64,000 nucleotides of DNA from an uncultured Caproiciproducens sp. (GTDB lineage Bacteria; Bacillota; Clostridia; Oscillospirales; Acutalibacteraceae). The stretch is from contig NZ_OY761810.1 of assembly GCF_963664915.1 (NCBI RefSeq), forward strand, positions 1,068,661-1,132,660, read 5' to 3'. The notes beneath the pieces were generated by a model. The model was not told the DNA's origin, did not search any database, and saw nothing but the letters and a program-made list of their open reading frames with translations. Positions 1-64,000 of this stretch are shown one piece after another. Position 1 is the stretch's first letter. Each line of letters starts with the position of its first letter. Position numbers and translations under genes: made by a program.

Positions 1-970
1 TTGCGGTGGAGATTGATCGGTTTTCGACATTCATCTGAACGGGGACAAAAAGCGCGGATGAAACACGCAGCAGAATCATGCAACCGACGGAAAGCACGGG
101 ATTTGAGAATAAGGCCATTAACAGACATGACGCGCCGCCGGCCAGAAACAGGAGGATGGACACCCTGCTTTCCCCTAATTTTTCGACCAGCCGGTGGGAA
201 CGTGCGGCGAAAAGTCCTGAGATAATGACCAATATATAGAGGAAGCCCATGGCTTGAGGCTGGATTCCGCCGCGGAGGTATTGAAGCTGGTTCAGAAAGA
301 CCGTGATGGTCTGATTGCATTCCGCAAGCAGGGCCGCAGCAACAAGGAAAAGCATAAAACGTTTTTGCTTTTTCAAAACGCCGAGGAGTTCAGCAGCCTG
401 TTTCAGGAAATTTTTGGAGTTTTCAACATGGTTTTCAACTTCTGTTGAAAAGATTGTTAAAATGAGTGAAATTCCGTAGCTGAATACCGTTAAAAGTGCG
501 GAAAGTGAAGTATTCCCGCGCAGAAAAAGGGAGAATACCGCCGATGCGGCCAGCAGACCCGCTGAACCCATGGCCGAATAAATGCCGAATACGCGCATGG
601 CATTGGCTTTTCCTGCCGAAAGATAGAGAAACGCGCTGTCACAGCCGGAAAGCCCGCTGATAACGACGGAGAGCATCAGGCGCTCCAATAAGAACATGCC
701 GAAGCCGTTGGCTTTCCAAAATACAATTTTTGACAAAAAATAAAGAAAATTACACAGCAGAATGGTTTTTTTATAACCGATTTTATCCGCAATAAAGCCC
801 CACGGAATTTCGAGCGCTAGGCTGACGATCATAGAAACGCTTTCAATCAGCGTGATCTCAAAAATGCCCAGCCCGCGCGCCTGCCGGTACAGCGTGGCAA
901 TGGGAGCGTAAAACACCATGCCTTGAAAAAGCGCGATGGCGTAAAATAAATACACATTTTTTCTGTTCAA
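1..970 (-). CDS. MFS transporter, 3' end outside the window
   Basis: About 323 residues are visible before the reading frame leaves the left edge. The frame opens with a TTG at 970, six bases after a clear GGAGGG, so an ATG-only search would miss it. The product is a membrane protein with successive hydrophobic helices. The major facilitator motif A sits at residues 58-68 (GFIADKIGYKK) after the second helix, with further helices through at least residue 300. The family exports or imports small solutes by ion coupling; substrate cannot be read from the sequence. It is the last visible gene of the leftward block and lies 76 bp beyond queH. A drug or metabolite exporter is likeliest, but that is inference. 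Confidence 0.85.
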   Translation of the reverse strand, partial: MNRKNVYLFYAIALFQGMVFYAPIATLYRQARGLGIFEITLIESVSMIVSLALEIPWGFIADKIGYKKTILLCNFLYFLSKIVFWKANGFGMFLLERLMLSVVISGLSGCDSAFLYLSAGKANAMRVFGIYSAMGSAGLLAASAVFSLFLRGNTSLSALLTVFSYGISLILTIFSTEVENHVENSKNFLKQAAELLGVLKKQKRFMLFLVAAALLAECNQTITVFLNQLQYLRGGIQPQAMGFLYILVIISGLFAARSHRLVEKLGESRVSILLFLAGGASCLLMALFSNPVLSVGCMILLRVSSALFVPVQMNVENRSISTA

Positions 971-1046
971 GGGAAGCCCTCCAATATTAATTTGAGCGCG
1001 AAAAATCAAGCCCTTGCGCAAATGGGCCTGATTCAATTCTCAATTT

Positions 1047-1721
1047 TTAAATCGGAGAGTTTTCCACGGCTTCCCCTCCCAGTGTGGAAAAGTTTTGAAC
1101 TTTTAAACGGCGGTCATGTTTCGCTTTGGAGAACACGCAACCGCAGTAATCCTGCCGATATAAATCATACTCTGCAGAAAGTTCGATGGAGCGTTTATAG
1201 CCGTTTTGCTTTTTGAAATCGGAATATAAATAGCGTACCCCGTACTCTTTTTCCAGCGAAGCGCCGATTTGGTTCAGCTTTTCCGCATTTTTGTACGGGC
1301 TGATGGAAAGTGTAGTGGTAAAGTAGGCGAATCCCCCCGCTTTTGCCGCCTGTGCGGCCTCCCTTAGCCGTAAATCATAGCAGGCGAAACAGCGCTCGCC
1401 GCCTTCCGGCTCGTCCTCGCGGCCCCTCGCAAGGGCGAAGAAGCGTTCGGTGTCGTATCCGCCCTCCTGAAAAGAAACCGGATGCTTTACAGGAAGCGCC
1501 GCAATCAGCCGTTTTACCTCGGCAACGCGCTTGCGGTATTCCTCAGAGGGAGAAATATTCGGATTGTAATAAAAAATCGTAATATCAAAATAGTTAGAGA
1601 GGTATTCCAGCACATAGCTGCTGCACGGCGCACAGCAGGCGTGCAGCAAAAGGGAGGGCGTTTCGCCGTGCAGGCCGGCAATGGTTTTTTCCAGCTCTTT
1701 CTGATAGTTGATTTTTACCAT
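1047..1721 (-). CDS. queH: Epoxyqueuosine reductase QueH
   Basis: QueH (formerly DUF208) performs the last step of queuosine synthesis in tRNA, reducing epoxyqueuosine to queuosine; it is the non-orthologous, cobalamin-independent replacement for QueG. The 224-residue protein has the family Cys pattern: C29, C30 and C33 in HACCAPC, then a CFAC pair in the middle and CGC near the C-terminus, which bind the Fe-S cluster and metal. YNPNI after the first motif is also family-typical. The ATG at 1721 follows AAAGGAGG. A TATAAT on the minus strand at 1766-1761, just after the aspS terminator, may give the gene its own promoter. No other queuosine gene is in the window. Confidence 0.93.
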   Translation of the reverse strand: MVKINYQKELEKTIAGLHGETPSLLLHACCAPCSSYVLEYLSNYFDITIFYYNPNISPSEEYRKRVAEVKRLIAALPVKHPVSFQEGGYDTERFFALARGREDEPEGGERCFACYDLRLREAAQAAKAGGFAYFTTTLSISPYKNAEKLNQIGASLEKEYGVRYLYSDFKKQNGYKRSIELSAEYDLYRQDYCGCVFSKAKHDRRLKVQNFSTLGGEAVENSPI

Positions 1722-1770
1722 GCGAAATCCCTCCTTTGTAAATTAAAATGTTTACTGTATATTATATCAC

Positions 1771-1800
1771 AAAAAAGCGCTCCGCAATACTGCGGAGCGC
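1771..1800 (-). terminator. Terminator of hisS-aspS
   Basis: A perfect 10-bp stem (GCGCTCCGCA with its complement, 4-base loop) is followed on the minus strand by six T residues. It begins 8 bases after the aspS stop codon and closes the tRNA-synthetase operon. Confidence 0.9.
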
Positions 1801-1807
1801 CGAATGT

Positions 1808-3592
1808 TTATTCTTTTGGGAGAATGCCGATTCCGAGTTCGACCAGCTGCTTTTCATCGACGTCTGTCGGAGCGCCCGACATCAGTTCAGAGGAAGAAGC
1901 AACCTTCGGGAACGCGATCACTTCGCGGATACTGTCGCAGTCGAGCATCAGCATCACCAGTCGGTCAAGCCCGAACGCCATGCCGCCGTGCGGCGGGGCA
2001 CCGTAGCGGAACGCGTCGGTCAGGAAGCCGAAGCGCTTCTGCGCTTCTTCAGGGGTAAAGCCAAGCGCTTTAAACATGCGCTGCTGCAATTCGGGATTGT
2101 TGATACGGATGGAGCCGCCGCCGACCTCGTTGCCGTTCAGCACCATGTCGTACGCAATGGCACAGACGTTGCCAGGGTCGCTTTCCAGCTTGTCAATATC
2201 CTCCACGCGCGGCGCGGTGAACGGATGGTGTTTCGCCATAAAGCGGTTTTCCTCTTTGCTGAACTCAAACAGCGGGAAGTCGGTTACCCAGAGCAGGCAC
2301 GGCTTGCTTTTGTCAATCAGGTCAAAGCGGGCGGCAAGCTCGCAGCGCAGCGCGCCGAGCGAATCATAGACAACGGTGCTTTCGTCGCTTGCAACAATCA
2401 GCAGCACGTCGCCGGTTTCGGCTCCCATGGTTTTACGTACCGCCGCGGTTTCCTCCGGGGCAAGGAATTTTTCAAAGGACGAGGTTTCGCCGTTTTCGGT
2501 CAGCCTTGTCCATGCAATTCCCTTTGCGCCGTAGGATTTTATCCATTCGGTCAGCTTATCGATTTCCTTGCGGCTCAGCCGGTCGGCAAAGCCCTTCAGG
2601 TTAATGCCGCGCACACTGCCGCCGCCGTCAATCGCGCCCTTGAATACGCGGAATTCGGTGTTTTTCAGGTCGTCTATCAGATCGATCAGCTCAAGGCCAA
2701 AGCGCAGATCCGGCTTGTCCGAACCAAAGCGGCGCATTGCCTCGTGCCACGTCATGCGGCGGAACGGGGTTTCAATGTCGATATCGAGTACCTTTTTGTA
2801 GACGAGCTTCATAAACCCCTCGCCGATTGCAATGACATCATCCTGGTCTACAAAGGACATTTCCAGGTCGATCTGTGTAAATTCCGGCTGGCGGTCCGCG
2901 CGCAGGTCTTCATCGCGGAAACAGCGGGCAATCTGCATGTAGCGGTCAAAACCGGAAAGCATTAAAAGCTGTTTGTAAAGCTGGGGCGACTGGGGCAGAG
3001 CGAAAAAGTTGCCCGGGAACATACGGGAAGGCACAAGATAATCGCGCGCGCCTTCCGGCGTGGATTTAATCAGAATCGGCGTCTCGATTTCAACGAATTT
3101 TTGTTCGTCGAAATAGTCGCGCGCAACCTTTACAATTTTATGGCGGCCCATGATTTTTTTCTGCACGTCGGGACGGCGCAGGTCAAGGTACCGGTATTTC
3201 AGGCGTAAATCCTCTTTTACATTGGAATCCTCAACAATTTCAAACGGCGGAGTTTCGCTTTTTGCCAACACGCGAAGCTCGGTTACTTCAATCTCAATTT
3301 CGCCGGTCGGAATTTCGGTGTTTTTGGAGGAGCGCTCGCGTACAACGCCGGTTACCGCCAAAACGTATTCCGCACGCGCGGCAAAAGCCTTGTCGAAAAC
3401 CGCGCGGTCGGTCGCGTCGTTGAATGCGAGCTGAAGGATTCCGGTGCGGTCGCGCAGGTCGATAAAAATCAGCTGGCCCAAATCGCGTTGGCGCTGTACC
3501 CAGCCGCACACGGTGACGGTTTTGCCGATGTCGCTCGCGCGCAGCTCGCCGCAGTAGTTTGTTCGTTTCATCCCTGTCATGAATTCTGCCAT
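1808..3592 (-). CDS. aspS: Aspartyl-tRNA synthetase
   Basis: Class II synthetase that charges tRNA-Asp in the cytoplasm. The 594 residues have the bacterial layout: an OB-fold anticodon-binding domain at about 10-110, then the catalytic domain with motif 2 (CFRDEDLRADRQPEFTQ, about residue 220) and motif 3 (GLDRLVML near 540), with the bacterial GAD insertion between them. The ATG at 3592 has GGAGG seven bases upstream; internal Met codons 5 and 8 have no better site. It lies 44 bp after hisS and is probably controlled with it by the T-box leader. A strong terminator follows. Whether the enzyme also charges tRNA-Asn cannot be decided here. Confidence 0.96.
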   Translation of the reverse strand: MAEFMTGMKRTNYCGELRASDIGKTVTVCGWVQRQRDLGQLIFIDLRDRTGILQLAFNDATDRAVFDKAFAARAEYVLAVTGVVRERSSKNTEIPTGEIEIEVTELRVLAKSETPPFEIVEDSNVKEDLRLKYRYLDLRRPDVQKKIMGRHKIVKVARDYFDEQKFVEIETPILIKSTPEGARDYLVPSRMFPGNFFALPQSPQLYKQLLMLSGFDRYMQIARCFRDEDLRADRQPEFTQIDLEMSFVDQDDVIAIGEGFMKLVYKKVLDIDIETPFRRMTWHEAMRRFGSDKPDLRFGLELIDLIDDLKNTEFRVFKGAIDGGGSVRGINLKGFADRLSRKEIDKLTEWIKSYGAKGIAWTRLTENGETSSFEKFLAPEETAAVRKTMGAETGDVLLIVASDESTVVYDSLGALRCELAARFDLIDKSKPCLLWVTDFPLFEFSKEENRFMAKHHPFTAPRVEDIDKLESDPGNVCAIAYDMVLNGNEVGGGSIRINNPELQQRMFKALGFTPEEAQKRFGFLTDAFRYGAPPHGGMAFGLDRLVMLMLDCDSIREVIAFPKVASSSELMSGAPTDVDEKQLVELGIGILPKE

Positions 3593-3636
3593 AAAATAGC
3601 CTCCAGTAATTATATTAAATCAATAGAAAATATGTT

Positions 3637-4929
3637 TTAAAATACGATGTCGTCTTCATCCTTCGTCTGCAAAACAACGAACTGTTCGACAAAATCCTTG
3701 CTCAGATCAATTTTCGACTTTTCGCCCGTCTTCATATTCTTAATCATTGCTTTTTTGGTTTCGAGCTCGCTGTCGCCCAGAACAATGGAGTATTTTGCGC
3801 CGATCTTGTCCGCATATTTCATCTGCGCTTTCAGCCCCCGGCCGTTGATGTCGCAGGCCGCGCTGACAGAATATTCCTGTAAGCTGTGTGTGAGCTTGAA
3901 CGCCTCAAGCTTTGCTGCGTCGCCAAGGGCGCCGACAAACAGGTCGCAGGTGTCCGGCTGCGGAAATTCAACTTTTTGTGCTTCCAGAATCATCATCAGG
4001 CGCTCCATGCCAAGGCCGAAGCCCAGTGCGGACATGGGCTGCCCCCCCATTTCCTCCACAAGCCCGTCGTAGCGGCCGCCGCCGCACACGGTGCTTTGCG
4101 CGCCGAGGTCGGTGGAAACAAACTCGAACACGGTTTTTGTATAATAATCCAGTCCGCGCACAATGGAGGGGTTGACGGTATATTCAATATTCACCGCGTC
4201 AAGGTAGGTTTTCACGCTCTCAAAATGCGTGCGGCAGTCGTCGCACAAATAGTCCAGCATCCGCGGCGCCCCGTCGGCGATTTTGGAGCAGACCGGGCTT
4301 TTGCAGTCCAGAATCCGCATCGGGTTACGGTCAAGGCGGCCGCGGCAGGTTTCGCAAAGCTGATCCTTGTAATCGCTGAAATAGGCTTTTAACGCTTCGT
4401 AATATTTTGCACGGCAGTCCGGGCAGCCGATGGAGTTGATCTCAAGCCTCAGATTCTGCACGCCCAGCCGGCTGAAGATGCTTTTCGCCGCGCCGATCAG
4501 CTCGGCGTCGGCCATCGGCGACGCGGTGCCCAGCAGTTCAAGCCCGAACTGGTGAAATTCACGAAGGCGCCCGGCCTGTGTGTTCTCATAGCGGTAGCAG
4601 GAGGTGAAATAATACAGCCGGAGCGGAAGCCCGTCGTTGTACATGCCGTGCTCCAGCATGGCGCGCACCGCGCCAGCGGTGCCTTCCGGCCGAAGGGTAA
4701 CGGAACGGCCGCCCTTGTCATTGAAGGTGTACATTTCTTTTTGCACCACGTCGGTGGTTTCGCCGACCGAACGCTGAAAAAGCTTTGTATCCTCAAAGAC
4801 CGGGGTGCGGATTTCACCGAAGCCGTGAATTTTGGCCTCGCCGCGCATCACATCTTCCACAACCTGCCATTTTTCCGTCTGGACCGGCAGCAAATCCTGT
4901 GTTCCTTTTTGTGCTTTAATCAGTTCCAT
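3637..4929 (-). CDS. hisS: Histidyl-tRNA synthetase
   Basis: Class II synthetase charging tRNA-His. The 430-residue frame starts at ATG 4929, preceded by AAGGAG at a good distance; the open frame continues 56 codons upstream, but that stretch is the T-box terminator and antiterminator, so it is not coding. Family marks are motif 2 (RPEGTAGAVRAML near residue 80), the histidine-binding motif with GRYDGLVEEMGG near residue 280, motif 3 (GLGMERLMMIL) and a C-terminal anticodon-binding domain from about 325. First gene of the hisS-aspS pair, a common Firmicute arrangement; transcription should rise when uncharged cognate tRNA binds the leader. Confidence 0.97.
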   Translation of the reverse strand: MELIKAQKGTQDLLPVQTEKWQVVEDVMRGEAKIHGFGEIRTPVFEDTKLFQRSVGETTDVVQKEMYTFNDKGGRSVTLRPEGTAGAVRAMLEHGMYNDGLPLRLYYFTSCYRYENTQAGRLREFHQFGLELLGTASPMADAELIGAAKSIFSRLGVQNLRLEINSIGCPDCRAKYYEALKAYFSDYKDQLCETCRGRLDRNPMRILDCKSPVCSKIADGAPRMLDYLCDDCRTHFESVKTYLDAVNIEYTVNPSIVRGLDYYTKTVFEFVSTDLGAQSTVCGGGRYDGLVEEMGGQPMSALGFGLGMERLMMILEAQKVEFPQPDTCDLFVGALGDAAKLEAFKLTHSLQEYSVSAACDINGRGLKAQMKYADKIGAKYSIVLGDSELETKKAMIKNMKTGEKSKIDLSKDFVEQFVVLQTKDEDDIVF

Positions 4930-4964
4930 AGCGTTTCTCCTTGAAAAAAAAATTATAAAAATAC

Positions 4965-5190
4965 AAAAAACCCCCGTCCCAACGAAAGGGACGAGGGGGA
5001 ATGTTCCTCGCGGTGCCACCCTTTTTCGAGAGCCGAAGCTCTCCTCAAAAGCCCCGAAACGCGGGGCAGCGTGCCGGCTCGCGGATGTCTTCCCCAAAAT
5101 CTCTTATGCAGACGCGCTCTCAGTCTGGACGCGTCCTCCCTGTGGCCGAGCTTTTAGGTACTCTTTCCGGTCTTTGCCGATTTGTAAAAA
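4965..5190 (-). promoter_or_regulatory. T-box leader of hisS-aspS
   Basis: The conserved T-box (AAGGGTGGCACCGCG on the minus strand) lies at 5024-5010. Downstream is the terminator: a stem from 4999 to 4971 (CCCCCTCGTCCC with GGGACGGGGG) followed by six T. The strand before the terminator can instead pair with the T-box strand as antiterminator. Upstream are stem III-like hairpins (GCCCCG/CGGGGC and GAGAGC-TTCG-GCTCTC) and stem I elements including AGAGTACC and GACTGAGAGC. Such leaders read uncharged tRNA. The specifier codon was not assigned with certainty. The leader begins directly after the mgsA stop; no separate promoter was identified. Confidence 0.93.
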
Positions 5191-5595
5191 TTATGCTTTC
5201 GGATTTAAAATATTGCGCCAGTCCAAATCGCCGCGCTCCAAACCGTGAATCAATACCTCGGCGGTTGCAATGTTTGTGGCGACAGGAATATTGTGCATGT
5301 CGCACAGGCGCAGCAAATTCATGTCGTTCGGCTCATGCGGCTTCGGATTCAGCGGGTCGCGGAAAAACAGAAGCAGGTCAACCTCGTTGCAGGCAATACG
5401 CGCGGCAATCTGCTGGTCGCCGCCCTGTGAGCCGCCTAAGAAACGCTGTATTTCAAGCCCGGTTGCCTCTGAAACCATTTTGCCCGTCGTGCCGGTGGCA
5501 CAAAGATAATGCCGGCTGAGCACGCCGCAGTATGCGATACAGAATTGAACCATGAGCTCTTTTTTAGCATCATGGGCGATTAAAGCAATGTTCAT
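5191..5595 (-). CDS. mgsA: Methylglyoxal synthase
   Basis: Converts dihydroxyacetone phosphate to methylglyoxal and phosphate, a bypass that relieves phosphosugar stress. The 134-residue length is normal. Family residues are visible: HDAKK at 8-12 near the N-terminus, the phosphate-binding TGTTG near 34, the GGDQQ motif carrying the catalytic Asp, and the conserved His in NPKPHEPND. The ATG at 5595 follows GGGGGG by seven bases. It is 36 bp downstream of minD and probably shares its transcript. Linkage of mgsA to the mre/min cluster is common in Clostridia; its physiological meaning is not known to me. Confidence 0.97.
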
Positions 5596-5631
5596 ATCAT
5601 TTCCCCCCTAAAAATAAGGAATATGTAAAAA

Positions 5632-6378
5632 TTAAAACTTTTGCAGCGAAGCCAAAGGCACATGTTCACCTTCAAGCCTGGCGGCAAGCCGGCCAAAAGC
5701 CATTGCACCGGCTGATTTTTGCGGGGCCGGTTCGCAGTTTGATGCGGCGGCCGCCAAAAAAGTGTCCTCGGGAATCACGGCAATCAGTCGGACTCCGGCG
5801 GAATCAATAACGGAATCAAGATCCGGGTAAAATCCCTGTGTATAGAAATTATGCCCACTGAAACGGTTGATAATCAATCGCTGCTGCTTTAACCCGGCTT
5901 GTTCCAGTAAAAAATGCGTTTTATTTGCATTTCGAACACAAATGGGATCGGGTGTCGTCACAATCAGCGCACGCTGAGCTGAAGCGGCGGCACTTGAAAA
6001 CCCTCCCCCCACACCGGCGGGACTGTCAATCAGCACATGGTCATAATATCTGGCCAGCACCGAAACGAGCTGTTTCATAATATCGGGACTAATCAAATCG
6101 TCCTCTCTTGCGGGGGCGGGCAATAAAAACAGGCCGTTGGAAAAAGGACAGGAATAAACGGCTTTCATAGGTTCGGCACGGCCCGAAACAACATCCGCAA
6201 TATCAAAGACCTGCTGCTCTGTAACGCCAAGCATATGGTCCAAACACCCCAGACCGGCATCACCGTCAATCAGCAGCACGCGTCTGCCCCTGTTTGCCAA
6301 AGCAAAGCCAAGGCCGGTTGTTATGGTGGATTTTCCCACACCGCCTTTGCCAGATGTAATAACAGTTATAGCTCCCAT
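5632..6378 (-). CDS. minD: Septum-site ATPase MinD, lacking the membrane helix
   Basis: MinD is a deviant-Walker ATPase that binds the membrane as a dimer and recruits the division inhibitor MinC. The deviant Walker A (GKGGVGKST, residues 10-18) and the DSPAGV switch region are intact. The protein is 248 residues, shorter than the usual 265-270. It ends soon after the helix that normally precedes the amphipathic membrane-targeting sequence (the part like GFLKRLFG is absent; the tail is VPLASLQKF). No minC or minE flanks it, whereas relatives usually carry minC-minD-minE here. Its own promoter lies at 6424-6396. A MinD-like ParA with another role is the alternative. Confidence 0.88.
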   Translation of the reverse strand: MGAITVITSGKGGVGKSTITTGLGFALANRGRRVLLIDGDAGLGCLDHMLGVTEQQVFDIADVVSGRAEPMKAVYSCPFSNGLFLLPAPAREDDLISPDIMKQLVSVLARYYDHVLIDSPAGVGGGFSSAAASAQRALIVTTPDPICVRNANKTHFLLEQAGLKQQRLIINRFSGHNFYTQGFYPDLDSVIDSAGVRLIAVIPEDTFLAAAASNCEPAPQKSAGAMAFGRLAARLEGEHVPLASLQKF

Positions 6379-6395
6379 ATTAAAACCTCGCTTTC

Positions 6396-6424
6396 ATATT
6401 ACCACAAACATTCATGGTAGTCAA
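6396..6424 (-). promoter_or_regulatory. Sigma-A promoter of minD-mgsA
   Basis: On the minus strand TTGACT (6424-6419), a 17-base spacer and TAATAT (6401-6396) lie 18 bases before the minD start codon. The tight spacing leaves a very short leader. Confidence 0.75.
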
Positions 6425-6478
6425 AGCGTTTTTCTTGTTATAAATATACAAAATAAAGAATTTATACTTTATTAACAA

Positions 6479-8614
6479 TTAGTGAGAAGCGGAGTTTAAG
6501 GCTGAGGAAGACGTTTGGCCCGAAGCTGCTCCTGACGCAGTGCCTGACGCGGACGGCATAACGAGGTTTCCGCTGGAATCCACGGTCTTTCCATAGAAGT
6601 ATGCGTCGAAGATGTCTTTCGCAATGGTGTTCGAATACAGGCTGGTAGCGCCGTGTTCCAGCACCACCGCCACGGCGATTTCCGGATTGTCGTACGGCGC
6701 AAAAGCAACAAAGGTTACGTTGTCCGAGTGCGGGGTCTGTACCGCCGTACCGGTTTTTGCGGCAATCGCAATGCCGTAGTTTTTGAACATGCTGCTGGCT
6801 GTACCACCGGTTGCCACGCTGCGCATGGCCTGTTTCACATAATCAATGTATGACTGGGAGACACCGATATTGTCCACTGCTTCGGCGGCGGTCTGCGAAA
6901 CAACATTTTTCCGGGCATAGTCGGTCACCTTGCTGACAAGGTGAGGTTTCAGCCGGACTCCGTTGTTTGCAATCGTAGCCGTATAGGTTGCCAGCTGAAG
7001 CGGCGTAAATTTGTTGTCTGCCTGACCGACGGCGGCCTCGACGGTGTCGGCGTCGAACCATCCGCCGCCGCCCGCAGCGGCACGCTCCGAAGGACCGCCC
7101 AGAATACCGGCGTTTTCACTGAGTTCAATACCGGTTTTCACACCCAGTCCGAAGCGTTTGGCGTACAGGTTCATATTGGTAATCCCCAGCCGGTACCCAA
7201 CCTCATAGAAAAAGGAGTTGCTGGATTTCTCAATTGCGTAATTCACGGTAATCATGCCGTAGTTGCCGATACTGCCCAGCGGGAGATTCGGAAAACGTCT
7301 ATATACGCTGTTTCCCTCAATCCGGGTGGAAGTGGTGATTGCTTTTTCCTGGAGCGCAGCAAGCGCTACATATGGTTTGATAATTGATCCAGGTGTGAAC
7401 ACGCCGTTGAAGGCGCGGTTAATCAGTGGCTTGTCTTTGTTTTGTATCAGTGAAGTGTAGTAATTAGAATCATTCAAATATTCTGTCAGATCATAGGTCG
7501 GATAGGTAGATGCAGCGAGCACTGAAAAATCTTTAATCCGCAGCACCACCGCGCCGCCCGCGACGCAGTCCTCGCCGTGCCCGCTCGACATCCCCTTGTA
7601 ATTTTGAGCGGAAAGCTTTCTGCCGTTCGCCTGAGTGGCTTTTACGTTATTGGCGAGCGATACGTTCAGAACATTTTGAATTTTGCTGTCAATGGTTAAA
7701 TAGACGGTATCGCCGGAAACCGGAGTTGTTTTGACGGTTTCGGAGGCGACGGCACCGGTGTTGGTGGTTTCAACCACTTTTTCGCCGGATTTTCCGCGCA
7801 GCATGTTTTCGAAGGCCTGTTCAATGCCGCTTTTGCCGAGCCGGTCATTGAAAGCGTAGCCTTTGTCCTTCAAGGTATCGTATTCCTCCTGCGAAATAGA
7901 GCCGATTGTGCCGATAACATGCGGCACCAGGCTTCCGCTCGGATACTCGCGCACGGTCGTCACTTTTGCGGTCGCGCCGGGCAGCATAGAAGAATTTTCA
8001 CTGATGATGGCGACGGTGTCCTTACTGACATCCCCGGCGAAGGTGTAGGGTGCGGAAATACCGAAAGCGGATTTTGTCATGTTGTAACGAACCGCGATAA
8101 TATTGCGTGTATCCGCCGGGGAATAAGCGGTGACCTTATATTTTTTAACCATTTCCGCCATGCACTCATCGGCCGTAGCGTAGGAGTTCATATTCAGAAA
8201 ATCTTTTGATTTCAGAGTTGCGGCCTCTTTTTCCTGACCGGGAATAAACTCATACTTTCCTTTTGCGTTCAGTTTGATCGGCAGAATATCCGTCCATTTT
8301 TCGCCGCGCTGGGTAAGCAGCTGGATAAGCTGGTGAATGGTTTTATTCTGCGTGTCGGCCTTCATATAGGCCCTGTCAAAAACAATAGCGTACCCGGTTT
8401 TGTTTACAGCCAGACCGACGCCGTTCATGTCGAGAATTTCGCCGCGTGCGGCGTCCATGACGACGGTCGAGGCGCTGGATTTGTTCGCCGCTTCAAGGAA
8501 GGAGGCGCCGTTTAAGATTTGCCAGTCCACAAGGCGCAGGGTATATACGGCTAAAATTGCGAAAACAATCAGCCCGCATGCAAAGTAGCGTGAATATTCT
8601 TTGAGCTTGTCCAA
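6479..8614 (-). CDS. mrdA: Penicillin-binding protein 2, elongation transpeptidase
   Basis: Class B PBP that crosslinks peptidoglycan during cell elongation with MreBCD. TTG at 8614 is chosen as start because AAGGAGG lies six bases upstream; the open frame extends 16 codons further but without a ribosome site. The 711 residues hold an N-terminal anchor helix (about 8-30), a dimerization/pedestal domain, and the transpeptidase domain with SIIK near 408 (nucleophile Ser), SSN near 465 and KTGT near 620. The C-terminus is a Ser/Ala/Gly-rich tail of about 30 residues. It follows mreD by 16 bp. RodA, the partner glycosyltransferase, is not in the window. Confidence 0.95.
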   Translation of the reverse strand: MDKLKEYSRYFACGLIVFAILAVYTLRLVDWQILNGASFLEAANKSSASTVVMDAARGEILDMNGVGLAVNKTGYAIVFDRAYMKADTQNKTIHQLIQLLTQRGEKWTDILPIKLNAKGKYEFIPGQEKEAATLKSKDFLNMNSYATADECMAEMVKKYKVTAYSPADTRNIIAVRYNMTKSAFGISAPYTFAGDVSKDTVAIISENSSMLPGATAKVTTVREYPSGSLVPHVIGTIGSISQEEYDTLKDKGYAFNDRLGKSGIEQAFENMLRGKSGEKVVETTNTGAVASETVKTTPVSGDTVYLTIDSKIQNVLNVSLANNVKATQANGRKLSAQNYKGMSSGHGEDCVAGGAVVLRIKDFSVLAASTYPTYDLTEYLNDSNYYTSLIQNKDKPLINRAFNGVFTPGSIIKPYVALAALQEKAITTSTRIEGNSVYRRFPNLPLGSIGNYGMITVNYAIEKSSNSFFYEVGYRLGITNMNLYAKRFGLGVKTGIELSENAGILGGPSERAAAGGGGWFDADTVEAAVGQADNKFTPLQLATYTATIANNGVRLKPHLVSKVTDYARKNVVSQTAAEAVDNIGVSQSYIDYVKQAMRSVATGGTASSMFKNYGIAIAAKTGTAVQTPHSDNVTFVAFAPYDNPEIAVAVVLEHGATSLYSNTIAKDIFDAYFYGKTVDSSGNLVMPSASGTASGAASGQTSSSALNSASH

Positions 8615-8630
8615 AGCGAACCTCCTTCGG

Positions 8631-9143
8631 CTATTCTTCTTTGGCGCGGATTTGCAGGGCAAGCGCCCGATTAAAATAATAAGCGACCGGCATAATGACG
8701 GCCGTGTAGCAAAAACGCGGAATATAGTGGGCGGTCAGCGCGTAAGCGGCGTGGGCGTAACTGAATAAAAGGTAGTAAAAAACCCATTGCAGAAAAACAA
8801 TGGACGCCGTCGAAATGACCGCAATTATCATCGCTGTTAAAAAGTTTGTCTGAATCAGGTTGGCCGCGATCAGCCCGATGCTGTAACAGATGACGGAAAG
8901 AAGCAGGCCGTGAAAGCCCAGCACACCGCCCGCGCCGAAGTCGATCAGCAGGCCGCACAGAAGGCCGAAGCCCATTGAGGCGGTTTCGTTTTCAAACATG
9001 GCGATAGATAGTGCAACGGGAATCAGCAGGATCGGCCGCGCTCCGAACAGGTCGGGAACAAGGCCGGGCGTTTCCTGAACCATAAAGAAAACCAGAATTT
9101 CGATGGTATAGGCAAAATAGCGAAGATATTTCAATTTCTCCAT
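8631..9143 (-). CDS. mreD: Rod-shape protein MreD
   Basis: A 170-residue integral membrane protein with about five hydrophobic helices, the typical MreD size and profile. The ATG at 9143 lies one base after the mreC stop codon; the longer open frame upstream only overlaps mreC. MreD is part of the elongasome, linking MreB filaments through MreC to PBP2. Position between mreC and mrdA confirms the call, since MreD sequences are poorly conserved. Composition and codon use match its neighbours. Confidence 0.93.
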   Translation of the reverse strand: MEKLKYLRYFAYTIEILVFFMVQETPGLVPDLFGARPILLIPVALSIAMFENETASMGFGLLCGLLIDFGAGGVLGFHGLLLSVICYSIGLIAANLIQTNFLTAMIIAVISTASIVFLQWVFYYLLFSYAHAAYALTAHYIPRFCYTAVIMPVAYYFNRALALQIRAKEE

Positions 9144-9144
9144 C

Positions 9145-10050
9145 TTACTTTCCCCCGGAAGAGGCAGAAGAAGCTGTGGAAGAGGAAGCCTGTGAACTGC
9201 CGGCGGCCAGCGCCTGCCCCTGTCCCTCAAAAGAGGTGATGACCATGACGTCGCGCACGGTTTTAACATCGACAAACGGGGTCACCTCCGCATAAAGCGA
9301 AACATCATAAGGGTCATTTTTTACCGAATTGACCGTACCGACCAGCAAGTCGCGCGGGTACATTCCGCCCAGACCGCTGGTGACAATGATGTCCCCTGCC
9401 TTTACCGTCGTGTTGGCGGTCAGGTAGCCAAGCTTTAAAATGCCGCTGTCCGCGAACTTAATATCGCTGCTGATAACGCCTGAATCACGGTTTACTTTAT
9501 CGATTGCGCTGATCTTTGTATCCGCCGAAAGAATCGTAGTCACTTTGCTGTAGCTGGCGTTTACGCTTGAAATCCAGCCGACGACACCGCTTTCGGTGAT
9601 GACCGGGTCATTGACGGAAATGCCGGCAAGTGAACCTTTGTCAATCTGAAAATTATAAAACAGGTCGTTCGGGTCGCGGCCGATGACCGCGGCGGAAACC
9701 GGTTTGAAATCCTGATTTTCGTTTTTTAATTCCAAAAATTTACGCAGCTGCGCGTTTTCCTGCTGATAGCTGTAGTATTTCACCAGTTTCTGGTTCAACG
9801 CGTCAATCTGTTTTTTCAGCGCCGCGTTTTCCGCAGCAAGTTCTTGGTTGGTGCGCGTGGCGGACTGTGCCGCGACAGCGGCGTTGTTGGTTACGACGGT
9901 GCTGACTTTCTGCATCGGCGTAGAAATCATGCTGAGCAGGTTTGCGGTAATCGAGCTGCCTGTGCTTGCGGTCAGGAGCATCAGCCCGAACATGATGAAC
10001 ACTACGGTGATTAAAAGCTTAAAGCCGTTGGAGTGAAAAAAATCTTTCAA
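9145..10050 (-). CDS. mreC: Rod-shape protein MreC
   Basis: A 301-residue bitopic protein: one N-terminal membrane helix (about 10-30), a coiled coil (about 65-110), then the extracytoplasmic beta-domain that polymerizes and activates PBP2. The conserved GxVG and D-P-Y-D-V-S-like stretches of the family are recognisable, and a Ser/Ala-rich tail ends the protein. GAGGTGCTGCTTTG precedes the ATG at 10050. The gene is separated from mreB by a 91-bp gap with a terminator-like hairpin, so mreC-mreD-mrdA may be expressed below mreB. Confidence 0.95.
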   Translation of the reverse strand: MKDFFHSNGFKLLITVVFIMFGLMLLTASTGSSITANLLSMISTPMQKVSTVVTNNAAVAAQSATRTNQELAAENAALKKQIDALNQKLVKYYSYQQENAQLRKFLELKNENQDFKPVSAAVIGRDPNDLFYNFQIDKGSLAGISVNDPVITESGVVGWISSVNASYSKVTTILSADTKISAIDKVNRDSGVISSDIKFADSGILKLGYLTANTTVKAGDIIVTSGLGGMYPRDLLVGTVNSVKNDPYDVSLYAEVTPFVDVKTVRDVMVITSFEGQGQALAAGSSQASSSTASSASSGGK

Positions 10051-10097
10051 AGCAGCACCTCCTTAATCAGGTTATTTTGCCCATCCGCCTCAAAGTA

Positions 10098-10126
10098 CAA
10101 AAAGCGGAGAGTGGCAACCCTCCGCT
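10098..10126 (-). terminator. Attenuating hairpin between mreB and mreC
   Basis: A 7-bp stem AGCGGAG/CTCCGCT (10126-10103) is followed on the minus strand by TTTTTG. It lies 16 bases after the mreB stop. Because mreC follows without an obvious new promoter, it is best read as a leaky terminator setting an mreB:mreC ratio (inference). Confidence 0.6.
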
Positions 10127-10141
10127 GAAATTTTCAAGTCC

Positions 10142-11155
10142 TTATTTTCTGTTGTTTTTATAATAGGAGGCAGGCATATTCACTTCAAGCAGTTTGCCTG
10201 TTCCGTCAACAACACAGTCCAGCGGACTTTCGGCAATATGGACGGGCATTCCGGTTTCCTGTTCGACCAGTTTGTCAAGGCCGCGCAGCAGAGCGCCGCC
10301 GCCTGTCAGCATGATGCCGTGATCAATGATATCCGCGGAAAGTTCCGGCGGCGTTTTTTCAAGCGTCGATTTAATCGCGTCGATGATCAGCGCGAGTGCG
10401 TCGCTCAAAGCCTCACGGACCTCCTCGGCAGAGATGGTCACGTTTTTCGGCAGTCCGTCCACAAGGTTGCGGCCCTTAATTTCAATGGTGGCATGCTCAT
10501 TTTCCTCGGTCGGGTAGGCGGAGCCTATTTTGATTTTCATTTCCTCGGCAGTACGCTCGCCGATTAATAGGTTGAATTTCTTTTTCACGTAGGAAATAAT
10601 GGATTCGTCAAATTTGTCGCCCGCGACGCGCACGGAAACCGAGGTGACGATGTCGCCCAGTGAAATAACAGCGACCTCCGCCGTTCCGCCGCCGATATCA
10701 ACAACCATGCTTCCGGTCGGCTCGCTCACGGGCAGGCCTGCGCCGATTGCCGCAGCCATCGGCTCCTCAATCAGTTCAACGTTATTGGCGCCGGCCTGAC
10801 GGGCGGCATCTTCAACCGCGCGGCGTTCCACTTCGGTAACGCCGGATGGGATACAGATGATGATATGCGGACGGGAAAAAGCGTTTGTCTTAATGGCCTT
10901 ACGAATAAAATGCTTCAGCATAGTGGCCGTAATATCGAAATCGGCGATCACGCCGTCCTTCATCGGACGAACCGCGATAATGGAGCCCGGGGTGCGGCCG
11001 ATCATTTCCTTTGCCTGTGAGCCGACCGCCAAAACGGTGTCGGTGCGAACGTCAACAGCGACAACGGAAGGTTCGCGCATGACAATGCCCTTGCCCTTCA
11101 TAAAAACCAATGTGTTGGCGGTACCTAAATCTATCCCTATATCCTTCGAAAACAT
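10142..11155 (-). CDS. mreB: Rod-shape-determining actin homologue MreB
   Basis: Actin-like ATPase that forms membrane filaments guiding lateral wall synthesis. Translation from ATG 11155 gives 337 residues beginning [15 protein letters not shown], the canonical MreB N-terminus with phosphate 1 motif; the 14 extra upstream codons lack homology. Phosphate 2 (DIGGGTAEV near 165), the adenosine motif (LTGGGALL near 290) and the connecting helices are all present. AAAGGGG lies about ten bases before the start. First gene of mreBCD-mrdA, driven by the promoter at 11355-11327 through a leader of about 165 bases containing a long perfect hairpin. Confidence 0.97.
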
Positions 11156-11246
11156 GAATAATTTTCCCCTTTCAAACCTGGCAAAAATAAAAATCATTTA
11201 ACTTACTTCAGCTATTGCAGATACCTAAATAAAGCGAATTTACCCG

Positions 11247-11283
11247 GTTATCTTTCCCCCGCCGCAGGCGGGGGAAAGATAAC
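11247..11283. repeat. Perfect 17-bp inverted repeat in the mreB leader
   Basis: Two 17-base arms (GTTATCTTTCCCCCGCC and its exact complement) flank a 3-base GCA loop. It lies between the mreB promoter and the mreB start, so it would be transcribed as a very stable hairpin. No T-run follows on the minus strand, so it is not an ordinary terminator. No other copy was noticed in the window. Confidence 0.9.
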
Positions 11284-11326
11284 GCCATTGTTAACCACTT
11301 TTCAAATCGTAATTGCTTTATTATTT

Positions 11327-11355
11327 ATTATAACCTCAAAAGAGCCAATTCTCAA
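11327..11355 (-). promoter_or_regulatory. Sigma-A promoter of mreBCD-mrdA
   Basis: TTGAGA (11355-11350), a 17-base spacer and TATAAT (11332-11327) on the minus strand. It sits between maf and mreB, so the shape genes can be transcribed independently of the zapA-maf operon. Confidence 0.85.
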
Positions 11356-11384
11356 CTGTTAATTAAGAATGCGCCCAATATTTA

Positions 11385-11954
11385 TTAATTTTCTTTCTTT
11401 GAATTTTTCAGCCCGGTCAGAATCCGGTTAATTTTTCCGATCGGCAGCCCCATTACAGTGTAAAAATCCCCGTCGATCCGTTTGATAAACAGTGCGCCAC
11501 GTCCCTGAATGGCGTAGGCGCCAGCCTTGTCCATCGGTTCCGTTGTTTCGCAGTAGGCGCAGATTTCGCTTTCGGTAAGCGGATAAAATTCGACCGAAGT
11601 ACATTCGTGCCCGCGCAGAAAATTCTGGCCGCTGATGATGCAGTAGCCGGTGTACACCTGATGCACGTTTCCGGAAAGAAGCCGCAGCATTGCTTTTGCG
11701 TCCTCCGCATCCTTCGGCTTGCCCAGCACACGCCCCTTGAATACAACTACCGTGTCGGCCGCAAGAACAGTATCCTGCGGATTCAATTTTGCCACCGCCT
11801 CGGCTTTTCGGGCGGAAAGCAGTTCCACAATCTGCATGGGAGGCGTTCCCCGCAGATATCCCTCATTGACATCCGAGGGGGCAACATTAAATTCGTAGCC
11901 GGCCATTTTCAGCAATTCGCTGCGGCGCGGCGATGAGGATGCAAGCAGCAACAT
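11385..11954 (-). CDS. maf: Maf-type nucleotide pyrophosphatase
   Basis: Maf proteins hydrolyse dTTP, UTP and modified or non-canonical nucleotides to monophosphates, and B. subtilis Maf over-expression blocks septation. The 189-residue protein starts with LLASSSPRRSELL, the signature loop, followed by the conserved ADTVV and GKPKD motifs near residues 70-80. It is the last gene before mreB, the usual place of maf in Firmicutes, and lies 10 bp after the DUF4321 gene. Confidence 0.96.
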   Translation of the reverse strand: MLLLASSSPRRSELLKMAGYEFNVAPSDVNEGYLRGTPPMQIVELLSARKAEAVAKLNPQDTVLAADTVVVFKGRVLGKPKDAEDAKAMLRLLSGNVHQVYTGYCIISGQNFLRGHECTSVEFYPLTESEICAYCETTEPMDKAGAYAIQGRGALFIKRIDGDFYTVMGLPIGKINRILTGLKNSKKEN

Positions 11955-11964
11955 GGGTATCCTC

Positions 11965-12231
11965 CTAATCCTTCACTTTTATTTTAATATAAGTTAAAAT
12001 CGCAGCCAGCAGCAAAATTGCCTGCGCTACGTTTATCCCGATCATCATGCCGAACGTAATTTTCACCACGGAAAGATTGAGCTCCACGGTTGACAGACCG
12101 AATTTTGCTGCAGCGCCCAGCCAGGAAAAATATTTTATCCCGGTACAGGATGCACCAATAATCTGCCCCAAAACCACCGCTAATACAAGCAAAATAATCA
12201 ACAAAAGTGTTTTTATGCCATTTTTTTTCAT
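11965..12231 (-). CDS. DUF4321 membrane protein
   Basis: An 88-residue protein with two hydrophobic helices (about 8-28 and 58-82) joined by a segment with a conserved-looking SWLGAAAKFGLS. It matches the DUF4321 family that accompanies maf in Clostridia; function is unknown. Its ATG overlaps the dut stop (ATGA), so translation is coupled. The conserved place between dut and maf hints at a role in envelope growth or division, but nothing in the sequence proves it. Confidence 0.85.
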   Translation of the reverse strand: MKKNGIKTLLLIILLVLAVVLGQIIGASCTGIKYFSWLGAAAKFGLSTVELNLSVVKITFGMMIGINVAQAILLLAAILTYIKIKVKD

Positions 12232-12689
12232 TTATGTATCCCCTGTTTTCCGGTGGAACCAAAAGCGCCCGCGCCGCGGACGGTTTCGTCAAGCTCGTCC
12301 GTTTCCTCAATGAAGGGGAGAAGCACCGGCATTATTACAAGCTGAGCGCAGCGTTCGCCGGGCTTCAGCGTGTAGGGTTTGTCGCTGCAATTGGTAATTC
12401 CGACCAGAATTTCGCCGCGGTAGTCGCTGTCGATGACGCCGACCGCGTTGGGAAGAGAGATGCCGTGGTTCACGCCGAGTCCGCTTCGGGCAAAAATCAG
12501 CCCGACGGTGTTTTCATCCGGCAGCGCAATGGCAATTCCCGTGGGAATTTTATAAAGGCCGCGCGGTTCAATGGTGAGCGGCGTGTCCAGACAGGCATAC
12601 AAATCAAGACCTGCCGCGCCCTCGCTTGCGCGGGTCGGCATTACTGCATGTTTATTCAGCTTTTTTATTTTTAAAACGGTATTGATCAT
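12228..12689 (-). CDS. dut: dUTP diphosphatase
   Basis: Trimeric dUTPase converting dUTP to dUMP, which limits uracil in DNA and feeds dTMP synthesis. All five family motifs are present in 153 residues: EGAAGLDLYA, ARSGLG, GVIDSDYRGEI with the catalytic Asp, GERCAQLVI and the glycine-rich GAGAFGSTG that closes over the substrate. GGGG lies near the ATG at 12689. It sits in the zapA-U32-dut-DUF4321-maf operon, next to another nucleotide-pool cleaning enzyme. Confidence 0.97.
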   Translation of the reverse strand: MINTVLKIKKLNKHAVMPTRASEGAAGLDLYACLDTPLTIEPRGLYKIPTGIAIALPDENTVGLIFARSGLGVNHGISLPNAVGVIDSDYRGEILVGITNCSDKPYTLKPGERCAQLVIMPVLLPFIEETDELDETVRGAGAFGSTGKQGIHK

Positions 12690-12698
12690 AAAAATCCC

Positions 12699-14765
12699 CT
12701 ATTCGATTCCCCTGTAGTAAAGTCCGCGGGTATGCTCCCCGTCGTCCGGGGCGCCGGTCAGATACCGGCCGATGAGCTCCTCCGCCTCTTCTGTGGATTC
12801 GGTGGTAAAGCGCAGAACGCCGAAATCCTGATTGCGCACCTCGTTCAGCCGGTCGGCCATGTAAAGCGGCACGGAGTTTAAAACCTCACTGCACGCGCCA
12901 TGACACTGCACGGGGAACCGGATTCCCCTGCGGTCGGTCAGAAACGGCGCGGTCCTGCAGTTTTGGCATCCGTCCGCGTTTGCCGCGGGGCAGTTGCGCG
13001 TCAGCATCAGCGGCAGACGGCCGTAAAGCAGCAGGCCGCGCGGCAGTTCCCCGCCGATGGCCGCGGCCTGCTGCAGCATCAGTTCAAACGAAAGCTCCGC
13101 GTCCGCAAGGCCGAATTCACGGTACCATTCCAGCGCAGCCGTATTGGTGATGTTCAGGGAAAATCCGCCGTGAACATTCAGGCCGAGTTCGCGGGCAAGC
13201 TCCGCCGCGCCGAGGTTTCCGGCCCACACGTCGGTGATTCCGGCGGTTTTGGCGGCTTCCAGACGGTTTTTTACAGCATTCTCCAGACCGAACATGCCGC
13301 GCGGAATTTCAAGGGCCACGGGGTAGCCGTTTTCCTTTAATTCCCTTATTGTATTGAAATCCGTATTGTACGGAAGATAAACAATTTCACATTTTTTTGC
13401 GCTCGGCGGCAGAACGGCTCCTGCAAAACGCGCGCGAAGCTTCATTTTTTTTGCCATGTGGTTGTTGGACAGCGGAATTTGGCACATTTGAAACGGAATT
13501 GCGGGATGGTTCCTGCGCGTCTGCTCCAGTTTTTCCAGCGCGGCGCGGCGCAGATTGTTCAGCGACGAAACCGGAACGGAAAGTCCTTCCCCGATTTCAC
13601 AAGTGACGCGTTCGGCATAAAACGGCGTGCCGCCCGTTTTTTTCAGCTGCCCGGCGCAGCGTTCCTCATCAATGGGGCGGTTGACCGCCGGCTGGGGCGT
13701 TTCGCCAAGAGTAGCGCGGGCCGTTCTGCCGTCGCTGTCCGCAGCAAGCAGGACGACCGGCTGATCTTTTTGAATCGTTAAATGAAAATATACGGGATTT
13801 CGTTGATATTCACGGTTGTAAAGGCCGTGCAGTTCGGAAAAGACCGCGCTTGTCGCGCCGGTTACGTCTTCCTTGGAGCGGATGCCGAACATGTCGCGCC
13901 CGAGTTTGCCGTCCACATATCCGGTGGTAAAGCCGGAACGCGAAAACACCGCGCCCAGATTTTCAACCAGTTCCGGCGGTACCGGTTCTCCGTCCGCCGC
14001 AAGACGGCACGCGTGCGCCGCCGCGGCAACGTATTCCGGCCGCTTCATACGGCCTTCTATTTTTGCACTGACAATGCCTGCCTGGCTCAATTCGTCCATG
14101 CGGCAGATCATGGAAAGATCTTTTAAACTCAAATCGTGCCCCGTTCCGCCGGTAACGGAAAACGGCAGGCGGCAGGGTTGTGCGCAAAGGCCGCGGTTTC
14201 CGCTGCGGGAGCCGAGTACCGAGCTGAAATAGCACTGCCCGCTCACCGACATACACAAAGCGCCGTGGACAAAAGCTTCCAGTTCAACAGGGGACGCCTC
14301 ATGGATTTCAGCCATTTCCCTGAGCGAAAGCTCGCGGGCAAGCACGACGCGCTTGAGGCCTGCCTTATAAAGCGCCGAAGCGCCGAGCGGTGTGTGGATG
14401 CTCATCTGGGTTGAAGCGTGCATCCGCAGACCGGGCGCGCATTTCTGCAAAAGCCAGATCAGGCCCGTGTCCTGCACCAAAAGGGCGTCTACCGGCAAAG
14501 TGCAGGCGTAGGAAATGAAATCGAGCGCTTTTTGCAGCTCGTCCTGCAAAAGAACCGTATTCACCGCAAGATATACTTTTACCCCGCGGGCATGGCAATA
14601 TTCCACGGCGGTTTTTAATTCGCCGTCGTCAAAGTTTTTGGCGCCGGCCCGCGCACTGAATGCGCTGCCGCCCAAATACACCGCGTCCGCCCCCGCGCGC
14701 ACCGCGGCGGTCAGGCTTTCCGGCGATCCGGCGGGAGCCAGGACCTCCATTTTATTGTTCGTCAT
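12699..14765 (-). CDS. Peptidase U32 family protein with DUF3656
   Basis: A 688-residue protein of the long U32 class. The N-terminal TIM-barrel half begins EVLAPAGSPESLTAAVRAGADAV, with the family Cys cluster GNRGLCAQPCR near 195, and a DUF3656 region follows. The C-terminal half holds a second barrel and a Cys set around CPAANADGCQNC. Long U32 proteins include the RlhA type, which hydroxylates C2501 of 23S rRNA; that role is possible but not proven. Start at 14765 is favoured; ATG 14750 is an alternative. The reading frame overlaps the end of zapA by 14 bases. Confidence 0.9.
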   Translation of the reverse strand: MTNNKMEVLAPAGSPESLTAAVRAGADAVYLGGSAFSARAGAKNFDDGELKTAVEYCHARGVKVYLAVNTVLLQDELQKALDFISYACTLPVDALLVQDTGLIWLLQKCAPGLRMHASTQMSIHTPLGASALYKAGLKRVVLARELSLREMAEIHEASPVELEAFVHGALCMSVSGQCYFSSVLGSRSGNRGLCAQPCRLPFSVTGGTGHDLSLKDLSMICRMDELSQAGIVSAKIEGRMKRPEYVAAAAHACRLAADGEPVPPELVENLGAVFSRSGFTTGYVDGKLGRDMFGIRSKEDVTGATSAVFSELHGLYNREYQRNPVYFHLTIQKDQPVVLLAADSDGRTARATLGETPQPAVNRPIDEERCAGQLKKTGGTPFYAERVTCEIGEGLSVPVSSLNNLRRAALEKLEQTRRNHPAIPFQMCQIPLSNNHMAKKMKLRARFAGAVLPPSAKKCEIVYLPYNTDFNTIRELKENGYPVALEIPRGMFGLENAVKNRLEAAKTAGITDVWAGNLGAAELARELGLNVHGGFSLNITNTAALEWYREFGLADAELSFELMLQQAAAIGGELPRGLLLYGRLPLMLTRNCPAANADGCQNCRTAPFLTDRRGIRFPVQCHGACSEVLNSVPLYMADRLNEVRNQDFGVLRFTTESTEEAEELIGRYLTGAPDDGEHTRGLYYRGIE

Positions 14766-15279
14766 TTTTCTTCTCAAAAAAGCTCATAAAGCCTTCCTGC
14801 TCGGCGGTGACGCCCGGCTTTTGCACAACACGGGAGTAGCTGCCCGCCTGCGGCCTTTGCACAGGGGAACCTGGAACAACCGGTTTTTGTACGCGAACCT
14901 CTTCGCCGGGCTTGTCCGCGGCGGGTTCTCCGTCCTCTGAAAGGCGGGCGCGCAGGGTTTGAACTTCGCGCTTCATGCGCTCTATTTCACGTCTGGCTTC
15001 CTCTGCTTCCATGCGGGCGTGGGAGGAATCCTCAAGATAGTCTTTGATCTGCGAGCGCAGATTATCGGCCCCGTTCGCGGATTTGTGAGATTCGTCGCAA
15101 AAGCGCAGAGCCGTAATGATTGCCGCCATGGTAATAGAGACCCGGTCGTTTTTGCCGGTGATATCCTCCATGGCCTTTTCTACTTCGTCGCCGATTGAGC
15201 GCACATAGCTTTCGCTGTCGTCCGAGCCGATCACGCACTCACAGCCGCAAATGTTCAATTTCACTCTGTTTTTACTCAT
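14752..15279 (-). CDS. zapA: Cell-division protein ZapA with extended tail
   Basis: ZapA bundles FtsZ filaments at the septum. The N-terminal 90 residues match the family (VKLNICGCECVIGSDDSESYV, then a helical dimerization segment), followed by a coiled coil rich in Glu and Arg (about 90-125) and a long Pro/Gln-rich tail to residue 175. Bacterial ZapA is usually about 90-110 residues, so the tail is an extension often seen in Clostridia. ATG 15279 is preferred to the GTG at 15297, because AAAGGG sits nine bases before it. First gene of the leftward operon. Confidence 0.88.
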   Translation of the reverse strand: MSKNRVKLNICGCECVIGSDDSESYVRSIGDEVEKAMEDITGKNDRVSITMAAIITALRFCDESHKSANGADNLRSQIKDYLEDSSHARMEAEEARREIERMKREVQTLRARLSEDGEPAADKPGEEVRVQKPVVPGSPVQRPQAGSYSRVVQKPGVTAEQEGFMSFFEKKNDEQ

Positions 15280-15744
15280 GAAGTCATACCCTTTCACTCA
15301 ATAGCGGATTTAGAATTGTTTACATTATAATATATTTTAACATAATATGAAAGAGCTTTCATCATTTTTTACACTCTGTTTATAATAGCGTTTTCAGGTG
15401 AGGTGCGGAATCTGTCGGTTTTAACAACAAAAGCTGCAACCCCGCTTTCTTAAATTTATGGATTTTATGAATATTGCACAATTATTGATAAAAAATACGT
15501 TGTAATGACAGGCGTAATTCTATATTAAGAAAAAATTAAAAAAAGCGCGCTGTTCCTTTAAAATGCGGCTGTTTTGCACCGAATTTGCATTCCGGCTGTT
15601 GTTATTGAAAAACAACCGATATTGGTATATAATAGACACAAATAGTATCATTGCATATTAAAATCCCTGTCGGGACTAAACGACGACATTTACATTCGGA
15701 AGCGCCGGAATTATTCGGCGGTTCCATTATATGGAGGACATTCT
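15280..15744. other. Divergent intergenic region zapA / glgP
   Basis: About 465 bases of AT-rich DNA with no credible coding frame. For the minus strand a TATAAT lies at 15329-15324 before zapA, with a poor -35 (TTTCAT, 17 bases away). For the plus strand the strong promoter at 15605-15633 drives glgP. Its leader can form small hairpins (TCCC-TGTC-GGGA near 15665 and CGCCG/CGGCG near 15705-15720). Confidence 0.7.
15605..15633 (+). promoter_or_regulatory. Sigma-A promoter of glgP
   Basis: TTGAAA, a 17-base spacer and a perfect TATAAT at 15628-15633. The start codon of glgP is 112 bases downstream, after a GGAGG. Confidence 0.88.
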
Positions 15745-18207
15745 ATGAACTACAGGCAACCGGTCAGCAAAATCAAAGAAACCATTTCGGCGACGCTTGA
15801 CCGCGTTTTCGGGGTCAGCCTTGAAAACGCAACCGATGAGCAATGCTACAAGGCGGTCGCCCTTACCGTGCGTGATTTGATGACGGCGGGACGAAGCGAG
15901 TATATGGCCAATGCGGAAAAAACCCATACCAAACAGGTTTATTATCTTTGTATGGAGTTCCTGCTGGGCCGTTCGCTCAAAAATAATCTGTTCAACCTCG
16001 GCATTGAAGAGGATTTTCGCAAAGCGCTGAGTGAAATGGGGCTGAAGCTGGACTGCCTTTATGAGCAGGAGCCGGACGCAGGCCTTGGCAACGGTGGGCT
16101 GGGCAGGCTTGCCGCCTGTTTTTTAGACGGCCTTGCAACACAGGGCTACCCCGCTACGGGTTATTCGCTCCGTTACGAATACGGCATCTTCCGCCAGAAG
16201 CTGGTGGAAGGCTGGCAGACCGAGCTGCCTGATTTTTGGCTTCCGGGTGGAAAAATCTGGATGCAGGCGGTGCCGGAAAAAAGCGTGGAGGTCCATTTCA
16301 ACGGACATATTGAGGATTACTGGAACAACCAGTACCATGTGGTAAACCATAAGGATTATACAAAGGTAACCGCGGTGCCCTACGACATGTATGTGGCCGG
16401 TATGGACGGACGCGGCATCAGCCGCCTGCGCGTTTGGGCGGCAAGCTCCGCCGAATTCGACATGAACCTGTTCAACAGCGGAAACTATATGCGCGCCATG
16501 GAACAGAACGCCATGGCCGAGGTCATCACCAAAGTGCTTTACCCGGAGGACAACCATATGGAGGGGAAGAGCCTGCGCCTCTCCCAGCAGTATTTTTTGG
16601 TTTCCGCAACCATACAGGATATTATCCGCCGCCATCTGTTTAAATACAGTACGCTCGACAACCTTCCCGAGCTGGTTGCCATCCACCTGAACGATACGCA
16701 CCCCGTGCTCGCCATTCCCGAAATGATGCGCGTGATGCTGGATGAATGCGGTTACGGTTGGGACGCGGCATGGGATATCGTGACCCGCACCATCGCCTAC
16801 ACCAATCACACGGTTATGGCCGAGGCGCTGGAGTGCTGGGGAATTGAACTGTTCCAGTCGCGGCTGCCCCGCATCTATCAGATTATTGAAGAGATCAACC
16901 GCCGTTTCTGTGCACAGATGCACGAAAAAGGCGTTGACGGATATAAAGTGGGCCGCATGGCGCCGCTGAACGACGGCTATGTGAAAATGGCAAACCTTGC
17001 GGTGGTCAGCAGCCACAGCGTCAACGGGGTGTCACAGCTTCATAGCGATATCTTGAAAAATACTGTGTTTCACGATTTTTATACCGAAATGCCGCAGAAA
17101 TTTACGAACGTGACAAACGGTATTGCCCACCGCCGCTGGCTGAATCAGGCAAATCCGGAACTTGCGGCGCTGCTTACCGGGCTGATCGGCAAGGGCTATA
17201 TTCACAGTGCGCAGGAGCTGCAAAAGCTCACGCAGTACAAGGACGACGCTTCGGTATTGGAACAAATGGCGCAGATTAAGCGCAGAAATAAAATCCGGCT
17301 CGCTGAATATGTGAAAAAAGAAAATAATCTTGTGATAGATCCGGATTCGATTTTCGACGTGCAGGTCAAGCGGATGCATGAATACAAGCGCCAGCACATG
17401 AACGCCCTGCATATTTTGTCGGTTTACCAGTGGCTGAGGGAAAATCCGAACGCGGAGTTTACCCCGCATACCTACATCTTCGGTGCAAAAGCCGCGCCGG
17501 GCTATTACTTTGCAAAACAGATGATCCGTTTTATCGTTGATCTGGGAAACACCATTAATAGCGACCCGCGTGTAAACCAAAAGATGAAGGTTGTCTATCT
17601 GGAGGATTACCGCGTGACGCTCGCCGAGCTTTTGACACCCGCCGCCGATTTGAGCGAGCAGATTTCGCTCGCCGGAACCGAGGCGTCAGGTACGAGCAAC
17701 ATGAAATTCATGATTAACGCGGCGGTTACCATTGGAACTCTCGACGGCGCAAATGTGGAAATTCATGACGCTGTCGGCGACGACAATATTGTTCTTTTCG
17801 GCATGACCGCGCCGGAGGTGAGCGCGCTCAAGCCGAACTATGACCCGAGGGCGTTTTTCAACGGCAATCCGGTTATTAAACAAGCGGTTGAAGAATTGAA
17901 TACCGGCTTCTGCTGCGTAAAATTCAATGATATTGCAGATTCGCTGGTGAATTTCGACCCCTACATGGTGCTTGCCGATTTTGATTCCTACGCAAAGGCG
18001 CAGAAAAAAGCGGAGGCGCTTTATGGCGACGCGCAGAACTGGAGCCGCATGTGCCTGCTGAATACCGCCAACGCGGGCCGCTTTGCGGCGGATCGGGCAA
18101 TCCGCGAATACGCTGATAACATTTGGAACGCCAAGCCGGTGCCTGAAATAAAAGAAAAAGAAGAAAAACCAGCGAAGCGTTCGCTTACCGGCAGAAAAAT
18201 AAAATAA
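15745..18207 (+). CDS. glgP: Glycogen/maltodextrin phosphorylase
   Basis: GT35 enzyme releasing glucose-1-phosphate from alpha-1,4-glucans. The 820 residues match the family length. The N-terminal part carries EPDAGLGNGGLGRLAACFLD, and the PLP-binding Lys lies in EASGTSNMKFM near 650, next to GTLDGANVE. GGAGG precedes ATG 15745 by seven bases. The C-terminal 25 residues are a Lys/Glu-rich tail. It is followed, after a 49-bp gap with a hairpin, by a GH13 enzyme that could trim branched or cyclic dextrins, so the pair looks like intracellular alpha-glucan degradation. No glycogen-synthesis genes are present in the window. Confidence 0.96.
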   Translation: MNYRQPVSKIKETISATLDRVFGVSLENATDEQCYKAVALTVRDLMTAGRSEYMANAEKTHTKQVYYLCMEFLLGRSLKNNLFNLGIEEDFRKALSEMGLKLDCLYEQEPDAGLGNGGLGRLAACFLDGLATQGYPATGYSLRYEYGIFRQKLVEGWQTELPDFWLPGGKIWMQAVPEKSVEVHFNGHIEDYWNNQYHVVNHKDYTKVTAVPYDMYVAGMDGRGISRLRVWAASSAEFDMNLFNSGNYMRAMEQNAMAEVITKVLYPEDNHMEGKSLRLSQQYFLVSATIQDIIRRHLFKYSTLDNLPELVAIHLNDTHPVLAIPEMMRVMLDECGYGWDAAWDIVTRTIAYTNHTVMAEALECWGIELFQSRLPRIYQIIEEINRRFCAQMHEKGVDGYKVGRMAPLNDGYVKMANLAVVSSHSVNGVSQLHSDILKNTVFHDFYTEMPQKFTNVTNGIAHRRWLNQANPELAALLTGLIGKGYIHSAQELQKLTQYKDDASVLEQMAQIKRRNKIRLAEYVKKENNLVIDPDSIFDVQVKRMHEYKRQHMNALHILSVYQWLRENPNAEFTPHTYIFGAKAAPGYYFAKQMIRFIVDLGNTINSDPRVNQKMKVVYLEDYRVTLAELLTPAADLSEQISLAGTEASGTSNMKFMINAAVTIGTLDGANVEIHDAVGDDNIVLFGMTAPEVSALKPNYDPRAFFNGNPVIKQAVEELNTGFCCVKFNDIADSLVNFDPYMVLADFDSYAKAQKKAEALYGDAQNWSRMCLLNTANAGRFAADRAIREYADNIWNAKPVPEIKEKEEKPAKRSLTGRKIK

Positions 18208-18214
18208 TACCCAA

Positions 18215-18236
18215 AGAAGGCGGGTGACCGCCTTCT
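18215..18236 (+). other. Intercistronic hairpin glgP / GH13
   Basis: A perfect 9-bp stem AGAAGGCGG/CCGCCTTCT with a GTGA loop, eight bases after the glgP stop. There is no T-run, so it more likely stabilises or processes the mRNA than terminates it. Confidence 0.6.
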
Positions 18237-18256
18237 GCATATTTGGAGGAATACCC

Positions 18257-20206
18257 ATGTTCAATTCCCGCAATCCAATGTACCGTGAACCCGTAGGTGC
18301 GGTCGCAGACGGCACGCCGGTACATTTTAAAATAACCCTGCCGCGCGACCTGCACTGCAGTGCCGCGCGGCTTATGATAAAAGACGATTCTACCGGCGAA
18401 GAAAAAGCGCAGGGTATGTTCTGGTGCGGTATGAACGGCGACGACGGCGAATGGTGGGAGTGCCATTTCACAGCGGAAACGACGGGTCTTTATTTTTACT
18501 GGTTCTGTATTGATACCTGGCGCTCAACACTGAAAATTACGCGCGGCTGGGGCGGAGAAGGGGTTCTTCGGGAAGCGCCCTGCTTTTGGCAGATGACGGT
18601 CTATGACAGGAACTTCACCACGCCGGACTGGCTTGCGGGCGGAATTATGTACCAGATTTTTCCGGACAGGTTTTTTCGTTCGGGGCAAAAGAAAACCGGC
18701 GTTCCCGCCGACAGAAAGCTGCATGAAAATTGGGGTGCGCAGCCCGATTGGGAGCCGGACGAGGATGGCAGAATCACCAATAGCGATTATTTCGGCGGCG
18801 ACCTGTTCGGAATTGAGGAAAAACTCGATTACCTTCAATCCATGGGTGTCACCTGCGTTTACCTGAATCCTATTTTTGAATCCCATTCCAACCACCGGTA
18901 CGATACGGCGGATTATTCTAAAATCGACCCGCTTTTAGGCAATGAACAGGATTTTTCACATCTGTGTGCAGCGGCGGAGAAGAGGGGGATCCGTGTGGTG
19001 CTCGATGGCGTTTTCAACCATACGGGCAGCGACAGCGTCTACTTCAACCGCCAGAATCGCTACGCCGGCCCGGGCGCGTTTAACTCCAAAAATTCGCCGT
19101 ATTATTCTTGGTATACCTTTCGCCACTGGCCGCAGGATTATGACTGCTGGTGGAACTTTATCACCCTGCCGAATGTGGATGAAACCAATCCGCAGTACAG
19201 GGAGTATATCAATGGAAACGGCGGCATCATTCAAAAGTGGCTTACCGCGGGCGCAGGCGGCTGGCGGCTGGATGTCGCCGACGAACTGCCGGACTTTTTC
19301 CTTGAGGACATCCGCGCTGCCGCCAAATCGAAAAAAAGCGACGCGCTGATTTTGGGCGAGGTCTGGGAGGACGCGTCCAACAAAACAGCCTACGGAAAAA
19401 GACGGAAGTATCTATTGGGCGGCCAGCTCGACAGTGTGATGAACTATCCGTTCCGCAGTGCGATTCTGGGCTTTTTAACAGGCGCGAGCGCCGCCGATAT
19501 GATGGAAATCATACTCGGTATTCTTGAAAATTATCCGCCGCAGGTTACGCGCCTGCTGATGAATCATATCGGCACGCATGACACCGAGCGGGCGCTCACC
19601 ATTCTTGCGGGTGAACCGCTGGGCGGCCACGCCCGCCGATGGCAGAGCACCGCCCACCTGACAAGGGAGCGCCGCCGCCGCGGAATGAAGTTGATGCGGC
19701 TCGCTTCGCTGATGCAGTTCACCCTGCCGGGCGTACCCTGCATTTATTACGGCGATGAAGCTGGGATGGAGGGCTACCGCGACCCGTTTAACCGCGTCTG
19801 TTATCCGTGGGGAAACGAGGAAAAGGATTTGATCGAGTGGTATCGCCTGCTTAGCAGAATCCGCCGCAGCTGTTCCGCCTTAAAAGAAGGCGGTTTCATT
19901 CCGCTTCTTGCGGATCATTCCTGCTTGGGATATATCCGTCAGGATGATACTACAAGTATGCTTTGTGTAATCAATGCCGGCGGAGAAAACCGCAGAGTTA
20001 CCGTTCCCGTAGAATGGCGGAATGCCCGCGCGGTGCTCGGTATTGTGCCGGACGAAAACAATACCCTTATTCTCAATCCGGAGGATTGTGCGGTACTGCT
20101 TCTGAAAAGGGAGAAGCCCATGCTGCCGGAGGCGGATGCCGCGGTCGCAAAGACAATGACAGCCTGTACAAAGCCACACAATACAGAAAGAATTTCAAGA
20201 AGATAA
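18257..20206 (+). CDS. GH13 neopullulanase / alpha-glucosidase family enzyme
   Basis: A 649-residue alpha-amylase family hydrolase with no signal peptide, so cytoplasmic. An N-terminal beta-sandwich of about 110 residues (CBM34/48-like) precedes the barrel. The four family regions are readable: DGVFNHTG (I), GWRLDVADE with the nucleophile Asp (II), GEVWEDA with the acid/base Glu (III) and NHIGTHDTER with the transition-state Asp (IV). ATG 18257 has GGAGG seven bases upstream; an upstream in-frame start lies inside the intercistronic hairpin. With glgP it likely converts maltodextrin, cyclodextrin or pullulan fragments. The exact specificity is not readable. Confidence 0.9.
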   Translation: MFNSRNPMYREPVGAVADGTPVHFKITLPRDLHCSAARLMIKDDSTGEEKAQGMFWCGMNGDDGEWWECHFTAETTGLYFYWFCIDTWRSTLKITRGWGGEGVLREAPCFWQMTVYDRNFTTPDWLAGGIMYQIFPDRFFRSGQKKTGVPADRKLHENWGAQPDWEPDEDGRITNSDYFGGDLFGIEEKLDYLQSMGVTCVYLNPIFESHSNHRYDTADYSKIDPLLGNEQDFSHLCAAAEKRGIRVVLDGVFNHTGSDSVYFNRQNRYAGPGAFNSKNSPYYSWYTFRHWPQDYDCWWNFITLPNVDETNPQYREYINGNGGIIQKWLTAGAGGWRLDVADELPDFFLEDIRAAAKSKKSDALILGEVWEDASNKTAYGKRRKYLLGGQLDSVMNYPFRSAILGFLTGASAADMMEIILGILENYPPQVTRLLMNHIGTHDTERALTILAGEPLGGHARRWQSTAHLTRERRRRGMKLMRLASLMQFTLPGVPCIYYGDEAGMEGYRDPFNRVCYPWGNEEKDLIEWYRLLSRIRRSCSALKEGGFIPLLADHSCLGYIRQDDTTSMLCVINAGGENRRVTVPVEWRNARAVLGIVPDENNTLILNPEDCAVLLLKREKPMLPEADAAVAKTMTACTKPHNTERISRR

Positions 20207-20228
20207 AAGATGGATCCGCAAAAAAAAG

Positions 20229-20257
20229 TTGCAATCATTGTTCAAATGTGATATTAT
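20229..20257 (+). promoter_or_regulatory. Promoter of tRNA-Arg
   Basis: TTGCAA, a 17-base spacer and TATTAT at 20252-20257, 29 bases before the tRNA 5' end. Confidence 0.7.
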
Positions 20258-20286
20258 ACTAAGGCGGCTTGAATAAAGCCGTATAT

Positions 20287-20363
20287 GCGCTCGTAGCTCA
20301 GCTGGATAGAGTGCTTGACTACGAATCAAGAGGTCGCGGGTTCGAGTCCCTCCGGGCGCACCA
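20287..20363 (+). tRNA. tRNA-Arg (anticodon ACG), CCA encoded
   Basis: Complete cloverleaf of 77 bases. The acceptor GCGCTCG pairs with CGGGCGC, the D arm is GCTC...GAGT-like, the anticodon stem CTTGA/TCAAG encloses loop CTACGAA (anticodon ACG, read as inosine to decode CGN), and the T arm contains GGTTCGAGTCC. Discriminator A and the CCA end are encoded. The 3' half from the anticodon stem onward recurs, degenerate, at 31436-31485, together with the following terminator. Confidence 0.97.
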
Positions 20364-20366
20364 AAA

Positions 20367-20398
20367 AAACAGGACAAGGCTTTTGCCTTGTCCTGTTT
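20367..20398 (+). terminator. Terminator of tRNA-Arg (repeated at 31.5 kb)
   Basis: A 14-bp perfect stem (AAACAGGACAAGGC and complement) with a TTTT loop, ending in T residues on both strands. The same 14-base arms, with an AAAA loop, occur at 31491-31522. Confidence 0.9.
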
Positions 20399-20572
20399 TG
20401 ACTGTGTAATATCAAATACTCAAGAATACTGCATGCACACATTTCACCACAGGATAACATTTCAACAATTTTCAGAAAATAATACATCGTATGATCAGAC
20501 CCCTCACGCCGTGCGTGGGGGGTCTGATCAAAAGTTGAATAAGGGAGGCATTTGACAAAAAACGCATTTGAT
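20399..20572. other. Non-coding left end of the sugar island, with palindrome
   Basis: No gene is seen. At 20492-20530 a palindrome has 12-base arms TGATCAGACCCC/GGGGTCTGATCA that enclose a CACGC/GCGTG inner stem. It lies 42 bases past the stop codon of the isomerase gene and may end that transcript, though no T-run follows. Confidence 0.65.
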
Positions 20573-22060
20573 TTACTCAAACGGATTTTCCGTCTTGTAT
20601 AGCATAGTTTTAGGCTGATTAAAGGAAATATCCGTAATGCCCATCGCACGAAACACCGTGAACAGGGGGCTTCCCGCATGGGCGAACGCCACGGCGCCGT
20701 GGTGAGGATAATGCTTTTCGATCAGAACGTGACGGTAGAAACGGCCCATCTCGGGGATAGCAATGATTCCTATTCCGCCAAAGGAACGGGTCGCGACCGG
20801 AAGCACCTCTCCCAGTGCAATATATGCGGACAGCTTTCCCTCCGCGGAACCCTGCAGCCGGAAGAAAGTAATCTTCCCGGGAGCGATGTCGCCTTCCAGT
20901 GTCCCGCGGGTAAAATCGGGTTCGTTGCCGTTTTCCAGCAGACGGTTCTGAATCAGTTGGTACTTCACCGCCGCGCCCTTCGACAGCTTGCAGAACGGAG
21001 TATTCCCGCAGTGGAAGCCCATGAAGGTATCCTTCAGCGTATAAGGGTACTTTCCTGCGATTTCGTCTTCATAAAGGTCGCGCGGCACGCTGTTGTTAAT
21101 ATCCAGCAGAGTGACGGCGTCGCCTGTCACACAGGCGCCGATGTATTCGCTCAAAGCGCCGTAAATGTCTACCTCACAAGCCACCGGGATTCCCCGGGAG
21201 GCCAGGCGGCTGTTGACATAACAGGGTTCAAAACCGAATTCTTTCGGGAAAGCAGGCCAGCATTTGTCCGCTAGGGCCACATATTTTTTGGCTCCCCTGT
21301 TGTCTTTCACCCAATCGAGCAGGGTAAGCTCAAACTGCGCCATGCGAGGCAGAAGATCAGGATAATGGTTTCCGTCGATTCCGAGTTCTTTGGCCATATC
21401 GTCCGCAACTCCGGGGATGCGGGGATCTTCCTTGTGAGCCCGGTAGGCCACCAAAAGATCCAGCTCCGAATTTTCCTGAATTTCAACGCCGAGGTCGTAC
21501 AGAGGCTGAATCGGCGCGTTGCAGGCGAAGAAGTCCTGCGGACGGGGGCCGAAAGTGATGATCTTCAGCGAATTCACTCCTATCAGCGCACGAGCCACCG
21601 GAACAAAACGGGCGATCATGTCGCTGATCTCTTCCGCCGTACCGACCGGATATTCGGGGATGACAGCCCGGATATGGCGCAGCGCGAGGTTGTAGGAACA
21701 GTTGAGCATGCCGCAGTACGCGTCGCCTCTGCCGTTGATCAGGTCTTCGCCCGTTTCCTCCGAGGCCGCTACAAACATTACCGGCCCGTCAAAATATTTG
21801 GCAATCAAAGTTTCGGGTGTTTCGGGCCCAAAGTTGCCCAAAAACACGACCAGAGCGTTGCAGCCGGCTGCCTCCACTTCCGCAACGGCCTCAAGCATAT
21901 CCTGTTCATTTTCTACTGTCGTCTGCGCTTCGAAAACAGAGCCGTATTTTGCCGTGAAGGAATCCACGATGGCCTTCCTTCTTTTTTGGGAAAGAGATAT
22001 GATAAAGCAATCGCGGCTGACGGCGATGATTCCTAGTTTTACTTCAGGGATGTTTTTCAT
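20573..22060 (-). CDS. L-fucose/D-arabinose isomerase family protein
   Basis: A 495-residue aldose-ketose isomerase of the fucose/arabinose isomerase fold, which uses a divalent metal bound by Glu, Asp and His. Visible family traits are the N-terminal Rossmann-like domain (KLGIIAVSRDCF), a mid-region ACEVDIYGALSEY with metal-site acidic residues, DINNS, and a C-terminal HCGNTP and GKITFFRLQG segment. It belongs to the divergent fucose-isomerase-related group whose sugar varies (D-arabinose, L-fucose or D-xylose are options). ATG 22060 has GGAG eight bases upstream. Downstream partner of xylulokinase and DUF4867; no aldolase is present, suggesting a ketose 5-phosphate product. Confidence 0.85.
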   Translation of the reverse strand: MKNIPEVKLGIIAVSRDCFIISLSQKRRKAIVDSFTAKYGSVFEAQTTVENEQDMLEAVAEVEAAGCNALVVFLGNFGPETPETLIAKYFDGPVMFVAASEETGEDLINGRGDAYCGMLNCSYNLALRHIRAVIPEYPVGTAEEISDMIARFVPVARALIGVNSLKIITFGPRPQDFFACNAPIQPLYDLGVEIQENSELDLLVAYRAHKEDPRIPGVADDMAKELGIDGNHYPDLLPRMAQFELTLLDWVKDNRGAKKYVALADKCWPAFPKEFGFEPCYVNSRLASRGIPVACEVDIYGALSEYIGACVTGDAVTLLDINNSVPRDLYEDEIAGKYPYTLKDTFMGFHCGNTPFCKLSKGAAVKYQLIQNRLLENGNEPDFTRGTLEGDIAPGKITFFRLQGSAEGKLSAYIALGEVLPVATRSFGGIGIIAIPEMGRFYRHVLIEKHYPHHGAVAFAHAGSPLFTVFRAMGITDISFNQPKTMLYKTENPFE

Positions 22061-22082
22061 TTTTATGTCTCCTCTCTGCTGT

Positions 22083-23588
22083 TTAATTGAAGCTCCATTT
22101 CAGTGCTTCGTAAAATTTTATGTATTTTGCGTAGTGCTCCGCGTAAAGAGGAACATTTTCAGCAATTGGCATCGTTACGCTTTCGGGACGGATTAAAGGC
22201 ACGGTTTTCTCCATGCTGCTCCAGACGTCTGCCGTCACGCCGGCCACCAGAGCCGCTCCGAATGAACCGCCTTCCGCGCTGCCGTATACGGTCCGCACGG
22301 GAAGACCAAAAACATCCGCAAAAATCTGCCGCCAGAGCGGGCTGACAGCTCCGCCGCCCGCGATGACGATTTCGCTGGAATCCTCCGAGCCGATCATCCC
22401 GTACACCTGGCGCAGGGAAAAAGCAACGCCTTCCAAAACACTGCGGGCAAAATGTCCCTTCCCGTGGCGGGAAGTCACCCCGAGAAACGCTCCTTTTGCG
22501 GAGGGATCATTAAGCGGCGCCCGCTCGCCGGACAAATACGGCAGAAAGAACATTCCTTCGCAGCATGGGGGGGCTGAAGCCGCTTCCGCGTCAAGCAGCG
22601 CAAATGCGCTCTTGCCTTCCGTTTCCGCTTTTTGTGTTTCATACTGCCCAAGCGCGTTCCGGAACCACTGGTAGGAACCGGCCGCCGCGAGTGTTACGCC
22701 CATTGCGCTGAACGATCCCGGTTCGTTTCCGCAGAACACCTGAAGCATCCCCTTCGGATTCTCCAGAAAGGAGCCAAGGCTCATGGCAACAACGCCGGAG
22801 GTTCCGACCGTCACCCCGATCCGGCCCGATTTTGCCAGCCCGAGACCCGTAGTGGAAATCACGGCGTCGCCGCCGCCGCCCCCGACGGGGGTCCCCTGCG
22901 GCAGCCCTGTGAGCTCCGCCGCTTTTTTCGTCACATATCCCGAAACAGCGGTGGATTCTACCGCTTCCGGGAACAAATCCGGATTAAGGCCGACCTTCCG
23001 GATTAAAGAAACCGCCCATCCGCGTTCGCGCACGCAAAAGAAGCCCGTGCCGGAAGCGTCGGAAACGTCTGTCTTGATTTCCCCTGTCAGCTTAAAGCGA
23101 ATATAGTCTTTCGGGTTAATTACATGGACGGTCTTTTCGTAGTTTTCAGGTTCTTTTTCCTTCATCCAAAGAATTTTACCGCCCGTGTATCCTGTCAGCA
23201 TCCGGTTATTGGTCGCCGCCAAGAGCGCGTCCGGCCCACCGGCCAGTTTGGTAATTTCTTCACACTGTAATCCGGTCCTCTGGTCATTCCAGAGAATCGC
23301 GCGCCGTACTACGCAGTTTTTATAATCCAGCGCCACCATTCCGTGCATCTGACCAGAAAGGCCCACAGCCGCGATTGTTTTTCCTCTCAGGAGCGGAGCG
23401 GCTTTCCGGAGACCGGACACCACACCTTTCCACCAGTCATCGGGGTCCTGTTCGGACCACCCTTCCTGCGGGGCATAACAGGGATATTCCTCCACGACGG
23501 AACCCAGAATGGTTCCACATTCGTCCAGCGCGAGAATTTTGCACCCGGAAGTCCCTACATCTATACCGAGCATACATTTTCCAGCCAT
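22083..23588 (-). CDS. xylB: Xylulokinase-like FGGY carbohydrate kinase
   Basis: Sugar kinase phosphorylating a ketose made by the neighbouring isomerase, most likely xylulose or ribulose. The 501 residues begin LGIDVGTSGCKILALDE, the first ATP-phosphate loop, and carry the substrate motif SGQMHGMV near residue 78. The C-terminal FGGY signature region with VIAGGGAVSPLWRQI lies near 407 and EGGSFGAA near 445. Length and motifs fit xylulokinase best. GGAGG precedes ATG 23588. It lies between DUF4867 and the isomerase on the same strand with 21-22 bp gaps, so the three are one operon. Confidence 0.92.
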   Translation of the reverse strand: MAGKCMLGIDVGTSGCKILALDECGTILGSVVEEYPCYAPQEGWSEQDPDDWWKGVVSGLRKAAPLLRGKTIAAVGLSGQMHGMVALDYKNCVVRRAILWNDQRTGLQCEEITKLAGGPDALLAATNNRMLTGYTGGKILWMKEKEPENYEKTVHVINPKDYIRFKLTGEIKTDVSDASGTGFFCVRERGWAVSLIRKVGLNPDLFPEAVESTAVSGYVTKKAAELTGLPQGTPVGGGGGDAVISTTGLGLAKSGRIGVTVGTSGVVAMSLGSFLENPKGMLQVFCGNEPGSFSAMGVTLAAAGSYQWFRNALGQYETQKAETEGKSAFALLDAEAASAPPCCEGMFFLPYLSGERAPLNDPSAKGAFLGVTSRHGKGHFARSVLEGVAFSLRQVYGMIGSEDSSEIVIAGGGAVSPLWRQIFADVFGLPVRTVYGSAEGGSFGAALVAGVTADVWSSMEKTVPLIRPESVTMPIAENVPLYAEHYAKYIKFYEALKWSFN

Positions 23589-23609
23589 CTGATTCCCTCC
23601 GTTTCGCCT

Positions 23610-24248
23610 TCACAGCGTGATATTCCGGCCCTTTAAGCCCAGAAAGGCCCCGTCTGCCTGCAGACCGGATTCCGGATGCGCGACCAGCCACTTGTTCCGG
23701 GCGAACAGCAGCCTGTCTTCGCCCTCCTCCGCCGGCCTTGCCTCCAGCGGAAGGTTGGTTCCCCGCGGCAGGACGATTGCGTCACGGAATCCTTCCGGCG
23801 CTGCATTGCACGGGGCAAAATGCAGGGTGGTGGCATACAGCTCCACCACAGTCCCGGCGGGGACCCTAAACGCTTCGACAATACCGGTATCGTATTCAAA
23901 GGTTTGTGGATCGATATCCTGCAGTAAACCAAGCAGCAAAACCAGATCTGTTCCCGCAATGTTGATTTCGGAGCTGCGGTGGTATTCCAGAGCATTGAGC
24001 CGGTAATTGCTACCGTTGCAGTAGCCAAGCTCAATTTCCAGACCTCCGAATTCCCGGTCCCGAAGCTCCCGGAATATTTCCAGCTTTTCAAGCTCCGGGT
24101 CGGAAGCCGTGTAAATCGTTGAATCAGGCGGCTTCGGCGTTTCAGCCAACCTTTTCAGCAGCTGGGCGCAGTCGAATCCGGTCACGATTCTTCCGTATTT
24201 TTGGAATGCTTTATCCCGGACCGATTGAACCGCGATTGTCTCACTCAT
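23610..24248 (-). CDS. DUF4867 family protein
   Basis: A 212-residue soluble protein that I place in DUF4867, a cupin-like family found next to fucose-isomerase and sugar-kinase genes in Firmicutes. Features are a central stretch with YHRSSEINIAGTDLVLLLG, the segment VPAGTVVELYATTLHFAPCNA, which resembles a cupin strand with conserved His and Cys, and a C-terminal KNKWLVAHPES-like run. ATG 24248 is preferred to GTG 24257, which sits only two bases from AAGGA. Function is unknown; an auxiliary sugar isomerase or epimerase role is inference from context. First gene of the isomerase-kinase operon. Confidence 0.8.
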   Translation of the reverse strand: MSETIAVQSVRDKAFQKYGRIVTGFDCAQLLKRLAETPKPPDSTIYTASDPELEKLEIFRELRDREFGGLEIELGYCNGSNYRLNALEYHRSSEINIAGTDLVLLLGLLQDIDPQTFEYDTGIVEAFRVPAGTVVELYATTLHFAPCNAAPEGFRDAIVLPRGTNLPLEARPAEEGEDRLLFARNKWLVAHPESGLQADGAFLGLKGRNITL

Positions 24249-24502
24249 GGTCTTCACTATCCTTAAAAAGTTTTTAAATGCGCGTCTTACGTAAATGTCA
24301 TTTTAAAAAGTATCGTTATATACTCAGCATATTTTTGCTAAAGAAAAAGAAGAGCAATCCTAAACGGTTGCCGCAACGTTTATTAAAGAACTAAAATAAA
24401 AAACTTTTAGAAAACTTGTGAAAATATCCTCTCGAATATGGAATCCGGAATCAATTCGTGTTATGATTTTCATAAAATATAAGTCTTAAAGGATGTATTG
24501 GA
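24249..24502. promoter_or_regulatory. Divergent control region DUF4867 / ROK
   Basis: An AT-rich gap with repeated AAAAACTTTT-like tracts (24275-24290, 24400-24415), which resemble ROK/XylR-type sites. An 11-base perfect palindrome GTTGCCGCAAC at 24367-24377 lies inside a longer imperfect dyad and could be a repressor operator. No clear -35/-10 pair was assigned on either strand. Confidence 0.5.
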
Positions 24503-25606
24503 TTGAATAATCTTCAGGTAAGAGATGCAAATAAAAACAGAATCATCAATTTTCTTTACTCCAATAACGGAGCAACCAAACAGAATATTGCGGAATCTCT
24601 GGGTTTGAGCATGCCCACTGTTTCCCTTATTTTAAAAGACCTTGAAAAGCGCGGCCTGGTGACGAAATCCGGAACGTTGAAATCTTCCGGGGGAAGAAAG
24701 CCGTTCGTCAACTCATTCGCGTATGGCGCCAGACTCTCCTGCGGAATAGAAGTAACCCAGAACCATATCCGCTTTGTCATGATCGACCTCGGGGAAAATG
24801 TCCTTTTCTATAAGAAAATCCGGGAGACGTTTCAAAACGGCGATACCTATTTTAAAACTTTGGCCGACGATCTGGAGCTTTTTCTGCAGGAAAACCACGT
24901 GGACTGCGGCAAGCTTTTGGGGGTCGGCATAGCGGTCCCCGGGTTGATGAACAACGACATTTTGGAATATAGCCCGACGCTGCATGTAAAAGACCTTCCG
25001 ATCGACTGCCTGAGAAAATATATTCCGTACCCTGTTATGGTCAATAATGAAGCGAACCTGGCAGGCCTTGCAGAAATCTGGAAAATGGACGAAGCGGAAA
25101 GCGCTGTCTTTCTTTCCGTCAACAAAGGGGTCGGCGGAGCAATTATTATTGACAACAAGCTTTATGGCGGCACAAACGGGCATTCCGGGGAATTTGGCCA
25201 CATGACGATCGTTCAGGACGGGCTCGTTTGCTCCTGCGGAAAACAAGGGTGTCTGGAAGCGTACTGTTCCACAAAGGTTTTGGCGGAGCCGAACTTTGAA
25301 GATGTCGATGATTTCTTCGCGGCGCTTGAAATGGGCAATCAGTATTGCAGGCAGAAATGGGAAGTCTATTTGGATTACCTCGCTACGGGGATCAACAACA
25401 TCCGCACAATCTTCGACTCCGATATTATTATCGGCGGTGAAATTGACCGGTACCTCGAGAAGTACTCAGACCTGCTGTTAAAAAAACTGCTTCCGCTCAA
25501 TTCTTTCGGGGTTTCACCGGATTATCTGCATTTCAGCCGCTTTAGCGACAAAGCAAGCGCGATCGGCGCCGCACTGCTGCAAATCGACTCGTTTCTGAAC
25601 GACTGA
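24503..25606 (+). CDS. ROK-family transcriptional repressor (first copy)
   Basis: A 367-residue NagC/XylR-type repressor. The N-terminal winged helix-turn-helix (about 10-75) includes TKQNIAESLGLSMPTVSLILKDLEKRGLV. The ROK domain follows, with the zinc-type motif CSCGKQGCLEAYCS near 243-256 and the sugar-binding GGTNGHSGEFGHM before it. TTG at 24503 is used; AAGGATG lies nine bases upstream. It is divergent from the DUF4867-xylB-isomerase operon, which it most likely controls in response to the sugar or its phosphate. Its paralogue at 30.2-31.3 kb guards the transporter end. Confidence 0.9.
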   Translation: MNNLQVRDANKNRIINFLYSNNGATKQNIAESLGLSMPTVSLILKDLEKRGLVTKSGTLKSSGGRKPFVNSFAYGARLSCGIEVTQNHIRFVMIDLGENVLFYKKIRETFQNGDTYFKTLADDLELFLQENHVDCGKLLGVGIAVPGLMNNDILEYSPTLHVKDLPIDCLRKYIPYPVMVNNEANLAGLAEIWKMDEAESAVFLSVNKGVGGAIIIDNKLYGGTNGHSGEFGHMTIVQDGLVCSCGKQGCLEAYCSTKVLAEPNFEDVDDFFAALEMGNQYCRQKWEVYLDYLATGINNIRTIFDSDIIIGGEIDRYLEKYSDLLLKKLLPLNSFGVSPDYLHFSRFSDKASAIGAALLQIDSFLND

Positions 25607-25611
25607 ACGGC

Positions 25612-25926
25612 TTATTTCAGGTCCATATTGCCGGAATGATCTGTATCTTCTCTTTCGGGACCTCCTGTTTTACATTCGCTTGCCAATACGGTAAGCGAAT
25701 GTTTGTATTCCCGCCACGCGTAAGTCCCGAACGCCACGGAGGCCAGAAGGAAAACGGCGCTGGCAAGCCACGTAACCCATAGTGGGAGTGAGCTTGTTTT
25801 TTGGACAGCCGCTTCGACGATGCCTTTCGTCAGATACAGCAGGTAAAGCGCAACCAGTATGCGCAGGGTCAGCTTGACTTTGGCGCGCTTCTGCTTTGCC
25901 TGGATTTCTTCGGATTGATTCTGCAT
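25612..25926 (-). CDS. Small two-helix membrane protein, unknown
   Basis: A 104-residue protein that I do not recognise. It has a charged N-terminus (Gln/Lys/Arg-rich to about 18), hydrophobic helices at about 21-37 and 50-68, then an acidic, polar tail. It is convergent with the ROK gene (gap 5 bp) and 90 bp downstream of the sugar permease on the same strand, so it may be the last cistron of the transporter operon. An accessory subunit or an unrelated passenger are both possible. Confidence 0.6.
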   Translation of the reverse strand: MQNQSEEIQAKQKRAKVKLTLRILVALYLLYLTKGIVEAAVQKTSSLPLWVTWLASAVFLLASVAFGTYAWREYKHSLTVLASECKTGGPEREDTDHSGNMDLK

Positions 25927-26016
25927 ATGTCAGCCTCGCATCCCGGATGCCGCCCCCGGGCTTTACCCACGGCCCGCATCCTTCTTTATGTATCTAATCG
26001 GTGAGGTCATTACCGT

Positions 26017-27174
26017 TTACTGCTTCCCTACCTTATGATTTGAGACAACGTCAAAGATAACGGCTGCCAGAAGCACGGCGCCTTTAACCACATACTGCCA
26101 CTCGTCCGGCAGTCCGTAAATCGACATGCCCTGGTTCATGACCCCGAGCAGAATAGCACCGATCATAATGCCGGAAACGGTGCCGGAACCGCCGTAGGCC
26201 GACGCCCCGCCGATAAAGCAGGCGGCGATCGCGTCCATTTCGTAGGAATTCCCCATGCTGCCGTCTACGGAGCCGATGCGGGCCGCTACCAGCAAGCCGG
26301 AGAAGCCGGCCAGCACGCTCATAAGAAAGTAAGCCCAGAAATAAACGCGCCTCGGATCAATGCCGGACAGCTTCGCGGCCTTCTCATTACCGCCCACGGC
26401 GTAAAAATACCGGCCGAAGGCAGTCTTGATCGTAATAAACGCGAAAATCAATACCACCAGCAGAATCCAGAGCAGCATAACCGGGATGCCCTTGTAGTTT
26501 GCAAGCTTCCAGCAGTACGCAATAATCAAGACGTCAATTACGCCGATCTTCACCAAAGTCGCCGCGGGGGACTCAACTTCATAGTTCTTTTTCGCTCTTT
26601 TGGCTCGGTTGGTAAGCATCAGGACGGTGAGAAGAATAGAAACCGCTATCCCGGTAATCAGCGCCGACGGATGAAGGGACTTGGTGTCCAGTCCGGGAAC
26701 GTCGATATAAGAAATAAAAGTGTTCAGGAACGCGGTATTCTGAATATTGATGGTCTTGGAAGCCAGGACGACTCGCCCAAGCCCCCGGAACAGGAACATG
26801 CCCGCCAGGGTCGCAATAAACGGCGGAACGTGAATGTAGCCGATCCAAAACCCCTGCCAGACACCGATCACTGCGGCAATTAGCAACGCAATGAGAATGG
26901 TGGGCAGCGCGCCCATGGAATTCTGCATCAGCTGCGCCGCGACGGCACCAACAAGGCACAGCGTAGCGCCAACCGACAGGTCAACGTTGCCGCCGGTCAA
27001 AATGCACAGCAGCATGCCGCATGCCATCACCAGAACATAGGCGTTCTGCAGCAGCAGATTAGAGATGTTTTGGGCATACAGCAATCTGCCGTTCGTCAGG
27101 ACCGAGAAGAAAATAAAGACCACGACCAACGCGATTGCCATTGTATATTTTTTAATCAGAGTAGATGCTTTCAT
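26017..27174 (-). CDS. mmsB: Monosaccharide ABC transporter permease (GguB/MmsB type)
   Basis: A 385-residue permease of the BPD_transp_2 family (ribose/xylose/galactose type) with about ten helices. It is longer than RbsC by an insert near residues 190-225, typical of the multiple-monosaccharide (ChvE-GguA-GguB) subgroup. The EAA-like loop is visible around VGGNEKAAKLSGIDPRRVYFW near 260, where the ATPase docks. GGAGGCAGAAGT precedes ATG 27174. It follows the ATPase gene by 11 bp. Transport would bring pentoses or hexoses to the isomerase and kinase encoded upstream on the island. Confidence 0.92.
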   Translation of the reverse strand: MKASTLIKKYTMAIALVVVFIFFSVLTNGRLLYAQNISNLLLQNAYVLVMACGMLLCILTGGNVDLSVGATLCLVGAVAAQLMQNSMGALPTILIALLIAAVIGVWQGFWIGYIHVPPFIATLAGMFLFRGLGRVVLASKTINIQNTAFLNTFISYIDVPGLDTKSLHPSALITGIAVSILLTVLMLTNRAKRAKKNYEVESPAATLVKIGVIDVLIIAYCWKLANYKGIPVMLLWILLVVLIFAFITIKTAFGRYFYAVGGNEKAAKLSGIDPRRVYFWAYFLMSVLAGFSGLLVAARIGSVDGSMGNSYEMDAIAACFIGGASAYGGSGTVSGIMIGAILLGVMNQGMSIYGLPDEWQYVVKGAVLLAAVIFDVVSNHKVGKQ

Positions 27175-27185
27175 ACTTCTGCCTC

Positions 27186-28751
27186 CTATGCGTCCTTTTG
27201 TTCGTCGGGGACGCTTTTTTTGCCGGAGCGGAGAATCGCTGCCATGATCTTTTCCTGCGTTGCTTCAGCTTTTTCCATTTCGGCTACCAGGGAGCCTTCG
27301 TTCATGACGTAGATTCTGTCGCACATTCCCAGAAGTTCCGGCAGCTCGGATGAAATCATGACAACTGATTTCCCCTGTGCGGCCATGTCATTCATAATGC
27401 AATAAATTTCATACTTCGCTCCCACATCGATCCCGCGGGTCGGCTCATCCAGAATCAGGACATCCGGGTCCGCAAACATCCACTTTGAAAGCAGGACCTT
27501 CTGCTGATTGCCGCCCGAAAGATTGCCGACAAGCTGCTGCACGGTCGGCGTCTTGATGTTAAGAGCGGCCCTGCATTTTTCAGCGACATGGTTTTCCATG
27601 CCGACGTCGATAATCCCCCGTTTATCACAGACCTTCTGCAACCGAGCCATCGTGGTGTTCTTTGCGATCGTGTCAATCAGAACCAGGCCGTTTGTCTTAC
27701 GGTCCTCGGTCACATAGGCGAGTCCGTGCTCAATGGCTTCTCTTTCGGTTTTTAGGTGAACTTCTTTCTCGTTTAAAAACTCCTGTCCGGAAATGCCGCT
27801 GCCGTAGCTTTTTCCGAACAGGGATTTCGCCAGTTCGGTACGCCCCGCGCCCTGCAGGCCGGAAAAACCGACGATTTCTCCCTTATGTACATGAAAACTG
27901 ACGTTGTTTACCACGCGTTTTTCTGTGTAAACCGGGTGATAGACGTTCCAGTCTTTTACTTCCATACCGATTTCCGGACTGACCTTATGTTCTCTGGAGG
28001 GAAAACGGTTGGTCAGTTCGCGGCCGACCATCCCCCGGATGATACGGCTCTCGTCAATATTATGACTTTCATTCCCGATTGTCTCGATCGTCGCGCCGTC
28101 GCGCAGAACCGTGATCCTGTCGGCCACGTAGGCGACCTCCGACAATTTATGGGAAATAATGATAGAAGTCATTCCCTGCTTTTTAAACTGCAGCAGCATG
28201 TCTAAAAGCATCTTCGACTCTTCTTCATTCAGAGAAGAGGTCGGTTCGTCCAAAATAAGCAGCTTCACATTTTTGGAAAGCGCCTTCGCGATTTCGACCA
28301 GCTGCTGTTTTCCTGTTCCGATATCCTTAATCAGCGTCGTCGCCTTTTCCTGCAGGCCCACTTCTTTCAGATGCTTATCCGCCTGATTATAGGTTTCGTG
28401 CCAATCGATGCCAAGATTCCCCTTGCGTTCATTTCCAAGAAACATGTTTTCGCCAATGGAAAGCTCCGGAATCAGAGCCAGCTCCTGATGAATAATGACA
28501 ATCCCCAGCTTTTCGCTGTCGTGAATGCGTTTAAACTGGCATTCCTCCCCATTGAAGAGGATCGCACCCTCATACTCCCCATAGGGAATGGTTCCGCTTA
28601 AAACATTCATCAGGGTTGATTTTCCGGCGCCGTTTTCCCCAACCACCGCGTGAATTTCTCCGCGCTGCACTTCCAGATTTACATCATCCAGTGCTTTTAC
28701 GCCGGGGTACAGTTTCGTGATGTTTTTCATCCATAAAATATTGTCCGGCAT
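27186..28751 (-). CDS. mmsA: Monosaccharide ABC transporter ATPase (GguA/MmsA type)
   Basis: A 521-residue fused twin ATPase. The first cassette has Walker [10 protein letters not shown] near 38-46 and the signature [14 protein letters not shown] with Walker [11 protein letters not shown]. The second has a degenerate Walker A-like [10 protein letters not shown] near 300, signature [14 protein letters not shown] near 412, and [11 protein letters not shown]. The asymmetric second site is normal for this family. GGGGGC lies six bases before ATG 28751. It sits between the binding-protein gene and the permease. Confidence 0.94.
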
Positions 28752-28802
28752 GCTGATGCCCCCTGAAACGAGTATTTTTTAATGTTTGATCAATGAAAGG
28801 AT

Positions 28803-28827
28803 GGACGGGGCTAAACAAGCCCCGTCC
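28803..28827 (-). other. Intercistronic hairpin between binding protein and ATPase genes
   Basis: A perfect 10-bp stem GGACGGGGCT/AGCCCCGTCC with a 5-base AACA-like loop and no T-run. In sugar ABC operons such hairpins raise the amount of binding protein over the membrane subunits by 3' protection; that role here is inference. Confidence 0.7.
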
Positions 28828-28841
28828 GAAGCAGCCATCAA

Positions 28842-30026
28842 TTACTTCTTTGCTTTTGGATATTTACCGTCCATAGTGTAGTATCCCGTGTCAACCAGTT
28901 CTTTCTGAAGATTGTCTTTCGTAACAACGGTAGGCACAAGCAGGAAGGAAGGAACAATTCCCTTTTTATTGTCGTAAGCTTTTGTATCATAAGAGCAGTC
29001 GAACTTCCAGCCGGCGGACTGAATCAACTGGCCGTCCGGCTTTTCGCCGTTCAGGATCGCCATGCCGAGATCAAGCGTAACGACCGCTTCGTTCGCAACT
29101 GCCTTATAAACGGTCATAGACTGCTTGCCGTCCAGAATATTTGCGAGGTTTGCCTCATCGCCGTCCTGCCCCGTGATAATCGGAGTATTGTTGCCCTTAT
29201 AATCGGATTCGATCGCCTGGGTAACACCAAGCGCCGTGGAGTCGTTGGAGCAAAGGGCGACATCCAGCTGCGTTTTGCCGTCCGAATAATAGGAAGCCAG
29301 AATGTTCTGCATACGGTTCATGGCATTCTTGGTATCCCAGGACGCGGTGGCGACCTGCTGGAACGTCTTCTGGCCGGACGGGATTTTCAGAATACCGTCA
29401 TCTATGTAGGACTTTAGGGTATCCACCGCACCGTTAAAGAAGAAAGTTGCATTGTTGTCGGCCGGGTCGCCCGCGGTGAATTCGATGTTATAGGTTTTGG
29501 ATTTGTCGCCCTGCTTCAGACCAAGCTTGTCGATTACAAACTGACCCTGCAGCTGGCCTACCTTGTAGTTATCGAACGATACGTAGTAGGCGATCGCATC
29601 CGTGTTCATAATCAGCCGGTCATAGGAGATAACAGGAATGTTTGCGCTCTTCGCGGTGTTCAAAACGTTGGAAAGTGACTCGCCGTCAATCGCCGCCACA
29701 ACCAGAAGGTTTACTTTGTCGGCGATCAGATTCTCAATATCCTTGACCTGCTGATCAATTTTGTTGTCCGAATAGGTAAGCTTTACATCGCAGCCCTTGC
29801 CCTTAAACTGCTGTTCCAGATAAGAACCGTCCCTGTTCCAGCGCTCCAGAGACTTTGTGGGCATGGAAATGCCGATCAGCTTGCTGCCGCCCGTCGTTTC
29901 TCCGCTAGAGGTTTCCGCGGTGCTTGCCGTGGCAGGTGGTGCGCTTGACCCTTCTGAACCATTGCTGCAGGCCGCAAGTGACAGAACCATTGCACAGGCC
30001 AATACAGCCGCCAAAAACTTTTTCAT
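28842..30026 (-). CDS. chvE: Sugar-binding lipoprotein (ChvE/XylF type)
   Basis: A periplasmic-binding-protein-fold receptor of 394 residues, anchored as a lipoprotein. Signal sequence 1-20 ends in the lipobox LAAC with Cys at about 20, followed by a Ser/Thr-rich linker to residue 50. Family features: LIGISMPTKSLERWNRDGSYL at the first strand, VVAAIDGESLSN and ISYDRL in the hinge, and TGQDGDEANLANILDG. The length and ERWNRD motif fit the ChvE subgroup, which takes arabinose, galactose, xylose and related sugars. TAAGGAGG precedes ATG 30026. First gene of the transporter operon. Confidence 0.92.
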   Translation of the reverse strand: MKKFLAAVLACAMVLSLAACSNGSEGSSAPPATASTAETSSGETTGGSKLIGISMPTKSLERWNRDGSYLEQQFKGKGCDVKLTYSDNKIDQQVKDIENLIADKVNLLVVAAIDGESLSNVLNTAKSANIPVISYDRLIMNTDAIAYYVSFDNYKVGQLQGQFVIDKLGLKQGDKSKTYNIEFTAGDPADNNATFFFNGAVDTLKSYIDDGILKIPSGQKTFQQVATASWDTKNAMNRMQNILASYYSDGKTQLDVALCSNDSTALGVTQAIESDYKGNNTPIITGQDGDEANLANILDGKQSMTVYKAVANEAVVTLDLGMAILNGEKPDGQLIQSAGWKFDCSYDTKAYDNKKGIVPSFLLVPTVVTKDNLQKELVDTGYYTMDGKYPKAKK

Positions 30027-30054
30027 AATACTTTTCCTCCTTACAAATAGCCTA

Positions 30055-30134
30055 TTGCTTGTTAAGCAAATATCTTTTATAAATGATATTTACTTAAGTA
30101 GTTAAATCATATAGCTTTTTTCGAATGAAGTCAA
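30055..30134 (-). promoter_or_regulatory. Promoter and dyad operators of the sugar transporter
   Basis: TTGACT (30134-30129), 17 bases, TATGAT (30111-30106) on the minus strand. Just past the expected start site is the palindrome TACTTAAGTA (30091-30100), followed by TTGCTT-GTT-AAGCAA (30055-30069). Both are plausible ROK repressor sites. Confidence 0.75.
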
Positions 30135-30210
30135 TAGTATTTTGTATATTTTTCACTTTTTAGAAATACTATCCAATATTATTTTGTGATTTTTATACAT
30201 TAAGCACGAA

Positions 30211-31347
30211 TCAAATGTTTTCAATATACTCTTTAATATAATGCCAGGCTACGCCCATCATATCAGCTCTGCGCGGATAACGGCACAGTCTGACATAATC
30301 CGCGTTATCTTCAAACGTATTTCTTTGGGCGACAATGCTTCTTAGCTGCGGCATATACGGTTCCAGATATTGGGCGAGTAATCCGCCCAATATCACGTCG
30401 CAGTCCAGCGCCATACGGATATTGTTAATTCCAGTGGAAAGATGTTCCAGAAAGTCTTGCCAAAGCGCCCGGTAATCCGGATTTCCCTTTTCAAGATCTT
30501 CGAAAAATTCCTCAACCGTTATTCTGAGCTTCGCGCTGATCCGAAGAGCCGAGCAGTAGGCCTCCAGGCATCCCCTTTTCCCGCAGTTGCAGGGAAGTCC
30601 TCCCGGCTCCACACACATGTGGCCGAATTCCCCGCTCCTCTTGTTTTTTCCGGAATACGGTGCCCCGTTGATGAAGACTGCCCCGCCGACACCGTTTTCC
30701 AAATAAAGATAGGCGATATCGCTGCCCACAGCGTTACGCGATTCAAACCATTCGGCAAACCCGCCGCTGGTTCCGTCGTTTTCAATATGGGTCGGATAGG
30801 GGATCGGCTCCCGAATCGTACCCAGACTGATATCACGCATCTGCAGGGTCGGCGATAGTTTTACTTCGTCCTTTTCTTCATCCAGAACCGCCGGCAGCGT
30901 GATGCCGACGCCCAGCAGCCGGCTGCGGTCCAGCCGGTTCTTGTCTAAAAAGATTTCCAGTTCATCCCTGATCAGTCTGCCGATATCGCCTCCTTTTAAC
31001 GATCCTATCTCGATTTTCTGATAGGCCAGTTCCCGCTGCTTTAAATCTGACGCGAGAAAGCGCAGTTTATCCGCGGTGATCGAGATCCCTATGGCAAACT
31101 TAACGTCGCTGACGACGGAATATCCGACCGGACGGCGCCCCCCCGTAGATTTTTGTACCTGTCCCACCCGTATTAATCCGCCGTTCAGCAGTTCTGTAAT
31201 ATTTTGGTGAACCGTCGGTAAGCTCAGGTTCAGCTGCTGTGCGATTTCCTGTTTGGCGGGCGGAGTTTCGGATTCATAAATAAAATTGTAAATGCTGTTG
31301 CGCGTGAGCCTGCGTCTTTCGGTGGCAGGCATTCTTAAATCTTTCAT
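30211..31347 (-). CDS. ROK-family transcriptional repressor (second copy)
   Basis: A 378-residue NagC/XylR-type regulator, paralogous to the one at 24.5 kb. A winged helix-turn-helix (about 15-75; PAKQEIAQQLNLSLPTVHQNITELLNGGLI) precedes a ROK domain with NGAPYSGKNKRSGEFGHM and the zinc-type motif CNCGKRGCLEAYC near 253-265. It lies upstream of the transporter operon on the same strand, with the transporter promoter and palindromes between. Palindromes CTTTTGCAAAAG (31364-31375) and AAGTACTT (31373-31380) before its start may be autoregulatory. It probably senses the imported sugar. Confidence 0.9.
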   Translation of the reverse strand: MKDLRMPATERRRLTRNSIYNFIYESETPPAKQEIAQQLNLSLPTVHQNITELLNGGLIRVGQVQKSTGGRRPVGYSVVSDVKFAIGISITADKLRFLASDLKQRELAYQKIEIGSLKGGDIGRLIRDELEIFLDKNRLDRSRLLGVGITLPAVLDEEKDEVKLSPTLQMRDISLGTIREPIPYPTHIENDGTSGGFAEWFESRNAVGSDIAYLYLENGVGGAVFINGAPYSGKNKRSGEFGHMCVEPGGLPCNCGKRGCLEAYCSALRISAKLRITVEEFFEDLEKGNPDYRALWQDFLEHLSTGINNIRMALDCDVILGGLLAQYLEPYMPQLRSIVAQRNTFEDNADYVRLCRYPRRADMMGVAWHYIKEYIENI

Positions 31348-31435
31348 ACTGTTTACTCTCCATCTTTTGCAAAAGTACTTTATATATTACACTATCTATT
31401 TGCTGATTTGTCAATCATTATTTGAATCAGAAAAA
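31348..31435. other. Intergenic, upstream of the second ROK gene
   Basis: AT-rich gap containing the CTTTTGCAAAAG palindrome; no gene is seen. The homology with the tRNA-Arg begins abruptly at 31436. Confidence 0.6.
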
Positions 31436-31485
31436 TGCTTGACTATGAATCAAGAGGGCGCGGGTTCGAGTCCCTACGACGCACC
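31436..31485 (+). pseudogene. Degenerate 3' half of tRNA-Arg (probable attachment-site copy)
   Basis: About 50 bases match the intact tRNA-Arg from the anticodon stem to the 3' end: TGCTTGACTA, GAATCAAGAGG, CGCGGGTTCGAGTCCCT and CGCACC are shared, with a few substitutions and one deletion. The 5' half (acceptor and D arm) is absent, so no tRNA can fold. It is followed by the same terminator arms as the intact gene. Duplications starting at the anticodon stem are the usual footprint of integration at a tRNA gene. Confidence 0.85.
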
Positions 31486-31490
31486 GAAAT

Positions 31491-31522
31491 AAACAGGACA
31501 AGGCAAAAGCCTTGTCCTGTTT
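31491..31522. terminator. Second copy of the tRNA terminator hairpin
   Basis: The 14-base arms are identical to those at 20367-20398, but the loop reads AAAA instead of TTTT, so this copy equals the reverse complement of the first. Confidence 0.9.
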
Positions 31523-31850
31523 GTTTCGTTTGTCACGAAGTGAGAATCCCGGGGCAGGCGGAGAGAAACGATCACAGACTGCCAGAAAGATGTGGATGTG
31601 GTGTATGGTCAAGGGTATCCTCACAAATCATAAGTAAAATAATGTGTTATTGATAATATTATTTTATTTTCATTATCAGTATTCAAGTGTTATAGTTATA
31701 GATAGTAAAAAGCTGATCGGGAAAAGAGCTGACGCCCCGGCCCCGCTTTTCAAGGATAATCGTTCGAAGAGAACTATTTGACTGTGATGTGACTTACCGG
31801 CAGACTCAGCCATAGCAAAATTTTGAATCATGAAATGAGGATATGTTTGG
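31523..31850. other. Non-coding gap upstream of the chromate transporter
   Basis: About 330 bases without a credible gene. A dyad TGATAAT/ATTATCA lies at 31651-31657 and 31672-31678 in an AT-rich stretch, a possible operator. A GC-rich run near 31735 and the ribosome site GAGGAT before 31851 complete the region. Confidence 0.6.
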
Positions 31851-32438
31851 ATGGAGAACAACAACGGAACAACGAAACAGGGTGTTTTGAAAAAACTGTT
31901 TTTTTCCACTCTGTATTTAAGCACTTTTACCTTCGGAGGGGGTTACGTCATCGTAACACTCCTAAAGAACAAGTTTGTCGATGAACTGCATTGGATCGAC
32001 GAGGATGAAATGTTGGACCTGGTGGCAATCGCCCAGTCTTCCCCCGGAGCGATCGCGGTTAACGGGGCGATTGTCGTCGGATATAAACTGGCCGGTTTCC
32101 CGGGTATTCTGTTCTCAATCCTGGGGGCAGTCCTCCCGCCCTTGGTCATCTTGACGGTAATTTCCTATTGTTACGCCGCTTTTAAGGCGAATTTCTATAT
32201 CCAAGCGCTTTTGAAAGGGATGCGTGCCGGCGTGGGTGCCGTGATCGTGTCCGTCGTGTATGATATGGGGAGCAATGTTGTCAAACAGAAGGATCCTCTT
32301 CTTCTGGCGGTGATGGCGGCGGCCTTTATCTCAAATTACTTTTTCGGTGTCAGTGTAATTTATATTATTCTGCTGGTGGCGGCCCTCGGTGCGGTCAGGA
32401 TTCTCATCCGGGAATGCAGAAAGGATAAAACAAAATGA
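31851..32438 (+). CDS. Chromate transporter, first half-size subunit
   Basis: A 195-residue CHR-family membrane protein, the short-chain form in which two separate polypeptides replace the fused ChrA. The CHR domain starts with FFSTLYLSTFTFGGGYVIV, then the SPGAIAVNGAIVVGYKLAG motif near 65-82 and PPLVIL. Five or six helices are predicted by eye. The family exports chromate with proton or sulfate coupling, but many clostridial members have untested substrates. Its stop overlaps the start of the second subunit gene (ATGA), so the two are translated together. Confidence 0.9.
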   Translation: MENNNGTTKQGVLKKLFFSTLYLSTFTFGGGYVIVTLLKNKFVDELHWIDEDEMLDLVAIAQSSPGAIAVNGAIVVGYKLAGFPGILFSILGAVLPPLVILTVISYCYAAFKANFYIQALLKGMRAGVGAVIVSVVYDMGSNVVKQKDPLLLAVMAAAFISNYFFGVSVIYIILLVAALGAVRILIRECRKDKTK

Positions 32439-33007
32439 TTTATGTAAAACTGTTCCTCGCATTTCTGCAGATCGGCGCTTTCAGCTTTGGCGGCGGGTAC
32501 GCGGCGCTGCCGCTGATTCAGGCGCAAGTGGTCGACCAGTACCATTGGCTGACGATGTCCGATTATACCGACCTGATCACGATATCCCAGATGACCCCGG
32601 GCCCCATTGCAATCAACGCGGCGACCTTTGTGGGAAATCAGATTGCCGGCATTCCGGGGGCTTTGATTGCAACTCTGGGCTGCATCCTTCCATCCTGTAT
32701 CTTTGTATCGGCTCTAGCATGGCTCTATACCAAATACCGGAAATTAAGCATAATGCAGGGCATTCTGGAATCCTTACGGCCGGCAGTCGTGGCTATGATT
32801 GCGACCGCCGGAGTTACCATTCTGCTGCCGGCTTTCTTTTTGAACGGAAGCATTTCCTTCCTTGCGGGCAATTTTCAGATCCGGCCCGTCCTTTATTTTG
32901 CCGGCGCGCTGTTCCTGCTGAGAAAGTTTAAAATGGACCCCGTCAAGGTGATGGTGCTCTGCGGGGTGGCGGAAGTGGGCTGGGAAAGCGCCGTAAAGTT
33001 TTTATAG
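32435..33007 (+). CDS. Chromate transporter, second half-size subunit
   Basis: A 190-residue CHR-domain protein, the inverted-topology partner of the preceding gene. The matching motifs are FLQIGAFSFGGGYAALPLIQ near 7-26 and MTPGPIAINAATFVGNQIAGIPGA near 57-80, and a C-terminal helix pair ends at VKFL. It should heterodimerise with the 195-residue subunit. It converges on the crcB pair; the 107-bp gap has no clear terminator. Confidence 0.9.
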   Translation: MIYVKLFLAFLQIGAFSFGGGYAALPLIQAQVVDQYHWLTMSDYTDLITISQMTPGPIAINAATFVGNQIAGIPGALIATLGCILPSCIFVSALAWLYTKYRKLSIMQGILESLRPAVVAMIATAGVTILLPAFFLNGSISFLAGNFQIRPVLYFAGALFLLRKFKMDPVKVMVLCGVAEVGWESAVKFL

Positions 33008-33114
33008 CCGCAAAAAGGACAGAACGACATAACTTGAAGTGTTTTTTTTGGGACCAACCGGTCTTTGTGGGTTTTGTCATCACGATAATATCAATTTCTA
33101 CATGAAAAGACAAT

Positions 33115-33471
33115 TTAAAAAAATCCGCCCATTCTATAACCAACAAAAAAACAAATCAGTCCAAAAGCTGCCGACAACGCAATAAACAATATAGATTCCT
33201 TCACTGCATCATGTCGCATTAATTGAACGCTTTCAACTGCAAAAGTTGAAAAGGTGGTAAATGCACCGCAAAAGCCATCCCCTAAAAGCAGATATGGATT
33301 TCCGCTGACGCCTAATCCGCAAATGACTCCAAGAAGAAATGCGCCTGCTATATTGATAATAAATGTGCTGAGCGGAAAAGTATGATTCTTATGCTTCAAA
33401 AAAGCAATCCCTAAATGATAGCGGGCCATTGCGCCGCAGGCGCCGCCAATACTCAATAATGCAAGATCCAT
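33115..33471 (-). CDS. crcB: Fluoride channel CrcB/Fluc, second subunit
   Basis: Fluc channels are small dual-topology proteins that expel fluoride; Firmicutes often carry two genes forming a heterodimer. This 118-residue protein has four hydrophobic helices, GGACGAMARYHLG near the N-terminus, NIAGAFLLG with the channel Asn, and FTTFSTFAVES with the conserved Phe and Thr residues. Its ATG overlaps the stop of the other crcB (TAATG). Expression is controlled by the fluoride riboswitch upstream of the pair. Confidence 0.95.
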   Translation of the reverse strand: MDLALLSIGGACGAMARYHLGIAFLKHKNHTFPLSTFIINIAGAFLLGVICGLGVSGNPYLLLGDGFCGAFTTFSTFAVESVQLMRHDAVKESILFIALSAAFGLICFFVGYRMGGFF

Positions 33472-33860
33472 TAAGCACTCCTCCGTTCAATCTGTTTGGC
33501 TGCTCCAATGCCAAGCCATGCAGCGGCAAGGCCCAGCAGAATAGTAGCAGCAACGTAAACTGCCGAAGAAAAGGAGTCTCCGGAAAGACCCAACAAGACC
33601 GATTCTTTGCAAAGTGTGGAAAACGTGGTATATCCCCCCAACAAACCGGTGGTAAAGCCTAACCGTATCTCAGCGTTCACAGGGATCTTCTTTGCGAACA
33701 GGATAATTAAAAATCCCAATAAAAAACTCCCGCTCACATTAATAAGCATCGTAAGGATCGGACGGTAAACGTTATCAAATGGTAACGGGAGCTGATGGAT
33801 CACATACCTTACTATTGTTCCGACAGCTCCTCCGATACCAACAGCTAAATTTTTTTTCAT
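33471..33860 (-). CDS. crcB: Fluoride channel CrcB/Fluc, first subunit
   Basis: A 129-residue Fluc subunit. ATG 33860, after GGGGG, is the start; the 39-codon extension upstream is the riboswitch expression platform. Conserved features are IGGAVGTIVRYVIHQL, NVSGSFLLGFL with the channel Asn, and GGYTTFSTLCKES. It is coupled to the following crcB. Two paralogous subunits facing opposite ways make the two-pore channel. Confidence 0.95.
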   Translation of the reverse strand: MKKNLAVGIGGAVGTIVRYVIHQLPLPFDNVYRPILTMLINVSGSFLLGFLIILFAKKIPVNAEIRLGFTTGLLGGYTTFSTLCKESVLLGLSGDSFSSAVYVAATILLGLAAAWLGIGAAKQIERRSA

Positions 33861-33935
33861 AATACCCCCATAAAATAGAAAATTGACTTTTGTAGTATGA
33901 TTAGCTGAGGATAACACGAATCCTATAGATCCAAT

Positions 33936-34027
33936 AAAAAAGCCAATGATTTCTTTGCCTTTCAACAAAGAAGTCATTAGCTAGCAATAGCAGTTTTGCA
34001 TCATTACAAGGGAGAACTTCATTCCCG
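33936..34027 (-). promoter_or_regulatory. Fluoride riboswitch (crcB motif) with terminator platform
   Basis: On the minus strand, GGGAATGAAGTTCTCCC (34026-34010), AAACTGC and GCTAATGACTTC follow the pattern of known fluoride aptamers. The 3' strand of the aptamer (AATGACTTCTTTG, 33978-33966) can instead pair with CAAAGAAATCATT (33957-33945) to form a 13-bp terminator stem with one mismatch, followed by six T (33941-33936). Fluoride binding should therefore prevent termination and switch on both crcB genes. Confidence 0.88.
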
Positions 34028-34032
34028 TATTT

Positions 34033-34060
34033 AATATATCATGCTATCACAATCTGTTAA
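34033..34060 (-). promoter_or_regulatory. Promoter of the fluoride riboswitch transcript
   Basis: TTAACA (34060-34055), 16 bases, TATATT (34038-34033) on the minus strand, which places the start site a few bases before the aptamer. Confidence 0.6.
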
Positions 34061-34133
34061 TGTAAATTTTAGCATTAACAAATGTTTAATGTTATTAACG
34101 CGTTCCGCCTGCCAGATCATTAAAAAAGCTGAC

Positions 34134-34352
34134 TCAATCTCCGATATAGGTAAATCTATTTACAGTGCTGCCGTTGAGTTCGACAGTATCGTTCCACATA
34201 GAAGCTGGCCGTACCCATATACCTTTTTCACCATATAGCGCCTGATAGACGACCATTTTCTCCAGGGACTCTGAATGTTGAGCAATATATAATACTTGAT
34301 ATTCGTTTCCTTTAAAGTGAAGATATCGGCCTGTTTTAATTTCGTCTTTCAT
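34134..34352 (-). CDS. DUF1653 protein
   Basis: A 72-residue protein with the DUF1653 pattern: GRYLHFKGNEYQVLYIAQHSES at the start, then VVYQALYGEKGIWVRPASMW. The fold is a small beta-barrel; function is unknown. AAAGGAA precedes ATG 34352. It lies 13 bp downstream of the EAL gene and may be cotranscribed with it. Codon use is AT-rich, like that gene. Confidence 0.85.
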   Translation of the reverse strand: MKDEIKTGRYLHFKGNEYQVLYIAQHSESLEKMVVYQALYGEKGIWVRPASMWNDTVELNGSTVNRFTYIGD

Positions 34353-34365
34353 ATGACAGTTCCTT

Positions 34366-36018
34366 TCATACCGCTCCGCATTCTAAAGGCTGTTCTTTGC
34401 CGAAATTCACAATAAACTCCTTTGTCTTTTCCGGGGTAAGCGGTTTGCTAAAGTAATACCCTTGAATGTTATCGCAATTCATATTGCTTAATATTTCTAT
34501 TTGCTCTTTCGTTTCCACTCCTTCGGCGATCACTTTCATTCCCAAATTATGTGCCAAATTAATGATACCGTCAACCAATGCCTTATTATGTAAATCGTTG
34601 ATATTGTCTATAAATACTTTATCTATTTTTATGAAATCAATGGGTAGGCTTACCAGATGAATCAGTGAGTTGTTGCCCGTTCCAAAATCATCAAGTGAGA
34701 TTTCAATGCCAATATCTTTAAGACGGTTTAAGAAATGCTCAAGACGATTTTCATTCTCGACGATGGTTCGTTCCGTCAGCTCAAATTCAATCATGGTCGG
34801 TTCTATTTGCTTCTCTTTAATATGATCTATCGTATAGCCGATAATTGAATCGTCCTTCAAATCCTTTGATGAAATATTGATGGCAACCTTTATTTTTATT
34901 CCTTCGTTTTGCCACTTTTTTAATTGGTCAATCACATTTTTTATCACCCATTTTGTAATATCATTAATAATTCCCGCATCTTCTGCTATTTTAATAAATT
35001 CTCCCGGGCTCATTTTCCCTTTAGCGCCATTATTCCATCTCAACAGCGCTTCAACTCCGATGACTTCATTTCTCTGCAGATTTATTTTTGGCTGATACAC
35101 GATGGTTAACTTATCATGTTTTACAGCATCATAGAGTAAAACGGCTGTGTCGTAATTTTCTTTAATTTTCTGTGCTATGGAATTTTCATAAATTGAAACG
35201 CCATTCTTGTCAAATGCGCCATGATCCAATGTTTTGCTTATTTTTTCAAATAGGTCATTTACTTCTTTGCCGTGTAACGGAAAATTTGCAATACCGCCCT
35301 TAATAACAAGCCCGACCGGTAACCCATCGACAAAAATTGGTTCATCAAAATTATTTAAAAATTTTTTTGCATTGGCGTAGGCATCTTCAATATTGCATTC
35401 GCGCATGATAACAATCATTTCATTTGTATACATCGAATATATATTGCCTCTTCCGAACAATCCTGACAAGCCTTCCAGGACCTCCATGGCCGATTTTTCT
35501 CCGATTTTATAATCTACATACCTGTTAACGTGGTCAAAATTTACAATTCTGAATGCAACCAGTGTGAACTTCATTTGTTTCTTAATCATTTCGTTTAAAT
35601 CAAGTCTTAGCTTATTACTGTTTTGATACCCTGTAGTAATATGTTCGTATGATTTTTTGATTTGATTCTCTTTATCCATTTTAATGCGATCAAACGATAA
35701 ACCAATAATTAGCCCAATAATAATGAAAAAAACAGTTCTAATAATCCAGCTGCTTGGATCTTGCCTCATACCTTCATATACACCGTCAGGCATTAATGGT
35801 CCTAAAGTAAGCCCTGACAATACAGCGGTTCCTACACTGCCCTTAATTCCCAGAAGAAACGCGGATAATATGATTGGAATATACATCATATGGCTATAAG
35901 ACAATGAAGTCTCACCCGTTATATAAACGATATTATCTATTATGAATATTAATAATAAAATACTAAATATTTTTGGGATGAAATAAATTTTATATTTGTC
36001 TGATAATTGTTTATACAT
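34366..36018 (-). CDS. Membrane EAL-domain c-di-GMP phosphodiesterase with degenerate GGDEF
   Basis: A 550-residue protein. Four or five N-terminal helices (about 10-125) form a sensor region, then comes a GGDEF-fold domain (about 150-285) in which the GGDEF signature is replaced by MYTNEM, so it cannot make c-di-GMP. The EAL domain (about 295-535) is complete: EALLRW, NISSKDL, ELTERTI, DDFGTGNNS, IKIDK, AEGVET and QGYYFSKPL keep the metal and catalytic residues. It should hydrolyse c-di-GMP in response to a membrane signal. Base composition is clearly richer in A and T than the flanks, hinting at acquisition. Confidence 0.93.
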   Translation of the reverse strand: MYKQLSDKYKIYFIPKIFSILLLIFIIDNIVYITGETSLSYSHMMYIPIILSAFLLGIKGSVGTAVLSGLTLGPLMPDGVYEGMRQDPSSWIIRTVFFIIIGLIIGLSFDRIKMDKENQIKKSYEHITTGYQNSNKLRLDLNEMIKKQMKFTLVAFRIVNFDHVNRYVDYKIGEKSAMEVLEGLSGLFGRGNIYSMYTNEMIVIMRECNIEDAYANAKKFLNNFDEPIFVDGLPVGLVIKGGIANFPLHGKEVNDLFEKISKTLDHGAFDKNGVSIYENSIAQKIKENYDTAVLLYDAVKHDKLTIVYQPKINLQRNEVIGVEALLRWNNGAKGKMSPGEFIKIAEDAGIINDITKWVIKNVIDQLKKWQNEGIKIKVAINISSKDLKDDSIIGYTIDHIKEKQIEPTMIEFELTERTIVENENRLEHFLNRLKDIGIEISLDDFGTGNNSLIHLVSLPIDFIKIDKVFIDNINDLHNKALVDGIINLAHNLGMKVIAEGVETKEQIEILSNMNCDNIQGYYFSKPLTPEKTKEFIVNFGKEQPLECGAV

Positions 36019-36586
36019 TTATTTGGCCTCCTAAGTAACCTCTCGCATCACCGGCGTATAGTTTGTCTAGTCCAGTTAAAAACTCTTTTAATTGATTTAT
36101 TGCTTTGCAAACCGAAGTGTCGCGTCAGTCAATCCGAATCCAATGAATCATGAATTGACGAACTGGTTTTTCATTGTGAGGGTTATTGGGCCGACCAAAG
36201 ACAGATAGCTAATTTTTTATGCAATCATCTCCTTTGTCAGTTGAAATATTTGCAGCGGCAGAAGTACACTGCATTATTCAATTAATCTTAGTATATTCGG
36301 ATATGATATCATTTTCAATGAATAAAGTCGTATAAAGAAAAATTTACCGTTCGTGTGTGCGTTCATTTGTTGTCTCAAGCTGCGATTCTAAATAATTCTT
36401 CAAAAATTCAATTCAGCTTCACTATAAATACACATTAAATGCCTATACTAGAAACATCCCAAGCAAATCAAATCATTTCTGCCGGTCTTTGGCCGTGATA
36501 TAATATCGGACCAAAGACCGCAAAATCAATTACAAGCTCCTCAGTTGAGGATTTTAATATCTTTTTCATATTTCTCTTCTTTCTTA

Positions 36587-36617
36587 AAATACCGTCCGTT
36601 TTACGGGCGGTATTTTT
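36587..36617. terminator. Terminator before the opuC promoter
   Basis: A 12-bp stem AAATACCGTCCG/CGGGCGGTATTT (one G-T pair) with a TTTTA loop and T residues on the plus side. No gene precedes it on the plus strand, which is why an upstream untranslated transcript is suspected. Confidence 0.85.
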
Positions 36618-36771
36618 CATTTAATCGGTATGGCCGCGTTCTTCTGAAAAAACAACTTCTGGAAGCGGCAAAGATCGGTTTGAACTGAATCAGAAAGAAT
36701 CAGCAGCACCTTTTTCGTACTTTTATGTGTAGAATCTGTTGCTTATGACACCAAAATTTTACAATTAAAAT

Positions 36772-36801
36772 TTGACAGTATTTATGGTTATGTGATATTA
36801 T
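36772..36801 (+). promoter_or_regulatory. Promoter of opuC with direct repeats
   Basis: TTGACA (36772-36777), 18 bases, TATTAT (36796-36801). Between it and the gene two GTTACT repeats start 11 bases apart (36828 and 36839), roughly one helical turn, a possible site for the BusR-like regulator. Confidence 0.78.
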
Positions 36802-36878
36802 AGAAGCATAAGAAACAATCTAAAAAAGTTACTAAGTTGTTACTTGTCGAATAAGGGGTTAAAAAGGAGAGCGCTTTA

Positions 36879-38000
36879 ATGATTGAATACAAAAATGTCA
36901 ATAAATCTTACGGAAAGCATAAAGTTGTTAAAAATTTAAATTTAAAAATACAGGACGGTGAATTTGTCGTACTGATCGGCCCTTCCGGCTGTGGAAAAAC
37001 AACAACGCTGAAAATGCTGAACCGGCTGATTGAGATGGATTCCGGTACAATCAGTATCAATGATAAGAATATTATGGATATGAATCCTGAAAAACTGCGC
37101 AGCCATATTGGATATGTCATTCAGCAAATCGGGCTCTTCCCAAATATGACGGTGGAAGAAAATATTTGTGTTGTGCCCCGCTTGCTGAAATGGGACAAAG
37201 AGAAAAGCCATCAAAGGGCAAAGGAGCTTTTAGAGATGGTGGGCATGCCATATGAGGAATACGCCCATAAGTATCCGAATGAAATGAGCGGCGGGCAGCA
37301 GCAGCGCATCGGTGTACTCCGCGCGCTGGCGGCGGAGCCTCCCATTATATTAATGGATGAGCCTTTCGGTGCCTTGGACCCGATTACAAGGGATTCGCTT
37401 CAGGATGAGGTAAAGTCGCTTCAAATGCGGTTGGGCAAGACCGTTATTTTTGTGACCCACGACATGGACGAAGCCTTAAAAATGGCGGATACGGTCGTTT
37501 TTATGAACGACGGGCAAATTTTACAAATTGATTCCCCGGAGGGGATTCTGCGTGCGCCGGCAAATGATACCGTGCGGGAATTCATGGGCAAGCATGTTCA
37601 CAATTTCTCACAGAATCAGATGGTTTGCTCGGATTTGATGAAAATCAATGTCGCAAAGGTAACACAGGACAAAAAGACGCTGGAATGCGTCGCCATTATG
37701 AGCCGCAGGGAGATTGATTCCCTTGTGGTGGTGGATAATGACGGACACTATACGGGAGTGCTTATGATTGAAACAATCAATGAGCGCGGAAAAGCCGGCG
37801 GTTCCATCAAAGATATGATTACTACCGATTTTCCGACGGTAGCGCTGGACTCCTCCGCGAAAACGGCGTTTGATATCATCAGCAGCCAAAAGGCGGAATA
37901 TGTCGTTGTGCTGACCGAAGACAAAAAGGTGGCCGGCATTATTACCAAAACCAGCATGTCAAAGGCTTTGGCAAGCGTCGTGTGGGGTGATGCGCAATGA
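36879..38000 (+). CDS. opuCA: Glycine betaine/carnitine/choline ABC ATPase with CBS pair
   Basis: The ATPase of an OpuC-type compatible-solute importer, 373 residues. Walker A GPSGCGKTT near 32-40, signature MSGGQQQRIGVLRAL near 138 and Walker B IILMDEPFGALDP are intact. Two CBS domains fill about 255-370. In Listeria OpuCA the CBS pair binds c-di-AMP and shuts transport; the same control is likely here but not proven. AAGGAG precedes ATG 36879 by nine bases. Its end overlaps the first permease gene by four bases. Confidence 0.95.
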   Translation: MIEYKNVNKSYGKHKVVKNLNLKIQDGEFVVLIGPSGCGKTTTLKMLNRLIEMDSGTISINDKNIMDMNPEKLRSHIGYVIQQIGLFPNMTVEENICVVPRLLKWDKEKSHQRAKELLEMVGMPYEEYAHKYPNEMSGGQQQRIGVLRALAAEPPIILMDEPFGALDPITRDSLQDEVKSLQMRLGKTVIFVTHDMDEALKMADTVVFMNDGQILQIDSPEGILRAPANDTVREFMGKHVHNFSQNQMVCSDLMKINVAKVTQDKKTLECVAIMSRREIDSLVVVDNDGHYTGVLMIETINERGKAGGSIKDMITTDFPTVALDSSAKTAFDIISSQKAEYVVVLTEDKKVAGIITKTSMSKALASVVWGDAQ

Positions 38001-38635
38001 GTGATTTTTTCCAGCTGTACGGGGAAAAGCTGATTCATTCCATCATCGTTCATCTGGGCTACGTTTTGATTTCCGTGTCGATTGGTTTTGTCATTGCTTT
38101 ATTTTTGGGAATCCTGCTTTCCAGAGTCCCGAGAATTTCAAAAATCGTCATCCCGATTCTTTCCGTGGTGCAGACGGTACCCGGCATTGTATTTATCGGA
38201 ATTTTATTTCTGTACATTGGAATGGTACCCGCCACGGTGGTGATCGCACTCGCGATTTACGCGATTTTCCCTGTTTTAAAAAACACATACACCGGCCTTT
38301 TGGGCGTTTCAGAGGAATATAAGGAAGCGGCCAGGGGCTGCGGGATGACGTCGCTGCAGGCGCTGCTGCGGGTGGAGCTCCCTCTGGCGCTTCCCGCCAT
38401 TATCGGCGGACTTAGGATGTCAACCATCTACATTGTAAGCTGGGCGGTGCTTGCATCCATGATCGGGCTGGGCGGCCTCGGCGATTTCATTTACATCGGC
38501 GTCAGCACGAATAACAACACGCTGATTATCGCAGGTGCAATTCCGGCCGCGATCCTCGCGGTGGGTCTGGGACTTCTGATTGATTTCTTTCAGAAGAAGG
38601 CCGTTCCCAAAGGGTTAAGGAGGGATGTCAAATGA
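37997..38635 (+). CDS. opuCB: Compatible-solute ABC permease (first)
   Basis: A 212-residue permease with five or six helices. The ATPase-docking EAA motif is EEYKEAARGCGMTSLQALLRVELPLALP near 105-132. Such subunits pair with the second permease to form the channel. Both ends overlap neighbours (ATGA junctions), so the stoichiometry is set by translational coupling. Confidence 0.93.
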   Translation: MSDFFQLYGEKLIHSIIVHLGYVLISVSIGFVIALFLGILLSRVPRISKIVIPILSVVQTVPGIVFIGILFLYIGMVPATVVIALAIYAIFPVLKNTYTGLLGVSEEYKEAARGCGMTSLQALLRVELPLALPAIIGGLRMSTIYIVSWAVLASMIGLGGLGDFIYIGVSTNNNTLIIAGAIPAAILAVGLGLLIDFFQKKAVPKGLRRDVK

Positions 38636-39246
38636 GTATCAACATGATATTTGATCATCTTACCATCGTTTTAATATCTGTGCTTTTAACTGTTCTCATC
38701 GGCCTTCCGCTCGGTGTTCTCGCTTACATGAAGCAACGGGTTCGCGGGGTGGTTTTATGGACTGTGGATATTCTCCAGACGATCCCGGCGCTCGCGCTGC
38801 TGGGCATTATTATGGTCTTTCTCGGTGCGGGTAAGCCCACGGTAATCATCGGGCTTGTTCTGTATTCCCTTCTGCCGATTGTGCACAACACTTACCTCGG
38901 CCTGAGCGATATTGACCCGGCCGTCAAGGAAGCGGCCGACGGCATGGGGATGAGCCGGACTTACCGGCTGCTCCATGTGGAAATTCCCATCGCTTTCCCT
39001 GTTATTTTTACGGGTATCAGAATCGCGACCGTCACCTCAATCGGGGTTGCCGTCTTTGCGACTTTTGTGGGCGGCGGCGGACTGGGGTCCATCATCTACC
39101 GGGGAATTCACGTTCAGAACATGCAGCTGATTTTATCAGGAACGCTGTCTCTTATGGGAATGGCGGTGCTGTTTGACGGTGTGATGGCGTACATTGAAAA
39201 GCGGCTGTACCGCCGCAGAAAAATCATAAAAAGTGAAAACATTTGA
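38632..39246 (+). CDS. opuCD: Compatible-solute ABC permease (second)
   Basis: A 204-residue permease homologous to the first, with the EAA motif VKEAADGMGMSRTYRLLHVEIPIAFP near 103-128. Helices fill most of the protein and a basic tail (RRRK) ends it. It starts inside the stop of the preceding gene and is followed after 38 bp by the binding protein. Confidence 0.93.
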   Translation: MSINMIFDHLTIVLISVLLTVLIGLPLGVLAYMKQRVRGVVLWTVDILQTIPALALLGIIMVFLGAGKPTVIIGLVLYSLLPIVHNTYLGLSDIDPAVKEAADGMGMSRTYRLLHVEIPIAFPVIFTGIRIATVTSIGVAVFATFVGGGGLGSIIYRGIHVQNMQLILSGTLSLMGMAVLFDGVMAYIEKRLYRRRKIIKSENI

Positions 39247-39284
39247 AATAATAAGAAAATTGATAAAGAAAAGAGGGAGACGCA

Positions 39285-40199
39285 ATGAAAAAAGTAATTG
39301 CCGGTTTGTTATGTCTGCTGATAGCGGTTTCCGCTGTCGGATGCAGTACAGGCAAAAGTACCAACAACGAAATTGTGATTATGGACGGTCAGTTTTCAGA
39401 AATGAAGCTGATTCACCAAATGGTGAAACTGCTCGTGGAGCAGGATACCGAACTCAAGGTCAACATTAAGGATGAAGTATCCGCCGTCAACGGTTTTAAC
39501 GAGCTGGTGAAAGGCAACTGCGACCTGATGAACAGCTACGACGGAACCTTGCTCACCACCTATCTGAAACTGGATACCAAAGATATTCCCGAGGGCAAAA
39601 CACTGTATGACTTTGCAAACGAAACCGCGCTGAAGGAGAAGAAGGTTTATCTGCTGGATAAGCTTGGAATCAACAACACATATGCTATTGCCGTTCCTCA
39701 GAAAGTAGCGGATGAATATAAGCTCAATAACGTCAGCGACCTTGTGCCGATTGCAAACAAGCTGGTATTCGGCGCCGAGCATGAGTTTTTCAGCGAAGAG
39801 GGCAGCATGAAATACAATCCGTTTGTAAAATTCTACGGACTGAACTTTAAAGACAGCAAGCCGGTGGATCTTGGGCTGAAGTATTCCGCGGTGGAAAACG
39901 GCAACTTTGATGTGACCGAGGTGTATGCCACCGACGGACTGAACAAGAAGGCAAATCTCAAAGTGCTGAAGGATGATAAAAACTTTTTCCCGGAATATAA
40001 CGGCGCACTGCTCGTAAGGTCGGATTTGTTCGAACGTTTTGAGAAAACAGCCCCCAACCTGAAAGAAACCCTGAATAAACTCGGCGGAATCTTTGACAAC
40101 GAAACCATGGTCGATTTGACGTACAAGGTTGACGTGGACGGAAAAACACCGCAGGAGGTCGCGCAAAAATTTCTTAAGGAAAAAGGGTTGCTCAAATAA
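39285..40199 (+). CDS. opuCC: Compatible-solute binding lipoprotein
   Basis: A 304-residue OpuAC-fold receptor. The signal peptide ends at the lipobox AVGC (Cys about 20). The substrate-binding protein begins NEIVIMDGQFSEMKLIHQM and contains the segment LMNSYDGTLLTTYL and KFYGLNFKD. Members bind glycine betaine, choline or carnitine in an aromatic cage; exact choice is not readable. The ATG follows GGGAGACGC. Last gene of the operon before a strong bidirectional terminator. Confidence 0.92.
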   Translation: MKKVIAGLLCLLIAVSAVGCSTGKSTNNEIVIMDGQFSEMKLIHQMVKLLVEQDTELKVNIKDEVSAVNGFNELVKGNCDLMNSYDGTLLTTYLKLDTKDIPEGKTLYDFANETALKEKKVYLLDKLGINNTYAIAVPQKVADEYKLNNVSDLVPIANKLVFGAEHEFFSEEGSMKYNPFVKFYGLNFKDSKPVDLGLKYSAVENGNFDVTEVYATDGLNKKANLKVLKDDKNFFPEYNGALLVRSDLFERFEKTAPNLKETLNKLGGIFDNETMVDLTYKVDVDGKTPQEVAQKFLKEKGLLK

Positions 40200-40212
40200 A
40201 AATCTGCATGTG

Positions 40213-40254
40213 AAAAGGACGTTGTCCCCTCTTGTGACGGGATAACGTCCTTTT
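40213..40254. terminator. Terminator shared by opuC and the busR-like gene
   Basis: A 16-bp stem (AAAAGGACGTTGTCCC and its complement, one G-T pair) with a 10-base loop; T residues on the plus side and a run of A read as T on the minus side. It separates the convergent operon and regulator. Confidence 0.9.
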
Positions 40255-40275
40255 GTTTACTGTTTTGGTTCTGTA

Positions 40276-40911
40276 TCAGTCCGCATCCGGGTAAAGGAAA
40301 CACTTGACCCGCTCCTGACAGTTGTCCTCGCCGCAGAAATAAAGAACATCGTGTTTAAGAAGAATCGCGTAGGGGCCGGGCGACATCATCAGCGTACTTT
40401 CTCTTTTAATGCCGATAATGGTTGCGGCGGTATGATGCCAGAAATTAATTTCGGAAATGGATTTGTTAAGAAGCGGGGTTTGATCGGTAATTTCGATTTC
40501 AAAAGGGATAAACGGGTTAATGGACTGGAAACGCTCCGTTCGGTCCATGATGCTGGAAATCGATTTCAGCAGAAATTTCGTCTCTTTTTTCTGCCGCTCA
40601 ATGCTGCTTAGAATATCTTTTTTTAAATCGTTGAGTGACTGAATGTCGTTATACTGATGAACAAATTTAACGGCATTGTCATACGATCTTATGACGACGC
40701 CGCTGCCCTTTGTCACATCGACAATTTCCAAATCGGACAATACGCAGATCGCGCGTCTTGCCGTTTCGGAAGAAACGCTGTACTGGCTCGCAAGAGCTGA
40801 CCGCGCGTAAATTTTTTCGCCTATACGGTACCGGTTGTCTACAATTTTTGCCGCAATATCGGCAGCGATCTGCTGATAGACCGGTGCCGTAACTTTAATT
40901 GTTTCTTCCAT
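40276..40911 (-). CDS. busR: GntR/RCK_C regulator resembling BusR
   Basis: A 211-residue protein with a GntR winged helix (about 8-75; SALASQYSVSSETARRAICVLSDLEIV), a coiled coil (about 85-130) and a C-terminal TrkA_C/RCK_C domain (about 130-205) with EIEITDQTPLLNKSISEINFWHHTAATIIGI. This layout is that of BusR, the c-di-AMP-responsive repressor of the BusA betaine transporter in lactococci and streptococci. It faces the opuC operon and shares its terminator. By analogy c-di-AMP would strengthen repression of betaine uptake. Gene symbol is by analogy only. Confidence 0.83.
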   Translation of the reverse strand: MEETIKVTAPVYQQIAADIAAKIVDNRYRIGEKIYARSALASQYSVSSETARRAICVLSDLEIVDVTKGSGVVIRSYDNAVKFVHQYNDIQSLNDLKKDILSSIERQKKETKFLLKSISSIMDRTERFQSINPFIPFEIEITDQTPLLNKSISEINFWHHTAATIIGIKRESTLMMSPGPYAILLKHDVLYFCGEDNCQERVKCFLYPDAD

Positions 40912-40958
40912 ATGCGTCCCCTTATCTGCTGCGAAAATCTGCGTGTTCCTGACGGTTG

Positions 40959-40992
40959 AAAAGCACTTCCGTTTTCACACGGAGGTGCTTTT
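40959..40992 (-). terminator. Terminator after the Gfo/Idh oxidoreductase
   Basis: A 13-bp stem AAAAGCACCTCCG with CGGAAGTGCTTTT on the minus strand (one G-T pair), 50 bases after the stop codon of the oxidoreductase. Confidence 0.8.
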
Positions 40993-41041
40993 TCATATAA
41001 TCATATAGTATCACAATCATACAGAAACAACAACCGGAAAA

Positions 41042-42016
41042 TCAAAGAACGCTGGAACAAATTCCGGCCTGACGGCGGCCCGTTTCCAGCAGCCCGATGC
41101 AGCAGCGCATGCGCTGGCAGGCGTCCTCATACGCACCGGCGTCCCTTTCAAGCAGAATGCGCGCAAGGGCTTTCTGCTGGCAGAACATGGAGGGTGCGCG
41201 CTCTGTGGACAAAAGCTGCTCACCGTTTTCCCGCGTATGAAGCCGGATGGTGTCCAGAGAAGTAGGGTTTTCGATGGTGACGGTGCCGTTTTCTCCCTGA
41301 ATTTCACTTGGCAGCAGGCTGAATGATATTTTTGAAGAGCTGAGCACAGCGCAAAATCCGTTATATTCCAGAACTTGTGTGGAAACACCGTCTACGCCGC
41401 CGGGGATCAATTTCGAGGTGCAGGAACTGGAATCCGGTTCTCCGAACAGAGCCACACAAAGGTACAGGCTGTAGATGCCGAGATCGGCAAGCGCGCCGCC
41501 GTCGTATTCCGCGCTGAAAACCGGAGGGTTCTTGCCCTGCTTGTAGGCGTCGTATTTGGAAGAGTATTTCATATAGTTAAAATAGGCATAATGGATGGGC
41601 GCGATCTTTTCCACCGCGTCCTTCAAAACAGCCAGATCCGGGCTGTACATAGGGCGGATTGCCTCCAAAAGGAAAACGTTGTTTTCGCGGGCGATTACTA
41701 AAAGTTCATCAAGCTGCGCAACGGTCGCCACCGCCGGTTTTTCCACGATCACATGCTTCCCGGCCAAAAGGCACACTTTTGCCTGTGAAAAGTGCAGGCC
41801 GTTCGGCGATGCGATATAGACGACATCCAAATCCGGGCAGGATGTCAAGTCCTCCAGCTTTGTAAAAACATTCGGAATATGATAGTAAGCCGCATATTTC
41901 CCGCCCGTTTCCGCACTGCGGGAATAGACGGCGTAAGGCTCGTAAAGATTTGTATCAACCGCGGCCTGTACAAATTCGTGTGAGATTGCCGAAGTGCCGA
42001 TAATTCCGAGTTTCAT
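41042..42016 (-). CDS. Gfo/Idh/MocA family oxidoreductase
   Basis: A 324-residue NAD(P)-dependent dehydrogenase. The N-terminal Rossmann domain begins KLGIIGTSAISHEFV, and the family EKP motif occurs as HVIVEKPAVAT near 90. The C-terminal alpha/beta domain carries GGALADLGIYSLYL near 172. Members oxidise sugars, inositols or dihydrodiols; substrate cannot be told. No sugar cluster surrounds it. ATG 42016 follows GGAGAGG. It is a single-gene transcript ending in its own terminator. Confidence 0.9.
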   Translation of the reverse strand: MKLGIIGTSAISHEFVQAAVDTNLYEPYAVYSRSAETGGKYAAYYHIPNVFTKLEDLTSCPDLDVVYIASPNGLHFSQAKVCLLAGKHVIVEKPAVATVAQLDELLVIARENNVFLLEAIRPMYSPDLAVLKDAVEKIAPIHYAYFNYMKYSSKYDAYKQGKNPPVFSAEYDGGALADLGIYSLYLCVALFGEPDSSSCTSKLIPGGVDGVSTQVLEYNGFCAVLSSSKISFSLLPSEIQGENGTVTIENPTSLDTIRLHTRENGEQLLSTERAPSMFCQQKALARILLERDAGAYEDACQRMRCCIGLLETGRRQAGICSSVL

Positions 42017-42159
42017 AGGATCGTTCCTCTCCTGATCTTATTATCGCCCCGTTCATTTCTTAGTTGGCTATAGTGTAGCATGGAATCAATGACTTTTCAA
42101 GCCGGCGTCTTCCGCGTATGATAGCGGCAGGATAGAAACATAAAAAGGCAGAGACTGGT

Positions 42160-43344
42160 TTACAGGACTTGTATATTTTTAATGATATTCTCTACGGCTG
42201 CTTTAACATATTTTGGTTCTGTCGCAAGGTTAAGGCGGATAAATCCTTTGCATTCGGCGCTGAACCACTCGCCGTAATCCACTGCCAGACGGCATTTGTT
42301 CTGGGTGAAGTCCTTTACTTTGTCCGGGTCCAGATAGGGCCTCATATCGAGCCACATTAAATACGTGCCCTCCAGCGGAGTAACGACAATTTTGGGTGCG
42401 CCCGCAGCAAGGGCATCCCGGATATATTCGTAATTCTGCTTTATGACGGCAAGCGCACCGGACAGCCACTCTTCACCGTGTGTATAAGCCGTCTGTGCCG
42501 CCGTCAGGCCAAAAATGTTGAGTCCTGTCTGGTTGACGGTTTTAACGTAATTGTCATACCGTGCGAGGATTTCGGGGTTTTCAATCATAATGTGGGAATT
42601 CGGAAGACCGGCGAGGTTGAAGGTCTTGGACGGCGCCGTTACGGTGATAAGGTTATCGGCGTATTTGCCGTTTTTTACGATTGCGGAAGGAATTTGTTTT
42701 TTATTGCCGAGAATAATGTCCTGATGAATTTCGTCAGAAACGACCAGCACGTTGTGGCGTTTGCAGATATCCAAAACGGTATCGAGCTCTTCTTCCGCCC
42801 AGACGCGTCCGGCGGGATTGTGCGGCGAGCACTGAATGAACAGCTTTATTTGGTTGTCCACGATGTCTTTCTCGAATTTTTCATAGTCGATGGTGTAGTA
42901 GCCGTCTGTATTCACAAGTTCACAGGTAACCAGTCTGCGGCCGTTGTCTTTTACCGCATTGTGGAACGGATAGTAGACGGGAGTCAGAATGATGACCGAA
43001 TCGCCGGGCTTAGTGAACGCATTGACAAACCAGTACAACGCGGCGACTACGCCCGTGGAAAAACGCACCCATTCTTTTTTGGGGCGGTATCCGTGGTGCT
43101 TTTCCTGCCAGTTAAAAAAAGCTTCGTAATATTCATCGGGAACAAAGGAATAGCCGAATACCCCGTGGCGCACTCTTTCGCTCATTGCTTGAATCACTGC
43201 GTCGCAGGTGCGGAAATCCATGTCCGCCACCCACATAGAGATTAAATCCGGATCGCCGAATCGCACCTGCAAAGCATCCCACTTCAAGGAATTGGTTCCT
43301 ACTCTATCCACGGCATACTTTGCGCAAAACTGTTCTGCATTCAT
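42160..43344 (-). CDS. patB: PatB/MalY-type C-S lyase (PLP aminotransferase fold)
   Basis: A 394-residue fold-type I PLP enzyme of the MalY/PatB family, which cleaves cystathionine or cysteine conjugates to release thiols, ammonia and pyruvate. The PLP-binding Lys lies in TAPSKTFNLAGLPNSH near 233, with NPAGRVW near 175 and the DEIHQD motif near 205. The family N-terminus (YAVDRVGTNSLKWD) is recognisable. GAAAGGTG precedes ATG 43344. It is divergent from a MarR regulator, with a consensus promoter and paired operators between, so thiol or cysteine metabolism is probably the signal. Confidence 0.92.
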   Translation of the reverse strand: MNAEQFCAKYAVDRVGTNSLKWDALQVRFGDPDLISMWVADMDFRTCDAVIQAMSERVRHGVFGYSFVPDEYYEAFFNWQEKHHGYRPKKEWVRFSTGVVAALYWFVNAFTKPGDSVIILTPVYYPFHNAVKDNGRRLVTCELVNTDGYYTIDYEKFEKDIVDNQIKLFIQCSPHNPAGRVWAEEELDTVLDICKRHNVLVVSDEIHQDIILGNKKQIPSAIVKNGKYADNLITVTAPSKTFNLAGLPNSHIMIENPEILARYDNYVKTVNQTGLNIFGLTAAQTAYTHGEEWLSGALAVIKQNYEYIRDALAAGAPKIVVTPLEGTYLMWLDMRPYLDPDKVKDFTQNKCRLAVDYGEWFSAECKGFIRLNLATEPKYVKAAVENIIKNIQVL

Positions 43345-43389
43345 TCAATTTCACCTTTCTCTGTTCTGCTTTACATCAATTCATTTATT

Positions 43390-43404
43390 GTTTAGCAGTT
43401 AAAC
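43390..43404. promoter_or_regulatory. Operator 1 of the patB/marR divergon
   Basis: Inverted repeat GTTTA-GCAGT-TAAAC, between the patB promoter and its start codon. Same arms and spacing as operator 2. Confidence 0.7.
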
Positions 43405-43418
43405 TATTTGTTGCTTAG

Positions 43419-43447
43419 AATATAGCACTATGCCAATAATATGTCAA
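43419..43447 (-). promoter_or_regulatory. Sigma-A promoter of patB
   Basis: TTGACA (43447-43442), 17 bases, TATATT (43424-43419) on the minus strand, 75 bases before the patB start codon. Confidence 0.85.
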
Positions 43448-43503
43448 TTAATTAATCACAAAATAATATATTTATACATTATAACATAATAACATCTTAT
43501 ATT

Positions 43504-43541
43504 TTGACAAATTTGTGCATTTATGGTTTAGTACATAAACC
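43504..43541 (+). promoter_or_regulatory. Promoter of marR overlapped by operator 2
   Basis: TTGACA at 43504-43509 and a 17-base spacer lead into TTTAGT. The inverted repeat GGTTTA-GTACA-TAAACC (43525-43541) covers the -10, so its occupant should repress. Confidence 0.7.
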
Positions 43542-43626
43542 TTATTTTAAACTCTGTCCGGTATATTGTAATGTGAGCTGTTTTATGGCATAATAAAAAA
43601 AGAATACGAAGCGGGGTGTTCTTACC

Positions 43627-44112
43627 ATGGCAATTCAGGATCAGCGCGAGGATTTGGACCGGTTGTACCGCGAGCTGAATGCGCGTGCGGATAAGCTTTA
43701 TAAATTTGTGCTGTTATACAACGACTATATACATACTCAGCGCGATTACGGCACCGGGCAGGAAATTGGAATGATTGAAGTCCATACCCTCACCTATATT
43801 GAGGAAAATCCGGGAACCACCATTACCGAACTTGCCAAAGACTGGAATAAAACCAAAGGCGCGATTTCCCAGACCGTGAAAAAACTGGTGGAAAGCGGTC
43901 TGGTTACCCGTAAAATGAAGGAAAACAACTCAAAGACCGTGCTGCTTTATGCCACCGAGGAAGGTGCGCGCCTTTCTATTGCGCATAAAATGTATGATTT
44001 GGTCGACATCGCCCAAACCACCGAAGAACTGATGATGAAATGCACCTCGGAGGAGATCGATACTTTTTACAAGGTAATTGATGTTTACATCACACTATTT
44101 AAACATGATTAA
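43627..44112 (+). CDS. MarR-family regulator
   Basis: A 161-residue winged-helix protein. Helices at both ends form the dimer (residues 5-45 and 130-160). The DNA-binding part is TITELAKDWNKTKGAISQTVKKLVESGLVTRK near 75-107, followed by the beta wing with KTVLLYATEEG. GGGGTG precedes ATG 43627. It is divergent from patB; the two matching palindromes in the gap make it the likely regulator of patB and itself. The ligand is unknown. Confidence 0.9.
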   Translation: MAIQDQREDLDRLYRELNARADKLYKFVLLYNDYIHTQRDYGTGQEIGMIEVHTLTYIEENPGTTITELAKDWNKTKGAISQTVKKLVESGLVTRKMKENNSKTVLLYATEEGARLSIAHKMYDLVDIAQTTEELMMKCTSEEIDTFYKVIDVYITLFKHD

Positions 44113-44211
44113 CCCGCTTTTTATTTTGCGGTACTTGAATGAAGTGATACAGGGTGCTATAATCTAAGTGAATAATCGGTTTGGAAAATCTGTACGGCTG
44201 GAGTGATTGTG

Positions 44212-44531
44212 ATGACGGTGATTGACAGGTATTTTGCCCTGTTGGATTTGGCGGTAGTCAGCGAAGGTAGTTTGACTAAGCTCGCTGATCTGTTTTTCGA
44301 AGATGCCGTTCTTCAGGTAAGCGGTTACGACGCAATACAGGGACGCGAAAAAATTCAGTGATGAAACACGTCTGGAAAATCAGTCAGGACGGCAGCAGCT
44401 ATCAGGTACCGTGGGCGGCTTCCTGTATCGGCAAAACCGGGGACGTTTATGCCCTAGAAGGAATTGACCGCACTGAACTTGACGATCACGATCATATTTT
44501 GAAATTGAAAATACAATTCGGCAGGTTATGA
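44212..44531 (+). pseudogene. Broken SnoaL/NTF2-like gene
   Basis: Two short frames join in a TGATGA overlap: 44212-44361 (49 codons, MTVIDRYFALLDLAVVSEG... GREKIQ) and 44361-44531 (56 codons, MKHVWKISQDG... IQFGRL). The first resembles the start of an NTF2-fold SnoaL-like protein (RYFALLD, LFFEDAVLQV) and the second its C-terminal strands. A normal member has about 130 residues; roughly 25 middle residues are missing at the junction. A deletion with frame change is the simplest reading, though two tiny real genes cannot be excluded. Confidence 0.55.
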
Positions 44532-44556
44532 GGATTCAATATTATAAACCAATGAA

Positions 44557-44587
44557 AAACCGTACAAACTAACTGTTTGTACGGTTT
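44557..44587 (-). terminator. Terminator of the first degV gene
   Basis: A perfect 13-bp stem AAACCGTACAAAC/GTTTGTACGGTTT followed on the minus strand by TTTTT; 44 bases past the degV stop. Confidence 0.85.
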
Positions 44588-44630
44588 ATATTTTACAGAT
44601 ATTGGGTGCTTTTTATGCTGTGACATGGAA

Positions 44631-45470
44631 TTAAAAACCCACAAGAAATCCGCCGTTTTCCGTGTAGTAGCTTGTCAGACCTCTGGTTTGCAGAATCGTA
44701 ATTTTTGTGGTCAGACAGACATGCGCAATCAGTTCTTTCAAGCGCTGCGCCCCCTTGGGATTATTGCAGTGACTGATGACAACAGGCTGTCCGGCCATAT
44801 TTTTCAGCTTGTTCATGATTTCCACGATCTGAAGGATGGCGCGTTCCTCGCCCCGGGGTTTTTGCAGAACCTTGATTTCGCCCTGTGGTGTATTGGAGGC
44901 GACGGCGCGGATTCCGAGGGAAGTGGCTAAGATTCCCGCTACACGCGACATGCGCCCCGCCTTGATTAAATTATCATAGGAACCCAGTGCAAACAGCAGA
45001 AACAGGCCGCGAGAATATGATTCCGTCTGCTTTGCGACCGCGTCAAAATCCTGTCCGTCGGAAATCAATTCCTCCGCTTTTCGAAGGATCAGCACAAGTC
45101 CGCCGGCCGTGGAATGGGAGTCGATCACATGAATCCTTTTTTCGGGGTATTCTTCCAGAACCATATCCTTTGCGACAAGCGCACTGTTGTAAGTGCCGCT
45201 CAGCGCGCTTGTCATAGTTACCACAATGGTGCAGTCACTCTTCCTAAATTCGCGTGCCCACTCTTCCGGGGAAGGGCACGCCGAAGAAGAAGGACCTTTG
45301 TAGTTCTTCATTTGTGCTAGCATGGTATTCACGTTCAGCGAATCGTTGTCAACATACTCGGTATTGCCGACAATCAGTTTGAGGGGTACGGTTGCAAAGT
45401 GCAGGTTCGAGCCCTGAAATGCGTTTGCCGGTAAATCGCAGGAGCTGTCTGCAAGAATACTCCAAGTCAT
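44631..45470 (-). CDS. DegV family fatty-acid-binding protein (first copy)
   Basis: A 279-residue two-domain DegV protein. DegV (FakB) proteins hold a fatty acid for the kinase FakA; others have unknown ligands. The N-terminus WSILADSSCDLPANA, the ligand-loop TMTSALSGTYNSA with Ser and Thr near 85-98, DSHSTAGG near 117 and NLIKAGRMSRV are family marks. Sequence identity to the second DegV at 53.2 kb is clearly low. No fakA is nearby. It is read alone, divergent from the ywlG-like gene, with a perfect palindrome (45501-45521) just upstream. Confidence 0.9.
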   Translation of the reverse strand: MTWSILADSSCDLPANAFQGSNLHFATVPLKLIVGNTEYVDNDSLNVNTMLAQMKNYKGPSSSACPSPEEWAREFRKSDCTIVVTMTSALSGTYNSALVAKDMVLEEYPEKRIHVIDSHSTAGGLVLILRKAEELISDGQDFDAVAKQTESYSRGLFLLFALGSYDNLIKAGRMSRVAGILATSLGIRAVASNTPQGEIKVLQKPRGEERAILQIVEIMNKLKNMAGQPVVISHCNNPKGAQRLKELIAHVCLTTKITILQTRGLTSYYTENGGFLVGF

Positions 45471-45500
45471 AAAAGCACTTCCATATTCATCAGTTTTATA

Positions 45501-45521
45501 ATATGGTTTTTAAAACCATAT
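45501..45521. promoter_or_regulatory. Perfect palindrome upstream of degV
   Basis: Ten-base arms ATATGGTTTT/AAAACCATAT around one T, 31 bases before the degV start codon on the minus strand. It is a good repressor-operator candidate; the regulator is not known. Confidence 0.65.
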
Positions 45522-45624
45522 AGTTTAGTTCATAATATCATAATGACGTGCAATAATTAATACTTATGGGGAATTTAGAATATTTTCCCACGGACACAAT
45601 GATTGCAAAATACAAGTAATAAGA

Positions 45625-45657
45625 TTATAATATTTGTCAAAACTACAAATATTATAA
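45625..45657. promoter_or_regulatory. 13-bp inverted repeat before the ywlG-like gene
   Basis: Arms TTATAATATTTGT/ACAAATATTATAA are exact complements with a 7-base CAAAACT loop. The repeat ends just before GGAG of the gene, so it could be an operator or an mRNA hairpin that hides the ribosome site. The left arm contains TATAAT. Confidence 0.7.
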
Positions 45658-45672
45658 CTGGAGTTGAATTTT

Positions 45673-46224
45673 ATGTATGATGAAATTGCGGCGCAGGCGA
45701 AAACAATCGTCTGCGAACTGATAAAAGTAGCCGGTCTGACCGCGGGCAATATACTGGTAGTGGGATGTTCTTCAAGCGAGATCAGCGGGCATGATATCGG
45801 CTCGTCGTCAAGCGTCGAAATTGCAGACGCGGTATTCCACGCCATTTATCCCGTTTTGAAAGAGAAACAAATTTATTTGGCGGCACAGTGCTGTGAGCAT
45901 TTGAACCGCGCAATTATTATTGAAAAAGAGGTCGCGCAGCGGGACCGTCTGGAAATCGTCAATGTGGTTCCCCGCCCAAAGGCAGGCGGTTCCTTTGCCA
46001 CTGCGGCATACGCGAATTTTGAGCATCCCGCGGCGGTTGAGGAAGTCACCGCGCAGGCCGGAATCGACATCGGCGGCACACTCATCGGCATGCACCTTGC
46101 CAGGGTGGCCGTTCCGGTGCGTCTTTCGATTTGCAGAATCGGCGAAGCCAACGTGATTTGTGCCCGTACAAGGCCGAGATTTATCGGCGGAGACCGCGCG
46201 AACTACGACGAAAATCTGAAATAA
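45673..46224 (+). CDS. ywlG: TIGR01440 / YwlG family protein
   Basis: A 183-residue conserved protein of the TIGR01440 (DUF436) family, whose function is unknown. It contains ILVVGCSSSEISGHDIGSSSS near 30-50, QCCEHLNRA near 78, VPRPKAGGSFATAA near 100 and ARTRPRFIGGDRANY near the C-terminus, all typical. ATG 45673 is chosen; TTG 45664 is too close to GGAG. In Bacilli the gene sits near rpiB and glyA, which are not here. Downstream is a 58-residue orphan. Confidence 0.9.
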   Translation: MYDEIAAQAKTIVCELIKVAGLTAGNILVVGCSSSEISGHDIGSSSSVEIADAVFHAIYPVLKEKQIYLAAQCCEHLNRAIIIEKEVAQRDRLEIVNVVPRPKAGGSFATAAYANFEHPAAVEEVTAQAGIDIGGTLIGMHLARVAVPVRLSICRIGEANVICARTRPRFIGGDRANYDENLK

Positions 46225-46353
46225 ACACCGGATAATAGAGTCCGGCGTTGAAATCTGCACACTCGGTGAACTGATGGAGGTCGCGGAGCATATTAAGGAA
46301 ATAAATTCATAATTTTGTAAATTCTGTAAAAGCTATTCGCGGAGGTGAGTCCG

Positions 46354-46530
46354 ATGAAAGGCAAGTACAGCAGTTTATACGAGCTGATTGAAGAGGACAG
46401 CGAGGCCGGTGAATACTTTGACAACCTGCCCGAGTATGTGCAGGAATCCATCAGCGCGCGCGACGAGAACATCAATTCTTTTTCGAGCCTTCGCGACTAC
46501 GCTGAAAATCTTATGCGGGACGATGAATGA
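46354..46530 (+). CDS. Small acidic protein, unknown
   Basis: A 58-residue, strongly acidic protein starting at ATG 46354 with GGAGG eight bases upstream. Sequence MKGKYSSLYELIEEDSEAGEYF then NLPEYVQESISARDENINSFSSL suggests two helices. I do not recognise a family, but the good ribosome site, codon use like the neighbours and a terminator right after the stop support a real gene. Confidence 0.7.
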   Translation: MKGKYSSLYELIEEDSEAGEYFDNLPEYVQESISARDENINSFSSLRDYAENLMRDDE

Positions 46531-46540
46531 CAGAATGCCG

Positions 46541-46567
46541 GGCGGAGCGTTTACGCTCCGCCTTTTT
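46541..46567 (+). terminator. Terminator of ywlG and the small gene
   Basis: A perfect 9-bp stem GGCGGAGCG/CGCTCCGCC, TTTA loop, then TTTTT, 11 bases past the stop codon of the small protein. Confidence 0.92.
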
Positions 46568-46582
46568 CCTTAATATTGGCGT

Positions 46583-46611
46583 TTGACAATCCCGCTTTTG
46601 TGTGATAAACT
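46583..46611 (+). promoter_or_regulatory. Promoter of the methionine operon
   Basis: TTGACA, a 17-base spacer and TAAACT (46606-46611). It lies just before the T-box leader. Confidence 0.75.
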
Positions 46612-46624
46612 AGTAAAAATATAT

Positions 46625-46930
46625 TTTAAACACAGTGACGGAGAAAGTAACCCTTCCGAATGCACACAGAGAAGCTTCCGCGGTTTAGCCGCGCTGAAAG
46701 GAAGCTGGCGGGAAGCCGGGTGAAAATGGCTCCTGAGTGGCGCACCGAGGCTGTTGTTCAGTTTAGGCTGCGACGGGATTTCCCGTTAACGAAAGCGGGT
46801 ATAGGCGGTGCGCTGCACCGTAATACTTTTAGAGGTTCGTTCTGCAAGGGACGGACGAATTTGAAGTGGTAACACGGGATTGATAACCTCGTCTTCATAA
46901 GGCAATGCGCTTTTTGAAGACGGGGTTTTT
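46625..46930 (+). promoter_or_regulatory. T-box leader, methionine type
   Basis: Stem I elements AGTAACCC, ACAGAGAAGC, GCTGAAAGGAAGC and GGGTGAAAATGG lead to the T-box GTGGTAACACGG (46866-46877). The terminator has an 11-bp stem CCTCGTCTTCA/TGAAGACGGGG (46888-46925, one G-T pair) and then TTTTT. The bases in the specifier position read ATG (46726-46728), which fits tRNA-Met and the metF and metH genes downstream. Confidence 0.9.
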
Positions 46931-46960
46931 ATATTTCCGGCAGACTGAAAGGATAAAAAG

Positions 46961-47824
46961 ATGAAAATCAGCGAAATTTTGAACAGCGGAAAGGTAACGG
47001 TTTCCTGTGAACTGTTCCCTCCAAAAAAAGACGACGACATCGGTCGGGTGAAAGAAGTCGTACGCGGCATTTCCGCCCTCAAACCGGATTTTATGAGCGT
47101 CACCTACGGCGCGGGCGGCGGAACGTCTAAAAACACCACACGCATCGCGTCTGAAATACAGAACTGCGGGGTCACTGCGCTGGCGCACCTGACCTGTGTT
47201 TCTTCAACGAAAGAAGAGGTCGGGCAAATATTATCCGGCTTAAAAGAAAACAATATTGATAACATTCTTGCCCTGCGCGGGGACATCCCGCAGGATTCCG
47301 CTTTTCCGTGTGCGGGGCATTACCGCTTCGCCAGCGAACTGGTTGCGGAAATCAAGGAGCACGGCGGTTTCTGCGTCGGCGCGGCGTGCTATCCCGAAGG
47401 GCATGTTGAGTGCGCCCACAGGGAGGACGATATCGGTTACCTCAAGCAGAAGGTGGACAGCGGCTGTGACTTTTTAACAACGCAGATGTTTTTTGACAAC
47501 AATATTCTTTATCATTTTCTATACCGCATTCTGGCAAGGGGAATTCACATTCCAGTGGTGGCGGGCATCATGCCAGTGACCAACAGCGGGCAGATCAAGC
47601 GCATCTGCTCCCTTTCCGGCACGGAGCTGCCTCCGCGCTTCAAGGCGATTGTAGACAAATTCGCCGACAAGCCCGCCGCAATGAAACAGGCCGGAATTGC
47701 CTATGCGACCGAGCAGATCATCGACCTCATTTCAAACGGAGTGAATGCGATTCATATTTACACGATGAACAAGCCGGAAATCGCTGAAAAAATAATGGAT
47801 AATCTATCGGAGATTATAAGATGA
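46961..47824 (+). CDS. metF: Methylenetetrahydrofolate reductase
   Basis: FAD enzyme reducing methylene-THF to methyl-THF, the methyl donor for methionine synthase. The 287 residues form a single TIM barrel: SCELFPPKKDD at the start with the active Glu, FMSVTYGAGGGTSKN, ILALRGDIPQD near 105, and DFLTTQMFFDN near 170. AAAGGATAAAAAG precedes ATG 46961. It overlaps the next gene by four bases. First gene under the Met T-box. Confidence 0.96.
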   Translation: MKISEILNSGKVTVSCELFPPKKDDDIGRVKEVVRGISALKPDFMSVTYGAGGGTSKNTTRIASEIQNCGVTALAHLTCVSSTKEEVGQILSGLKENNIDNILALRGDIPQDSAFPCAGHYRFASELVAEIKEHGGFCVGAACYPEGHVECAHREDDIGYLKQKVDSGCDFLTTQMFFDNNILYHFLYRILARGIHIPVVAGIMPVTNSGQIKRICSLSGTELPPRFKAIVDKFADKPAAMKQAGIAYATEQIIDLISNGVNAIHIYTMNKPEIAEKIMDNLSEIIR

Positions 47825-48462
47825 TGAAAGAAACAGACGAAGTCCTGCGCTACCTTGGCTACCGTGGAAAACCCGCGGACGAGCGCACCCTGCAAAGCAT
47901 TGTATCCTGTATGCAGGATCTCAGGCGGATGGTCACTCCCCGCAGCCTCAGCCTTGCTTTGCCGGTCGACTTCGGCGAAGGCGCGGTTTGGCTGGGAAAG
48001 CTGAAAATTGAAAGCGTTGATCTCGGGCAGCATATCAGCGGCTGCGAGGAGGCGATGTTGTTCGCCGCGACACTCGGCGCACAGGCGGATTTTCTGTTGG
48101 AGCGCACCTCTAAAATCGACATGAGCCGCGCTGTGGTGATGCAGGCGTGTGCCGCCGCCCTGACGGAGAGCGTCTGCGACGGCTTTGAACAGAGGCTTTC
48201 TGCCGATGCGGCAAAACGCGGGCTTTTTTTAAGGCCGCGCTACAGTCCCGGTTACGGCGACTTTTCCATTCTGCATCAGCGCGATATTCTGGGCATTCTG
48301 CAATGCCAGAAAAAAATCGGCCTGACCATGACGGGTGACAGCATGCTTGTGCCGACAAAGTCCGTTACGGCGGTCATCGGATTGACCACGGAAAAGACAA
48401 GCTGTCACATCGCAAAATGTATGGGCTGTAAATCCGTTAACTGTCCGTTCAGAAAGGATTGA
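47821..48462 (+). CDS. Free-standing MetH reactivation-domain protein
   Basis: A 213-residue protein matching the vitamin-B12-dependent methionine synthase activation domain, normally the C-terminal part of MetH. It carries RPRYSPGYGDFSILHQ near 140 and SMLVPTKSVTAVIGL near 175, the SAM-binding features of the domain, then a C-terminal Cys set CHIAKCMGCKSVNCPF absent from E. coli MetH. It should help reductive remethylation of inactive cobalamin on the shortened MetH. It is tightly coupled to metF and 4 bp from metH. Confidence 0.92.
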   Translation: MMKETDEVLRYLGYRGKPADERTLQSIVSCMQDLRRMVTPRSLSLALPVDFGEGAVWLGKLKIESVDLGQHISGCEEAMLFAATLGAQADFLLERTSKIDMSRAVVMQACAAALTESVCDGFEQRLSADAAKRGLFLRPRYSPGYGDFSILHQRDILGILQCQKKIGLTMTGDSMLVPTKSVTAVIGLTTEKTSCHIAKCMGCKSVNCPFRKD

Positions 48463-48466
48463 AACA

Positions 48467-50824
48467 ATGAAGATACTGGAAGATCTGGGAAAACGCATGC
48501 TCTTTTTTGACGGGGGCATGGGCACTCTTTTACAGGAAAACGGCCTTGGGCCCGGCGAACTGCCGGAGCTGTGGAACCTGACCCGCCCAGAGCTGATTGA
48601 AGATATTCACAGGCGGTACCGCGCCGCCGGCGCGGACATCCTGAAAACGAACACCTTCGGCGCAAATCCGATTAAGCTTTCCGGCTGCGTCCACAGTACG
48701 GAGGAAATCGTCACCGCGGCGGTGGGGCTTGCCAAAAAAGCAGCCTCCGGCGCGCTGATTGCCATGGATATCGGTCCGACGGGCAAGCTGCTGAAACCGC
48801 TCGGCGACCTTGATTTTGAAGATGCCGTTTCCGCTTTTGCACAGGCCGCCGCCGCGGGGGAAAAAGCCGGTGCGGATTTCATTTTGATAGAAACCATGAG
48901 CGACACCTACGAATGTAAGGCCGCCGTTCTCGCGGCGAAAGAGAGCACCCGTCTGCCGGTTTTTGTGACGGTTGTCGTGGATGAACAGGGGAAATTACTG
49001 ACCGGAGGCGACATCGCTTCCACCGTCGCGGTTCTGGAAGGTCTGGGCGCGGACGCGGTCGGACTGAACTGCGGATTCGGCCCGGAGCTAATGAGAAAGC
49101 TGCTCCCGCAGATGACGGCGGTAAGTTCCGTACCAATCATCATCAACCCCAACGCGGGACTGCCGTACACGGTCGGTGATCAAACTGTTTTTGACGTAAA
49201 GCCGGAAGCATTCTCCGCCACCATGGAAGAAATCGCAAAAGAGGGCGCATGGATGGTGGGCGGATGCTGCGGCACAACGCCGGACTATATCGAAGCCGTC
49301 GTGCGGCGGTGCAAAAACATCCGGCCGCTTCCGATTGCGCCGAAAAACCGGACGGTGGTTTCTTCTTTTGCGAAAGCGGTTGTGTTCGGCGAAAAACCGG
49401 TCCTGATCGGCGAACGCATCAACCCGACGGGTAAATCAAAATTAAAACAGGCTCTGCGTGACAATGACATGGATTACCTGCTGAGAGAGGCAATTACCCA
49501 GCAGGAAAACGGCGCGCATATTCTCGACGTGAACGTCGGCTTGCCGGAAATTGACGAACCCGCCCTTCTGCGCCGCGCGGTTATCGAGATTCAGAGCGTG
49601 GCAGACCTTCCGCTTCAGCTTGACACCTCCGACCCGATTGCCATGGAAGGAGCCATGCGGATTTATAACGGGAAACCGCTCATTAATTCGGTAAACGGGA
49701 AAGCGGAATCCATGGAGGCGATTTTCCCGCTTGTAAAAAAATACGGCGGGGCCGTCATTGCGCTCACGCTGGACGAAACCGGTATTCCGGAAACGGCGCA
49801 GGGCAGGCTTGCGATTGCGGAAAAGATCGTGAAAACGGCGGCGGCGTACGGAATTGAGAAAAAGGACCTGATTTTCGATACGCTGGCTATGACCATCAGT
49901 GCGGGGCAGGAAAACGCGGCGGTCACACTGGAAGCCCTGCGCCTTATCCGCGACCGTCTGAGAATAAACACCTCGCTCGGCGTTTCCAATATTTCCTTCG
50001 GACTGCCCCAGCGGGAGCATATCAACGCCGCGTTTTTCACCATGGCGCTGCAAAACGGACTGAGCGCGGCCATCGTCAACCCCAATTCCACCGCGATGAT
50101 GGACGCTTACCATGCGTACTGTGCGCTGAGCGGAAAAGACGAGCAGTGCATGGCGTATATCGCCCGGTATTCCGGTCAAAAAACACAGGCTGTTTCCGGG
50201 GAACTGTCGCTTTTGGAGGCGGTGGCCAAAGGGCTGAAAGAGAGCGCGCGTTCGGCGGCGGTCAAGCTGCTTGAAACGGCCGAACCGCTTGAAATCATCA
50301 ATACTCAGATGATTCCCGCGCTGGATCAGGTGGGAAAGGATTTTGAGCAGGGCGTTTTGTTCCTTCCCCAGCTTTTGATGAGCGCGGAGGCCGCCAAATC
50401 TGCGTTTGAGGTCATTCGCGGCAAAATGACCGTCAACGGAGAGCACACAAAAAAAGAAAAAATCATTCTAGCGACCGTCAAAGGTGATATTCATGACATC
50501 GGCAAGAATATTGTAAAGGTTCTGTTGGAAAACTATAGCTATGACATGATAGATTTAGGGAAGGATGTGCCTCCCGAAAAGGTGGCGGAGGCAGCGGAGA
50601 AAGACGGCGTGAAGCTGGTCGGACTCAGTGCGCTGATGACGACCACCGTCGCCAACATGGCGGAAACCATCCGTTTGCTGAACGAGCGGGTGCCGGATTG
50701 CAAAGTGATGGTCGGCGGCGCCGTACTGACGCCGGAATATGCGAAGCAGATTCACGCCGATTCTTATTCAAAGGACGCCATGGGCGCGGTGCATTACGCA
50801 CAGAAGCTGTTCGGCGGGGAATAA
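48467..50824 (+). CDS. metH: Cobalamin-dependent methionine synthase lacking the activation domain
   Basis: Transfers methyl from methyl-THF through cobalamin to homocysteine. The 785 residues hold a homocysteine-binding domain with zinc ligands (LNCGFGPE near 205, GGCCGTTPDYI near 265), a pterin-binding barrel (INPTGKSKLKQAL near 305), a B12 cap (about 560-640) and a Rossmann B12 domain with DIHDIGKNIV near 675, whose His is the lower cobalt ligand. MetH with an activation domain is about 1200 residues; here that domain is the neighbouring gene. Last gene before a strong terminator. Confidence 0.96.
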   Translation: MKILEDLGKRMLFFDGGMGTLLQENGLGPGELPELWNLTRPELIEDIHRRYRAAGADILKTNTFGANPIKLSGCVHSTEEIVTAAVGLAKKAASGALIAMDIGPTGKLLKPLGDLDFEDAVSAFAQAAAAGEKAGADFILIETMSDTYECKAAVLAAKESTRLPVFVTVVVDEQGKLLTGGDIASTVAVLEGLGADAVGLNCGFGPELMRKLLPQMTAVSSVPIIINPNAGLPYTVGDQTVFDVKPEAFSATMEEIAKEGAWMVGGCCGTTPDYIEAVVRRCKNIRPLPIAPKNRTVVSSFAKAVVFGEKPVLIGERINPTGKSKLKQALRDNDMDYLLREAITQQENGAHILDVNVGLPEIDEPALLRRAVIEIQSVADLPLQLDTSDPIAMEGAMRIYNGKPLINSVNGKAESMEAIFPLVKKYGGAVIALTLDETGIPETAQGRLAIAEKIVKTAAAYGIEKKDLIFDTLAMTISAGQENAAVTLEALRLIRDRLRINTSLGVSNISFGLPQREHINAAFFTMALQNGLSAAIVNPNSTAMMDAYHAYCALSGKDEQCMAYIARYSGQKTQAVSGELSLLEAVAKGLKESARSAAVKLLETAEPLEIINTQMIPALDQVGKDFEQGVLFLPQLLMSAEAAKSAFEVIRGKMTVNGEHTKKEKIILATVKGDIHDIGKNIVKVLLENYSYDMIDLGKDVPPEKVAEAAEKDGVKLVGLSALMTTTVANMAETIRLLNERVPDCKVMVGGAVLTPEYAKQIHADSYSKDAMGAVHYAQKLFGGE

Positions 50825-50848
50825 TCCCCTCCGGACAGCTTCTTTTTT
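50802..50848 (+). terminator. Terminator overlapping the metH 3' end
   Basis: Outer arms AGAAGCTGTTCGG/CCGGACAGCTTCT (one G-T pair) enclose GGGGA/TCCCC and end in six T. The left arm lies inside the metH coding sequence, and the T-run reaches the stop codon of the convergent sdaAA. Confidence 0.85.
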
Positions 50849-51728
50849 AAGCATCACCGAATATCTGCTTTTTCAGCCGTTTTCCGGTCGGCGTGGCGGC
50901 AAGTCCGCCTTCAGAGGTTTCTTTCAAACTCTTAGGCAGCGCGTCGCCGATCCGTTTCATGGCGATAATCACTTCGTCGGCGGGGATGGCGCTTTCAATC
51001 CCGGCGAGCGCAAGCTCCGCGCCCACAAACGCGTTGGCCACGCCCATGGCATTGCGCTTAATGCAGGGAATTTCCACAAGCCCCGCGACCGGGTCGCAGA
51101 CAAGGCCCAGAATGTTTTTCAGCGCGATCGCGCAGGCGTGCTCCGCCATCTGCGGTGTTCCGCCGGCCAGTTCGGTCAGCGCCGCCGCGGCCATGGCCGA
51201 AGCGCTGCCGCATTCCGCCTGACATCCGCCCTGTGCGCCGGAAATGCTCGCGTTGTTGGCAATCACCATGCCGAACGCGGAGGCGGTGAACAGCGACATG
51301 ACAACGTCGTGCTCCGGAAGTTCACGGTCCTCCATGATTGTCAGCAGAGCCGCCGGGATAATGCCGCAGGAACCCGCCGTGGGCGCGGCAACGATTTTGC
51401 CCATGCAGGCGTTGCTTTCTGAAACCGCCAGCGCGCGGACGAGCGCGCTGCCGAAAACTTTGCCGCAAAGGCTGTTCCCGCTTTCTACCGCGCGTTTCAT
51501 TTTATACGCGCCGCCGCCCGAAAGGCCGCTTACCGAGCGCATGTCCGGATCAATACCGTCCTTGACGGACTGCTGCATTACGCGGAAGCTTTCCAGCATG
51601 GTGCCATATACTTCCGATTCGGGTTTTCCCAGCTCGCGTGCCTGATCGGTCAGCACAATCTGCGATATTTTACGATTTTCCCGTACGGACTCTTCAACCA
51701 GATCTTCCACAGAATAATAAATTCCCAT
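50847..51728 (-). CDS. sdaAA: L-serine dehydratase alpha subunit (Fe-S)
   Basis: Deaminates serine to pyruvate with a [4Fe-4S] cluster that is typically oxygen-sensitive. The 293 residues carry the cluster Cys in GAQGGCQAECG near 177, GLVCDPVAG near 215 and VEIPCIKRNAM near 228, plus SGLSGGGAYKMK near 70. ATG 51728 starts the frame. It follows the beta subunit by 28 bp. Convergent with metH. Confidence 0.95.
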   Translation of the reverse strand: MGIYYSVEDLVEESVRENRKISQIVLTDQARELGKPESEVYGTMLESFRVMQQSVKDGIDPDMRSVSGLSGGGAYKMKRAVESGNSLCGKVFGSALVRALAVSESNACMGKIVAAPTAGSCGIIPAALLTIMEDRELPEHDVVMSLFTASAFGMVIANNASISGAQGGCQAECGSASAMAAAALTELAGGTPQMAEHACAIALKNILGLVCDPVAGLVEIPCIKRNAMGVANAFVGAELALAGIESAIPADEVIIAMKRIGDALPKSLKETSEGGLAATPTGKRLKKQIFGDA

Positions 51729-51756
51729 CTATTTCAAGCCTTTCCAATTCTTTCAT

Positions 51757-52416
51757 TCAGTCGGGACGCAGGATGGTGGAACGGATGACATCCTGCAGCT
51801 TTTCAATGCCCGCGTTGCTTTCGCGGCTGAACGTGCCGTCTACCTCAATGGTCATCAGCGCGGTTTCACCTCTGTGGCTGCGGGTCAGTTTGAAATTCCC
51901 GATGTTGACCCCCTGACCGGCAATGTAGTTCGTAACGTGTGCGATGACGCCCGGAACGTCCCTGTGTAAAATTAAAAGGGTGGTCTGCTGCCCGGTGACA
52001 TCCACCTTCATCCCGTTGATTTCGCTGATGACGATGTTGCCGCCGCCGACGGAAGCGCCCTGCAAAGTCGCGGTTCGGCCCTGCGCGTCCGTAAGGGTAA
52101 TAATTGCTGTGTTTGGGTGCGCGCCTTCAATTTCGGCTTTTTCAAAAACGACTTCAAGATGCCGTGCCTTTGCCAGCTCCAGACTGTCCCTGATGCGGAT
52201 GTCGCTGGGCGACATGCCCATGATTCCCGCCACGAGGGCCTTGTCCGTTCCGTGTCCCCGGTAGGTTTTTGCAAACGAGCCGTGTAAAAGAATATGGGCG
52301 CGAACGGGTACGCCGTCCAAAAGTGCGCCGGCAATCCGGCCAATGCGCACGGCGCCTGCCGTGTGGGAGCTTGACGGGCCGATCATAACCGGTCCGATAA
52401 TATCAAAGACATTCAT
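51757..52416 (-). CDS. sdaAB: L-serine dehydratase beta subunit
   Basis: A 219-residue subunit with the SDH beta motif (MIGPSSSHTAGAVRIG near 11-26) and a C-terminal ACT domain (about 145-219; LLILHRDVPGVIAHVTNYIA) that binds a regulatory amino acid. ATG 52416 is preferred to the longer upstream frame because GGAGG lies six bases before it. First gene of the two-gene operon. Confidence 0.95.
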   Translation of the reverse strand: MNVFDIIGPVMIGPSSSHTAGAVRIGRIAGALLDGVPVRAHILLHGSFAKTYRGHGTDKALVAGIMGMSPSDIRIRDSLELAKARHLEVVFEKAEIEGAHPNTAIITLTDAQGRTATLQGASVGGGNIVISEINGMKVDVTGQQTTLLILHRDVPGVIAHVTNYIAGQGVNIGNFKLTRSHRGETALMTIEVDGTFSRESNAGIEKLQDVIRSTILRPD

Positions 52417-52668
52417 AGTCAGCCTCCGTTGCAGCTTTGTCGATACGATTCCCTGCCCCATTCATCAATTTTTGGAAAGGAACTCGCATGAAACGCATTT
52501 CTGCTGACATTATAACATAATGAATATGCGTTTCAAACATTATTTATTATCAGACAGTTTTTTTCATACAGGACATTTCTTTTCCGTCGGTTTGTATTAT
52601 ATTGCCCCGAATGGCACACAATTATTTGGCATAAGTTTCCAATCATTAGTTTGAAGATCGAAATATTC
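52417..52668. other. Divergent gap sdaAB / fabT
   Basis: No gene is seen. AT-rich DNA; the fatty-acid promoter occupies the right end. No clear promoter for sdaAB was assigned. Confidence 0.6.
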
Positions 52669-52719
52669 TTGACACGAAGGCCGGTTTTTGGTATAATTCA
52701 ATTGTTTTGAACTTCAAAA
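52669..52719 (+). promoter_or_regulatory. Perfect promoter and FabT-type operator of the fatty-acid operon
   Basis: Exact consensus TTGACA (52669-52674), 17-base spacer, exact TATAAT (52692-52697). Overlapping the expected start site is the palindrome TTTTGAA-C-TTCAAAA (52705-52719). A promoter this strong needs repression; the MarR protein encoded directly after it is the obvious binder. Confidence 0.88.
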
Positions 52720-52744
52720 TAAATTAAGAAAGGAGTGAACTGCA

Positions 52745-53197
52745 TTGAATAATGAATATTCTCAGATCAATGATTTTCTCGTCAAGGTGTTTAATGAAGT
52801 ATTAAGGACTGAGGAAACAAGTCTGAAAACCAAGGAGTCCCACAATCTGTCCATGCGTGAAATGCATGTTATCGAAGCGGTATGCGACGGTACACAGGCG
52901 GGGAAAAACACGGCTTCCGATATTGCCCTTTCACAGCGGATTACGGCCGGCACGCTGACGACCACCATTAACACGCTGGAGAAAAAAGGCTTTGTCGCAA
53001 GGCATCAGGATCAGCGTGACAAAAGGGTTGTACGGATTTTTCCGACGGATAAGGGAGAAAGCGTGAATGAAGTTCATTCCTCATTTCACCACAAGATGGT
53101 TTCCGCCATCATGTCCGCAATGAATGAGGACGAACTGGCCATGTTTGTAAAAGGGTTGGCTGCGGTGAAGAATTTTTTAGAAAGCAACAAAGAATAG
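52745..53197 (+). CDS. fabT: MarR-family fatty-acid repressor (FabT-like)
   Basis: A 150-residue winged-helix protein that opens the fatty-acid operon, as FabT does in streptococci, where acyl-ACP acts as corepressor. The DNA-binding part is SDIALSQRITAGTLTTTINTLEKKGFV near 57-84, followed by the wing with QRDKRVVRIFPT. TTG 52745 is the start, after AAAGGAG. It should bind the palindrome at the promoter and so control itself and all downstream genes. The gene is 12 bp from the DegV gene. Confidence 0.88.
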   Translation: MNNEYSQINDFLVKVFNEVLRTEETSLKTKESHNLSMREMHVIEAVCDGTQAGKNTASDIALSQRITAGTLTTTINTLEKKGFVARHQDQRDKRVVRIFPTDKGESVNEVHSSFHHKMVSAIMSAMNEDELAMFVKGLAAVKNFLESNKE

Positions 53198-53209
53198 TGG
53201 AGGGCTTCT

Positions 53210-54058
53210 ATGGCTATTAAAATTATAACGGACAGCACATCGGATATTCCTTTTGACAGTCAGGCCGAAATGGGAATTGAAATTGTTCCCCTCAGCGTCC
53301 ATTTCGGTGAAAAAGAATATATTGACGGGGTCAGTCTTACAAAACCGCAGTTTTTTAAAATGCTCCGTGAATGTGAGGAACTGCCCACCACTGCACAGGT
53401 GAACCCTGAAAGGTTTGAAAAAATCTTTAAAAAATATGTTGATAACGGGGACGAGGTCATCGGTATATTTATTTCGAGCAAGCTGAGCGGCACATACCAG
53501 TCAGCGGGCATTGCGAAAAATATGCTTGAAGCCAAGAATATACAGCTGATTGATTCGCTGTCCGTCAGCTTCGGGCTGGCGCTGCAGGTGCACGAGGCGA
53601 TTAAAATGCGCGACGCCGGGTGTTCAGCCGCAGAAATTTGCAGCGTGATTGAAGAACTAAAAACGCGGCAGAAGTTTTTCGCCATTATTGACACAATGAA
53701 ATTTTTAAAAATGGGCGGCAGACTGTCCGCTTCTTCCGCATTTTTCGGTTCCATGCTCCATATCAAGCCGATTGTTGCCATTGAAGACGGCGCGATCGTC
53801 GCTTTTGACAAAAAGAAGGGACTTAAGGCAGCCGCTCTGCGCATTGCGGAAAAAATGAAGGAAGACAAACCCGACCCGCAGCGTGAAATCGTTTTTGGGG
53901 ATACCGACACGCCCGAAGTGGCAAATATGCTGAAAGAGGCAGCCTCCGAAGCAGCGGACGTCACCAACAGCGAGACGGTTGAAATCGGGACTGTCGTCGG
54001 TACACACGGCGGTCCGGGATGCGTGGGCGTGTCTTATATCGCTCAGTCGAACGGCTGA
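53210..54058 (+). CDS. DegV/FakB-like fatty-acid-binding protein (second copy)
   Basis: A 282-residue DegV protein with the N-terminal KIITDSTSDIPFD, ligand motif ISSKLSGTYQSAG near 92, DSLSVSFG near 117, KTRQKFFAIIDTMKFLKMGGRLS near 155 and a C-terminal GTHGGPGCVGV. FakB proteins present fatty acids to FakA for phosphorylation. Its place inside a fatty-acid synthesis operon, between the repressor and fabH, supports a fatty-acid ligand. It ends 20 bp before fabH. No fakA is seen. Confidence 0.9.
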   Translation: MAIKIITDSTSDIPFDSQAEMGIEIVPLSVHFGEKEYIDGVSLTKPQFFKMLRECEELPTTAQVNPERFEKIFKKYVDNGDEVIGIFISSKLSGTYQSAGIAKNMLEAKNIQLIDSLSVSFGLALQVHEAIKMRDAGCSAAEICSVIEELKTRQKFFAIIDTMKFLKMGGRLSASSAFFGSMLHIKPIVAIEDGAIVAFDKKKGLKAAALRIAEKMKEDKPDPQREIVFGDTDTPEVANMLKEAASEAADVTNSETVEIGTVVGTHGGPGCVGVSYIAQSNG

Positions 54059-54078
54059 CGGGGATGACGGAGGATAAA

Positions 54079-55083
54079 ATGAGTTTTAATATAATCGGTA
54101 CCGGAAGCGCGTTCCCGGCATGTTCCAAGACAAACGAAGAACTGTCGCTTCTGATTGACACTTCGGATGAATGGATTTCCACACGAACAGGGATTAAAAG
54201 CAGGCATATTTCCACGACCGAGACCCTGACCGATTTTGCAGCCGAGGCGGCAAGGCGCGCGCTGGACGACGCTTCCACAGCGGCCGGGGAACTGGATTTA
54301 ATTATCTGCTCTACCGCGCGCGGGGACCATATTACGCCGTCGCTTGCATGCGAGATTCAGGAAAGGCTTGGCGCAACCTGCCCGGCATTCGATTTGAACG
54401 CCGCCTGCACCGGTTTTGTTTATGCGCTGGATGTCGCGTTTTCCTATTTTTCGGCGCACAGGGCAAAAAAAATACTGATCGTTGCGGCGGAAGCCATGTC
54501 AAAGCTACTGGACTGGCAGGACCGTTCCACCTGTGTACTTTTTGGCGACGGTGCAGGCGCCGCGGTATTGGCACCGGGCGACAGCCTGTTATCGATTAAA
54601 ATAGGCGCTAAAGGTGAAGTTGATCCGCTGTATATTGAAAACACACAGGGCAACTGCCCGTATTCCCAAATAAAACCCGCTCATCAATATTTAAAAATGA
54701 ACGGGAAAGATGTTTATAAATTTGCGGTTTCCTCCATGTGCGGCGATTTAGCCGATGTCATCCGCGAAGCCGGATTAACGCAGGACGATATTGACTATGT
54801 ACTGCCCCATCAGGCAAACCTGCGGATTATAGAAGCGGCGAAAAGCAAACTCTCCATTGCGCCGGAAAAATACCGGTTCAATATCGACCGCTTTGGAAAC
54901 ACCTCCTCCGCGAGTATCCCCGTTCTGCTCGATGAAATGAATCGTGCCGGGGAACTTCAAACGGGCAATATCCTGGCGCTGACCGCTTTTGGCGGCGGTA
55001 TGACCACCGGCGCCTGTATCATCAGATGGAGCGGGAATGCAAATCCGGATAACAGAAAAAATAAAGGCGGGGATTCTATATGA
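54079..55083 (+). CDS. fabH: 3-oxoacyl-ACP synthase III
   Basis: Initiates fatty-acid chains by joining acetyl-CoA (or a branched primer) with malonyl-ACP. The 334 residues hold the Cys-His-Asn triad: Cys in DLNAACTGFVYAL near 115, His in LPHQANLRII near 250 and Asn in FGNTSSAS near 280. ATG 54079 is chosen since GGAGG precedes it by five bases; 20 further upstream codons overlap the DegV stop. Its stop overlaps the fabK start by four bases. Confidence 0.95.
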   Translation: MSFNIIGTGSAFPACSKTNEELSLLIDTSDEWISTRTGIKSRHISTTETLTDFAAEAARRALDDASTAAGELDLIICSTARGDHITPSLACEIQERLGATCPAFDLNAACTGFVYALDVAFSYFSAHRAKKILIVAAEAMSKLLDWQDRSTCVLFGDGAGAAVLAPGDSLLSIKIGAKGEVDPLYIENTQGNCPYSQIKPAHQYLKMNGKDVYKFAVSSMCGDLADVIREAGLTQDDIDYVLPHQANLRIIEAAKSKLSIAPEKYRFNIDRFGNTSSASIPVLLDEMNRAGELQTGNILALTAFGGGMTTGACIIRWSGNANPDNRKNKGGDSI

Positions 55084-56027
55084 TAAAAACACCACTGTGT
55101 GAACTGCTTGGAATTGAATATCCCATTATTCAGGGAGGTATGGCGTGGATTGCGGATGCTTCTCTTGCGGCCGCTGTTTCAAACGGCGGCGGGCTGGGTC
55201 TGATTTCGGCGATGAACGCGAACGCGGAGTGGCTGAAAAGCGAAATCCGCAAGGCAAAAACCCTGACGGATAAACCGTTTGGGGTCAATATTATGCTGAT
55301 GAGCCCTTACGCCGAGGAGGTTGCCCGGCTTGTGATTGACGAGGGCGTTCCCGTCGTCACGACCGGCGCGGGGAACCCGTCGCAGTATATGGGCGCATGG
55401 ATGGAAGCGGGCGTCAAGGTGATTCCCGTGGTGCCGTCAACCGGCATGGCAAAGCGGGTCACCCGTGGCGGCGCAGTCGCCGTTATTGCCGAAGGCTGCG
55501 AGTCGGGCGGACATATCGGCGAGCTGACCACTATGACCTTGCTTCCGCAGGTGTGCGACGCGGTGGATATCCCTGTGATTGCGGCGGGCGGCATTGCAAA
55601 CGGCAGGGGAATTGCGGCGGCCTTTCTGCTCGGCGCGGTCGGCGTGCAGGTCGGCACCCGGTTTTTGGTGGCGAACGAATGCGGCGTGCATCAAAATTAT
55701 AAGGATAAAATCCTTCATGCAAAGGATATTGACACCCTGACGACCGGCAAACGGACAGGGCATCCGGTCAGGGCGCTGAAAACCAGCTTTACCAGAGAGT
55801 TTGCGAAAAAAGAATATGACGCTTCGGTTACCAATGAGGAACTGAATGCGTTCGGCGCGGGCGCGCTTCGTCTTGCCGCTGTGGAAGGCGACGTGAAAAA
55901 CGGATGCTTTATGGCGGGCCAGATTGCTGCAATTGTAAATAAGGAGCAGCCCGCGGCGGAAATTATCCGCGAAATGTTCGGTGAAGCGGAAACTGTTTTG
56001 GGCGGTGCGGGCAGATGGGTAAAATAG
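55080..56027 (+). CDS. fabK: FMN-dependent enoyl-ACP reductase II
   Basis: Reduces trans-2-enoyl-ACP in the last elongation step, replacing FabI. The 315-residue NMO-fold protein has IQGGMAWIADASLAAAVSNGGG near 17-38, the catalytic His in EGCESGGHIGELT near 142, the FMN-phosphate motif AAGGIANGRG near 175 and GTRFLVANE. It overlaps fabH by four bases and fabD by 13. No acpP is between fabH and fabK, where streptococci have it. Confidence 0.95.
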   Translation: MIKTPLCELLGIEYPIIQGGMAWIADASLAAAVSNGGGLGLISAMNANAEWLKSEIRKAKTLTDKPFGVNIMLMSPYAEEVARLVIDEGVPVVTTGAGNPSQYMGAWMEAGVKVIPVVPSTGMAKRVTRGGAVAVIAEGCESGGHIGELTTMTLLPQVCDAVDIPVIAAGGIANGRGIAAAFLLGAVGVQVGTRFLVANECGVHQNYKDKILHAKDIDTLTTGKRTGHPVRALKTSFTREFAKKEYDASVTNEELNAFGAGALRLAAVEGDVKNGCFMAGQIAAIVNKEQPAAEIIREMFGEAETVLGGAGRWVK

Positions 56028-56938
56028 CGTTTGTATTTTCGGGACAGGGGACGCAGTACAGCGGCATGGGCAAAGATCTTTGCGAAAACAGTCCCGCCGC
56101 GAAAGGGGTGTTTGACTGTGCCGACAACATCCGCACCGGAACCTCCGCGCAGTGCTTCGGCGGTTCGCAGGAGGAGCTTTCCCAGACCATCAACACGCAG
56201 CCCTGTGTTTTCTGTGTGGATTTGGCGGCGGCGCAGTACCTGAAGGCCGAAAGGATTCTTCCGAGCGCGGTCGCCGGTTTTTCGCTGGGCGAAGTCGCCG
56301 CGCTGACTTTTGCCGGTGCGTTCGACATGGACACGGGATTTCAGTTTGTCTGTAAACGGGCGGCTTTTATGCAGGACGCGGCTGAAAAACATCAAAGCGG
56401 CATGGCGGCGGTGCTCAAGCTGCCGGTGGAAGCGGTGCAGGAGCTTTGTGGACGGCATGAAAATACGTATCCGGTCAATTATAACTGCAAAGGGCAGACC
56501 GTCGTCGCGCTTCCCAAAAGTGCGCTCGGCGATTTTTGCAAAGAAGTGCAGGCAGCGGGCGGCAGAGCCGTTCCACTGGCGGTCAGCGGCGGATTTCACT
56601 CCCCGTTCATGGACGGGGCGGCGCAAAAGCTTCTGGCAGAATTGGAAACGACAGACGTGCGTCGGCCCCTACTGCCGGTTTATTCCAATGTGAACGCAAT
56701 GCCCTACGGGGATGAAATGAAAGCGACCATATCAAAACAGGTAAATCATCCTGTTTACTGGCAGAAGTCGATTGAAAATATGATCGCGGACGGAATAGAT
56801 ACCTTTGTTGAAGTTGGCCCGGGGAAAACCCTGTGCGGCCTCATTAAAAAAATTTCTCCGCTGGTGCGTGTGCTGAATGTTGAAAACAGCGCGGACGCAC
56901 AGGCGGTGCTACAGGAATTAAGGAGGACTCCATGCTGA
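56015..56938 (+). CDS. fabD: Malonyl-CoA:ACP transacylase
   Basis: Loads malonyl groups on ACP. The 307 residues carry FSGQGTQYSGMGKDL at 7-21, the nucleophile elbow AGFSLGEVAAL near 88 (GFSLG for the common GHSLG) and the catalytic His in SGGFHSPFM near 192. Both ends overlap neighbours, 13 bases with fabK and seven with fabG, so the operon is translated as one unit. Confidence 0.95.
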   Translation: MGKIAFVFSGQGTQYSGMGKDLCENSPAAKGVFDCADNIRTGTSAQCFGGSQEELSQTINTQPCVFCVDLAAAQYLKAERILPSAVAGFSLGEVAALTFAGAFDMDTGFQFVCKRAAFMQDAAEKHQSGMAAVLKLPVEAVQELCGRHENTYPVNYNCKGQTVVALPKSALGDFCKEVQAAGGRAVPLAVSGGFHSPFMDGAAQKLLAELETTDVRRPLLPVYSNVNAMPYGDEMKATISKQVNHPVYWQKSIENMIADGIDTFVEVGPGKTLCGLIKKISPLVRVLNVENSADAQAVLQELRRTPC

Positions 56939-57672
56939 AAGGAAAAACAGCCGTCGTGACCGGCGGCTCCAGAGGAATCGGCAAAGCCATCGCGCTGAAA
57001 ATGGCTGAAAACGGTGCAGACGTTGCAATTGTCTACGCCGGAAACGAAGCCGCGGCACAGGAAACCTGCGGTTTGATTGAGCAGTGCGGCGTAAAAGGCA
57101 AAGCTTACCGGTGCGATGTTTCCGACGATGCACAGACAAAAGAGCTGATCGATGCGATACTCAATGATTTCGGCGGAATCGATATTCTGGTGAATAACGC
57201 CGGCATTACACGGGACGGCTTGATTCTCTCCATGAAAGAAGAGGATTTCGACACCGTACTGGATACGAACCTGAAAGGCGCTTTCCACATGATTAAGCAT
57301 TCCTACCGCAATTTTATGAAAAAAAGAAGCGGCAGGATTATCAATATCAGCTCCATTTCCGGCATCACGGGAAATATTGGTCAGGCCAACTATTCCGCCG
57401 CGAAAGCGGGGTTAATCGGCCTTACAAAGTCCACGGCAAAAGAGCTTGCGGGGAGGAATGTGACCTGCAACGCAATCGCGCCGGGTTTTATCGACACCGA
57501 TATGACCGCCGCTCTGCCGGAAAAGGTGAAAGAGTCGGTTGTCGCCGCAATTCCGCTGAAACGGAGGGGCTCCCCCGCCGATATTGCGAGTCTGGCGGTC
57601 TTTCTGGCCGGGGACGAAGCGGGTTATATCACCGGTGAGGTGATTAAAATTGACGGCGGCCTTTGCATGTAA
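56932..57672 (+). CDS. fabG: 3-oxoacyl-ACP reductase
   Basis: NADPH-dependent short-chain dehydrogenase reducing 3-oxoacyl-ACP. In 246 residues the nucleotide motif TGGSRGIGKAIA (11-22), NNAG near 88 and the Ser-Tyr-Lys catalytic set (SSISG near 139, YSAAK near 152) are all intact. It overlaps fabD and is followed after 40 bp by the FabX-like gene. Confidence 0.97.
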   Translation: MLKGKTAVVTGGSRGIGKAIALKMAENGADVAIVYAGNEAAAQETCGLIEQCGVKGKAYRCDVSDDAQTKELIDAILNDFGGIDILVNNAGITRDGLILSMKEEDFDTVLDTNLKGAFHMIKHSYRNFMKKRSGRIINISSISGITGNIGQANYSAAKAGLIGLTKSTAKELAGRNVTCNAIAPGFIDTDMTAALPEKVKESVVAAIPLKRRGSPADIASLAVFLAGDEAGYITGEVIKIDGGLCM

Positions 57673-57712
57673 TGTTAAGTCAACCGCGTTTGAGCGGAGA
57701 ATCGAGGATACG

Positions 57713-58843
57713 ATGGCTTATTTTAATCAAGAACCACTGATAATCGGCGACCTAGTAGTAGAGACCCCCGTTGTACAGGGCGGAATGGGCGTTGGCATTT
57801 CCCTCTCCGGCCTTGCTTCCGCCGTCGCGAACGAGGGCGGAATGGGCGTGCTTTCCGCCGCGGTAGTCGGTATGATGTATCAAACCGGCCCGGGCGCGAG
57901 GGACAATACTGCAGCCCTCCGGGAGGAAATCCGCCGTGCGCGCGCAAAGACCAAAGGCGTGCTTGGCGTCAACGTGATGGTCGCGCTGAGCGACTTCGGC
58001 GAAATGGTGAAAGCCTCCGTCGAAGAGGGTATCGATGTTATTTTCGCCGGTGCGGGTCTGCCGCTCAATCTGCCTTCCTATGTAAAAAAAGGCTGTAAAA
58101 CAAAACTGGTGCCAATTATTTCTTCCGCCCGCGCGGTCAGGACGATTTCAAGATGGTGGCAGGAAAAATACAATTATATCCCGGACGCTTTTGTGGTCGA
58201 GGGGCCCATGGCCGGCGGGCATCTGGGCTTCCATACGGATCAGATCGAAGACCCCGCGTATCAGCTGGAAAAACTTGTGCCGCAGGTTCTTGAAGCGGTT
58301 CGTCCGATACAGGAAGAAGCGGGGCGCAAAATTCCCGTGATTGCGGCGGGCGGAATATTCAGCGGTGCGGACATCAAGCGGTTTTTCAAGCTTGGCGCTT
58401 CCGCGGTGCAGATGGCGACCCGGTTTGTCGCAACGGATGAGTGCGACGCGGACATCGCGTTTAAGAACGCCTATGTAAACTGCAAAAAAGAGGATATCGG
58501 CATTATTCAAAGCCCTGTGGGGATGCCCGGGCGCGCCATTGTGAACGGCTTTTTGCAGGAGTCGGCAAAGGGTAACAAACATCCGGCCGGTTGCCCGTTT
58601 CACTGTATTATTACCTGCAAACAGAAAGAAAGCCCCTACTGCATCTCCATGGCGCTGATTAACGCCTGTAAAGGAAAATTGGAAAACGGGTTTGCGTTTA
58701 TTGGGGCAAACGGATATAAAGTAAAGGAAATCGTTTCGGTCAAGCAGCTGTTCGAGACTCTTTCAAAGGAGTACCGGCAGTGTGATGATTCGGCGGCTGC
58801 GCCTCAGAGCGATGAAAACACTGTGAGAGAGGATTTGTTATGA
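57713..58843 (+). CDS. NMO-fold flavoprotein with C-terminal Cys cluster (FabX-like)
   Basis: A 376-residue FMN-dependent protein of the nitronate monooxygenase/FabK superfamily, longer than and distinct from fabK in the same operon. It has VVQGGMGVGISLSGLASAVA near 20, an active-site-type His in EGPMAGGHLGF near 165 and AAGGIFSGADIKRFF. The C-terminal Cys set C-x3-C-x3-C-x7-C (CPFHC IITC KQKESPYC) near 305-320 resembles the [4Fe-4S] ligands of Helicobacter pylori FabX, which forms the double bond in unsaturated fatty acids. ATG 57713 follows GAGG. It overlaps fabF by four bases. FabX-like function is inference; ordinary enoyl reductase is the alternative. Confidence 0.82.
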   Translation: MAYFNQEPLIIGDLVVETPVVQGGMGVGISLSGLASAVANEGGMGVLSAAVVGMMYQTGPGARDNTAALREEIRRARAKTKGVLGVNVMVALSDFGEMVKASVEEGIDVIFAGAGLPLNLPSYVKKGCKTKLVPIISSARAVRTISRWWQEKYNYIPDAFVVEGPMAGGHLGFHTDQIEDPAYQLEKLVPQVLEAVRPIQEEAGRKIPVIAAGGIFSGADIKRFFKLGASAVQMATRFVATDECDADIAFKNAYVNCKKEDIGIIQSPVGMPGRAIVNGFLQESAKGNKHPAGCPFHCIITCKQKESPYCISMALINACKGKLENGFAFIGANGYKVKEIVSVKQLFETLSKEYRQCDDSAAAPQSDENTVREDLL

Positions 58844-60075
58844 AAAGAGTAGTTATTACCGGATTAGGCGTCATTTCTCCCGTTGGAAATACCGTTGAGG
58901 CATTCTGGGACGCTTTAATCAATGGACGGTGCGGCATTGACTTTATAACCAAATTTGATACCACCGATTTTAAAGTAAAAATAGCGGCGGAGGTCAAAGG
59001 GTTTGACCCGCACGACTATATGGAAAAAGGGGAGATCAGAAAAACAGACCTTTTTGCACAGTACGCGATTGCAGCCGCCGCGCAGGCGATAGAGGACAGC
59101 GCAATACTGGGTACCGTGGAGCCGGAGCGGCTCGGCGTATACGTCGGCTCCGGAATCGGCGGGATGAATACGTTTATCAATGAATGCGACAAATATTTGA
59201 AGGGCGGGCCGAGAAAAGTTTCGCCTCTGTTTGTTCCCATGATGATTGCCAATATGGCCGCGGGAAATATCGCCATCAAATACAACGCACAGGGGCCGAG
59301 TCTTCCGGTTGTCACGGCGTGTGCCACTTCTACCAACGCGGTAGGCGAGGCGTTCCGCTCCATCCGGTACGGATACGCGGACGCAATTATCGTCGGCGGG
59401 GCGGAAGCAACCGTCAATCCGCTTGCCATTGCCGGGTTTACCAACTGCATGGCGCTCTCCACGAAAAATATCCCCGAGGAATCCTCCCTTCCGTTCGACA
59501 AGCGCCGTGACGGCTTTGTCATGGGCGAAGGCGCGGGAATTTTAATTTTAGAGGAATATGGGCACGCAAAAGCGCGCGGCGCGAAGATTTATGCGGAAAT
59601 CAGCGGCTACGGCAACACCTGCGACGCGCACCACATTACGGCGCCGCATCCGGAAGCCGTCGGCGGCGCAAGGGCAATTTCCCTTGCGGTGGAAGAAGCA
59701 GAGCTGCAGGATGAAACGGAGCTCTATATCAACGCGCACGGCACCGGTACGCCGCTGAACGATAAATCCGAAACGCTTGCGATTAAAAAAGCATTGGGCG
59801 ACAAAGCCTATCAGGTAAGCATCAGCTCCACCAAGTCCATGACCGGCCACATGCTCGGCGCGGCGGGCGCGATTGAGGCAATTGCCTCCGTGCTTACCCT
59901 CGAGCGCGGAATGATCCCACCGACCATCGGCTACCTTGAAAAAGACGAGAACTGTGACCTTGACTATGTTCCGAATACCGCAAGGAAAAAGAAAGTCAAC
60001 GCAGCGCTGTCCGTTTCCCTCGGCTTCGGCGGTCACAACGCCTGCATTGCCCTGCGCAAATACCGCGGCGAATAA
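58840..60075 (+). CDS. fabF: 3-oxoacyl-ACP synthase II
   Basis: Elongation condensing enzyme. The 411 residues contain the catalytic Cys in VTACATSTNAVGEA near 165, first His in NAHGTGTPLND near 303 and second His in SMTGHMLGAAG near 339. It overlaps the FabX-like gene (ATGA) and is followed 29 bp later by accB. Only this elongating synthase is seen, so it must also extend unsaturated intermediates if they are made. Confidence 0.96.
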   Translation: MKRVVITGLGVISPVGNTVEAFWDALINGRCGIDFITKFDTTDFKVKIAAEVKGFDPHDYMEKGEIRKTDLFAQYAIAAAAQAIEDSAILGTVEPERLGVYVGSGIGGMNTFINECDKYLKGGPRKVSPLFVPMMIANMAAGNIAIKYNAQGPSLPVVTACATSTNAVGEAFRSIRYGYADAIIVGGAEATVNPLAIAGFTNCMALSTKNIPEESSLPFDKRRDGFVMGEGAGILILEEYGHAKARGAKIYAEISGYGNTCDAHHITAPHPEAVGGARAISLAVEEAELQDETELYINAHGTGTPLNDKSETLAIKKALGDKAYQVSISSTKSMTGHMLGAAGAIEAIASVLTLERGMIPPTIGYLEKDENCDLDYVPNTARKKKVNAALSVSLGFGGHNACIALRKYRGE

Positions 60076-60104
60076 AATTTGAATGTGGAAAGGACTGGTT
60101 TGAG

Positions 60105-60533
60105 TTGGATATTCAGCAGATTAAAGATATTGCGGAGACCATGCGCGAAAACGGACTGACTCTGGTTGAAATAACAGAGGACGGTGCTTCCATTCATCTG
60201 GAGCGGAACAGTACACTCGGTGAAGCGCCTCCCCTTCAAACGGCTGCACAGCCGCCGGTGCCGGCGGAGAGAGTGTCTCCTTGTGCGCCGGTGTGCAGTG
60301 GAATTGAAATAAAATCACCCATTGTTGGGGTGTTTTATGCTTCGGCTTCACCGGAGGGCGAGCCGTTTGTCAAGGTTGGGAGTTATGTAAAAAAGGGCGA
60401 CACACTCTGCATTATTGAAGCGATGAAGCTGCTCAACGAAATCAGTGCGGAGTGCGACGGAGAAATCACCGAAATCTGCGCAGCCAGCGGCCAGGTTGTC
60501 GAATATGCGCAGGTATTGTTCAGAATAAAGTAG
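60105..60533 (+). CDS. accB: Biotin carboxyl carrier protein of acetyl-CoA carboxylase
   Basis: Carries biotin between carboxylase and transferase. The 142 residues have an N-terminal helix region, a Pro/Ala-rich linker (about 45-75) and the biotinyl domain with the modified Lys in IIEAMKLLNEI near 106. The start is TTG 60105; AAAGGA lies upstream. The TTG start may lower its synthesis relative to neighbours. Confidence 0.96.
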   Translation: MDIQQIKDIAETMRENGLTLVEITEDGASIHLERNSTLGEAPPLQTAAQPPVPAERVSPCAPVCSGIEIKSPIVGVFYASASPEGEPFVKVGSYVKKGDTLCIIEAMKLLNEISAECDGEITEICAASGQVVEYAQVLFRIK

Positions 60534-60545
60534 GGGGTTGTGACG

Positions 60546-60962
60546 ATGAACAAAGAAGAAATAATGAAAATGATTCCCCACAGGGAACCCATGCTGCTGA
60601 TCGACCATGTGGAAAAGACAGGGAATGCGACAGCAACGGGAACCTATACCGTAAAGGGAGACGAGTGGTTCTTAAAGGGGCATTTCCCCGGCAATCCCGT
60701 TGTTCCCGGGGTCATCCTGTGCGAAATAATGGCGCAGGCCTGCTGCATCCTGATCGGGGAAAAAATAAATGGCCGCACGCCATATTATACTGGGCTGGAC
60801 AAGGTGCGGTTCAAACATACGGTCCTGCCGGGTGATACGCTTACAGTCGCGTGCAGCCTTACAAAAGAAAAGGGTTCTTTCTGCTTTGCAAGCGCCAAAG
60901 GATATGTCGAACAGCAGCTGGCGGTCACCGGTGAACTTTCATTTGCACTGGTCGACGGTTGA
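60546..60962 (+). CDS. fabZ: 3-hydroxyacyl-ACP dehydratase
   Basis: Hot-dog-fold dehydratase making trans-2-enoyl-ACP. The 138 residues carry PHREPMLLIDHV with the catalytic His near 14-16 and GHFPGNPVVPGVILCEIMAQ with the Glu near 62. ATG 60546 has GGGGG eight bases before it; the GTG six bases upstream is less likely. It lies 12 bp after accB. FabZ alone does not isomerise to the cis-3 intermediate in most species. Confidence 0.96.
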   Translation: MNKEEIMKMIPHREPMLLIDHVEKTGNATATGTYTVKGDEWFLKGHFPGNPVVPGVILCEIMAQACCILIGEKINGRTPYYTGLDKVRFKHTVLPGDTLTVACSLTKEKGSFCFASAKGYVEQQLAVTGELSFALVDG

Positions 60963-60983
60963 CAGGAAAGGAAGTCTGAAACT

Positions 60984-62318
60984 TTGTTTTCTAAAATATT
61001 GATTGCCAACCGCGGCGAAATCGCTGTCCGCATTATCCGTGCCTGCAAGGAAATGGGTATTTTGAGCGTAGCGGTTTTTTCCGAGGCCGACAGGGATTCC
61101 CTGCACGTTAGCCTTGCGGATGAAAGCATCTGCATTGGCCCGGCGCAGGCAAAGGACAGCTATCTGAACATGAGCGCCGTCCTTTCGGCCGCCATCGTGA
61201 CGGGGGCGCAGGCGATTCATCCCGGTTACGGCCTGCTTTCTGAAAATGCGGACTTTGCGTCACTCTGTGAAAAATGCGGCATCACTTTTATCGGCCCGAC
61301 TGCCGACCTCATCCGCAAAATGGGCGACAAGGACGCGGCACGGAAAACCATGCGCGCAGCCGGTGTGCCCGTTGTGCCGGGCTGCGACATCATTGAGGAC
61401 CCCGCGCTGATCCGCGGCGAAGCCGACAAAATCGGATATCCCCTTTTGGTTAAAGCCCGGGCGGGCGGCGGCGGCAGGGGCATCCGCACGGTGAACAGTG
61501 CCGATGAATTGAAAAATGCGTTTGCCGCCGCTTCAACGGAAGCACAGAACGCTTTTGGTGACGGCACGGTCTATATGGAAAAATATCTTTTTCCGGTAAA
61601 ACATATTGAAATGCAGATTTTGTGCGACAATTACGGGAATATTGTGTGCCTTGGCGAGCGGGAATGTTCCGTTCAGCGCAAAAGGCAGAAACTGCTGGAG
61701 GAAAGCCCCTCCCCTTCCGTTAATGAGGAAACACGAAAAAAAATGATGTCGGCGGCGGTAAAAGCGGCACAGGCCGTGCGGTACGTGAACGCGGGCACCA
61801 TTGAATTTTTAATGGATAAAACCGGGAGCTTTTATTTTATGGAAATGAACACAAGGCTTCAGGTGGAACATCCCGTGACGGAGATGGTGACCGGAATCGA
61901 CCTTGTAAAGTGGCAGATCCGCATTGCGTCGGGCGTACCGCTTTCTTATAAGCAGGATGATATTCAAATTGAAGGAACCGCAATGGAGTGCCGCATCAAT
62001 GCGGAAAGCCCGCGCGACGGGTTTCGTCCCAGCTGCGGAAAAATTTCATTTTTGCACATTCCGGGCGGGCCATGGGTGCGCTTTGATACGGCTCTTTATC
62101 AGGACTATACCGTTCCGCCGTTTTACGACTCTATGATCGGCAAGCTGATTGTACACGCCAAGACGCGCGAAGAAGCGATCCGCAAAATGCAGGCGGCCCT
62201 GTGCGAGCTGGTCATTGAGGGTGTGGAGCACAACGCGGAGCAGCAGATGGATATTCTGAGCGACAGCGAATTTATTGCAGGGGATTATTATACTGATTTG
62301 ATTGAGAAACGGGGGTAA
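60984..62318 (+). CDS. accC: Biotin carboxylase subunit of acetyl-CoA carboxylase
   Basis: ATP-grasp enzyme carboxylating biotin. The 444 residues carry FSKILIANRGEIAVRII at the N-terminus, the glycine-rich ATP loop KARAGGGGRGIR near 155 and the biotin carboxylase signature EMNTRLQVEHPVTEM near 285. TTG 60984 is the start, after GGAAAGGAAG. It lies 21 bp after fabZ. Confidence 0.97.
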   Translation: MFSKILIANRGEIAVRIIRACKEMGILSVAVFSEADRDSLHVSLADESICIGPAQAKDSYLNMSAVLSAAIVTGAQAIHPGYGLLSENADFASLCEKCGITFIGPTADLIRKMGDKDAARKTMRAAGVPVVPGCDIIEDPALIRGEADKIGYPLLVKARAGGGGRGIRTVNSADELKNAFAAASTEAQNAFGDGTVYMEKYLFPVKHIEMQILCDNYGNIVCLGERECSVQRKRQKLLEESPSPSVNEETRKKMMSAAVKAAQAVRYVNAGTIEFLMDKTGSFYFMEMNTRLQVEHPVTEMVTGIDLVKWQIRIASGVPLSYKQDDIQIEGTAMECRINAESPRDGFRPSCGKISFLHIPGGPWVRFDTALYQDYTVPPFYDSMIGKLIVHAKTREEAIRKMQAALCELVIEGVEHNAEQQMDILSDSEFIAGDYYTDLIEKRG

Positions 62319-62324
62319 CGCGTG

Positions 62325-63191
62325 ATGCTGACAAAAGATCTTTTCAGAAGGCCCAAAAATGAACTTGAAAATTACAGCAGGCATTTTAAAGCGGTGACGC
62401 CCGATGTTCCGAGTGAAATGTGCGTTTTATGCCCCTCCTGCAAAGAAACGCTTTTTACAGGCGTATTGAATGAAAACAGCAATGTCTGCCCGAAATGCGG
62501 GTACCATTTCAGGATGAACGCGCGGCAGCGCATCAGTATGATCGTTGACGAGAATACCTTTCAGGAGCTTTATGGCGGTATCTTATCAAAGAATCCGATT
62601 GAATTTCCGAATTATCCGGAAAAAATCAAGCATGCGCGGCTTGAAAGCGCGGAAAAGGAAGCGGTCGTCTGCGGAACCGCCAAAATCGGAGGAAATGACT
62701 GCGCGCTTTTCGTAATGGAACCGCGGTTTATGATGGGCAGTATGGGCACGGTGGTCGGTGAGAAAATTACGCGTATTTTCGAATATGCGTTGGCTCATTC
62801 CCTGCCTGTCGTGGGATATACCGTATCCGGCGGAGCCAGAATGCAGGAGGGCATCCTGTCATTGATGCAGATGGCGAAAACAAGCGGGGCGGTGAAGCTG
62901 CACAGCGATGCACACAATCTGTACATTGCCGTACTGACCGACCCGACAACCGGCGGCGTGACCGCCAGCTTCGCCATGGAAGCCGATATCATCCTTGCGG
63001 AGCCTAATGCGTTGATCGGCTTTGCCGGGCCGCGCGTCATTGAACAGACCATCCGGCAAAAACTGCCCGCGGGTTTTCAGCGCGCGGAATTTCTGCTTGA
63101 AAAAGGGTTTGTGGACGCGATTGTGGAACGCAAGAGTCAACGCAAGCAGATCGCCGGGCTTCTTTCCATGCATACAGGGAGGGAAATCTGA
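62325..63191 (+). CDS. accD: Carboxyltransferase beta subunit of acetyl-CoA carboxylase
   Basis: With AccA it transfers carboxyl from biotin to acetyl-CoA. The 288 residues have an N-terminal zinc ribbon with four Cys (CPSC...CPKCGYHF near 32-57) and the crotonase-fold domain with SGGARMQEGILSLMQM near 165 and PTTGGVTASFA near 205. ATG 62325 follows GGGGG. Its stop shares one base with the accA start. Confidence 0.96.
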   Translation: MLTKDLFRRPKNELENYSRHFKAVTPDVPSEMCVLCPSCKETLFTGVLNENSNVCPKCGYHFRMNARQRISMIVDENTFQELYGGILSKNPIEFPNYPEKIKHARLESAEKEAVVCGTAKIGGNDCALFVMEPRFMMGSMGTVVGEKITRIFEYALAHSLPVVGYTVSGGARMQEGILSLMQMAKTSGAVKLHSDAHNLYIAVLTDPTTGGVTASFAMEADIILAEPNALIGFAGPRVIEQTIRQKLPAGFQRAEFLLEKGFVDAIVERKSQRKQIAGLLSMHTGREI

Positions 63192-63973
63192 TGAATGCTT
63201 ATGACAAAGTAACCGCAGCGCGTGCAAAGGGCAGACCGACCGGGATGGATTTTATTGCAAATATTTTTGATGATTTTATTGAGCTTCACGGTGACAGGCG
63301 CTTCGGCGACGACAAGGCGGTCATTGCGGGAATTGCCCGACTCAACACGATGTCGGTTACCGTTATCGCCCTGGAAAGGGGCCATGATACAAAAGAAAAA
63401 GTTTTTCGGAATTTCGGTTCCGCTCATCCGGAGGGATACCGCAAAGCGCTGCGCCAGATGAAGCTGGCGGAAAAATTCGGCAGGCCCGTGGTATGCTTTG
63501 TGGACACCTCCGGCGCTTTCTGCGGAATTGCCGCGGAAGAACGCGGGCAGGGGCAGGCCATCGCCGAAAATTTAATGGAGATGATGACGCTCCGGGTTCC
63601 GGTTATCTCTGTTCTGATCGGCGAGGGCGGAAGCGGCGGAGCGCTCGCGCTCGCCGTGGCGGATGAAGTATGGATGCTTGAAAACTCCATCTACTCCGTG
63701 ATTTCTCCGGAAGGGTGCGCAAGCATCCTGTGGAAGGATGCTTCGAGGGTAAAAGAAGCTTCCGAGTGTTTGAAGCTTACAGCGGAAGATCTTTTGGAGC
63801 TTAAAGTCATTGAGAAAATCATCAGTGAAAACGGCAGAAACTTTCATAAAACCTATCTGGAGCTAAAACAAAATCTTTGGGAAACATTTGAAAAAAGCAA
63901 CAGTCTTGATCCGGGTGAGCTGGTTGAGAAAAGATACGCCCGGTTCCGAAAAATTGGCTCGGAATATAAATAA
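63191..63973 (+). CDS. accA: Carboxyltransferase alpha subunit of acetyl-CoA carboxylase
   Basis: Second half of the carboxyltransferase, 260 residues. The crotonase-fold core has GDRRFGDDKAVIAGIA near 35, VCFVDTSGAFCGIAAEERGQ near 98 and IGEGGSGGALALAVADEVWM near 138. E. coli AccA is about 319 residues; the shorter N-terminus is usual in Firmicutes. Last gene of the operon in the window; the 27 bases after its stop show no terminator. Confidence 0.96.
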   Translation: MNAYDKVTAARAKGRPTGMDFIANIFDDFIELHGDRRFGDDKAVIAGIARLNTMSVTVIALERGHDTKEKVFRNFGSAHPEGYRKALRQMKLAEKFGRPVVCFVDTSGAFCGIAAEERGQGQAIAENLMEMMTLRVPVISVLIGEGGSGGALALAVADEVWMLENSIYSVISPEGCASILWKDASRVKEASECLKLTAEDLLELKVIEKIISENGRNFHKTYLELKQNLWETFEKSNSLDPGELVEKRYARFRKIGSEYK

Positions 63974-64000
63974 TACGAATCAAAAAAGAGATTCTCCGTA

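Follow-up and report, generated by a model that had tools for sequence, protein, structure and literature searches.

A FabX-type flavoprotein gene in a clostridial fatty-acid operon as a candidate for unsaturated fatty-acid synthesis

The locus described here raises the question of which enzyme places the double bond in the fatty acids of Clostridia, and how it might do so without oxygen. An earlier note, made from the sequence of this DNA, had stated that Clostridia have long lacked a clear enzyme for unsaturated fatty acids. This holds as of 2009, when no dedicated double-bond enzyme had been identified in Clostridia according to the portion of the report by Zhu et al. used here (PMC2700279), but FabX is now an obvious candidate, specifically in the Clostridium acetobutylicum family. 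We propose, with a probability of about 0.85, that one gene of the window (the whole stretch of 64,000 nucleotides analysed) is a clostridial fabX of the UfaA type, whose product would act as an FMN/[4Fe-4S] acyl-ACP dehydrogenase/isomerase and make cis-3-decenoyl-ACP, which FabF would then elongate to unsaturated fatty acids. The kinship of this gene, its predicted cofactor ligands, its placement in a fab operon and an operator shared with other such loci are supported by sequence comparison and a predicted structure, and we infer catalysis by FabX in the window's organism. The suggestion that the locus might hold an undescribed system did not stand, as the protein is a relative of FabX and UfaA and belongs to a known kind of enzyme.

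The gene, its operon and the rest of the genome

The operon (Table 1) contains two genes of the NMO fold, the first of which had been taken for an ordinary fabK; this proved right, as only its product, with 459.4 bits, passes the NCBIfam FabK model, whereas the product of the second reaches 126.5 bits against a cut-off of 453.1. Across the genome these two genes match PF03060 at more than 190 bits and the other nine matches score 31.1 bits or less; the Pfam NMO match of the fabX product is superfamily-wide and is shared by FabK. The second gene is an open and intact frame of 376 amino acids, and both motifs ascribed to it are present, C-x3-C-x3-C-x7-C with its cysteines at residues 294, 298, 302 and 310 and GGHLGF at residues 168-173. 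The described overlap with fabF was also found, stop and start sharing four bases (58840-58843).

Table 1. Features of the fab operon and of its fabX-type gene (positions in the window)
Feature	Position	Strand	Basis or remark
Consensus promoter TTGACA-17-TATAAT, TG before second hexamer	52669..52697	+	5' of fabT and the operon
Perfect palindrome TTTTGAACTTCAAAA, probable FabT-type operator	52705..52719	+	Directly 3' of the promoter
fabT-like MarR regulator gene	52745..53197	+	132 bits with the NCBIfam FabT model (E 1e-38; cut-off of 200 not reached)
DegV/FakB-type protein gene	53210..54058	+	Profile match
fabH	54079..55083	+	Start set at an internal ATG, at the onset of the family match; ORF listed from 54019
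fabK, ordinary enoyl-ACP reductase II	55080..56027	+	459.4 bits, cut-off 453.1
fabD	56015..56938	+	Profile match
fabG	56932..57672	+	Named by eye; matching genes in relatives
fabX-type gene; 376-aa product predicted to have the NMO fold with FMN and [4Fe-4S]	57713..58843	+	ORF, motif, kinship
His170 codon	58220..58222	+	Aligned with FabX catalytic H182
Predicted [4Fe-4S] ligands, C-x3-C-x3-C-x7-C, codons 294-310	58592..58642	+	Align with H. pylori FabX C300, C304, C308, C320
fabF	58840..60075	+	Overlaps fabX stop by 4 bases
accB (biotin-carrier domain)	60105..60533	+	Profile match
fabZ	60540..60962	+	Sole PF07977 (FabA/FabZ) match in the genome; profile search
accC	60984..62318	+	By eye; matching genes in relatives
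accD	62322..63191	+	By eye; matching genes in relatives
accA	63191..63973	+	By eye; matching genes in relatives

The palindrome downstream of the promoter is the window's best match to the operator pattern. Its core, TTTGAANTTCAAA, occurs at three places in the whole genome, one of the other two being within an ftsW-like ORF and the second some 100 bases 5' of an rlmB-like gene (both named by eye), and we do not claim a FabT regulon wider than the operon. The DegV/FakB-type gene between fabT and fabH recurs in the Amazonia massiliensis assembly (L085:4505-5347) and suggests that FAS-II is coupled to the use of exogenous fatty acids; two other loci (L086, L088) have in its stead an ORF of 73-78 amino acids between fabH and fabK, which is ACP-like in L086. 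The only ACP gene found in the genome lies outside the operon.

The genome is a single contig and 98.9% complete, and its butyrate operon suggests an anaerobic fermenter. As the earlier note had reported, no fabA, fabM or fabN was found in the operon; it had also named a dedicated fabM, fabN or desaturase elsewhere as evidence that would count against its reading, and the genome yielded no dedicated fabM, no second FabA/FabZ-family gene besides the operon fabZ in a PF07977 profile search, and no match to FA_desaturase PF00487, the sole desaturase family searched. The single ECH_1 gene stands among genes that we identified by eye as thl, hbd, bcd and etf, and its closest PDB match is 5z7r, a short-chain enoyl-CoA hydratase; with these neighbours and this match we took it for the butyrate crotonase and set it aside as a FabM. 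Around fabZ in 40 further clostridial loci (20 FabX-negative, 20 FabX-positive or with the short variant described below), no FabM was found with the organism's own crotonase as query at E 1e-4, in a weak test in which fabZ was the only gene matched in the stretch at 21 of the 40 loci and a distant FabM could be missed. PF07977 matches are present in 136 of the 196 genomes of our class sample and only two genomes have two, one of these within an ORF of 1107 residues; a second FabZ, which the FabN route needs, is thus almost absent from the class sample.

Relationship to FabX, UfaA and FabK

The cysteine motif had been said to line up with FabX of Helicobacter pylori. The four cysteines do align, but in FabX (C300, C304, C308 and C320) they are spaced x3, x3, x11 and not x7, so that the segment leading to the fourth ligand has four residues fewer in the window protein (7 against 11). 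The two proteins (PDB 7e1q, 7e1r, 7e1s and 9lt5 for FabX) have in common the full-length fold, the catalytic histidine with its serine partner, the FMN contacts and the four cysteines; His182 with Ser273 and the FMN contacts N99, E175, Q240 and T243 are all matched in the alignment, and the NMO TIM-barrel of the predicted structure is closest to FabX. The identity of 42-43% is below the 50% bar for homologues of Zhou et al., which is a survey threshold and not a functional criterion. Several positions differ: the tunnel-residue loop F74/Y75 is gapped in the window protein and in all 80 of its named relatives, the phosphopantetheine contact Y277 is a methionine, and the ACP contacts T130 and R160 are leucine and tryptophan, while in helix 7 the ACP-binding residues K152 and R164 become arginine and lysine with their charge kept. 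H. pylori, in which O2 is the acceptor of FabX, has no fabK, whereas in the window operon a FabK is encoded alongside.

The four cysteines are invariant in 28 of 28 rows of our alignment A1, and the histidine and all four cysteines occur at the same spacing in each of the 80 named relatives, which are the best 80 of 536 found. These relatives were picked for closeness to the window protein and are no guide to family-typical features, and GGH was part of one of the two search patterns, so the histidine was partly selected for; because the motif is conserved at the same spacing in all 80, we nevertheless do not regard it as a product of chance. Among full-length relatives from the class survey the four cysteines align in 36 of 36, the first spacing being x2 in some. 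In a tree of NMO proteins, made by a quick method and with H. pylori FabX on a long branch, a branch with support 100 separates the seven FabK rows from the 117 FabX rows, H. pylori FabX included, and the seven rows of the short variant; the window protein is thus grouped with FabX and apart from FabK. The kinship with FabX that had been proposed from the motif is borne out by the sequence, the predicted fold, the placement of the cysteines and the histidine, and the tree.

An ORF of the UfaA type from Neisseria gonorrhoeae (L238), which is probably NGO1024, has 35% identity to the window protein and retains the counterparts of N99, S149, E175, H182 and S273 and all four cysteines, although the cysteine spacing is different and the host is facultative. 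The Fusobacterium FabX (C4N14_08920; homologue read in L239) is, like the window protein, an Fe-S relative of the NMO fold, but the homologue is closer to H. pylori FabX (56% identity) than to the window protein (37%) and, unlike the latter, has the long cluster loop of the H. pylori type and Tyr277. We had considered that loop and tyrosine as a peculiarity of H. pylori or a mark of oxygen use, and dropped this idea because the protein from the anaerobe Fusobacterium has both. FabK (7l00, 5gvh, 2z6i) resembles the window protein in its TIM-barrel NMO fold, FMN, catalytic histidine and ACP substrates, but it has no cluster cysteines, carries its NAD(P)H-binding part in their place and reduces the double bond rather than forming it. 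FabM of streptococci, FabA of Escherichia coli and FabN of enterococci serve the same pathway step, trans-2- to cis-3-decenoyl-ACP, with folds that differ from that of FabX. On the megaplasmid pHG1 of Cupriavidus necator (L242), a gene of the FabX/UfaA type has two genes for U32-family peptidases as neighbours, and the annotation of one of them refers to ubiquinone synthesis; this neighbourhood is compatible with a gene set for anaerobic growth.

Distribution, gene neighbourhood and operator

Full-length FabX was found in 37 of the 196 sampled Clostridia (36 at E 1.2e-84 or better and G117), fragments in two more genomes and the short variant in seven. Of the 37 carriers, 34 are among the 136 FabZ-bearing genomes and three among the 60 without FabZ (Fisher p 6e-4). 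With full-length FabX in only 37 of 196 genomes, we rejected FabX as the general clostridial answer, and since 102 of the 136 FabZ-bearing genomes have no full-length FabX, either no unsaturated fatty acids are made there or another enzyme exists. In the order to which the window belongs, FabX is rare, occurring in 20 of 295 genomes, and has fab genes within 1.5 kb in ten of the 20, the window included. Of the 206 genomes of the C. acetobutylicum family (f44), by contrast, 183 have it with E values of at most 1e-45.

The arrangement fabG-fabX-fabF is found in six named relatives (the 'Amazonia massiliensis' assembly, Caproicibacter fermentans, Ruminococcaceae bacterium D5, Yanshouia hominis and two MAGs) and also in L284 and L285. 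Other arrangements are fabK-fabX-fabD (L048, L053, L289, L293, L295, L298), fabX-fabT (L049, L068, L078, L287), fabX-acpP-fabK (L286) and, in a planctomycete MAG (L120), fabH-fabX-fabD. At least two fab genes surround fabX, in the stretch examined, in eight of the 80 named loci; the others have fewer, many of these being short stretches or fabX alone. Of the 30 best-scoring C. acetobutylicum-family loci, 25 have both fabT and fabH no more than 1.5 kb from fabX. With these placements and the FabT-type operator that often accompanies it, fabX is strongly linked to fatty-acid synthesis. Two open frames of 640 and 960 amino acids that looked like FabX fusions were rejected, as the excess in L285 reads through the fabG stretch and the FabX frame in L290 has only 365 amino acids.

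In 12 of 44 class-survey loci the sequence TTTGAN3TCAAA lies at most 200 bases 5' of fabX or no more than 40 bases into the called ORF; in the other 32 it is absent there, and the 522,892 bases of these loci hold one further site. For ten of the 12, no fab gene is seen in the stretch. Seven of these genomes (G168, G068, G040, G145, G189, G063 and G116) have the same box ahead of the fab operon or of its fabT as well. In the 30 best-scoring loci of the C. acetobutylicum family it stands upstream of fabX in 27, mostly at -39 to -44, with ten sites elsewhere in their 112,920 bases; in 18 loci of the window's order it is present upstream in five and absent in 13. Upstream of its fabX, Acetoanaerobium noterae has two copies. 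At the 40 fabZ loci the box precedes the fab operon or fabT in seven FabX-positive loci (L218-L224) and in four of the 33 others (L206, L207, L213, L232); it is therefore not universal and not restricted to genomes with FabX, which is the pattern that a FabT site should give. We read it as the probable box of FabT because it is placed before fabT and resembles streptococcal FabT sites.

Several variants stand apart from this picture. A clade of short FabX-like proteins of about 315-327 amino acids (L041-L047, for example L044:6057-7010; seven class-survey genomes of families f25 and f26) has a shifted four-cysteine motif, C-x2-C-x3-C-x4-C in L044, and similar scores against FabK (2e-48) and FabX (3e-43) of the PDB; none of the seven loci has the TTTGAN3TCAAA box upstream, and no other fab gene was matched in the stretches examined. 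By its sequence this clade appears to be a third NMO type. Three genomes of the C. acetobutylicum family (G301, G336 and G339; L249-L251) have extra FabX copies that are 58-62% identical to the window protein and lack the box, their other FabX being 47-49% identical; horizontal acquisition of the extra copies is possible. In G165 (L034/L075, L234), which belongs to the same family as the window, the fab operon lacks fabX and fabG is followed directly by fabF; its FabK is 72% identical to that of the window and its FabX, encoded elsewhere, only 47-49%, which points to gain or replacement of the operon fabX. In three Bacteroidota loci (L133, L145, L161) fabX lies near a gene that by eye encodes a FabI-like enoyl-ACP reductase, and a contig labelled 'uncultured archaeon' (L163) holds a FabX-type gene with 55% identity to the window protein, which could reflect misbinning or transfer.

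One genome, G349, encodes a protein 100% identical to the 5z7r chain, which we take to be the crotonase of C. acetobutylicum. The order of its fab genes from fabH on is the order printed by Zhu et al. (PMC2700279), whose cluster, in the part of the paper used here, is listed from fabH on, and we identified this genome as C. acetobutylicum. Its family, f44, was taken for Clostridiaceae; the hydrogenase of another member, G168, is closest to Iron hydrogenase 1 of the PDB. In G349, fabX is the first gene of the fab operon and lies behind a FabT-type box. The words nitronate and dioxygenase are absent from the main text of PMC2700279. On sequence grounds, fabX is a direct candidate for the double-bond enzyme of C. 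acetobutylicum. An assignment of FabX to Clostridium was not found in the titles and abstract openings of open-access papers among the matches listed, and subscription papers may well contain such a statement; fatty-acid data on Caproicibacter were likewise not found in the open-access literature.

Proposed formation of the double bond without oxygen

In H. pylori, FabX oxidizes decanoyl-ACP on its FMN, electrons pass through the cluster to O2, and the trans-2 product isomerizes to cis-3, a step for which O2 is not needed; besides O2 no acceptor of FabX is known, and most bacteria with FabX homologues live anaerobically (Zhou et al., PMC8626469). In the window's organism, FabZ of the same operon would supply trans-2-decenoyl-ACP, for which FabX and FabK would compete. 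FabK would reduce this intermediate, and FabX would isomerize it at C10 without net redox change, with His170 and the flavin handling protons and the Fe-S cluster plugging and shaping the tunnel end and poising the flavin; FabF, encoded next door, would elongate the resulting cis-3-decenoyl-ACP. We favour such a redox-neutral isomerization because an anaerobic butyrate former cannot rely on O2, the enoyl/acyl couple, near 0 mV, lies at too positive a potential for the reduction of NAD+ or ferredoxin, the loci surveyed show no recurrent carrier gene near fabX and FabZ makes trans-2-decenoyl-ACP. Resting on chemistry and on the lack of a neighbouring partner gene, the proposal that FabX works in this way in a strict fermenter has, in our view, roughly even odds. 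The gonococcal protein fits it by analogy, since the residues are kept, the NGO1024-type gene is induced anaerobically (PMC3032703, as far as the part used here goes) and UfaA is cited, in the portion of PMC11300592 drawn on, as indispensable when unsaturated fatty acids are made anaerobically, its acceptor being unknown.

The mention of an unknown acceptor can also be set on the side of a route in which the same enzyme would backtrack in the H. pylori manner, from decanoyl-ACP through the trans-2 to the cis-3 product, its cluster passing electrons to ferredoxin, flavodoxin, Etf or NAD+. The solved H. pylori relative does so with O2 (PMC8626469), and the cluster cysteines are conserved. A net back-oxidation would, however, need some acceptor, and we found no recurring carrier gene among 824 neighbouring ORFs of at least 60 amino acids at 119 loci (clusters read by eye), no ferredoxin-type ORF (C-x2-C-x2-C-x3-C, 40-150 amino acids) within 4 kb of fabX in 124 loci, and in the same 124 loci no convincing rubredoxin within 4 kb, three pattern matches not being rubredoxin-like; a flavodoxin or a partner encoded at a distance is conceivable. 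Given the potential of the couple, the oxidation would also be uphill in a fermenter, and we consider backtracking rather unlikely.

Other functions for the protein can be imagined. A second enoyl-ACP reductase, making saturated chains as an isozyme of FabK, would share the FabK-like fold and catalytic histidine, and in Fusobacterium, an anaerobe with FabK as its sole enoyl-ACP reductase and FabX in an operon with a hypothetical gene, the MIC of a FabK inhibitor was 3.1 instead of 0.4 µg/mL when FabX was overexpressed (PMC11091888, in the part consulted). This weak rescue fits either a diverted intermediate or some reductase activity, and for the window protein an isozyme is very unlikely given that the Cys4 subdomain replaces FabK's NAD(P)H-binding part (own alignment; Zhou et al., PMC8626469), the score is far below the FabK cut-off, the tree group is separate and the operon already has a FabK. 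A nitronate monooxygenase for detoxification that lies near fab genes by chance would agree with the Pfam match and with the annotation of several relatives, but it is hardly credible beside the repeated placement in fab clusters of varied arrangement, the FabT-type boxes and the lower scores of nitronate monooxygenases of the PDB, and an obligate anaerobe would have no O2 for it; we therefore suggest that the nitronate monooxygenase annotation of several fabX-type genes is misleading. It might also be argued that the double bond comes from the organism's single FabZ and that FabX has another role, given that there is only one FabZ in the genome and that isomerase ability is unreadable from a FabZ sequence. 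This too is highly improbable, as FabZ of C. acetobutylicum, whose genome has fabX, shows no isomerase activity in vivo or in vitro, and the unsaturated fatty acids of this organism were ascribed in 2009 to 'a novel and unknown enzyme' (PMC2700279, in the sections used here).

The reading of the window gene as a fabX bears on this statement, as fabX stands at the head of the operon described by Zhu et al., as far as the part of their paper used here goes (PMC2700279), and is present in most genomes of the same family. The FabX/UfaA kind of enzyme was already known, and its presence in clostridia, where it would have to work in the absence of oxygen, sharpens a mechanistic puzzle, O2 being its only known acceptor while most bacteria with a homologue are anaerobic (Zhou et al., PMC8626469). 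Tentatively, and with the odds somewhat against us, we suggest that FabX in obligate anaerobes may be a redox-neutral flavin/Fe-S isomerase converting trans-2- to cis-3-enoyl-ACP, and as such the long-sought enzyme of the Goldfine-Bloch pathway, including that of C. acetobutylicum. If this is true, the use of oxygen by H. pylori FabX would be a later or side use of the same fold.
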